This document shows, one piece after another, positions 1 to 31,667 of a DNA stretch of 31,667 nt. The notes below the pieces were generated by a model, which made no database searches, was not told the DNA's origin, and saw only the letters and a list, made by a program, of their open reading frames with translations. The stretch spans positions 1-31,667 of the IMG/VR virus record IMGVR_UViG_3300014050_000091; one strand, 5' to 3'. Origin of the DNA: a virus. How positions within the stretch are numbered: position 1 is the first letter of the stretch; each line of letters begins with the position of its first letter. A program made the position numbers and the translations under genes.

Positions 1-1
1 T

Positions 2-199
2 CCTTTGGACATCGGAATTATCCGCGACTCATCTCTAGTCGGAACTAACGACTACAAGATGTTCGTTGAAACATTCGAGAACGTAGCATTCGTTGGTATC
101 GAGTCTCTCGCTATCACATCTACCATCTCTGTCAACGGTGTGGCTGCTGCCCTTCGTGACACAACTGGTGGAGCATCTGCTGCGGCTATTGAGTACTAA
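2..199 (+). CDS. Major capsid protein, C-terminal end (partial)
   Basis: The reading frame is open from the window edge to a TAA at 197-199, so only about the last 65 residues are present; the TTG at position 5 is almost certainly internal. The visible part contains 'YKMFVETFENVAFVGIESL' followed by a short Ala/Thr/Gly-rich end, which resembles the C-terminal strand region of HK97-fold capsid proteins of actinophages. Its place directly upstream of head, neck and tail genes supports capsid. The family call is from pattern memory on a fragment, so a different head protein cannot be excluded. Confidence 0.6.
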   Translation, partial: PLDIGIIRDSSLVGTNDYKMFVETFENVAFVGIESLAITSTISVNGVAAALRDTTGGASAAAIEY

Positions 200-259
200 G
201 CCGTACCCAGTAAGTAGAAGTTAATAACCTAGGCAACGCTCAGAAAGTCGGAGGAAAAA

Positions 260-1141
260 GTGGCATTTGAAGGAGTTTTTGAATCTCCCAAATTGGTACC
301 TGCACCTTGCGGACTTCTGAGCGTTGCCGACGTTATGACACACAGCGCTCGCTCTACAGATGAGCGTTGGGTTCGTGGTTTTTCTCAGAAGTTTCATTCT
401 TATGCAACAACTCGTATTCTCACAGAGAATGACGAATCAGTATCAAACGGAACTCTATTTGATGGAACAAGCAGTATTCAGTATGTTGACTACCGACCTT
501 TCTTCGTTGAATCAGAAGTATTCCGTAGTGCTCTAGGCGTTCTTGGTGAAGACCGTTTTAGTGAAGCCCTAGAGAAACTAGAAGCAGCAACCCAAAAAGC
601 AGTTGAACGTGAACTCTGGGTTGGAAGCGCTGCACAAGCGGCTTCAAATACAAATTTATATTTGACTAAGAGCGGAGCAGCAACAATTCCTGTTGCTGGT
701 GCATATAGTGCATCTGACGCTCTATTCCACTTAGAACAAGCCATTGCTGAGTCACCAACAGGTGCATCAGCAGTTATTCATATGACAAGAGATGTTGCTT
801 CAATTCTTGGAGCAAAACTTGTTTATATCCCAGGAGCAGATTCTAAGCCTGGAAAGGTAATGACACGCCTTGGAACAGATGTTGTTATTGGTTCTGGTTA
901 TACAGGAAGCGGACCAGTAGGAAACGCAAATGCAACAACATCTCTGACAAATCGTTGGATGTTTGCGACAGGGCAAGTACAGGTACATCTAAGCAAGTCA
1001 GAGATTGTCAACGACAGTTTCGCTCAAGGTATCAATGCTAGAATTAACGACATGATTATCAAAGCGGTTCGTGCTGCTGCGGTGACATTTGACCCATCAA
1101 TTCATTTTGCAATGCGGGTAGCAGTACCTGCGTTAGCATAG
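260..1141 (+). CDS. Capsid-adjacent structural protein of actinophage type
   Basis: This 293-residue protein starts with GTG at 260, chosen because GGAGG at 250-254 lies five bases upstream. It begins 'MAFEGVFESPKLVPAPCGLLS' and contains 'EKLEAATQKAVERELWVG' and 'VIHMTRDVASILGAKLVY'. Proteins of this shape (an N-terminal PxGLL element, a helix before an ExELW motif, then 'HMTR' and 'LGTDVVIGSGY' segments) commonly sit directly after the major capsid gene in actinophages. They are usually left as hypothetical or called capsid proteins. No signal peptide or membrane segment is seen. A second capsid-fold subunit, a capsid vertex or decoration protein is possible; the exact role is not shown by the sequence. 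Confidence 0.55.
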   Translation: MAFEGVFESPKLVPAPCGLLSVADVMTHSARSTDERWVRGFSQKFHSYATTRILTENDESVSNGTLFDGTSSIQYVDYRPFFVESEVFRSALGVLGEDRFSEALEKLEAATQKAVERELWVGSAAQAASNTNLYLTKSGAATIPVAGAYSASDALFHLEQAIAESPTGASAVIHMTRDVASILGAKLVYIPGADSKPGKVMTRLGTDVVIGSGYTGSGPVGNANATTSLTNRWMFATGQVQVHLSKSEIVNDSFAQGINARINDMIIKAVRAAAVTFDPSIHFAMRVAVPALA

Positions 1142-1168
1142 TAAAACAAACAATAAGGAGATACAGGA

Positions 1169-2215
1169 ATGGCCACTCAGGACTACGCGGCTAGCGTCCA
1201 AGGCGTGGCGATTCGAGTCACACGACTCGACGCCTCTGGTAACTTGCTCACTAACGATGGTGACAGTTACACAACCTCGGCGTTTATGCGAGCATCATTT
1301 ACACCAGAGTACGAAGAAGGCGACGAGATTGTTGAAAAGGTAGCCGACGGAACTATTGGTGTTTCATATAAGGCTCCAGATACGCTCAAGCGCATCACAA
1401 TGGAATTGGCTATTACTGAGCCAGACCCAGAACTAACAGCACTTCTTTCTGGAGGTTTGTTACTTCGCAAGAACTTTGGAACTCTCGGAACACCAGCAAA
1501 TAAGAGCATCGGTTGGGCCGCACCAGCCGTTGGCGATAACCCAGCAGGTAATGGTGTTGCGCTAGAAGTTTGGTCATTTGCAGTAAAGGACGGAAAGCGT
1601 TCTGCTTCTCTTCCATACTTCTACTGGGTATTCCCATACGTCAAGTTGCGTCAATCAGGTGACCGTGTAATTGAAAACGGATTACTTGCTAACACATTTG
1701 AAGGTTATGGACTCGGTAACTCACTATTTGGTATCGGACCTGATGGCCGTTGGGAATACCCAGCAGCAACAGACCGTCCATACTCATACGCTCGTGCTTC
1801 ATGGGCTCCAACAGGTCTAAAGGGCTTCTACGACTGGTTCGATAACAAGACAGCAGTTGTTAACAACAAGTCTCTTACAACTAACGTTGCAAGCCTTACA
1901 ACAGCATCAGCACACGGATTCTCTACTGGACAGACAGTTGTTGTCGCTAACGTAGATTCTACTTTCAATGGTACATACACAATCACAGGAACTCCTGCTG
2001 CAAATGTATTTACTTATGCAAAGACAGCAACAAACGTTACATCAACTGCTGTAAGCCCAACAGGAACAGCAACACGCCAGCGTGGATACACAACTGTTAC
2101 AGATTACGCATACCAGTCATCAACAACTGGATATAACGTACCTGGAAGCAAGGATTACAACGCTGACCTTCCTCTTGACTTCATCATTGCGTCAAATCAG
2201 GACCCTGTAGCGTAA
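1169..2215 (+). CDS. Major tail tube protein with inserted beta module
   Basis: This 348-residue protein starts at ATG 1169 with AAGGAG about ten bases upstream. Residues 1-225 look like the actinophage major tail protein: 'ASFTPEYEEGDEIVEKVADG', 'ITMELAITEPDPELTALLSG', and 'FYWVFPYVKLRQSGDRVIEN'. Such proteins stack as rings to form the tail tube and surround the tape measure protein. Residues about 233-306 are an extra module with the core 'LTTASAHGFSTGQTVVV', shared with two downstream tail proteins; it is probably displayed on the tube surface. The gene lies before the neck genes rather than just before the chaperone, which is an unusual order. A large hairpin follows it. Confidence 0.7.
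   Translation: MATQDYAASVQGVAIRVTRLDASGNLLTNDGDSYTTSAFMRASFTPEYEEGDEIVEKVADGTIGVSYKAPDTLKRITMELAITEPDPELTALLSGGLLLRKNFGTLGTPANKSIGWAAPAVGDNPAGNGVALEVWSFAVKDGKRSASLPYFYWVFPYVKLRQSGDRVIENGLLANTFEGYGLGNSLFGIGPDGRWEYPAATDRPYSYARASWAPTGLKGFYDWFDNKTAVVNNKSLTTNVASLTTASAHGFSTGQTVVVANVDSTFNGTYTITGTPAANVFTYAKTATNVTSTAVSPTGTATRQRGYTTVTDYAYQSSTTGYNVPGSKDYNADLPLDFIIASNQDPVA
1867..2088 (+). other. Beta module copy 1 (in tail tube protein)
   Basis: The encoded segment runs from 'KSLTTNVASLTTASAHGF' through 'VVVANVDSTFNGTYTI' to 'NVFTYAKTATNV'. The same pattern (N-x-A-x-L-T-T, then AHG, then G-x-x-V, then a (D/N)G-x-Y/H step, then TFTY) occurs in the proteins at 8233 and 9404. From memory, similar phage modules are often labelled as FCCH-like in automatic annotation. 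Confidence 0.75.
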
Positions 2216-2227
2216 TAATTTATAGGG

Positions 2228-2279
2228 AGGCGGGCGACATTCCAGTCGTGTCATTAGTACACAATGGGGTCGTCCGCCT
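2228..2279 (+). terminator. Large GC-rich stem-loop after the tail tube gene
   Basis: Bases 2228-2238 (AGGCGGGCGAC) pair with 2269-2279 (GTCGTCCGCCT), giving 11 pairs including one G-U. Inside, CCA at 2242-2244 can pair with TGG at 2265-2267, and GTGT at 2248-2251 with ACAC at 2259-2262. The downstream strand is T-rich (TTCATTCTT) but has no clean T run. It could be a partial terminator or an mRNA-stabilising 3' structure after a highly expressed gene. The pairing is directly visible; the function is inferred. Confidence 0.5.
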
Positions 2280-2301
2280 TCATTCTTAAGATAGGAAAAC
2301 T

Positions 2302-3441
2302 ATGAGCAATTTATGGACAAACGTAGAAGACCTAGGTAACTACGCCAACTCAGAACATTCCTATGATGCTGTCAAGACTGCTTCATATCTTTTGTGGGCA
2401 ATGTCTGGTCGTAAATACAGCGGAACATCAACTGTTACAGAGCGTTATATCTCTGCTTTTGACCCATATCTTCGTGTGGGCGCTTCAACAATGAACTACA
2501 CCCCTGTACTTGTAAATGGTCAGGTTGAGAATATGCGTGTCAATGCATATGGACGATACAACGATACGGACTTTGCTGGAGATGGAACATCTTCTAACTC
2601 TCGTTTACGCCTTCGTGGCCGTAAGGTAGTAAAGATTCATACAGTTCGTGATATCAAGGGCAACATTGTTGACCCAACAAAGTATTACCTAATTGAGCAC
2701 TCTGTATTGCTTGGCTCTCCTGGAGCAAACTGGTCACCTACTAACGTAGAAGTAACTTACACATATGGAACAGAGCCTCCTACTGCTGGAAAAATTGCAG
2801 CCCGCGCTCTAGCAATTGAACTTATTAAGTTGTATGAGAATGATGATTCTTGCGCCCTACCTCAGCGAGTAACATCTATTGCTCGTCAGGGAGTTACTTA
2901 TACAGTTCTTGACAACCAAGAATTTATTGACGACCTCAAGACAGGTCTTTATGTTGTTGACCTATTTCTAAAAACAACTAACCCTGACAAGGCTCGTGCT
3001 CGTGCTCGTGTATTTACACCTGACCAGCCTCGTGCTCGCCGTATTACTCCTAAGCCATATCTTTTCACTGAAACAGCCTTCGACCTAAAAGTTCTTCCTA
3101 CTGGAGGAACTACAGATATTTATCTTGATGAAGTAAGCGGAGACTTCCTCCTCAACGACAATGCTTGGACAGTATCACTTACTGTTTCAGATTACACAAA
3201 TACTAAAACTGTAACAATTGCTAATGGGGCTACTCTCAACCGTGCTACTGGCAAGATTACTTTGAATGCTTCCTATAATGATATTTTGTCAATTATTGGT
3301 CCTCGTGAGCCAGGAAGTTATGACATCTATTGCACACGCCCAAGTCTGGGAAATCCTGCTGTTGATGAAGTAATCAATTTAGTTACAGCAAATGTCTCTA
3401 TCCAACTCAGTACAAGAACAGAAACAATCTATACTTTCTAG
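2302..3441 (+). CDS. Head-tail adaptor (connector) protein with C-terminal beta domain
   Basis: This 379-residue protein starts at ATG 2302 with a weak AGGAA upstream. Residues 1-245 resemble the actinophage head-to-tail adaptor: an early 'ASYLLWAMSGRKYSG' helix, 'WSPTNVEVTYTYGTEPPTAG', and 'LPQRVTSIARQGVTYTVLD'. These proteins form the ring beneath the portal. Residues about 255-379 form an extra beta-rich domain ('TDIYLDEVSGDFLLNDNAW', 'IIGPREPGSYDIYCTRP') not needed in the usual adaptor; it may be an immunoglobulin-like decoration. The family call is good for the N-terminal half and tentative for the tail. Confidence 0.65.
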   Translation: MSNLWTNVEDLGNYANSEHSYDAVKTASYLLWAMSGRKYSGTSTVTERYISAFDPYLRVGASTMNYTPVLVNGQVENMRVNAYGRYNDTDFAGDGTSSNSRLRLRGRKVVKIHTVRDIKGNIVDPTKYYLIEHSVLLGSPGANWSPTNVEVTYTYGTEPPTAGKIAARALAIELIKLYENDDSCALPQRVTSIARQGVTYTVLDNQEFIDDLKTGLYVVDLFLKTTNPDKARARARVFTPDQPRARRITPKPYLFTETAFDLKVLPTGGTTDIYLDEVSGDFLLNDNAWTVSLTVSDYTNTKTVTIANGATLNRATGKITLNASYNDILSIIGPREPGSYDIYCTRPSLGNPAVDEVINLVTANVSIQLSTRTETIYTF

Positions 3442-3464
3442 TACTAATCCAAGGAGCGACATAT

Positions 3465-3974
3465 ATGAATTTCGGTATTGACAAAGCGTCTATCAGCAGT
3501 GATGCAAAAAATCTTGCTGTATTTCTACAAACAATTTTAGATAGAGTAGGCGAAAATTTTGCTAAATACTCTATGCCTCTTCCAAGCCGTCAATATTGGA
3601 CTATGGGGCAGCCAGCATTGGATTGTGAACAAGTTGTTGTATCTTTTATACAGATGTATCTAGGTGCTCCTGGAGATGAAGCAACAGCACCACGCCGTGG
3701 ACAAGACCCACGCAGCGCAACAATTAATGTTTCAGTATCACGAAAGATTCCTGTTGTAGGGACTAATGGTCGTCCTCCAGCAGCAGAAACAATTCAAGAG
3801 GCTTCAGAGATTGCTGCATATGACTCTTGGATTCTTCTTGATATTGCTGCAAATGGTTTAGATGTATGGGTTGAAACAGGTCTAGGTCTTGGAGTAATTG
3901 CAACTGTAGAAGTCCGTGACCCTGATGGTGGAATTCAGACAACAGTTCTTACACTGACAGCAGCGGTTCCGTAA
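3465..3974 (+). CDS. Neck / tail-terminator-like protein
   Basis: This 169-residue protein starts at ATG 3465 after an AAGGAG. It contains 'CEQVVVSFIQMYLGAPGD', 'RSATINVSVSRKIPVV', and 'ASEIAAYDSWILLDIAANG', and ends in a beta-rich 'GGIQTTVLTLTAAVP' segment. This pattern is common in actinophage genomes between the adaptor and the HK97 gp10-like gene, where products act in head-tail joining or tail termination. No catalytic motif is seen. It overlaps the next gene by one base (TAATG), suggesting translational coupling. Assignment to tail terminator rather than stopper rests on context. Confidence 0.5.
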   Translation: MNFGIDKASISSDAKNLAVFLQTILDRVGENFAKYSMPLPSRQYWTMGQPALDCEQVVVSFIQMYLGAPGDEATAPRRGQDPRSATINVSVSRKIPVVGTNGRPPAAETIQEASEIAAYDSWILLDIAANGLDVWVETGLGLGVIATVEVRDPDGGIQTTVLTLTAAVP

Positions 3975-4357
3975 TGGCACACGTTGTATTTAGAGAAGCA
4001 GAATACAACTTTGTATTTGAATCTCCTTCAGGACCAGTTGGAAGATATCTTGCTAAAAGAGGCGCTGTAGTTATGGTTGCAGCAAAAGCACAGGTTGGCG
4101 TAAGGACTGGCGCACTTCGTGCATCTATTCATATGCGACACTCTCGTGATGTGAGAGGTCAGTATGTTCAGATTGGTTCTCCTCTCAACTATGCTTTGCT
4201 CCACCACGAAGGAACAAAACCTCACTTGATTAAAGCAAACAGAGCAACTGTTTTGCGCTATGTCAAGAGAGGGAGGGTGATGTATGCACACGCAGTTATG
4301 CACCCTGGAACAAAACCTAATAGATATCTAAAAGATAATCTTAGGCTAGTAAAATAG
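3974..4357 (+). CDS. HK97 gp10-like neck/tail completion protein
   Basis: This small basic 127-residue protein has the typical HK97 gp10-like layout: an N-terminal helix, then 'VGVRTGALRASIHMRH', then 'YALLHHEGTKPHLI', and a final 'HPGTKPNRYLKDNL'. The 'GTxPH' and 'HPGTKP' elements are the hallmark of this family, which works in the head-tail interface of siphoviruses. The ATG overlaps the stop of the previous gene by one base. Length fits the family. Confidence 0.75.
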   Translation: MAHVVFREAEYNFVFESPSGPVGRYLAKRGAVVMVAAKAQVGVRTGALRASIHMRHSRDVRGQYVQIGSPLNYALLHHEGTKPHLIKANRATVLRYVKRGRVMYAHAVMHPGTKPNRYLKDNLRLVK

Positions 4358-4358
4358 A

Positions 4359-4378
4359 TTTACTACAAAAGTAGTAAA
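4359..4378 (+). other. Perfect 8-bp hairpin after the gp10-like gene
   Basis: TTTACTAC at 4359-4366 and GTAGTAAA at 4371-4378 are perfect inverted copies around an AAAA loop, starting just after the stop codon. There is no T run behind it, so it is a weak candidate for a terminator. It could influence mRNA decay or expression of the chaperone gene that follows. Confidence 0.5.
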
Positions 4379-4408
4379 CAAAGACACAAGATAAGGAAAA
4401 AGAAGAAG

Positions 4409-4756
4409 ATGACACCAAGATTCAAAGATTTTGGAAATGGCGGACTCGTAGAAGTTGAACCGCTATCTTTCAAACTTCACGATGAAGAGTTTCGTTGTCT
4501 TCCACAGATTCAGGGAAAAGTTCTCCTTGATATGGTGGCAGATTCGCAGGGAGAAGACAATAAGTTAGCAGCAGAACTTATTAATCGTTTCTTTGCTAAA
4601 ACTCTTGAACCAGAAAGTTTTACACGTTTTGTAAATCTCCTTGAAAGCGAAAAAATTGTCTCCGTTGATACTCTCGGTGAAATTGTTTCGTGGATGGTGG
4701 AGCAATATTCATCGCGCCCTACGTTGGGGTCACAGGACTCACAGAGTGGGCAGTAG
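4409..4756 (+). CDS. Tail assembly chaperone, short form (G-like)
   Basis: This 115-residue acidic protein starts at ATG 4409 after a purine-rich stretch with AAGGAAAAAG. It has 'FRCLPQIQGKVLLDMVADSQ' and ends 'WMVEQYSSRPTLGSQDSQSG', the usual ending of actinophage chaperone short forms (helix, EQY, RPT, then a Ser/Gly tail). These chaperones hold the tape measure during tail assembly. It lies directly before the tape measure gene and overlaps a second open frame by 67 bases, as expected for a pair made by a programmed frameshift. Confidence 0.85.
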   Translation: MTPRFKDFGNGGLVEVEPLSFKLHDEEFRCLPQIQGKVLLDMVADSQGEDNKLAAELINRFFAKTLEPESFTRFVNLLESEKIVSVDTLGEIVSWMVEQYSSRPTLGSQDSQSGQ

Positions 4757-5148
4757 ACCTCTGGCCCTACGTTAACGGCAAAGCCCTTATGAATGGCCTA
4801 CAGTTATCTTCAATGGAGGCTAGCGATATGCTAGATGTAATCCACGTTATCTTTGAGGATGACCACACAAATCTCATAAGCGCTGAGCAGATTGATGCTA
4901 AACAAAAAGTACGAAGGATTGTTTATAAAGAATTTTATAACCGAAATCCTAAATACACCAGTGATTCTTTGCGAGATAATATACCTGACAAAGTTGAAAG
5001 TGACGGATTTTTTGGAGAAGCGATGGAAGAAGAAATTACTCCATTTGACCCAGCAAATGCGCCAGTCAAGCCTTACATAGCACCAACTAACGTTGATGCT
5101 GGTGCAGGTAAACCATTTGGTAGAGATATAGATGCCCCGCTTGGGTAA
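4690..5148 (+). CDS. Tail assembly chaperone, frameshifted extension (T-like)
   Basis: This frame is open from 4681 (a stop lies at 4678-4680) to a TAA at 5146-5148 and is in the -1 frame relative to the short chaperone. There is no good ribosome site for the GTG at 4690, so it is probably read only as a fusion after a -1 slip. The best candidate site is the GGGG run at 4726-4729, where the GGG codon at 4727 can re-pair one base back; the join would read 'SSRPTLG' then 'VTGLTEWAVDLW'. The extension has 'MEASDMLDVIHVIFEDDH' and an acidic, Pro-rich end. The slip site is inferred; the two-frame arrangement is seen. Confidence 0.7.
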   Translation: MDGGAIFIAPYVGVTGLTEWAVDLWPYVNGKALMNGLQLSSMEASDMLDVIHVIFEDDHTNLISAEQIDAKQKVRRIVYKEFYNRNPKYTSDSLRDNIPDKVESDGFFGEAMEEEITPFDPANAPVKPYIAPTNVDAGAGKPFGRDIDAPLG

Positions 5149-5170
5149 AGATGTTTGGAGGTGATGGCTT

Positions 5171-8100
5171 GTGGCAGTAGTTGGTGATGCATATGTGGTG
5201 GTCCGAGCCATCACAACAAATGTAAAAAGCGACATCCAAAAAGCATTCAGTGATGTTGACAAAATTGGTCAAAAAGCAGGCCAAGATATTAATAGAGGCA
5301 TCAAGCGCGGAATGCGTGGTGGTGGCGGTAATAACAACTTTCTTAGTGGACTAAGTTCTCAGTTTGGTGGGTTCATAAAAGAATCCGAAAGAGCAAAAGA
5401 AAAGTTCACCTCTCTTACACGTTTAGGTTATTTTTTAGCACCAGCAATTGTTGGAGTTGCAGCAGCAATAGGTAACTTAGGAGCAAACCTCCTAACATTA
5501 GTTGGTATTGCTGGTGCCTCACTACCAGCCTTGGCTGGACTTGGAACTGCATTATTTGGCTTAGGTCAAGTGGCACTTACATTAGGTGTTGCATTTCGTG
5601 GAGTATCTGCTGCTATCTCTGCTGGAATTAAAGCGCAGACAAAGACAGCATCTCAAGCAAGAGAAATTGCAAAAGCAGAGTTAGCGCTCAAGCGTGCAAA
5701 AGAAGATTTAGCAATTCTTGAGGAAGATGCAGCGTATCGCTCAATTAAATCACTCAAGGCAATTTCAGATGCTCAGCGAGAACTTAATTTAGAGCGTGAA
5801 AAAGCAAGAGAACAGTTACAGCAACTTGCATTTGATTCAGAAGATGCAGCAATTAATGAACAAAAGGCTGCTCTTGAGTTAGAGAAGGCTCGTGAAACTC
5901 TTGCTCGTGTTTCAGACCTTCCACCAAATTCTCGTGCTCGTAAAGAAGCAGAACTTGCTTTTGCCGAAGCAGACCTTAACTATCGCCGTGCAATAGATAA
6001 AAATAATGACCTTAAGAAAACAGAAGCCAAAAATGCTGCAATGGGTGACGGCTCTATAAAGGCTCAGGTTGAGGGTCAACAAAGTGTTATTGATGCTGTA
6101 AATGCTGTATCAGATGCTCAGCACGATGCTTATGTACAAAATCGTGATGATACAAAGGCTATTCAGCGAGCAAGAGAAGATATTGCTCAGCAGGAAAAGG
6201 ATTTAGATTATCTAAAGAAGGGTGGCGCTGCTGCTGATGCCTATGCAGATGCACTCAATAAATTATCAAAGTCTGCTCAGGAGTTTGTAAAATACATTGT
6301 AAGTCTTAAGGGTGTAGTGAAAGACCTACAAGAGGCTGCTGGAAAAGAATTCTTCCCGCTTCTACAGAAGGCTATTCAAAATCTTATTGACAACCTTCTT
6401 CCAACAATCAAGCCTCTTCTTACAGAGACAGGCCGTGTTCTTGGCGAGTTTGCTCTAAAACTATCTAAAGCATTTACTACACCAGAAAACCTCAAGCGTC
6501 TTGAGGCCATCTGGAAATCAAATAATATTTCATTGACTAATTTGGGCGATGCTGCTTCTAATTTAGTTACTGTCTTTATGATTCTATTCAAGGCAGCATC
6601 TCCTCTTGTTGAAGAATTTACTAAATATCTTGCAGTGCTTACTGGAAGTTGGAAAAAGACTTTAGAACTTCAAGAGGCAAATGGAGAACTTGCTAAGAAG
6701 TTTGAGATTGCTCGTGGAATTCTTAAAGACCTTGGAACAATTTTTGGCAATGTATTTGGTGGTCTTGGTAATATTATCAAAAATGTTACTGGTCCAGGTT
6801 CAGGTGGTCAGATTCTTCTTGACTACCTCAAGGATGTAACTGGCTCTTTTAGGAACCTAGAAAAAATTGATGGTAAGCCTCTCAAAGAATTCTTTGTTGG
6901 CGCTGCTGAGAATGGAAAAGAACTTCTCGGACTACTAGGAAAAATTGTCGGTGCACTTATTGGCCTTGCTGACGACCCTGGTGTCGGTGAGTTCTTCAAA
7001 ATTCTTAAGGGCGCTGTTGGAGACCTCGCTGCTATTGGTGGCAATCTAACTGCATCACTGCCGTCTTTTGGAACATTTGTTGCAAAACTTGTTGAATTTA
7101 CAAAGATTGTTACTGACAGTGGAACCATCAAAATCTTTTTTGATGTTTTATCTGCTGCTTTACAGAAAGTAATTGATTTCTTAAAAACAGACCTTGGTCA
7201 AAAAATTCTTGACATAACAAATAGAATTCTTCCATTTGTTGCTGCATTTGCTCTTATTGGAGAACAAGTTTTGTTCTTCTTCCAAGTGATTGTTGGTGCT
7301 ATTGCTGGTCCTATTAAAGCAGTTGCAAGTCTTGTTGAAGGCTGGGGTGCATTATCAGCAATTTTTGCTGAAGCAGGTCTCGCACTAGGACCTGTACTTG
7401 CAGTTTTTGCTGCTGTAGTTGCATCCCTAATCTTGATGTGGCAAAACAGTGAACTATTTAGAAATGCAGTAAAAGATTTAGTAGTTGGTGTTGGTACTGC
7501 TCTATATGACGCTTTTAAGAAAATATTTGACGCCCTAAGTATGCTTAAGCCTTTCTGGGAAGGCTTCAAGAATATATTTGGAATTATTGGAGACGCTATG
7601 GCTCCATTTATAATTATTATAAAAACAGTACTTGTTGTTGCTATAAATCTTATTGCAACCGCTATAGCAAGCGTAATTAAGGCTGTAGCACTTCTTGGTC
7701 CAGCATTTGAACTTGCTGTAAAAATAATTAGACCAATATTTGGTATTTTGGCAGGTCTTGCTACAGAATTTGCAAAGGGAATTAGTTTTATATTTGTTGG
7801 TCTATCAAAACTTATTGGTGGAGTATTTGATGGAGTTATTGGCGCAGTAAAGTTTGTTCTCAATGGCTTGATTGATTTATATAACAAAACTTTAGGAAAA
7901 CTGAATTTCAAACTTCCAGGGTTCTTGGGCGGAGGAACTCTTGGCTTCCCACAGATAACTAAACTTGCTCAGGGTGGAGTTGTTCAACCAACACCAGGTG
8001 GAATGATTGCTCAGATTGCTGAAGCAGGTCGTCCAGAGCGTGTAGAACCTCTTGATTCACAAGGACTATCGGTTCGTGACCGAGCAATTATTGCTGAACT

Positions 8101-8233
8101 ATCAGCAAAATCTGGTGGAACTGGTAATGCAATTAGTATTACTGTCAACCCTGCTCCTGGTATGAATGAGCGTGAACTTGCAGCAATTGTTTCTAGAGAA
8201 CTTTCCTATCAGTTGCGTAGAGGGGCCGCATAA
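5171..8233 (+). CDS. Tape measure protein
   Basis: This is a 1020-residue protein starting at GTG 5171, with GGAGG at 5157-5161. Residues about 86-155 are a long hydrophobic segment, about 160-375 are rich in coiled coil (repeated 'ELALKRAKEDLAILEED'-like heptads), and about 680-900 are strongly hydrophobic again. The C-terminus 'AEAGRPERVEPLD' is typical of siphovirus tape measures. The protein sets tail length and is ejected with DNA; at about 0.15 nm per residue the tail would be near 150 nm (inference). It follows the chaperone pair. No lysozyme or peptidase motif was seen in it. Confidence 0.93.
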   Translation: MAVVGDAYVVVRAITTNVKSDIQKAFSDVDKIGQKAGQDINRGIKRGMRGGGGNNNFLSGLSSQFGGFIKESERAKEKFTSLTRLGYFLAPAIVGVAAAIGNLGANLLTLVGIAGASLPALAGLGTALFGLGQVALTLGVAFRGVSAAISAGIKAQTKTASQAREIAKAELALKRAKEDLAILEEDAAYRSIKSLKAISDAQRELNLEREKAREQLQQLAFDSEDAAINEQKAALELEKARETLARVSDLPPNSRARKEAELAFAEADLNYRRAIDKNNDLKKTEAKNAAMGDGSIKAQVEGQQSVIDAVNAVSDAQHDAYVQNRDDTKAIQRAREDIAQQEKDLDYLKKGGAAADAYADALNKLSKSAQEFVKYIVSLKGVVKDLQEAAGKEFFPLLQKAIQNLIDNLLPTIKPLLTETGRVLGEFALKLSKAFTTPENLKRLEAIWKSNNISLTNLGDAASNLVTVFMILFKAASPLVEEFTKYLAVLTGSWKKTLELQEANGELAKKFEIARGILKDLGTIFGNVFGGLGNIIKNVTGPGSGGQILLDYLKDVTGSFRNLEKIDGKPLKEFFVGAAENGKELLGLLGKIVGALIGLADDPGVGEFFKILKGAVGDLAAIGGNLTASLPSFGTFVAKLVEFTKIVTDSGTIKIFFDVLSAALQKVIDFLKTDLGQKILDITNRILPFVAAFALIGEQVLFFFQVIVGAIAGPIKAVASLVEGWGALSAIFAEAGLALGPVLAVFAAVVASLILMWQNSELFRNAVKDLVVGVGTALYDAFKKIFDALSMLKPFWEGFKNIFGIIGDAMAPFIIIIKTVLVVAINLIATAIASVIKAVALLGPAFELAVKIIRPIFGILAGLATEFAKGISFIFVGLSKLIGGVFDGVIGAVKFVLNGLIDLYNKTLGKLNFKLPGFLGGGTLGFPQITKLAQGGVVQPTPGGMIAQIAEAGRPERVEPLDSQGLSVRDRAIIAELSAKSGGTGNAISITVNPAPGMNERELAAIVSRELSYQLRRGAA

Positions 8234-9378
8234 TGGCTATCAATCAAGCAAATAAAAATAAAATCACGGATAAGTCCTTATCCCCGCTACCATTTCCGCA
8301 TCTTACTGGTCTTAAACTTAAAGAAGATATTTCACTCAATGACTTTGTATTCAATCGTATTGATGAGTATGGCGTCTTATGGGTAGTGACAAATATTGAA
8401 GGCTGGTGGAATCCCCCATCTCCTGATATGCCAGATATCAAGCGCGGCTGGGATGATGGTTCTTACGATGTAAAGGGACGCTATCAGGCACGTCAGTTGA
8501 CTTTTGAGGGCTCTTTTCTTACAACAGACCCAACGCTGGTAGCCGCTGCTCGCTCTCGTCTTGTAGCCTCTATTAATCTTGTTCGTACTGGTGCTTGGCT
8601 AAAGACATCAGAGAATCCTACAAAGGCTTCTTATGTACGCCTTAGCGGAGAACCAAAGATTACAACTGTCAGCGCTCGTGGACGTACAGACTTTTCTATC
8701 GGTCTTCGTGCTGCTGACCCAATCAAATACGGTTGGAATGACCTAGATGAAAATGGTTATTTCTCTGAAGAAGTTCTTTGTAAGTCTGCTACTCCAGTAA
8801 GAACTGGAAAAGTAATTATCAATAATGATGGGAACATTGAAGTACCAACAATATTGACAGTTAGAGGACCTATTGTTGGTCCAGCAGTTATCTACGATGC
8901 CACTAATGACCAAGCAATTACGATAACAGGTAATCTTAGAAACACAACTACAAAATCTATTACTAGTCGTGTACTTAGCAATAGCGTCGCAACGCTAACA
9001 ACTTCAACTGCTCACGGTGTAGTTGTTGGAGATACTGTAACTATTTCTGGGGTAGGCACGGGCTATGACGGAGAGCAAGTAGTTATCTCTGCACCAACTT
9101 CAACAACATTTACATATGAAGTTCTTGCTGCAAACTCAGCGGCAACAACAGTATCTGGAACACTATCTTATGGACCAGATATTTTGGAAATTGATACCTA
9201 CAACAGAGATGTATTTCTCAATGGTAACTTTGAGGGAGCACGTCTAAAGTTAGAGGTATACAACGACTGGATTAAACTTGCACCAGGGTCAAATGAAATA
9301 AACTTCTATGACAATGGAGCAGCAAATAATTCAGCAGCAAAACTAACTATTCAATACAGACCAGGCTGGCTTGCTTAA
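8233..9378 (+). CDS. Distal tail (Dit-like) protein with inserted beta module
   Basis: This 381-residue protein overlaps the tape measure stop by one base. The N-terminal part has 'GVLWVVTNIEGWWNPPSPD' and 'RYQARQLTFEGSFLTTDPT', as in actinophage minor tail proteins that form the Dit ring at the tail tip. 'VSARGRTDFSIGLRAADPIK' follows. The end ('GSNEINFYDNGAANNSAAKL') resembles Dit C-terminal beta strands. Between them, residues about 241-315 hold one copy of the module shared with the tail tube and hub proteins. Position between tape measure and hub supports the role. Confidence 0.75.
   Translation: MAINQANKNKITDKSLSPLPFPHLTGLKLKEDISLNDFVFNRIDEYGVLWVVTNIEGWWNPPSPDMPDIKRGWDDGSYDVKGRYQARQLTFEGSFLTTDPTLVAAARSRLVASINLVRTGAWLKTSENPTKASYVRLSGEPKITTVSARGRTDFSIGLRAADPIKYGWNDLDENGYFSEEVLCKSATPVRTGKVIINNDGNIEVPTILTVRGPIVGPAVIYDATNDQAITITGNLRNTTTKSITSRVLSNSVATLTTSTAHGVVVGDTVTISGVGTGYDGEQVVISAPTSTTFTYEVLAANSAATTVSGTLSYGPDILEIDTYNRDVFLNGNFEGARLKLEVYNDWIKLAPGSNEINFYDNGAANNSAAKLTIQYRPGWLA
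8955..9178 (+). other. Beta module copy 2 (in Dit-like protein)
   Basis: Encodes 'LSNSVATLTTSTAHGVVVGD', then 'VTISGVGTGYDGEQVVI', then 'PTSTTFTYEV'. It aligns by eye with the tail tube copy and with hub copy 5 over the whole length, while the flanking Dit sequence has no counterpart in those proteins. This points to a mobile, inserted domain. Confidence 0.75.
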
Positions 9379-9403
9379 ATAAAAACGACTTGGAGAGACG
9401 TAA

Positions 9404-12388
9404 ATGGCATTACATTCTATTGATACACCACAGTATCGCTATTACCTTGCCGATTTACTGACCAATCAAATTATTACTGAAATACCTTTTACAGGTGTCA
9501 CCTACGAGCGTGCTCTTAGTAAGGCAGGAGCATTTCACGGAACAATTCCAGTAATTGATGCAACTAAGTCTCTCAATCTATATGAGAGCACTATGCCAGG
9601 AAAGACTGCTCTGTATGTCCTTCGTAATGGGGTTTGTGTTTGGGGAGGAATTATTTGGGGACGTCAATACTCTCCTAACAATAAAACTCTTCAAGTAGAT
9701 GGCACCGAGTTCCTCAGTTACTTTTACCATCGCTCAGTTTGGCAGACCCTTTACTATGGCTCAGAAGGCGTCTACTGCTCTAAATACTCCGCTAATGGAA
9801 CAACTGCAACAGTATTTACAGATGTAGAACACGGCTTTAGCGTTGGAGATAAAGTAAGAGTAAGAACCCTCAATAGCGCTCTCAATGGTGACCACGTTAT
9901 TCAGAGCAAGACTCCAGCAAGTTTTACCTTTGCTGTGACAAACGGGGCTGTTCTCAAGGAGAGTCCATCTAGTACAGGTTTTGCCAGAACTATTGTTGAT
10001 ACTTACGATATTGCTAGAGACCTCATTGGATATGCAGCAGAGGACTTTTCTACCCTTGCATTTCAAAATGATGAGATAAAACCAGCAAACGATTTAGAAT
10101 ACTCAGTATCAACAAAGCAGATGACTTCTGGCATTGCGACAATTACAACAACTTTGCCTCACGACTTGATTTATGGTCAGCAAGTACAACTTGTTGATGT
10201 TGACCCTTTGGTCAACGGCTATCAAATAATTACAGCAATACCGTCTTCTACTACATTCAAAGTCTCTCCTGCTGGAGTTTCTTCTAGTTTTTCTTCAACT
10301 GCTGTAACACCTTTGACAACATACAATGTCACATCGGCAGAGATAACTAACAATGTTGTAAATCTAACTAAGAAATCCTCTGCTAACAATGTTGTCACCC
10401 TTACAACAGAGTCTGCTCACGGGATTGCGGTGGGAGATTATGTATCTATCTCTAATGTATCAAACTACGATACTTTTACAAAAACTGGTTCTGCTGCTCA
10501 GGGGAGTTATGTAATTACACTTTCCGATACAACATCACTTCTTGCTGGAATGAATGTGTCAGGTATTGGAATTCCAGGAGATGCTGTTGTCTACTCAATC
10601 TCTGGAAACACTGTACAACTGACTCAGAGCACTACAACTGCTGTCTCTGGGACAATTACTTTTACTCAGCAATCAGTAATCAATGGCTCTTATTATGTAA
10701 CAGATGTACCATCAACTACAAAGTTTAGTTTTGTAAAAACAACACCTACTTTGGCAGAGACTCCAATTACCAAGTTTGGTGACATTCTTACTTATGCACT
10801 GACAGCAAACACTGCTAAAACAGCATTTGTACTTACTGGCATCAACGAACAAGTTGGTATTGAGAATAGAACTATCTATCTTGTAAGAGGTCAGACTTAC
10901 TCGTTTTCTATCAATGCAAACTCTAATAGAGTGTGGATTCAAACTACTGGTGGAGCGTACAATGCAACCAGTGCTTATAGTGATGGCGTGACAAATAATG
11001 GTGCTTCTACTGGAACAATAACATTTACTGTACCAAAAACAGCACCTTCAACTCTATATTTTCAAGGACAAACAACTACAACAATGACAGCAACTATTGC
11101 CATTGTTGACTATGGACAAGTTGCATACAAGAGCGCAGTTCTAACAACATCTACACCTCACGGGCTTACCGCAGGAAAGAGTATTGTTGTTGAGAATGTT
11201 GGTGCAGATTATGACGGGACACATACGGTTTCTTCCGTAGTTGACTCAACAACTATCAAATTCAACTCATCTTCACTTCTTACAGCGGCAGCAGAGGCTG
11301 TATTTGGTGGAACAATCAAATGGGGTGGAAGAGCAGTTGCTGGAACATATGGAGCCTTCTCTGGAAACTCTGACCCAGATATTGGTGCTACCGCAGACCT
11401 AAGCGGAAAATATATTGGTGTCTCTCAGCAAATTTATCGCGGCTCTGATTTACGCTCTGTTGGTGAAATATTAGAAGAGTTCTCTAAAGACCTCAACGGA
11501 TTTGAGTACCGTATTGACTGCGACTTCCAAAATGGACAATTCCTTCGTACATTTACTTTTGTACCTTTTATTGACCCTCCACAAAAGGTATCAGTAATCT
11601 CAAAAAGACTTACTTCTAATATTGCTACTTTGACTACAGCCTCTGCTCACGGGTTGACTGTAGGTCAAGAAATTGTTGTTAGTGATGTTGGTCTTTACTT
11701 TGATGGCACACAAACAGTACTTGCCACACCGACATCAACTACCTTTACATTTCAATCCTATACTAATGATGTTCCAGGAACACCTTGCTTTGGGTATATT
11801 GGACTTGTTCACCCGCTGAGTGTTCTTGGCGCAGATAAATTTGTATTTGAATATCCAGGTAATGTTCTTGACTTTAGTTTGCAAGAGAGCGCTGAAAACT
11901 CAGCAACTCGTATGTGGGTTGCTGGAAATACAGATGGCCTTGATAACAATGCAAGTCAGCCATATGCTGCATCTACCTCTACGGATATGTTGGATTTAGG
12001 TTGGCCGCTTCTTGACCAAGTAGAGTCCAAAAACGATAACGCTACAACCGCTTATGGTGAAAGCGCTCTTTACTCTTATGCTCAAGACTTTGCTGGAGAA
12101 GCAAGACCACCAGAGGGACAATTTAGTATCTCTATCAACGGCTCCATCGGGCCTTATGTAGGTGACTTTTTGCCTGGAGATTGGTGCTCCATAATCATTG
12201 ACGATAATTTTGTACGAGAACGACTTGCTAGTGATTTAGAGCCTCGTGGAGATGTTATTGTCCGTAAGATTATTGGATATAAAGTTTCTGTACCTGATAC
12301 TCCAAGTTTTCCTGAAAAAGTTGATTTAGAATTAATCAGTGAGTGGAAAGAAGACCGTCGTATCTCTACTCTAAAGATTACGCAGTGA
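9404..12388 (+). CDS. Baseplate hub / Tal-like minor tail protein with many inserted modules
   Basis: This 994-residue protein starts at ATG 9404 after GGAGAG. Residues 1-120 ('FHGTIPVIDATKSLNLYEST', 'ALYVLRNGVCVWGGIIWGRQ') and about 660-725 plus 810-994 ('RSVGEILEEFSKDLNGFEYR', 'GDFLPGDWCSIIIDDNFVRE') resemble the hub proteins of actinophage tails (gp37-like of phage ReqiPepy6, from memory). Between them sit five copies of the AHG module (about residues 124-196, 235-303, 322-456, 575-641, 728-801), an extra module inside the third copy, and a cupredoxin-like domain at about 460-571. The inserts make the protein far longer than usual. It probably forms the tail tip and contacts the host. Confidence 0.72.
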   Translation: MALHSIDTPQYRYYLADLLTNQIITEIPFTGVTYERALSKAGAFHGTIPVIDATKSLNLYESTMPGKTALYVLRNGVCVWGGIIWGRQYSPNNKTLQVDGTEFLSYFYHRSVWQTLYYGSEGVYCSKYSANGTTATVFTDVEHGFSVGDKVRVRTLNSALNGDHVIQSKTPASFTFAVTNGAVLKESPSSTGFARTIVDTYDIARDLIGYAAEDFSTLAFQNDEIKPANDLEYSVSTKQMTSGIATITTTLPHDLIYGQQVQLVDVDPLVNGYQIITAIPSSTTFKVSPAGVSSSFSSTAVTPLTTYNVTSAEITNNVVNLTKKSSANNVVTLTTESAHGIAVGDYVSISNVSNYDTFTKTGSAAQGSYVITLSDTTSLLAGMNVSGIGIPGDAVVYSISGNTVQLTQSTTTAVSGTITFTQQSVINGSYYVTDVPSTTKFSFVKTTPTLAETPITKFGDILTYALTANTAKTAFVLTGINEQVGIENRTIYLVRGQTYSFSINANSNRVWIQTTGGAYNATSAYSDGVTNNGASTGTITFTVPKTAPSTLYFQGQTTTTMTATIAIVDYGQVAYKSAVLTTSTPHGLTAGKSIVVENVGADYDGTHTVSSVVDSTTIKFNSSSLLTAAAEAVFGGTIKWGGRAVAGTYGAFSGNSDPDIGATADLSGKYIGVSQQIYRGSDLRSVGEILEEFSKDLNGFEYRIDCDFQNGQFLRTFTFVPFIDPPQKVSVISKRLTSNIATLTTASAHGLTVGQEIVVSDVGLYFDGTQTVLATPTSTTFTFQSYTNDVPGTPCFGYIGLVHPLSVLGADKFVFEYPGNVLDFSLQESAENSATRMWVAGNTDGLDNNASQPYAASTSTDMLDLGWPLLDQVESKNDNATTAYGESALYSYAQDFAGEARPPEGQFSISINGSIGPYVGDFLPGDWCSIIIDDNFVRERLASDLEPRGDVIVRKIIGYKVSVPDTPSFPEKVDLELISEWKEDRRISTLKITQ
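9773..9991 (+). other. Beta module copy 3 (hub repeat 1)
   Basis: The most diverged copy: 'ATVFTDVEHGFSVGDKVRV', then 'LNGDHVI', then 'SFTFAV'. The AHG core has become EHG but the spacing to G-x-x-V and to the NGD step is kept. Confidence 0.6.
10106..10311 (+). other. Beta module copy 4 (hub repeat 2)
   Basis: Encodes 'IATITTTLPHDLIYGQQVQL', 'LVNGYQII' and 'SSTTFKVSPAG'. The AHG core is PHD here. Confidence 0.6.
10367..10770 (+). other. Beta module copy 5 (hub repeat 3), interrupted by another module
   Basis: The first half, 'NVVTLTTESAHGIAVGDYV', and the second half, 'VINGSYYVTDVPSTTKFSF', are separated by about 65 residues (about 10480-10675). The insert 'GSYVITLSDTTSLLAGMNVS' ... 'SGIGIPGDAVVYSISGNTVQ' resembles a different beta module common in phage and bacterial surface proteins. 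It is a domain nested inside a domain. Confidence 0.65.
10781..11113 (+). other. Cupredoxin-like domain, apparently without metal ligands
   Basis: The encoded stretch has 'TIYLVRGQTYSFSINANSNR', 'GVTNNGASTGTITFTVPKTA' and 'STLYFQGQTTTTMTATI'. From memory, related domains in aquatic phage and bacterial proteins read with a His after the NAS step and a YYxC-x2-H-x2-M end. Here those positions are Asn/Arg and Gly/Thr, so copper binding is unlikely and the fold may be kept for structure or binding. Confidence 0.5.
11126..11326 (+). other. Beta module copy 6 (hub repeat 4)
   Basis: Encodes 'SAVLTTSTPHGLTAGKSIVV', 'GADYDGTHTVSSV' and 'STTIKFNS'. Core is PHGL. Confidence 0.65.
11587..11806 (+). other. 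Beta module copy 7 (hub repeat 5)
   Basis: Encodes 'LTSNIATLTTASAHGLTVGQ', 'EIVVSDVGLYFDGTQTV' and 'PTSTTFTFQS'. This copy is closest to the consensus and to the tail tube copy. Confidence 0.72.
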
Positions 12389-12397
12389 GGATAGACA

Positions 12398-13615
12398 ATG
12401 CCAAGTAGACGCAGAAGTGCTAATAAAAACTTAGGTAATAACCTTGCAGAGGTGCAGAGACGCCTTCGCTACCTTGAGCGTCGCCCTGTCCGCAGCAAGT
12501 TAGGCTCTAAAGTTGTTACTGGTGCTGCTATTGCTCCAAACTCAGTAACACCTGACCAAGTTACCTTTGGTACAACAATTGCTAGTACTGACCCTAATAT
12601 AACTGCAAGCATACAAAATCCAAAAGATGGTCTTGTAATTGCTAACCCAGAGACTGGTCAAACTCAGGTTTACTCTGAACAATATACATCTTATATTTCA
12701 GTAAGTGACCCTGTTGCAGCAGGGGACGCATTTGATGCATACAACTATGCTGGAACTGCACAAGAGACAGCAACAACGGCTCAAAGAACTGCTGATGGTA
12801 AAAATACTGTTTATAGACAGTCAAGTGCACCTACAGGAGGAACCTACGCTGTAGGAGATGTTTGGTTTAATACAAGCGCTGATAATCAAATTAATCGTTG
12901 GAGTGGCTCTGCTTGGTCACCAGTTGCTCTTGGTGATAATGCATTAGCAAGTATTTCAGCAAATAAAATAACTGCTGGAACAATTGATGCAAGAGTAATT
13001 ACAGTTTCAAACTTAGATGCAGGTAATATAACTGTTGGTGAACTTTCTGCAAGCAGAATTGGTGCTGGAAATATTACTGCAACTATCTCTATTAAAGGTC
13101 CAACTATTACTGGTGGAACTATAAGAACAGATGAAGAAGGCAGAAGAAGAATTGCTATTACAGACACTGACGATATTATTTTTTATGGAGATACTGGTGC
13201 CAGAAGCGGAACTGTGACTAGTATTGGTGGTACTTGGTCAGGTGATACTGAAAATCCTTATGTAATCCCTGGTGGAATTATGATTTATGGAGGAAGTGCT
13301 GTCGTGTCTAATGGTTCAACAACATATCCTTCTATTGTTGCTGCTGCTGACTCTGTTTATATGTATGGAGACTCTGTTTCACGTTTTTCTGCAAAAAATA
13401 ATTTGCTAGGTATGTATGGTCCTGAAGCCTACATATATAACGACATAACAACAATTTACACTGGATATGGAACTACTGGTGGTAGACCTTGGCATTTGTA
13501 CCTTCAGGGAAGACTTCGCCTCTCCGAGGGACCAGATGGTCCATTATTGTATGGCTCTGGTATTCCAACAACACCTGGTTCATATGATGGTCAAGTTTGT
13601 TTTAGGTATGTATAA
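12398..13615 (+). CDS. Minor tail / tail fibre protein
   Basis: This 405-residue protein starts at ATG 12398 with GAGGA at 12387-12391 overlapping the hub stop codon. It has a basic N-terminus ('MPSRRRSANKN'), a short helix ('LAEVQRRLRYLERR'), a 'GDVWFNTSADNQINRW' segment (typical of phage fibre carbohydrate-contact or stalk proteins), then the repeating 'ISANKITAGTIDARVITVS' and 'LDAGNITVGELSASRIGAGN' type found in tail tip fibres. The C-terminal part is Gly/Tyr-rich beta. Likely part of the host-contact apparatus. The family name is not certain. Confidence 0.65.
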   Translation: MPSRRRSANKNLGNNLAEVQRRLRYLERRPVRSKLGSKVVTGAAIAPNSVTPDQVTFGTTIASTDPNITASIQNPKDGLVIANPETGQTQVYSEQYTSYISVSDPVAAGDAFDAYNYAGTAQETATTAQRTADGKNTVYRQSSAPTGGTYAVGDVWFNTSADNQINRWSGSAWSPVALGDNALASISANKITAGTIDARVITVSNLDAGNITVGELSASRIGAGNITATISIKGPTITGGTIRTDEEGRRRIAITDTDDIIFYGDTGARSGTVTSIGGTWSGDTENPYVIPGGIMIYGGSAVVSNGSTTYPSIVAAADSVYMYGDSVSRFSAKNNLLGMYGPEAYIYNDITTIYTGYGTTGGRPWHLYLQGRLRLSEGPDGPLLYGSGIPTTPGSYDGQVCFRYV

Positions 13616-13617
13616 AT

Positions 13618-16600
13618 ATGGCTGGATATGTATGGAGTACAAGCACTAATACTTGGAAACCACTTACTTCTGGGTATAAGTGGAATAGTAGTGATTCTAG
13701 TTGGAAAAAACTTACAACTGGATATGTGTGGAGCAGCAGTACCAATACTTGGAAACTAATGTTTAGTTCTGGAACTTTTCTTCCAGAAATTAGAAGTAGC
13801 CTTACAGGGTTGCCTATAACTGTCAGAGATGTTGGCGTCTCTATGACAGGCTATCGTGGTGACACTGCTATTGGTTCTTATGCTTATCAGTGGCAATATA
13901 ACTCTGATGCAAATCAAGATGAAGTTTTTTGGAATAACCAATTTGGTACAAATAACTCTGGAACTCTTGTAAGCACTAACTTAACTACAAACTACACAAC
14001 AGATACTACTGACCTAAATGTTCTTAATTTTGCTCCATACATTTTATGGATGAGATTCAGAGTTACTCGTTCTGGGGAAACTCAGTACAGTCAAGTAATT
14101 AGAATTACTAAAAGACAGCCATCAGTTCGTTCTGGTACAACTCCTTTTGTACAGGGAACACGATATCTTGGTTCTGGTAAGTTTGACCCGTTACAAAAAA
14201 ATCCCTATATCAATGACTCTATTCAACATATTTCTAGTTGGACACTAACAACAACTCTTTCAGGCGATACAAGACCAGATTATTATATTTACACCTGGAC
14301 AACTGGCTCTGGAATTTATACACAGGACTCAAGAACTCTTGATACTGACCCATCTGCGCCTAAAGTTGCAAATGTTTATATTGTAAAGTTTCAAGATTTA
14401 TTAGCACCAATTAGTGTTGATGCTGTTGCTTACACAAGTAACCCAACAAATACTAGTGCTGGTGTGATTACTACAAGAAATGTAAGTGATGGAGTTCTTC
14501 AAGCCCCTAAAAATTTAAGTCTTACTTTTTTTGGTGGAAGATTTAATGGCTCTTGGGATGCATCAGATGGCGGTATTGATACTCAAATTATTTATTATGA
14601 CGTTATATTAGAAAGAGACACTGTTGAAGAGTACAGAGTCAGAAATACTCAGGGGCTATCTTTTACTTACCTTCCTACTCTAGAAGGAACATATAGATTC
14701 AAAGTAATTGCAAAGCAAAGTGGTAGTTCAGATAAAACTTCTGAATACTCTAATGAGTACCTTATTGAGCCACCCAAAGCATTTACTTACACTATTGCAA
14801 ATGTGACTGCAACTGATTACATTCCAGGAGATTTTACAATTAACTCTCCTACAGAAAAAGCAACAGTTGCAAACTCATACGACTGGACTTGGACCGCTTC
14901 TTCTGGGGCATCAAGATATACAACAACACTTATTAAACCTAGCGGGCTTGAGAACTCCGAATATAGTGTTGGAACAGCGCAGACAGACTATTATAATATT
15001 TACGAGAGTGGTTTATATAAATTTAATGTTTTTGCATACAATGAAACAAAAAATTATGTAAGAATTTCTTGGACTAAACCTGCAAATACAACTGCTGTAA
15101 GTTATAAAATTACTTATGGAATAAATTCATACTACAGTGGACCTCCATACTACTCTTCAAGTGTTGTAACTGTTACTGCTGGAGATGTTGGCTATATAGA
15201 TATTCCTTTTGATACACCAACATTTACTGCTTATTTTACTGGAAGAGATATCACTATTTCATCAGTAATTGCTTATTCTCAAGATGCTCAAACTGGGCTA
15301 CAGCGCACGGGGACTGCTAACTTTCCTATTTCAACAACAATAAATGCTAAATCTGTAAGAAAAAAGACTCTTGAAACTAATTTAACCTACTATGTAGTAA
15401 GCCCTGGAACAGTAACAGTGAACGGTATAGCAGAGCCAAATCAAATTCTTAGTTATTCAAAAAATAATGATTGGTCTCCACCTGCTACACAGTCTGGTTG
15501 GACTTTTACTCAGCAGTGGAAAAAAACAAGAATTTATCCAAGTTCTTTAACTGATATAAACGTAACTACTGCTGCAACTACTATTCCTACAACTTCCGAT
15601 GTGGGTGAGTATTTTAATGTTGTAGTTACTGGAACATATAAAGGAACTACTGTAGTTGCCCCCTTTGCTTCCTCCACTCAGATAGTGCCAGGACCTCCAT
15701 CTTTTACTCTTGCTGACTCTTTTTCTCAAAAGATAAATGTAACTTCTATCGTCTCTGCTGGAGGTTCTTTCTTCTTTGGAAGTTATGACACTGGTACGGG
15801 CACTGCAACAATTGCTGAAACAGCAGCAACCTCATTTCAAACAGCAACAGTTCAGCCTGGTCCTCGCAGCGTTACATTATTTGGAAGAGCAAAGAAAAGT
15901 TCTTTAGGAATACAAGATATTATTGACGGAACACGCTCAACAACAAATCCAATCTCAATTGCTGACCCTCCACAGGCTACAGGACAACAGCGTTTTGTAA
16001 CCTGTCTTTCTATTTTCAGAGGTTCTGCTCTTACTGTTGCTACAAATGGTTTTGTTGGTTATAGGGCTGGTTCTTCTCCAACTGGAGTGACTATACCTCC
16101 AACTGGAAATTATTTGAATATTGCAAATAGAGACATTGTTCAAACAAATCTTTACACATATAGTAATGCTGATGGAGTTTGGATTAGATTCCAGGGCTAT
16201 CAGTATTTAGCATCATCAAAACTTATTGATTACCAAGTCTATTTCCCTTGGCAAAGTGCTAGTGCTTATGTTTATTTTGTAAGAAATGACCTAGATAACT
16301 ATAGGTCTAATGATGCAAATATCAACTTTGGCACTGTTGCAACTACATACCTAGGAAATGGCTACTATCAAGCCCAGAATCTTTTGAATACAGCGATAAT
16401 GGTAAGTCGTCCTTCTACAACAGCAGGCTCTCTTGATGATGGCTATACAGATTTTACGCCAACTGCTCCTGGTGTTGCAGTTACTTGGGGTACTCCTACC
16501 AGTGTGTCAAATGGTTTTACAGTTCCTATTTCAAACTGGAATGCGGGGGTTGATTCTTCTTGGACAATCACTTTCAATGTGACACCAGCAATTTATAGCC

Positions 16601-17307
16601 CTACTGCTGTATTAAACGCATCAACTGGAGTTGTTACTGTAAGTCTAAACGGTGCTAGTAGAACTGGAACAATTACTGCAACTAGTAGTAAGACTGGGTA
16701 CGACTCTGCTACATCTCAGAGTGTATCTGGTACATCTCTAAACTCTGCTCCAGGAAGTTTTAGTGGTGGTGTCAGCATAAGTAAGAGTGGAAGTACTTCT
16801 GGAACCCTTACAATGAATTCAACTGTTTCAAGTTTTGGTACACCTGCTGGAACTCAGAACTGGTATTGGAATGCTCCTGGCTATCCTGGTTACCACCCAA
16901 ACTCATCAACATATAGTTTTGACTCTGGAGATGCTGGAACAACAATTACTGTTTATTCATACTTAACATCTCCTAGTGGGGAGTGGGCACAGGTAAATTC
17001 TGGTACGGCCTCTATTACTCTTCCAGCAATTGTCACTATACCTTCAGTACCTGGACAACCTAGTGTTAGCCCTTCAGGTTTTGCTTCTTGGGTGGCAGTG
17101 AATGGTGCAACAGGCTACACAATTCAATGGCAGCGTGCTTCTTCACAGTCAGGAACAAGCCCAACAGGAACTACTACAACAGATGTGGGGGCCTCAACTG
17201 GTTATCAAATCCCTGCTGTATCTGGAAAAATTTGGGCAAGAGCAAGAGTTAGCGCAAGAAACTCTGCTGGACCATCAGCATACTCCCCGTATTCGGCTTG
17301 GTCATAG
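13618..17307 (+). CDS. Large tail fibre / adhesin-like protein with W-repeats and Fn3/Ig-like domains
   Basis: This 1229-residue protein starts at ATG 13618, two bases after the previous stop, with little ribosome site, so coupling is likely. Residues 3-50 are three 16-residue repeats of the type 'GYVWSSSTNTWK'. Fn3-like segments follow ('APKNLSLTFFGGRFNGSWDA', 'GTYRFKVIAKQSGSSDKTSE') with further beta domains around residues 400-700, Tyr-rich regions near 850-930, and a C-terminal Fn3-like domain ('PGQPSVSPSG', 'YTIQWQRASSQSG', 'IWARARVSARNSAG'). Thr, Ser and Gly dominate. It is probably the main host-binding fibre. No enzymatic depolymerase motif was recognised. Confidence 0.7.
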   Translation: MAGYVWSTSTNTWKPLTSGYKWNSSDSSWKKLTTGYVWSSSTNTWKLMFSSGTFLPEIRSSLTGLPITVRDVGVSMTGYRGDTAIGSYAYQWQYNSDANQDEVFWNNQFGTNNSGTLVSTNLTTNYTTDTTDLNVLNFAPYILWMRFRVTRSGETQYSQVIRITKRQPSVRSGTTPFVQGTRYLGSGKFDPLQKNPYINDSIQHISSWTLTTTLSGDTRPDYYIYTWTTGSGIYTQDSRTLDTDPSAPKVANVYIVKFQDLLAPISVDAVAYTSNPTNTSAGVITTRNVSDGVLQAPKNLSLTFFGGRFNGSWDASDGGIDTQIIYYDVILERDTVEEYRVRNTQGLSFTYLPTLEGTYRFKVIAKQSGSSDKTSEYSNEYLIEPPKAFTYTIANVTATDYIPGDFTINSPTEKATVANSYDWTWTASSGASRYTTTLIKPSGLENSEYSVGTAQTDYYNIYESGLYKFNVFAYNETKNYVRISWTKPANTTAVSYKITYGINSYYSGPPYYSSSVVTVTAGDVGYIDIPFDTPTFTAYFTGRDITISSVIAYSQDAQTGLQRTGTANFPISTTINAKSVRKKTLETNLTYYVVSPGTVTVNGIAEPNQILSYSKNNDWSPPATQSGWTFTQQWKKTRIYPSSLTDINVTTAATTIPTTSDVGEYFNVVVTGTYKGTTVVAPFASSTQIVPGPPSFTLADSFSQKINVTSIVSAGGSFFFGSYDTGTGTATIAETAATSFQTATVQPGPRSVTLFGRAKKSSLGIQDIIDGTRSTTNPISIADPPQATGQQRFVTCLSIFRGSALTVATNGFVGYRAGSSPTGVTIPPTGNYLNIANRDIVQTNLYTYSNADGVWIRFQGYQYLASSKLIDYQVYFPWQSASAYVYFVRNDLDNYRSNDANINFGTVATTYLGNGYYQAQNLLNTAIMVSRPSTTAGSLDDGYTDFTPTAPGVAVTWGTPTSVSNGFTVPISNWNAGVDSSWTITFNVTPAIYSPTAVLNASTGVVTVSLNGASRTGTITATSSKTGYDSATSQSVSGTSLNSAPGSFSGGVSISKSGSTSGTLTMNSTVSSFGTPAGTQNWYWNAPGYPGYHPNSSTYSFDSGDAGTTITVYSYLTSPSGEWAQVNSGTASITLPAIVTIPSVPGQPSVSPSGFASWVAVNGATGYTIQWQRASSQSGTSPTGTTTTDVGASTGYQIPAVSGKIWARARVSARNSAGPSAYSPYSAWS
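13624..13767 (+). repeat. Three tandem 48-bp / 16-residue W-repeats
   Basis: Units at 13624-13671, 13672-13719 and 13720-13767 encode 'GYVWSTSTNTWKPLTS', 'GYKWNSSDSSWKKLTT' and 'GYVWSSSTNTWKLMFS'. Each has two Trp in the same place, as in beta-hairpin repeats of fibre attachment regions. Confidence 0.85.
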
Positions 17308-17310
17308 GAT

Positions 17311-17511
17311 ATGAGTATGCTTACTGAAGAAGAAAAATTAACATTTTTAGTTGAAAAATTATCTAATCTAAGACTTACTTTGCAACATATGATTGACGCA
17401 GATGAGTCTGTATTAGTTGGTAAAGGCTCTAAAGAGTCTTACATAGAACAGTATCAAAATGAAATATCTGTAGTCGAGCAACTACTAGAGAATTTAGGGT
17501 ACAAACCCTAA
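17311..17511 (+). CDS. Small helical protein, unknown function
   Basis: A 66-residue acidic protein with predicted helices ('TEEEKLTFLVEKLSNLRLTL' and 'YIEQYQNEISVVEQLLENL'). The family is not recognised. Two ATG codons are possible: 17311 and 17317. AGGA at 17306-17309 is seven bases from the second and too close to the first, so the start is more likely 17317 (64 residues). It follows the fibre gene after three bases and may be a small virion or assembly factor, but nothing shows this directly. Confidence 0.6.
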   Translation: MSMLTEEEKLTFLVEKLSNLRLTLQHMIDADESVLVGKGSKESYIEQYQNEISVVEQLLENLGYKP

Positions 17512-17512
17512 A
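17493..17512 (+). other. Perfect 8-bp hairpin over a stop codon
   Basis: TTTAGGGT at 17493-17500 and ACCCTAAA at 17505-17512 pair around ACAA. The hairpin covers the last codons of the preceding small gene. There is no following T run. Confidence 0.5.
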
Positions 17513-17514
17513 CC

Positions 17515-17538
17515 TATGAATAGCAAAGTGCTATCATA
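17515..17538 (+). other. Second hairpin or operator-like inverted repeat
   Basis: TATGAATAGCA at 17515-17525 pairs with TGCTATCATA at 17529-17538 around AAG with one bulged A. It lies two bases after the previous hairpin and about 24 bases before the next start codon. It could be an RNA structure or a protein-binding site. Confidence 0.45.
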
Positions 17539-17561
17539 GATACCCCTACTAAGGAGACAAA

Positions 17562-17789
17562 ATGGCAGAGACATACGAATACCTTGATGTTAAAGATAAA
17601 AACAATATCATTATCAATCATATTCGCAACATTGAATACAATATGTTCAATGTAGAGATTTCAATTATGGCAGCAGAAGCAGGTTCTGCTCCTGACAAGG
17701 CTGAGGCAATTGCTGCAATGCAAGATGAAATTACCGAAGCAAAGGCAAAGATTGCTGAATTGAAGACTCTTATTACTCCTGTGGCATAA
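17562..17789 (+). CDS. Small helical protein, unknown function
   Basis: A 75-residue protein starting at ATG 17562 with a strong AAGGAGA at about 17551-17557. It is helical with an Ala/Glu/Lys-rich second half ('AIAAMQDEITEAKAKIAELK'), suggesting a short coiled coil. Not recognised. It begins a run of three genes leading to the polymerase, so it may belong to the start of the replication transcript or the end of the late one. Confidence 0.6.
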   Translation: MAETYEYLDVKDKNNIIINHIRNIEYNMFNVEISIMAAEAGSAPDKAEAIAAMQDEITEAKAKIAELKTLITPVA

Positions 17790-17802
17790 GGTATAGACCT
17801 CA

Positions 17803-18015
17803 ATGACACAAGAAAATGACAAAAAAGACCTAATCATTGCTGCACTAAAACAACGTATTGGTACTTTAGTATCTAACTATGAAACAGATATTGCAATGAT
17901 TCGTGCTGAGTACACAGAACTACAAAAAACTCTTGAGGTTGTCTCTAACGAGTTAGAGGGAATGCGTATAGCAAACGACCCTAAGAAAATTTACAGAGAG
18001 GGAGAGGATGTTTGA
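17803..18015 (+). CDS. Small coiled-coil protein, unknown function
   Basis: A 70-residue protein starting at ATG 17803 after AAGG at 17789-17792. The middle part ('TELQKTLEVVSNELEGMRI') has heptad spacing. It ends 'REGEDV' and overlaps the next gene by eight bases. The family is not recognised. Confidence 0.6.
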   Translation: MTQENDKKDLIIAALKQRIGTLVSNYETDIAMIRAEYTELQKTLEVVSNELEGMRIANDPKKIYREGEDV

Positions 18016-18478
18016 AGTAAAAGACGGCTCTCGTACTCTGCAATTTAACGGACGCTTACTAGCAGAATCTTCATCTTGGCGTAGAGGCTCTATTCGTTGG
18101 ATTGAGTTTGCCCTATATCGCACAGAGAATGGCTCCTATATTCTTTCAAGAATTGGTGTTTCTCTTGTCTATCACGGTGCTGCTTGTCCTCTTGTGAAGC
18201 GCTATAACCTCACTGAGGAAGACCCTTCTGAACTTGCTAAAGATGCTCTTCCTTGTGAAGAATGTAACCCTGTGAGAACACTACCTGTTATCTTTCCAGA
18301 AAAATACCGTAACTGGGCTCAGGTAAGTGAAGACCCAAGACCTGTACTAGATGCTCTTTACAAATATGACCCTAATGGAGCAAGATACCTAACTAATGTT
18401 GCTCAGCGTTTGCTAGAACGTGCCGCTGACAACGATGAAAGGATAGACTCTATTTATAGAGTTGAAATGATTCCGTAA
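18008..18478 (+). CDS. Conserved-looking hypothetical protein next to DNA polymerase
   Basis: This 156-residue protein starts at ATG 18008, with GGGAGAGG directly upstream inside the previous gene. It has a beta-rich N-terminal half ('LQFNGRLLAESSSWRRGS', 'RWIEFALYRTENGSYILSR') that reads like a small sheet domain, then 'HGAACPLVKRY' and 'CEECNP', where Cys residues could form a metal site, and a helical C-terminus ('YLTNVAQRLLERAADND'). I do not recognise a named family. Position just before the polymerase suggests a role in replication or early takeover, which is inference. Confidence 0.6.
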   Translation: MFEVKDGSRTLQFNGRLLAESSSWRRGSIRWIEFALYRTENGSYILSRIGVSLVYHGAACPLVKRYNLTEEDPSELAKDALPCEECNPVRTLPVIFPEKYRNWAQVSEDPRPVLDALYKYDPNGARYLTNVAQRLLERAADNDERIDSIYRVEMIP

Positions 18479-18502
18479 CGACAAGAGAAGAGAAAACGAC
18501 TA

Positions 18503-20323
18503 ATGACAGAAGGACTGAACGGAATACAAGTAACTCTTGTTGATTCAGTTGAAAAAGCCAACCAATTTATTTCTTGGTTAGGTGAAAGACGTCCTCATAA
18601 TGCAATAGCAGTTGATACGGAAACTGGCGAGCGTCCTGGTATGCCTCGTGACCACGCACTATCTCCTTGGCACGGCGACCTTCGTCTTGTTCAAGTTGGT
18701 GATGGTATGCACGGTTGGTCTATTCCTTGGGAAGAATGGTCTGGCGTTTTTTACGAAGCAATGGATAAGTTTGATGGTCCACTTGTTTGTCACAACATTG
18801 CATTTGAAGCACGATGGTTTGCTGTGAAATCCCGCTGGGATATTCCTTGGCAACGTGCACACGACACAATGATTATGGCTCACCTAATTGACCCTCTAGG
18901 TCCTGGCGGTCTAAAACCTCTATCTGCTCGTTTGATTGATGGTCAAGCAGCATATCTACAAGACAAATTAGATACCGACTTAATAAAAAATGGTTGGACT
19001 TGGGGAACTGTTCCTACAAACTTTGAGCCGTACTGGTCTTATGGTGCGCTAGACACAATCCTCACAATGCGTTTGTGGGAAAAGTTTTATGAGAAGTGCG
19101 GACCAGGACAGCCATATCACAAAGCCTATGAACTAGAGATGGCTGCTAGAAAAATTGTTACTCGTATGGAAATTAATGGCGCTCGCGTTGACCTTGATTA
19201 CTCAAAGAGAAAATATGAAGAACTACTTGCCTATACAGAGCAAGTAAAAGAATGGGCTGCTAAGACCTACTCAGGTACAAGTATTACCAGCAATATTCAA
19301 CTTGTGCGCCTCTTTGAAAAACTTGGTGCAGAAATCACTGAGACAACGCCTTCTGGACAAAAGTCTGCAAGCAAAGACCAACTAAAACTTCTTACGATTC
19401 ACGGCTCAGATGAAGTAAAGAATCTTGCTGAAACTGTGTTGAAGCAGCGTAAGGCAGATAAGTTAGCCAACACATACTTCCTAAACTTCTTAGATAAAAA
19501 TGTTCACGGAATTCTTCACCCATCTGTAAAGACTCTTGGTGCTCGCACATCTCGTATGTCCATCACTGACCCAGCGCTACAGACTCTTCCAAAGGGAGAT
19601 GACACTGTACGCCGTGCATTTATTCCTAGAGATAAAGAAAATGTAATTATTACTTCGGACCTAGACCAAGTTGAGTTTCGTATGTTTGCTTCTCTATCAA
19701 AAGATGAAAACCTCATCACGCTATTCAATCGTGCTGATGCAACTGGCTCCGACCCCTTCACTGAAATTGGTCGTGAGGTTTATCAAGAACCTGATATGCA
19801 AAAATCTGATAAGCGCAGAACTCTTATCAAGGGAATGGTCTACGGACGACTCTATGGTGCAGGTGTTGCTAAGCAAGCGCTTACAGCAGGTGTAGAAGAG
19901 TCTCAGATGAAGGCTGTCTCAGATGCATTTGATACACGCTATCCAGGAATGATTAAGTTCCAAAAAGAAATTGAAAATATTGGTGCTCGTCGTGAACGCG
20001 ATGAGGGTCAGGGCTACATTTACACTTGGACTGGAAGAAAAATTCCTTGCGATGAAAATCGTGTCTACACGCTCATCAACTATCTAATTCAAGGTGGCGC
20101 TGCCGAGGTCTTTAAGAGTAACCTTGTAAAACTTGACCAAGCGGATTTGACCGAACACCTCATTGTTCCTGTACACGATGAAATTGTTTTGGAAGCACCT
20201 CGTGACCAAGCAGAAGAGATAAAGCAGATAGTTCGTCAATGTATGACAACTACTGAAGGCTGGGATGTTCCGTTGACAGCAGATGTTGATGGTCCACTAG
20301 AGACTTGGGGGGATAAGTACTGA
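18503..20323 (+). CDS. polA: DNA polymerase I (family A) with 3'-5' exonuclease domain
   Basis: This 606-residue protein makes phage DNA from dNTPs. The exonuclease domain (about 1-200) shows VDTET with D38 and E40, HNIAFE (N98; E102 where Asp is usual), and YGALD (Y180, D184). The polymerase domain shows motif A 'SDLDQVEFR' with D386, motif B 'KRRTLIKGMVYGRLYG' with Y447 at the position equal to E. coli F762, and motif C 'VHDEIVLE' with D559. There is no 5'-3' exonuclease domain, as usual for phages. The start at ATG 18503 follows a purine-rich AGAGAAGAG. It overlaps the resolvase gene start. Confidence 0.96.
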   Translation: MTEGLNGIQVTLVDSVEKANQFISWLGERRPHNAIAVDTETGERPGMPRDHALSPWHGDLRLVQVGDGMHGWSIPWEEWSGVFYEAMDKFDGPLVCHNIAFEARWFAVKSRWDIPWQRAHDTMIMAHLIDPLGPGGLKPLSARLIDGQAAYLQDKLDTDLIKNGWTWGTVPTNFEPYWSYGALDTILTMRLWEKFYEKCGPGQPYHKAYELEMAARKIVTRMEINGARVDLDYSKRKYEELLAYTEQVKEWAAKTYSGTSITSNIQLVRLFEKLGAEITETTPSGQKSASKDQLKLLTIHGSDEVKNLAETVLKQRKADKLANTYFLNFLDKNVHGILHPSVKTLGARTSRMSITDPALQTLPKGDDTVRRAFIPRDKENVIITSDLDQVEFRMFASLSKDENLITLFNRADATGSDPFTEIGREVYQEPDMQKSDKRRTLIKGMVYGRLYGAGVAKQALTAGVEESQMKAVSDAFDTRYPGMIKFQKEIENIGARRERDEGQGYIYTWTGRKIPCDENRVYTLINYLIQGGAAEVFKSNLVKLDQADLTEHLIVPVHDEIVLEAPRDQAEEIKQIVRQCMTTTEGWDVPLTADVDGPLETWGDKY

Positions 20324-20796
20324 TGACTGAAAGATACATTCTCTCTGTTGACCCAGGTAAGGCAACTGGAATTGCTTTGCTTTATTGGTCTGGAAACGAT
20401 GCTGACCTGCCTGTTGTTGAGTTTTCTGTTGAGGCTCAGGCAGATGAATTTGCTACATATATTTCTAACTACTTAAAAGAGTGGGAAAAGAAGCCATACT
20501 TTGCAGTTGTCTGTGAGCGATTTGTTATTACTGCTCAGACTGTGAAGAACTCTCAAGCGCCATACAGCCTTGAGCAGATTGGGGTTCTAAAGCACCTATG
20601 TAGGACTTTTGAATATACCCCTGACAATATATTTTTTCAAGCCCCAGTAGACGCAAAAAATTTGTTTCCCAACGAGGCTCTGAAGAAAATCGGGACTTGG
20701 CATAAGGGCGGAGAGGGTCACGCAAACGACGCCATCCGACACGCTCTATTAAAACTAACAAAAGGTGGTTGGAAGCCAAAAGTTCTGCTAGACTAA
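20323..20796 (+). CDS. RuvC-like Holliday junction resolvase
   Basis: This 157-residue RNase H-fold nuclease cuts branched DNA such as Holliday junctions before packaging and during recombination. The visible acidic residues are D10 ('SVDPGKATGIAL'), E65 ('VCERFVI'), and D136 in 'HANDAIRHALLKL', with H133 nearby. The ATG at 20323 overlaps the polymerase stop (TGATG), so the two are coupled. Length matches phage RuvC-like proteins. A hairpin follows its stop codon. Confidence 0.85.
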   Translation: MTERYILSVDPGKATGIALLYWSGNDADLPVVEFSVEAQADEFATYISNYLKEWEKKPYFAVVCERFVITAQTVKNSQAPYSLEQIGVLKHLCRTFEYTPDNIFFQAPVDAKNLFPNEALKKIGTWHKGGEGHANDAIRHALLKLTKGGWKPKVLLD

Positions 20797-20845
20797 ACTT
20801 ACTATCACCAAAAAATAAAAAACTATTATTTTTACGATAGTAAGT
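20797..20845 (+). other. Long two-part stem-loop after the resolvase gene
   Basis: ACTTACTATC at 20797-20806 pairs perfectly with GATAGTAAGT at 20836-20845. Inside, AAAAATAA at 20811-20818 pairs with TTATTTTT at 20826-20833. It begins directly after the resolvase stop codon. The inner arm is A/T only and no T run follows, so it is not a standard terminator; RNA processing, stability or an operator are alternatives. Confidence 0.6.
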
Positions 20846-20846
20846 A

Positions 20847-20852
20847 TATAAT
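20847..20852 (+). promoter_or_regulatory. Possible -10 box upstream of the helicase gene
   Basis: A perfect TATAAT, 15 bases before the GTG start and just behind the inverted repeat. No convincing -35 is seen, and a start site seven bases downstream would lie inside the AAGGAG at 20857-20862, leaving almost no leader. The AAGGAG is a good ribosome site for GTG 20868. Promoter status is tentative. Confidence 0.35.
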
Positions 20853-20867
20853 GACGAAGGAGATTAG

Positions 20868-22670
20868 GTGTCCGTATTTGTTGATTTGGACGAGGCTAAA
20901 CAGCATATAGTCATAACTGCTGAGTGGCGCTACAAAGAACTCTGTAAGAGCCTCCCAGGGGCTTCCTGGAGCGTTTCTGAGGCTATTTGGCGTGTGCCAT
21001 TGAGTTGGACAACCTGTCTTGCATTGCGCTCAACATTCAAAGACGAACTACAAATTGGACCAGAATTGACTGCTTGGGCAGCCAACCATGTAGAAACAAA
21101 AATCAATCCATCTCTTGCTCTACGAGAGTTGGAGACCCTAGATGGCGATGAGGATTTGTTCCCGCATCAGAGGGCTGGAGTTGCTTTCCTAGCAACAGCA
21201 CGCCGTGCTTTGCTTGCTGATGAGCCAGGACTTGGTAAAACTGCTCAGGCAATCCGTGCCATCAAGGCTCTTCACGATAAGGGCGAAGATGTATTCCCTG
21301 TATTGATTGTTTGCCCTAATACCCTCAAGAAAAACTGGGCAAGAGAGTTCCAGAAGTGGTGGCCAGGAGCCGTACAGACACAGGTAATCAAAGGTTCTGC
21401 TGCACAACGCAAGGCTCAGTTTGAAGAGCCAGCACAAGTATTTATTATCAACTGGGAATCACTACGCTCTCACTCGCGTTTGTCGCCATATGGCTCTGTC
21501 GCACTGACACGATGCCGTGCTTGCGGTGGACAAGATGAAAAAATTACAGAGAACCGTTGCGAAGTACATCTTCGTGAACTCAACCATATTGATTTCAAGG
21601 CTGTAATTGCTGATGAAATTCACCGCTCTAAAGACCCTAAGAGTAAGCAGAGCCGTGCTCTTATGTCTGCTACTGGTGATGCTGATATTCGTTTTGCTCT
21701 TACTGGAACACCTATTGCAAACAATGTTCTTGACCTGTGGTCAATCCTGCATTGGATTTCTCCTAAAGATTGGCCAGCAAAAACTAAGTGGATTGAGCGA
21801 ATGGTTGACACAATGCTCAACGCTTTTGGTGGAATGATGGTTCTTGGTATCAAACCTCAGATGCAGGACGAGTTCTACAAAACTGTAAACCCATCAATGC
21901 GCCGTATGCTCAAGAAGGTTGTACTTCCTTGGCTACCTCCAGTAATGAATGAGCGTCGTGATGTTGAGATGTCAACAAAGCAGAAGAAGGCTTACGACCA
22001 GATGCGTGATTTGATGATTACAGAACTAGAAGGTGGAGACATACTTACCGCATCTAGCGTCTTGACTCAGACTATCCGTCTTATCCAATTTGCAAATGCC
22101 TATGCAACTTTAGAAGTTGATGAACTTACAGGTGAGATGCGAACTGTTCTATCTGGACCTTCTTGCAAAGTTGATGCTTTGATGGAGGATATTGAGAATG
22201 GTGACTTTGGTGATGACTCTGTTGCTGTCTCGGCTGTCTCCAAACAACTTATCAATCTGCTCAGCGCAGAGATGACCAAGAAGAAAATACCTCACGGGCT
22301 AATCACTGGCGACCAAGATGAAGATGAGCGTCAGAAAGCAATTGATGATTTTCAAGCAGGAACTATCAAATGGATTCTTTTTACGGCTCAGGCAGGTGGT
22401 GTAGGAATTACCTTGACTAAGGCAAGACGCCTAGTTATGCTTCAGAGGCCGTGGTCATTAGTTGACCACCGACAAGTCTTGGACCGAGTTCACCGCATTG
22501 GTAGCGAAATTCACGACTCTATCGTGATTACAGATTATGTTACAGAAGGAACAATTGAAGAAAGAGTTATCCAAGTTTTAGAAACTAAATCAGATAACTT
22601 TGAAGAAATTGTTCGTGATAAAGAACAACTACTGAAGTTGCTCTCAGACGACAAAGCGGGGAAACTATGA
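20868..22670 (+). CDS. SNF2-type superfamily 2 helicase with inserted zinc-finger-like motif
   Basis: This 600-residue ATP-dependent DNA translocase/helicase starts at GTG 20868 (AAGGAG upstream). It has a short N-terminal domain, motif I 'DEPGLGKT' (K124), motif II 'DEIH' (D249-H252), motif III 'LTGTP' (278-282), and motif VI 'QVLDRVHRIGS' (Q536, R540, R543). Between motifs I and II lies C216-x2-C219-x11-C231-x2-H234, a possible zinc finger not in standard SNF2 cores. SNF2-like helicases in phage replication cassettes are thought to help fork movement or recombination. It overlaps the nuclease gene by four bases (ATGA). Confidence 0.9.
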   Translation: MSVFVDLDEAKQHIVITAEWRYKELCKSLPGASWSVSEAIWRVPLSWTTCLALRSTFKDELQIGPELTAWAANHVETKINPSLALRELETLDGDEDLFPHQRAGVAFLATARRALLADEPGLGKTAQAIRAIKALHDKGEDVFPVLIVCPNTLKKNWAREFQKWWPGAVQTQVIKGSAAQRKAQFEEPAQVFIINWESLRSHSRLSPYGSVALTRCRACGGQDEKITENRCEVHLRELNHIDFKAVIADEIHRSKDPKSKQSRALMSATGDADIRFALTGTPIANNVLDLWSILHWISPKDWPAKTKWIERMVDTMLNAFGGMMVLGIKPQMQDEFYKTVNPSMRRMLKKVVLPWLPPVMNERRDVEMSTKQKKAYDQMRDLMITELEGGDILTASSVLTQTIRLIQFANAYATLEVDELTGEMRTVLSGPSCKVDALMEDIENGDFGDDSVAVSAVSKQLINLLSAEMTKKKIPHGLITGDQDEDERQKAIDDFQAGTIKWILFTAQAGGVGITLTKARRLVMLQRPWSLVDHRQVLDRVHRIGSEIHDSIVITDYVTEGTIEERVIQVLETKSDNFEEIVRDKEQLLKLLSDDKAGKL

Positions 22671-23596
22671 GTGAAATCGTAAGAATATCCAACTCTGAAA
22701 TTCAGACATTCAAAGATTGTCGTCGCCGTTGGTGGCTGACTTATTATCGCCGTCTACAACCAAAAACAAAGACTGCTACAGGTGCGCTTGCTCTTGGTAG
22801 CCGTATTCACCAAGCCCTAGATGACCACTATGCAAAGGGCATTCCTCTTCTAGATGCACACGCAACGCTTGTTGAGACAGAGAAACAACTTCTTCTTGCA
22901 GACTTTAGAGATGTATCCGAGTTAGAGACAGAAGCAGAACTTGGGCGAATAATGCTTGAGGGATACGAACAATGGGTTGAAGAAAACGGTATTGATGCAG
23001 AACTAGAGATGATTTCTACTGAAGAACAAATCTCAATGCCAATGTTTGGTGGAGATGTAGAACTTCAAGGAAAACTTGATATGCGTGTACGCCGTAAAGC
23101 AGATGGAGTTCGTCTTTTCCGTGACTTCAAAACTGTCGGTGGCTCTTTAGCAGAGTTTGCAAATATGGCGCATATGAACGAGCAAGTTCTTACATATATG
23201 TTGTTAGAGTCTCAAAAGCGCGATGAGAGCGAACGCTCTGATGGCGGTATCTTCACAATGCTAAAGAAGGTGCGTCGCACTGCTGCTGCAAAGCCACCGT
23301 TCTACGACCAAATTGAAATTAGACATAATGTATTTGCACTTCGTTCTTTCTGGGACAGGATTCACGGAGTAGTTGCAGATATGATGCGTGTTCGCACAGG
23401 GTTAGATGCTGGAGAAAAGCATCAATTCCTTGCCTACCCAAAGCCAAGTAGAGACTGCAAATGGAAGTGCCAATTTTTCGCTGTATGCCCACTGCTCGAT
23501 GACGGAAGCGCCGCAGAGCAAGCAATCAGCGAAATGTATGAGGAAGCAGACCCTTATGCATATTACGGAACAAACGAAGCAAAAGGAAGCGAGTGA
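22667..23596 (+). CDS. Cas4/RecB-like PD-(D/E)XK nuclease with Fe-S cluster motif
   Basis: This 309-residue nuclease has C18 ('FKDCRRRWW'), H48 in 'GSRIHQALDD', D138 in 'GKLDMRV', D153-x-K155 in 'RDFKT', and Q173/Y177 in 'EQVLTY', the core order of the RecB/Cas4 family. At the C-terminus C264-x3-C268-x5-C274 with C18 would hold a 4Fe-4S cluster; the usual spacing is C-x2-C-x5-C, so the first gap is one residue longer. It probably resects DNA ends for phage recombination. No Cas1 or CRISPR array is near, so a CRISPR role is not implied. Confidence 0.88.
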   Translation: MSEIVRISNSEIQTFKDCRRRWWLTYYRRLQPKTKTATGALALGSRIHQALDDHYAKGIPLLDAHATLVETEKQLLLADFRDVSELETEAELGRIMLEGYEQWVEENGIDAELEMISTEEQISMPMFGGDVELQGKLDMRVRRKADGVRLFRDFKTVGGSLAEFANMAHMNEQVLTYMLLESQKRDESERSDGGIFTMLKKVRRTAAAKPPFYDQIEIRHNVFALRSFWDRIHGVVADMMRVRTGLDAGEKHQFLAYPKPSRDCKWKCQFFAVCPLLDDGSAAEQAISEMYEEADPYAYYGTNEAKGSE

Positions 23597-23599
23597 CGT

Positions 23600-24382
23600 A
23601 TGAGTGAAATCCAACGTTCTCTTACAGTTATGGTTTACGGAGAATCAAAGGTTGGTAAATCAACTTTTGCTGTAACCGCACCATATCCACGCCTAATGCT
23701 TGACGTCGAGGGTGGACACCGATTCCTTCCTATTGTCGTCAAGTACTGGGACCCACTGCGAGAGGAACCACCTGTAGCAGATGGAACATGGGATACCTGT
23801 GTTGTCACAGTTCGTGACTACGACACAGTTATCAAAACATATCAATGGCTACAACTAGGACGCCATCAGTTCAAGAGTTTGATTATTGACTCAATCTCAG
23901 AACTACAAGTTAAATGTATGGACAGCATTGCTGGTACAGAGCAAATGAAGATGCAGCAGTGGGGCGAACTTCTTCGTCACATGGGTGGTCTACTTCGTGA
24001 CCTTCGTGACCTCACAATGCACGCTACTAATCCACTTGAGGCAGTTGTTCTGACAGCAATGTCACGAACAAGTCAAGATGGACGTCACCGCCCTTATTTG
24101 CAAGGACAACTTGCAATTCAGGCTCCATATTTCTACGACATTCTCGGTGCAATCACCGTAGAACAAATTGCTAATCCTGACCCACTGCAACCTCCATACA
24201 AAGTACGACGTATGTATGTTGAACGTACAGCAGAGTACGAGGCTGGAGAGCGTGTTCAGGGACGTCTTGGTTCCATTGTGGAACAAGACAAACTATCAAT
24301 CGAAGTTATGCTTGACACCATTTTTGGTCCTAAGCAAACAACAAACAACACAACAACACAGAAAGAAGGTACAGCCAAGTGA
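23600..24382 (+). CDS. Sak4-like RecA-fold ATPase
   Basis: This 260-residue protein has Walker A 'GESKVGKST' (G14-T22, K20) and a Walker B 'SLIIDS' ending in D97. Phage Sak4-type proteins are small RecA-fold annealing/recombination ATPases that work with an SSB-like partner; one follows here. 'QWGELLRHMGGLLRDLRDL' fits the helix seen after Walker B. The C-terminus is Thr/Asn-rich and low complexity. It starts three bases after the nuclease stop and overlaps the next gene by four bases (GTGA). It could also be annotated as a generic AAA ATPase. Confidence 0.85.
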   Translation: MSEIQRSLTVMVYGESKVGKSTFAVTAPYPRLMLDVEGGHRFLPIVVKYWDPLREEPPVADGTWDTCVVTVRDYDTVIKTYQWLQLGRHQFKSLIIDSISELQVKCMDSIAGTEQMKMQQWGELLRHMGGLLRDLRDLTMHATNPLEAVVLTAMSRTSQDGRHRPYLQGQLAIQAPYFYDILGAITVEQIANPDPLQPPYKVRRMYVERTAEYEAGERVQGRLGSIVEQDKLSIEVMLDTIFGPKQTTNNTTTQKEGTAK

Positions 24383-24915
24383 GTACACTCAACTGGGGCG
24401 ACTTAATCAAAGAAGCAGGCGAAGCAGGAAGTTACGACCCGCTTCCAGACGGTGACTATGAACTTGTTGTCTTAGAGGCAACAGCAAAGGTCACACAGAG
24501 CGGAAAGACTATGTTTTCCGTTAAGGCACAGGTAGAAGGTGGAGCACACAATAAGCGTCTTGTGTGGGACAACCTTGTAGTAACTCCTGACAACGCAACA
24601 GCACTTGGTATCTTCTTCAAGAAGATGGCAGCACTCGGTATTCCTCGTGAGTGGTTTGCTACAAGCCCAACAAATGCACAGATTGAGCAGACTCTTAAGG
24701 GTCGCAAGTTCCGTGGACAAGTTGGTTCTCGTACTTGGAATGGTTCGAAGAAGAACGAAATTAAGAACTATTACCCAAGCGCAACAGCAACACCAACTGC
24801 ATCAGCACCACAGGCTGCTGCACCTGCTCCAGCACCTGCTCCAGCACCAGCACCAGTTGCTGCTGCACCAGCACCTGCTCCAGCACCAAGCGCAGCACCA
24901 GCAGCACCGTTCTAA
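24379..24915 (+). CDS. SSB-like (DUF669-type) protein with Pro/Ala tail
   Basis: This 178-residue protein starts at GTG 24379, overlapping the previous stop. Residues 1-125 ('LPDGDYELVVLEATAKVTQS', 'MFSVKAQVEGGAHNKRLVWD') look like an OB-fold single-strand binding domain of the DUF669 kind seen next to phage Sak4 and Erf-like proteins. Residues about 136-177 are Ala/Pro repeats with no acidic stretch, yet the last two residues are Pro-Phe, as in the SSB tip. It should coat single-stranded DNA and help the Sak4-like ATPase. A strong terminator follows. Confidence 0.75.
   Translation: MSTLNWGDLIKEAGEAGSYDPLPDGDYELVVLEATAKVTQSGKTMFSVKAQVEGGAHNKRLVWDNLVVTPDNATALGIFFKKMAALGIPREWFATSPTNAQIEQTLKGRKFRGQVGSRTWNGSKKNEIKNYYPSATATPTASAPQAAAPAPAPAPAPAPVAAAPAPAPAPSAAPAAPF
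24805..24912 (+). repeat. Low-complexity Pro/Ala codon repeat
   Basis: A run of GCA/GCT and CCA/CCT codons with a six-base period forms the flexible C-terminal linker of the SSB-like protein. The repeats are imperfect and could vary in number between relatives. Confidence 0.8.
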
Positions 24916-24926
24916 AAAATGTTGTT

Positions 24927-24970
24927 TGCTAGATGCCACCCAACGGTTTTCGTTGGGTGGTTTTCTAGCA
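24927..24970 (+). terminator. Strong two-tier intrinsic terminator
   Basis: CCACCCAACG at 24936-24945 and CGTTGGGTGG at 24951-24960 form a perfect 10-bp stem with a GTTTT loop, followed by TTTTC. An outer TGCTAGA at 24927-24933 also pairs with TCTAGCA at 24964-24970. It ends the replication/recombination operon. Confidence 0.88.
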
Positions 24971-24992
24971 CAATGCGGGGGGAAGTTTAGAT

Positions 24993-26018
24993 ATGAAAAT
25001 TTTTATTACAGGGTGTACAGCACCTCAGTCGGCTGTATCTGCTAACGATAGAAGCCCAGCGTTTGCTGGTTTCCTTAGCGTTGCTTTTAAAAATCTTGGG
25101 TATGAGATTGTGTGGGAAGACCCATCAGTCAATATGACAAAAGAATTTTTATCTCAGTTTGATTATGTTTTTGTTGGAGTATCTTCTCCAATCAGCACTG
25201 CTTCTCATAGAGCCTACGGTGCTTTCTCCGTAATTAATACTTGCTATGACTTAGATAATTTAGTGCTATTTGTTGATAGCCCTGAGCCAGCAAAAGTTTG
25301 GTCTGGTATTCGTGCTATCTACAACAACCCAAAGAGTTTTATTAAACCTTTCTACTCAAGCCGTCGTGAGTATGACAAAGTTAAAAACATTGATATTTTT
25401 AATAATGTTATTAGTGGAATTGAAAAACTTTTTATAAATCAATGGCCAAAGACCTTTATCCCTGGCTATCCGTGGACAGATAAGAGCGTATTTCAAAACT
25501 ACATACCAAACGTAGATACCTCAGATATTCATATGGTTATCCCAGATTCGCTCCCCCTAAGCGCTACAAAGATGGGAATAGACCTTGTAGATGAAGGATT
25601 CTGGGTTGTAGATAACTCAAGTACGCCTTGGTCTCAAAAGACCATCGAGTTGCTCACTAGGGAGCATTTCCCTCTTCGGCCACATAACTGGGCAAGTCAA
25701 TCAGAAATACTTGACAGACTTAGTAAGTCCATCGGGGCAATAGTTTCTGTATATAAAGATGACAAGTCTTGGTGGCTTCCGTCTATATCTCAGGCGTTGT
25801 ATGTAGGTGTTCCTGTTGTTACTGAGTGGAGAAACACAGAGTTTCTTGGCCCAGAGTGGACATATATTGCAACAAACATAGAAGAAATGTCTTCGTTGGA
25901 GCGCTCAGTAGTTGCTGAACAACAACTCATTTCTTATAGAAACGCTCTTCCTGCTTGGGAAGACGTGTGTGTATCCATAGCAAATGCTATAGATAAAAAA
26001 GACTACGCAAAGAAATAA
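24993..26018 (+). CDS. GT-B-like glycosyltransferase (tentative)
   Basis: This 341-residue protein starts at ATG 24993 with GGGGGGAAG upstream. It opens with a beta-alpha pattern ('MKIFITGCTAPQSA', 'GYEIVWEDPS', 'FDYVFVGVSSPIS') and later has 'GAIVSVYKDDKSWWLPSISQ' and 'ALYVGVPVVTEWRNTEFL', which resemble the donor-binding second half of GT-B transferases (helix, then GVPV). Sugar donor and acceptor are unknown. It may modify DNA, virion or host glycans. It is the first gene after the terminator, so it needs its own promoter or readthrough. The identification is by pattern only. Confidence 0.5.
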   Translation: MKIFITGCTAPQSAVSANDRSPAFAGFLSVAFKNLGYEIVWEDPSVNMTKEFLSQFDYVFVGVSSPISTASHRAYGAFSVINTCYDLDNLVLFVDSPEPAKVWSGIRAIYNNPKSFIKPFYSSRREYDKVKNIDIFNNVISGIEKLFINQWPKTFIPGYPWTDKSVFQNYIPNVDTSDIHMVIPDSLPLSATKMGIDLVDEGFWVVDNSSTPWSQKTIELLTREHFPLRPHNWASQSEILDRLSKSIGAIVSVYKDDKSWWLPSISQALYVGVPVVTEWRNTEFLGPEWTYIATNIEEMSSLERSVVAEQQLISYRNALPAWEDVCVSIANAIDKKDYAKK

Positions 26019-26027
26019 GGAGATGCT

Positions 26028-26450
26028 ATGCCTAAAGTAAATACTGACTGGGCAAAAGAGCAGTTGACAGAGAACAAAACTAAAAAAGTTGTTGGTGATT
26101 CTGTGCTAAAACTACTTGATGCTTGGTCTCAAATAAAAGATACTACAGACCAAAACACTAAAGAGATTGTTGATATCTTCTCAAAACTCTCTTTGGGACA
26201 CGCTTTAGTAAAAGACAATAAAGAAGATACTTGGGTTCCAGTTCAGGCTGGCTTTGTAAAAGTTGCTGACCAGATTCGTATTCGTTTTGATGCTTTTGAT
26301 GGTGAAAAAGGAGAGGCTCTTAATGGGCGTCAAGGCAAGATAGTTGGGCTTCGCTCAGGTGACATTATCATTAAGAGCAATGATGGCAAGTCCCCTGTGC
26401 TAGATGGTATTCACTTCAAAGCAGAGAATCTTGAAAAGTTGGTTTACTAA
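26028..26450 (+). CDS. Hypothetical protein with SH3/KOW-like beta C-terminus
   Basis: This 140-residue protein starts at ATG 26028 with AAGGAG. The first half is helical and polar; the second half ('VKVADQIRIRFDAFDGEKGE', 'GRQGKIVGLRSGDIIIKSND') reads like a small beta barrel in which a turn, 'NGRQGKIVGLR', has KOW-like spacing. It overlaps the next gene by one base. Function unknown. Confidence 0.6.
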   Translation: MPKVNTDWAKEQLTENKTKKVVGDSVLKLLDAWSQIKDTTDQNTKEIVDIFSKLSLGHALVKDNKEDTWVPVQAGFVKVADQIRIRFDAFDGEKGEALNGRQGKIVGLRSGDIIIKSNDGKSPVLDGIHFKAENLEKLVY

Positions 26451-26653
26451 TGATATCTACAACTTATAAATTTTCTGTCTCAGGTAAGAACCACGCCGAA
26501 ATAGCATCAAAGGTAGAAAAAGAAATTCATAACTATGTTGGCTCGGAAGAGGATACAGTTCTTCGACACACCAACTGTGAAATTATTGTCGAATACGACA
26601 ATAGTCAATATACTGCTCAGGTGATTGCGAGGATAAAAAATGACAACCGATAA
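26450..26653 (+). CDS. Small hypothetical protein
   Basis: A 67-residue protein whose ATG overlaps the preceding stop (TAATG). It alternates strands and a helix ('TYKFSVSGKNHAEIASKVEK', 'CEIIVEYDNSQYTAQVIARI'), which suggests a compact alpha/beta fold. Not recognised. It overlaps the following gene by 14 bases. Confidence 0.55.
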   Translation: MISTTYKFSVSGKNHAEIASKVEKEIHNYVGSEEDTVLRHTNCEIIVEYDNSQYTAQVIARIKNDNR

Positions 26654-26954
26654 CAGTGATGTAAATCCACAAACTCCTCCCCGTGTGGAAGCGCTTCGTG
26701 AAGCAGCAAAGATTATTTCAGGAGATAGAAACAAACAATATGGTTCTCCAGAAGATAACTTTGAACGTACAGCAAAGATTTGGTCAGTAATTCTTGGTAT
26801 TGAGATTAGCAATGAAGATGTTGCAATGATGATGGTTGGTCTCAAGGTAGCAAGATATGCTTCTAAGTCAGGATTCCAACCTGATACTTGGGTTGATATT
26901 GCAGGTTACGCTGGGTGCGGATATGAAGTAGGGTACTTGCAAGATAAAAAATAA
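26640..26954 (+). CDS. DUF6378-like protein
   Basis: This 104-residue protein has 'REAAKIISGDRNKQYGSPED', 'FERTAKIWSVILG', 'VAMMMVGLKVARYASKSGFQ' and 'TWVDIAGYAGCGYEV'. This pattern matches, from memory, the phage and bacterial DUF6378 domain, a small all-helical family of unknown function with conserved Asp/Glu. Some resemblance to the MazG-like nucleotide pyrophosphatase layout is possible but not shown. Start at ATG 26640 has GAGGA upstream. Confidence 0.75.
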   Translation: MTTDNSDVNPQTPPRVEALREAAKIISGDRNKQYGSPEDNFERTAKIWSVILGIEISNEDVAMMMVGLKVARYASKSGFQPDTWVDIAGYAGCGYEVGYLQDKK

Positions 26955-26983
26955 AAACCAATAAGAAGAAAGGAATCTCTCTT

Positions 26984-27247
26984 TTGGCTAAGCCCTGGGA
27001 GTTTGACGCACCGCTATGTAGGGAAATTGGAAGCGAACCATTTTTTCTAGAAGAAAATGAAAGTGGAAGAAGTAGTTTTACTCAAGAGAATAGAGATGCT
27101 CTTCGCATCTGTAAATCTTGTGACCATATTGCCGACTGCGCTAGTTGGGCAATAGAAAATGAGAATTATGGAATATGGGGTGGGCTCACCCCTAGTGAAA
27201 GAAGAGAGATAAGAAAGCGCAAGAAGATAGTTTTGAAGGCAAGTTAG
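26984..27247 (+). CDS. whiB: WhiB-like Fe-S transcription factor
   Basis: This 87-residue protein starts at TTG 26984, nine bases after AGGA at 26971-26974. It has the four WhiB cysteines C12, C43, C46, C52 (CxxC then C), and the turn GIWGG at 63-67 followed by 'LTPSERREIRKRKK', the basic DNA-contact tail. WhiB proteins bind a 4Fe-4S cluster and act with the host sigma factor; in phages (as in mycobacteriophage TM4 WhiBTM4) they can repress a host WhiB and change septation and superinfection. Here, regulation of host or phage promoters is inferred. Confidence 0.92.
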   Translation: MAKPWEFDAPLCREIGSEPFFLEENESGRSSFTQENRDALRICKSCDHIADCASWAIENENYGIWGGLTPSERREIRKRKKIVLKAS

Positions 27248-27310
27248 GTCTCTAGGATGCCAAAGAAGACTAGAATTAACTCTGATAAACCTAACAAAGG
27301 AAGAGTTAGT

Positions 27311-27604
27311 ATGGCAGCCGAACCACTCCTCAGCCCGATGGCTGTGTGTGAGTCCTGCTGGCTTCAGGAACACTCTAAATGGGAGCCTCAGAGCATCAAC
27401 GAAGAGGGAAATATCGTTATGCGTCTTGTAGGTGTAGATACTCCTGAAGTTGCCTGTATAGGCGATGTAGAGGTTTGTTGTATGTGCGGTGCAATTACTA
27501 TTGCTGGTATTTATGAGATGAAGGACCCCACAAAAGTTTATTTTATTGGCGACGAGTCTTTCAAGGAATTTGAAGTAGAGTTTGGTAGCATAGACGAAGA
27601 CTAA
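27311..27604 (+). CDS. Small Cys-rich (zinc-binding-like) protein
   Basis: With ATG 27311 the protein has 97 residues; AGGA at 27298-27301 sits nine bases upstream and decides this start. An in-frame ATG at 27257 would add 18 Lys/Asn-rich residues but has a poorer site. It contains 'CESCWLQEHSKWEPQS' and 'VEVCCMCGAITIAGIYEMKD', two CxxC pairs that could hold one zinc. Similar proteins are common in actinophages near whiB genes (from memory) and have no known function. Confidence 0.65.
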   Translation: MAAEPLLSPMAVCESCWLQEHSKWEPQSINEEGNIVMRLVGVDTPEVACIGDVEVCCMCGAITIAGIYEMKDPTKVYFIGDESFKEFEVEFGSIDED

Positions 27605-27616
27605 GTTCGGAGTGCT

Positions 27617-27955
27617 ATGACAAAAGACGCAAGACCAGGGGAGTCCCTGTGGTGTGAGTGGAGCGGCTCTGGGTATCGTTCAAATCACGAATACACAATT
27701 GTTTACTACACCTTTGACAGAGTTGATTTAGAAAATGAATTAGTAAGACGAGCATTAGCCTCAACAATTCAAAGAGATGGAATTGAGTCTTCTCTTGGTG
27801 AAGGCTTCAAATCTATAGATACTGCCAAAGTTGTTTATGGTTGGGCAGGTCTCCTGGCTGATGAACTTGATTTTTGGGCTTGTGATGAATTTGGTGAAAC
27901 TGAGTATGGTGATACAGTAGAAGATGTAAGAGAAGTTACTTGGGTGGAATTCTAA
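27617..27955 (+). CDS. Hypothetical acidic protein
   Basis: This 112-residue protein starts at ATG 27617 with CGGAG four bases before it. It is acidic, with 'YTIVYYTFDRVDLENELVRR' and a C-terminal 'EYGDTVEDVREVTWVEF'. Not recognised. It ends 55 bases before the next whiB-like gene, whose own promoter seems to lie in the gap. Confidence 0.55.
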   Translation: MTKDARPGESLWCEWSGSGYRSNHEYTIVYYTFDRVDLENELVRRALASTIQRDGIESSLGEGFKSIDTAKVVYGWAGLLADELDFWACDEFGETEYGDTVEDVREVTWVEF

Positions 27956-27997
27956 ATCACTCGGCGTGTTTAATCAGCAGTTTAACGTAGTCTAATG

Positions 27998-28003
27998 TAT
28001 TAT
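27998..28003 (+). promoter_or_regulatory. Leaderless-type -10 box for the second whiB-like gene
   Basis: TATTAT is followed by seven bases and then ATG 28011. There is no ribosome site in front of that ATG. In actinobacteria, a -10 box six to eight bases before an ATG commonly marks a leaderless transcript that starts on the A of the start codon. No clear -35 is seen. Confidence 0.5.
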
Positions 28004-28010
28004 TTTAGAT

Positions 28011-28550
28011 ATGTGGAAACCAGCAAAAAGCCTGGAGTGGCAGCGTAATGCCGTATGTGCGGCTCCCGTAAACAAGGACAAAATTGACTGGTTCTTCTCC
28101 GAAAACTTTAATGAAAAATACTCCGCAAAAAATCTTTGTTTTACCTGCCCTGTAAGAAAAGATTGCCTTCAGTGGGCACTTGAGCACAAACAAATTTGGG
28201 GCATCTGGGGCGGAAAAGATGAAGTTGAAATTCGTAGAACTTTATCTGTTTCATATCTAGGTGAAGAAATTCGTAGACGTCGTTATCCAAACTGTCCATA
28301 CTGTGTAGCACGCCCAGGTAAGTTGGAGACATCTGTAGAAAAACTTTCTGATACTGGTCGCTGGACTACAGCAAAAATTGTTACTTGTACTGAGTGTGGT
28401 TTCTCTTGGCGTAGCCGAACAAGTGCAAATGCTGTTGAAGCCTATAAGACAGAAAAAGCAGACAAGTTGGCTAAGCAACTCAAGGAAAAAGAAAAACTAA
28501 ACGCTAAGAAGGCAAAGAAACTAAAGAATCTTCCTAAGCCAAACTTGTAA
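28011..28550 (+). CDS. WhiB-like protein fused to a zinc ribbon and basic tail
   Basis: This 179-residue protein is twice the length of a normal WhiB. Residues 1-76 have C16, C43, C46, C52 and the turn WGIWGG (63-68). Residues 95-131 have two further pairs, C95-x2-C98 and C126-x2-C129 ('CTECGFSW'), a typical zinc ribbon. Residues about 140-179 are strongly basic with Lys/Ala repeats. The fused ribbon may add DNA or RNA polymerase contacts. It has no ribosome site and may be leaderless. Its last 30 bases overlap the end of the opposite-strand methyltransferase. Confidence 0.85.
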   Translation: MWKPAKSLEWQRNAVCAAPVNKDKIDWFFSENFNEKYSAKNLCFTCPVRKDCLQWALEHKQIWGIWGGKDEVEIRRTLSVSYLGEEIRRRRYPNCPYCVARPGKLETSVEKLSDTGRWTTAKIVTCTECGFSWRSRTSANAVEAYKTEKADKLAKQLKEKEKLNAKKAKKLKNLPKPNL

Positions 28551-29102
28551 TCCTATCTCAAGAACCTCAAAAGAACCGTCGTAGCAGAGCAGAATAGAGT
28601 CAATCGCTGGCTTAGGGTCAAATGCTGGACCCTTGTATTGCGACCACATATAGTCATCAAAGGCTAAAATCCCGCCCTGCTTGAGGCACTCGTAAGAATT
28701 TATTCCGTCTTTAAGAACAGCAGATGCCATATGATTTCCATCTACATAAATAAAATCATATTGCTTTGTGTTTGAACTAAAAAAGTTATCGCTAGTTGAT
28801 TTTACTTTAATAAGATTATTAGACTCAATCTTAGATTTATGGCGCTCGGTATAAATCTGCTCTACCTCAGACCAATCCATTTCTTTATGAACTTCTTCGT
28901 CTGAACCCTCCCAAGTATCAACATCGGTAAGGGTTGCCTCTGGGTGAGTTAGTACCCAGTTAAAGAGCCATTCAGTAGCATCTCCTGTATAGGCACCAAT
29001 TTGCAGACAGTCTATCTTTTTATTTTTGTACTCTGATAGATGATTTTCAAAGAAACGAAAGGCGTGAGACATCTCAAACCAGTTAGGGTATTTATTCTCC
29101 AA
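28521..29102 (-). CDS. SAM-dependent methyltransferase (class I)
   Basis: This 193-residue protein has motif I 'CLQIGAYTGDATEWL' (G36, G40), acidic 'TDVDTW' (60-64) after the second strand, 'YDFIYVDGNH' (115-124) and 'LKQGGILAFDDYMW'. This is the layout of the Methyltransf_24 group, whose members often act on sugars or peptides in surface polymer synthesis. The start is TTG at 29102, with GGTGG upstream on the minus strand, and overlaps the end of the GT2 gene, so both are probably co-translated. Target unknown. Confidence 0.8.
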   Translation of the reverse strand: MENKYPNWFEMSHAFRFFENHLSEYKNKKIDCLQIGAYTGDATEWLFNWVLTHPEATLTDVDTWEGSDEEVHKEMDWSEVEQIYTERHKSKIESNNLIKVKSTSDNFFSSNTKQYDFIYVDGNHMASAVLKDGINSYECLKQGGILAFDDYMWSQYKGPAFDPKPAIDSILLCYDGSFEVLEIGLQVWLRKIL

Positions 29103-30177
29103 GAGTTTCCACCATTTTCTTATAAAAATCTAAATTTTCTTCAACTCTCTTTTTCTCATCTGGGAGAGCCTTCTGAACTGCCTCTTCTCCAAACTTGAGA
29201 GATTCAGCATAGAGACCTAAACGGAATGATGCAATAGCCGCTAAGTCGTGTGGTAGGTATCCCCACGCTTCTGGCTCACAAAGATACTCAAGAGGCATAT
29301 CAACAATTGCTAATGCGGCTGTTGATTGCTCATAGCAACCCTGCCAATTTTCTACCGAGTAATAGTACTTAGCAAGATGTACTAATGCTTCTCGTCTTCC
29401 TGGAGCCTCCTTAATGGCTTTTGTAAACCACTCTTCAGCATTATCTCTATCTATTTGTCCGATAAGAATCATTGCTGCTGCTCGCTCTGGTGCCCAAGTA
29501 GCAGTAGGGAGAGATAGGTATCTAATAAGTTCTGCCTTAGCCTCTTCATACTTTGTGTAGAAGAAAAGTTCTCTTCCATAGTAAAAAGCATTTCTATCAT
29601 TGTATGGGTCTTCCATAACAGATTGTTTGAGGAGAGGAAGATATTGACCACGAGACTTTGTATTATCTGCGTGATGCTCCATCACCGCTTCTGAGTGATA
29701 TTGAATTTCTGGTATGCGGTCTGGGCATAAACATTCATGCACAGGGTTTTTCCACAAGTAGCCAACTCTTGCGTGGATTTTATCTCCCTCAAAAGTAACC
29801 CCAGGAGTCCCATCTTCATTCCAGTTCCAGATATATTTATATCGTGGGCGTGTGGCCCCTGCATCAAGAGCCTTCTGCATCTCAGCCTTCCACCCTGGAA
29901 GCATAATCTCGTCAAGGTCTAGAGGTATACAGTAGTCAACATCTAGCGGTAGTGCTGCAAGAGAAGCGTTTCTTCCAACATCAAAGCGCCAAGGTTTTAC
30001 TTTGATATGCACAACATTGATGCCAAGACTTTCTGCTATTTCTACCGTTCTATCTGTAGACCCTGTATCAGCAATAAGAATATAGTCTGCTTCATCTTTT
30101 ACAGAGTTGTACCAAGTCTCAACAAACTTTTCTTCGTTGAGTGCGATTGCGTAAACTGCCACTTTTACTTTGCTCAT
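29092..30177 (-). CDS. GT2 glycosyltransferase with C-terminal TPR-like region
   Basis: This 361-residue enzyme has an N-terminal GT-A domain: 'AIALNEEKFVETW', 'ADTGSTDRTVEIAE' (D37), 'FDVGRNASLAALP' and the metal-binding D87-L-D89 ('PLDLDEIMLPGW'). From about residue 175 the protein is helical with 30-40 residue repeats of TPR type ('YYGRELFFYTKYEEAKAELI', 'RREALVHLAKYYYSVENWQG'). The same arrangement occurs in SunS-like and other protein-linked sugar transferases, where the repeats bind the acceptor. The role may be to glycosylate a fibre, capsid or host protein; this is inferred from its position next to the fibre genes. Confidence 0.85.
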   Translation of the reverse strand: MSKVKVAVYAIALNEEKFVETWYNSVKDEADYILIADTGSTDRTVEIAESLGINVVHIKVKPWRFDVGRNASLAALPLDVDYCIPLDLDEIMLPGWKAEMQKALDAGATRPRYKYIWNWNEDGTPGVTFEGDKIHARVGYLWKNPVHECLCPDRIPEIQYHSEAVMEHHADNTKSRGQYLPLLKQSVMEDPYNDRNAFYYGRELFFYTKYEEAKAELIRYLSLPTATWAPERAAAMILIGQIDRDNAEEWFTKAIKEAPGRREALVHLAKYYYSVENWQGCYEQSTAALAIVDMPLEYLCEPEAWGYLPHDLAAIASFRLGLYAESLKFGEEAVQKALPDEKKRVEENLDFYKKMVETLGE

Positions 30178-30183
30178 AAAAAT

Positions 30184-30189
30184 AGTCTA
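30184..30189 (-). promoter_or_regulatory. Possible leaderless-type -10 box for the GT2 gene
   Basis: On the minus strand, TAGACT is followed by six bases and then the ATG of the GT2 gene. There is only a poor AGGG upstream as ribosome site. It fits the TANNNT-N6-ATG form of actinobacterial leaderless genes, and lies just after a terminator, where a new promoter would be expected. Confidence 0.4.
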
Positions 30190-30205
30190 CCCTAGAAATG
30201 CAAAA

Positions 30206-30225
30206 ACCCCCTCCGAAGAGGGGGT
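30206..30225 (-). terminator. Intrinsic terminator with TTCG tetraloop
   Basis: Read on the minus strand, CCCCCTC, a TTCG loop and GAGGGGG are followed by TTTTT. The plus-strand arms are 30207-30213 and 30218-30224. It closes the fibre-type genes at 30241-31667 and separates them from the GT2/methyltransferase pair. Confidence 0.92.
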
Positions 30226-30240
30226 ATTGCTTATTAAGTT

Positions 30241-30627
30241 TTAGGCAATACTTAGGAAACGAGCACGACCGTAGATTGATGAACCACCGTCGCGGCTATA
30301 AAACTCAAGTACAGTCTTACCTGTTGTTTGTAAGGTTGGGGCGCTGCCGCCATCCCAAGCAACTCCAGTAAATGACACTGTATATGAGCCACGGTTTGAT
30401 ACTTCTACCCACCAAGTGTTGGCGTATCCACTTGGTACGTTTGTAAATGCTACTGTTGTATTTGCAGTCAAATCTGCAAGCAAAGTAACTGGGGCATCAA
30501 TGATGCTAATAGTCTGTGAACCAGAAGCACCAGCGCCACTGCGAGATGTAAGACGAGCAGTGACACCTTGAGTGATGTAGGCATCGTTAGATGCGGTTAG
30601 CACCTGTGGTGACATTGTAATTGGCAT
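30241..30627 (-). CDS. Fibre-type structural protein (small)
   Basis: This 128-residue protein is beta-rich and Thr/Ser/Gly-rich: 'LTSRSGAGASGSQTISIID', 'ANTWWVEVSNRGSYTVSFTG', and 'GKTVLEFYSRDGGSSIYGRA'. Such short sheet proteins are common at the tips or decoration sites of phage tails and capsids. GGAG at 30634-30637 on the minus strand serves the ATG at 30627. It shares an operon with the two genes to its right and ends just before the terminator. Not assigned to a named family. Confidence 0.6.
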   Translation of the reverse strand: MPITMSPQVLTASNDAYITQGVTARLTSRSGAGASGSQTISIIDAPVTLLADLTANTTVAFTNVPSGYANTWWVEVSNRGSYTVSFTGVAWDGGSAPTLQTTGKTVLEFYSRDGGSSIYGRARFLSIA

Positions 30628-30629
30628 TT

Positions 30630-30926
30630 TTACTCCGTTACTGGTTCTTCATCAGATGATGATTTTGTCTTCTTCTTGGTAGAAGGAGCAGGTTCTGTGA
30701 CTTCTTCAACTACTTCTGTATTCCCCCATGCGTCTTGCATATGGACAGGTAGAGGAGGCATCCAAGTACCATCTAGACGACGCTCCCAGCCGATTGCAGG
30801 TGCAGGTGATAGGTCAGTGATGTCTAAGACGTCATACATTGTTGCAAGAGGACCAATCGTAGATTCGTCCTCCGCAGCAACAATATTAATAACTCTGCGA
30901 CCACCGATAAGAGCATATTGCTTCAT
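30630..30926 (-). CDS. Fibre-associated hypothetical protein
   Basis: This 98-residue protein has 'KQYALIGGRRVINIVAAEDE' and 'DLSPAPAIGWERRLDGTWMP', a pattern similar to small proteins encoded beside tail fibres, where an 'IGWxxDG' element recurs in assembly chaperones. The C-terminal third is charged and Lys/Ser/Glu-rich ('PSTKKKTKSSSDEEP'). AAGGAAGG lies upstream of the ATG. Role as fibre chaperone is a guess from context. Confidence 0.5.
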   Translation of the reverse strand: MKQYALIGGRRVINIVAAEDESTIGPLATMYDVLDITDLSPAPAIGWERRLDGTWMPPLPVHMQDAWGNTEVVEEVTEPAPSTKKKTKSSSDEEPVTE

Positions 30927-30943
30927 TATTTTTCAGTCCTTCC

Positions 30944-31667
30944 TTACGCTGTGAACTTCTCTGTATAGCGAATAATCATAGCGCCATCAGCACCGTTTCC
31001 GCCCATACTTGTGTATGGATAGTACTGAAGTGTGTTGAAGTCAGTATCAACAAAGTCACCAGCAGACATGAATAGGTATTCAACTGCAACCTGGAAATAT
31101 GCCGCATTTGCTGGAGCAAGTAGTGGCTGCCAAGTCTGCATAGCGTTTGCTACTGCGTTTGTGAATGTGTTAGCAACAAGAGTTGCGCTTGTTGATGGAC
31201 GGTCTTCACGAATAACGTTCTTGTTGATATCCAACCAAATAATTGTTGGACGAGCAACCTTTGTTCCAAGGTTTGGTGTTCCTGGGTTTGACGCTGCTGC
31301 GTTCAAACGGAATGCAAAACCAGAGAAGAACAACTGTGTGCGAGGCAAGATTGGGAAGTCAGTCCATGAAGAGATTACCTTCATATTTCCTGCATCCTGT
31401 GCTGTAACACGAAGACCGTAGGTTCCAAATGCTGCCGCAGAAGAAGTTACAAGTGTTGTACAGTTGTAAACAGGTGTCCAGCGGAACATATCGTTCTGTG
31501 AGTTACCTTCAAAGGTAATGAACTGAGATGCTGAGTGTGTAGCAAGTGTCAAAGGTGAGTTAGAACCGTTTGAACCTGCACCGCCACCACCAGAACCTGT
31601 ATTAGGAGCAGCATCAAGACCACGAGAGTAAACGTCTGTGATAAGACCGCCACCCTGACCAGTGAGG
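30944..31667 (-). CDS. Fibre-type structural protein, start outside window (partial)
   Basis: The frame stays open from a stop at 30944 to the window edge, so the TTG at 31552 is internal and about 240 residues of the C-terminal end are visible. Reading in from the edge: 'LTGQGGGLITDVYSRGLDAA', then 'PNTGSGGGGAGSNGSNSP', a flexible Gly/Ser linker, and then a beta domain with 'SQFITFEGNSQNDMFRWTPV', 'TQLFFSGFAFRLNAA' and 'YFQVAVEYLFMSAGDFVDTD', similar in style to carbohydrate-binding-like sheets in fibres. Specific binding partner unknown. Confidence 0.6.
   Translation of the reverse strand, partial: LTGQGGGLITDVYSRGLDAAPNTGSGGGGAGSNGSNSPLTLATHSASQFITFEGNSQNDMFRWTPVYNCTTLVTSSAAAFGTYGLRVTAQDAGNMKVISSWTDFPILPRTQLFFSGFAFRLNAAASNPGTPNLGTKVARPTIIWLDINKNVIREDRPSTSATLVANTFTNAVANAMQTWQPLLAPANAAYFQVAVEYLFMSAGDFVDTDFNTLQYYPYTSMGGNGADGAMIIRYTEKFTA

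Follow-up and report, generated by a model that had tools for sequence, protein, structure and literature searches.

A predicted beta-barrel module on three tail proteins of a phage that appears to nest within itself in related phages

Introduction

Optional beta domains on phage tails, single domain insertions and recursive insertion are already known. Ig-like and Fn3 decorations are beta domains carried outside the tail; for the Ig-like domains of tubes, a help in cell-surface contact has been proposed, and the Ig domain of the lambda tube touches its neighbours (review PMC8718954). Evolved Dits, which also expose beta modules outside the tail and carry carbohydrate-binding modules, are reported to aid adsorption to exopolysaccharide (PMC10688798). 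Of the three polysialic acid sites of the K1F endosialidase, one lies in its barrel (PMC12632334). As for recursive insertion, a survey of 2.7 million domains published in 2026 named Si3 of cyanobacterial RNA polymerase as the deepest case, with six levels, and the rpoC1/rpoC2 split correlates with the elaboration of Si3 (PMC13114784).

We describe here a small beta module present on the tube, the Dit and the hub-like protein of one phage, and in self-inserted order in its relatives. Like the Ig-like and Fn3 decorations it is optional, being filled in some tubes and Dits and empty in others; unlike them it has another fold, occurs as a single domain type on tube, Dit and hub, and inserts into itself. 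It shares its fold and its location in a phage tail protein with the endosialidase barrel (PF12195; 1v0e, 3gvk, 4hiz; 23-32% identity over the barrel), but it comes without the catalytic propeller, is repeated many times in each virion and occurs in self-nested stacks. The HG...G signature of the module's first half is common to the E1 FCCH domain (PF16190), whereas the module's hosts are tube, Dit and hub and no E1 enzyme is present. In Si3 (SBHM domains, 8emb), too, small beta domains are nested recursively, and a gene split accompanies the nesting (PMC13114784). Si3 has six levels against seven to nine in the phage Dit nests and belongs to another protein, fold family and gene, and in the phages the gene is split within the nest.

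Results

The window analysed is a linear viral record of 31.7 kb (31,667 nucleotides, 42% GC), whose ORFs encode, in order, a capsid-side protein, the tube, an adaptor, a neck protein, a chaperone, the tape measure, the Dit, a hub-like protein and more tail proteins. To detect the module we used a profile made of 70 modules from other contigs and of zero window sequences; all bit scores of window copies below refer to it, and all features lie on the plus strand. The major tail (tube) protein (348 aa, 1169..2215; phrog_792 major tail protein, E 4e-19) is 65% identical to the tubes of Microbacterium phages and carries one module at residues 231-303, in its C-terminal extension (1859..2077, 84 bits). 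The distal tail protein (Dit, 381 aa, 8233..9378) passes the curated cutoff of PF22768 for the C-terminal domain of SPP1-type Dits (SPP1_Dit, 36.4 bits, cutoff 25), and its module occupies residues 243-313 (8959..9171, 83 bits). The following protein (994 aa, 9404..12388) is related to minor tail proteins of phage DSL-LC01 and of Microbacterium phages, and we infer from gene order, in particular from its position after the Dit, that it is the hub. It contains five modules: copy 1 at residues 126-195 (9779..9988, 50 bits), copy 2 at 235-307 (10106..10324, 60 bits), copy 3 in two pieces, copy 4 at 571-641 (11114..11326, 60 bits) and copy 5 at 733-800 (11600..11803, 76 bits). The first half of copy 3 (A half, residues 322-354, 10367..10465, 33 bits) is separated from the second (B half, residues 425-457 with a profile match over 417-457, 10676..10774, 16.5 bits) by a foreign insert of about 70 residues (355-424, 10466..10675) that is absent in three relatives.

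The six continuous copies scored 50-84 bits (E 2e-26 to 9e-16) and hub copy 3, being split, scored lower, while the top score among 900 shuffled copies of the tube, Dit and hub proteins was 7.7 bits. The profile matches of the continuous copies cover residues 231-301 of the tube, 243-313 of the Dit and 126-191, 235-307, 572-638 and 731-795 of the hub. The A half of hub copy 3 was absent from the first seed profile and was nevertheless detected at E 2.6e-6. No module was found in the remaining ORFs of the window. When the Dit protein was compared with its own record by tblastn, it matched exactly six other sites (E 4e-15 to 8e-5), of which the tube holds one and the hub frame five. Since all these matches sit within Dit residues 219-324, mostly the module, the three proteins have no detectable shared sequence beyond their inserts. 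A first-pass annotation made from the DNA letters had proposed one module present seven times in three tail proteins (once in the tube, once in the Dit and five times in the hub) that are otherwise unrelated, and both points are borne out by the profile, which recovered all seven segments, and by tblastn. Its description of a module of about 70 residues suits six copies; the copy at 10367-10774 is interrupted. Between hub copies 3 and 4 we also noted a segment of about 100 residues (10790-11100; ALTANTAKTAFVLTGINEQ...VRGQTYSFSINANSNRVWIQTTGG), common to cyanophage baseplate or fibre connector proteins (phrog_677, residues 246-570; cyanophage tblastn matches 452-554), which by eye has a cupredoxin-like look.

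The fold of the window Dit module was predicted with AlphaFold from an alignment of 76 diverse modules. The model is a closed 7-strand beta-barrel (pLDDT 95.3, pTM 0.82) with three strands before the [ND]G step, which form the A half, and four after it, which form the B half. Foldseek ranked phage endosialidase barrels first (probability 1.00, TM 0.64-0.69) and the E1 FCCH domain of UBA1/UBA6 second (probability mostly 0.8-1.0). At the sequence level, PF16190 (E1_FCCH) matched 18 of the 76 modules at E <= 0.1 and the hub protein at E 4.4e-6 with 27.1 bits, under the curated cutoff of 29.5, and PF12195 (End_beta_barrel) matched four of the 76 (best E 0.0016), the window Dit module not being among them. 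In a profile search of the PDB, 4hiz was matched at E 0.0065 across nearly the whole module. TAL-effector matches from the same search were rejected, as they consist of many pieces of 14-17 residues worth about 2-3 bits each and summed over repeats. Over the 76 modules only H19 and G38 are near-invariant, and neither in this alignment nor among the window copies was a conserved surface site shared by the modules found. Because of this, and because non-phage E1 FCCH domains match the same profile, the T-T..AHG...G..V / NG / TTFTF pattern is best read as a signature of the fold and not as a ligand site. The common ligand that the first-pass annotation had suggested thus receives no hint from conservation.

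We then compared sites with and without the module. The tube of the Actinomycetia phage DSL-LC01 cleanly lacks it with well conserved flanks, and the tubes of three further relatives (L188, L268 and L269) show the same clean empty site; one A half followed by one B half (AB) is present in 146 of 172 complete tubes. In the Dits of L188, L170 and L148, the site that the module occupies in the window Dit is likewise empty. Given these clean empty sites, sequence comparison indicates that the module is a true insert in the tube and Dit families, and the opposite reading named in the first-pass annotation, that the segments are ordinary parts of each family in all relatives, does not hold. The module was found nowhere in the genomes of Gordonia phage GodonK and Arthrobacter phage Racecar, which have homologous tubes, and no Ig or Fn3 family match was found in the window tube, Dit and hub. 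A tblastn search with one module returns close kin only and carries little information on distribution. In DSL-LC01, further copies lie in proteins of 2853 and 825 residues among collagen-like genes. About ten modules lie in the 2853-aa protein (8222-16783 of that record, L500), for which the annotation 'ALK tyrosine kinase receptor' is very probably an error; the protein is probably a fibre or an adhesin.

Placed in tube, Dit and hub, the module would be displayed on the tail exterior. By analogy, glycan binding is plausible, since among solved folds the endosialidase barrel, with its polysialic acid site, comes closest. Taking this site together with the evolved Dits and with the proposal made for Ig-like tube domains, a weak, many-copy contact with envelope polysaccharide combined with spacing appears to be the most likely role. 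Its main rival is a purely structural one, in which the module has no ligand and stiffens or protects the tail through tube-ring contacts and Dit/hub bracing, or lengthens stalks. The lack of a shared surface site beyond the near-invariant H19 and G38, the same fold signature in the E1 FCCH of cellular enzymes, the spacer-like nests that carry other domains, such as the Fn3 of the gene after the Dit, and the contacts of the lambda Ig domain with its neighbours (PMC8718954) all speak for this reading. It is at odds with the variable number of modules and their absence in some close relatives, which make them dispensable for assembly, and with a nearest solved fold that binds glycan. We regard a purely structural role as a serious possibility, though the less probable one.

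Hub copy 3 is interrupted in the loop that joins the A and B halves. In L201, L218 and L017, the A and B halves of this copy are contiguous without foreign insert; the A/B loop of the barrel is itself an insertion site. The insert of the window (10466-10675, GS..GSYVITLSDTTSLLAGMNVSGIGIPGDAVVYSISGNTVQL) is a small beta module of another kind, which by eye seems present in some tubes as well (e.g. L177, L171). Copy 3 with its foreign insert is the only such case in the window, which has no self-nest. In relatives, the A/B loop holds another copy of the module itself, giving the order A..AB..B with equal counts, as seen in 16 loci and in one pair of filled and empty sites. These 16 are the complete loci in which the Dit gene is split. 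The number of A halves equals that of B halves in 16/16, at seven, eight or nine, and five B halves always lie in the next gene (16/16), which ends with the missing Dit C-terminus in 15 of them. Thus, Pumpernickel and Zooman have seven A halves for two B halves in the Dit and five in the next gene (7 = 2+5), as do the metagenomic L390, L424, L152, L147 and L173; the balance is 8 = 3+5 in Big4, A3Wally and Cece and in the metagenomic L350, L371, L369 and L352, and 9 = 4+5 in the metagenomic L144 and L145. All units were detected by profiles in Pumpernickel, Zooman, Big4, A3Wally, L390, L350, L371 and L369, and one to a few weak units were assigned by eye in each remaining locus. The balanced Dit loci are homologous, so that the 16 loci do not count as 16 independent events.

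The extra pair of Big4, A3Wally and Cece is made of the innermost A and the first B, which form one contiguous AB. It is absent in Zooman and Pumpernickel between the same conserved A7/B7 flanks. The hubs of Pumpernickel (gp97) and L173 have six A halves followed by six B halves in one gene, with weak units assigned by eye, and automatic counts in 17 hubs gave five to seven A halves. In cyanophage S-CAM7, checked for nests, we found scattered A and B units only. Some tubes (L271, L278, L319, L320, L331, L333 and L144; 422-524 aa) carry two or more modules in AABB-like strings, and nesting may also occur on the tube.

The six-level nest of the L390 hub (483 aa) was modelled with AlphaFold from 10 sequences only, with a pLDDT of 86.8 overall, above 85 across most A and B units, and a pTM of 0.69. 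Its top PDB match by E-value is 8emb, Si3 of cyanobacterial RNA polymerase (E 1.4e-6, Foldseek probability 0.54, TM 0.10); with these last two values, the match supports a similar string of barrels and not a superposable structure. Among viral models, the nest matched a 1247-aa protein (46% identity) as well as numerous tail and baseplate proteins of cyanophages. No correlated evolution of the mirror pairs A(i)/B(i) was seen (nested 0.02, permutation mean 0.00, SD 0.08) in a test based on few sequences and on a unit alignment that is poor in some rows. This negative result, together with the homology of the Dit loci, by which equal counts would be partly inherited, fits the alternative of tandem half-repeats, with one solenoid made of A halves and another of B halves, their equal numbers being a coincidence or a mark of shared ancestry. 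That alternative has to face A counts that vary (7, 8, 9) with B counts varying with them, an extra unit that is a contiguous AB at the centre where relatives show an empty site, hubs that separately reach 6 = 6, an AB pair that forms one barrel in the single module, and a confident model of the six-level nest. We consider it improbable and retain self-nesting of complete barrels.

In the cultured Microbacterium phages, a run of A halves in the Dit gene is followed by two B halves or by three, after which the gene stops and the Dit C-terminus is missing. This C-terminus stands at the end of the next gene, together with five B halves; the next gene opens with an Fn3 domain region. L369 is the exception among the complete loci: its next gene runs on after the five B halves, and the Dit C-terminus is not at its end. 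Overall, 20 of 179 Dit ORFs have a closed 3' end but no C-terminus, and 19 of these 20 end in B units. The junctions vary. A Shine-Dalgarno-like sequence (AAGGA, GGAGG or similar) precedes the start by 9-24 nt in L008, L010, L013-L015, L350, L371 and L390; at others, stop and start are 0-6 nt apart, and the frames differ in some. From these features, the sequences point to two polypeptides as the likely products of the split Dit. Read-through of the stop codon was rejected as a general cause of the split, because several junctions show a spacer together with a Shine-Dalgarno-like sequence and the frame changes at several. At some junctions, a TAG stop is followed 3-6 nt on by the in-frame ATG of the next gene (L173, L349, L424, L352, L147) or reads TAG TAA (L144/L145); at these junctions, in contrast to those of the Microbacterium phages, translation may restart in a coupled manner or partly read through. 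In L165 (81-1500), the Dit ORF ends early and the next in-frame ORF resumes the module array, which suggests a stop mutation or a sequencing error of the contig.

For each window copy, the best matches occupy the corresponding site of other phages, with identities of about 52-78%, and on this comparison the copies are old and not recent duplicates. A recent spread inside this phage, by duplication between tail genes, would account for the presence of one type of module in three genes of a single genome, but it is rejected as highly improbable since the continuous window copies are only 20-42% identical to one another and same-site copies elsewhere are closer. The idea of a spreading domain put forward in the first-pass annotation therefore stands as far as one mobile domain in three sequence-unrelated proteins is concerned, and falls for a spread within this phage.

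Discussion

Altogether, we propose the following explanation, which as a whole we believe to be on the probable side. In this actinobacterial siphophage, an autonomous barrel of about 70 residues, of the group formed by the endosialidase barrel and E1 FCCH, has entered surface loops of the tube, the Dit and the hub. In relatives, complete barrels have inserted repeatedly into the A/B loop of older barrels, giving rise to A(n)B(n) nests of six levels in hubs and seven to nine in Dits, and the Dit gene has been broken inside the nest. Each A(i) would pair with B(i) at mirror depth, so that in the nest double strands would link the barrels into a rod, and the two products of the split Dit may come together again by completing five split barrels and by adding the last strand of the Dit. 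On the tube, the Dit ring and the hub, the barrels would bind envelope polysaccharide weakly and in many copies, and would serve as spacers that hold further domains, e.g. Fn3, away from the tail.

Two elements of this explanation concern the nests in particular: that the module prefers its own A/B loop as an insertion site and builds rods seven to nine levels deep, and that in one lineage the Dit has become a ring subunit made of two polypeptides closed like a zipper. Both together seem to us quite probable. In the open-licence literature, we found no description of nests in which a single module is stacked seven to nine levels deep and the gene is broken inside, and nothing on point concerning FCCH in phages, nested tail modules or phage Pumpernickel.

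For annotators, an 'E1 FCCH' match in a phage does not imply ubiquitin chemistry. The nest is carried by the cultured Microbacterium phages Pumpernickel, Big4, A3Wally, Zooman and Cece, which makes it directly testable. If the explanation is true, the nest would exceed the six-level extreme of the survey and would be common to two gene products, and these tails would offer a clean case of recursive insertion that builds stalks and of a protein that is split without losing its assembly.
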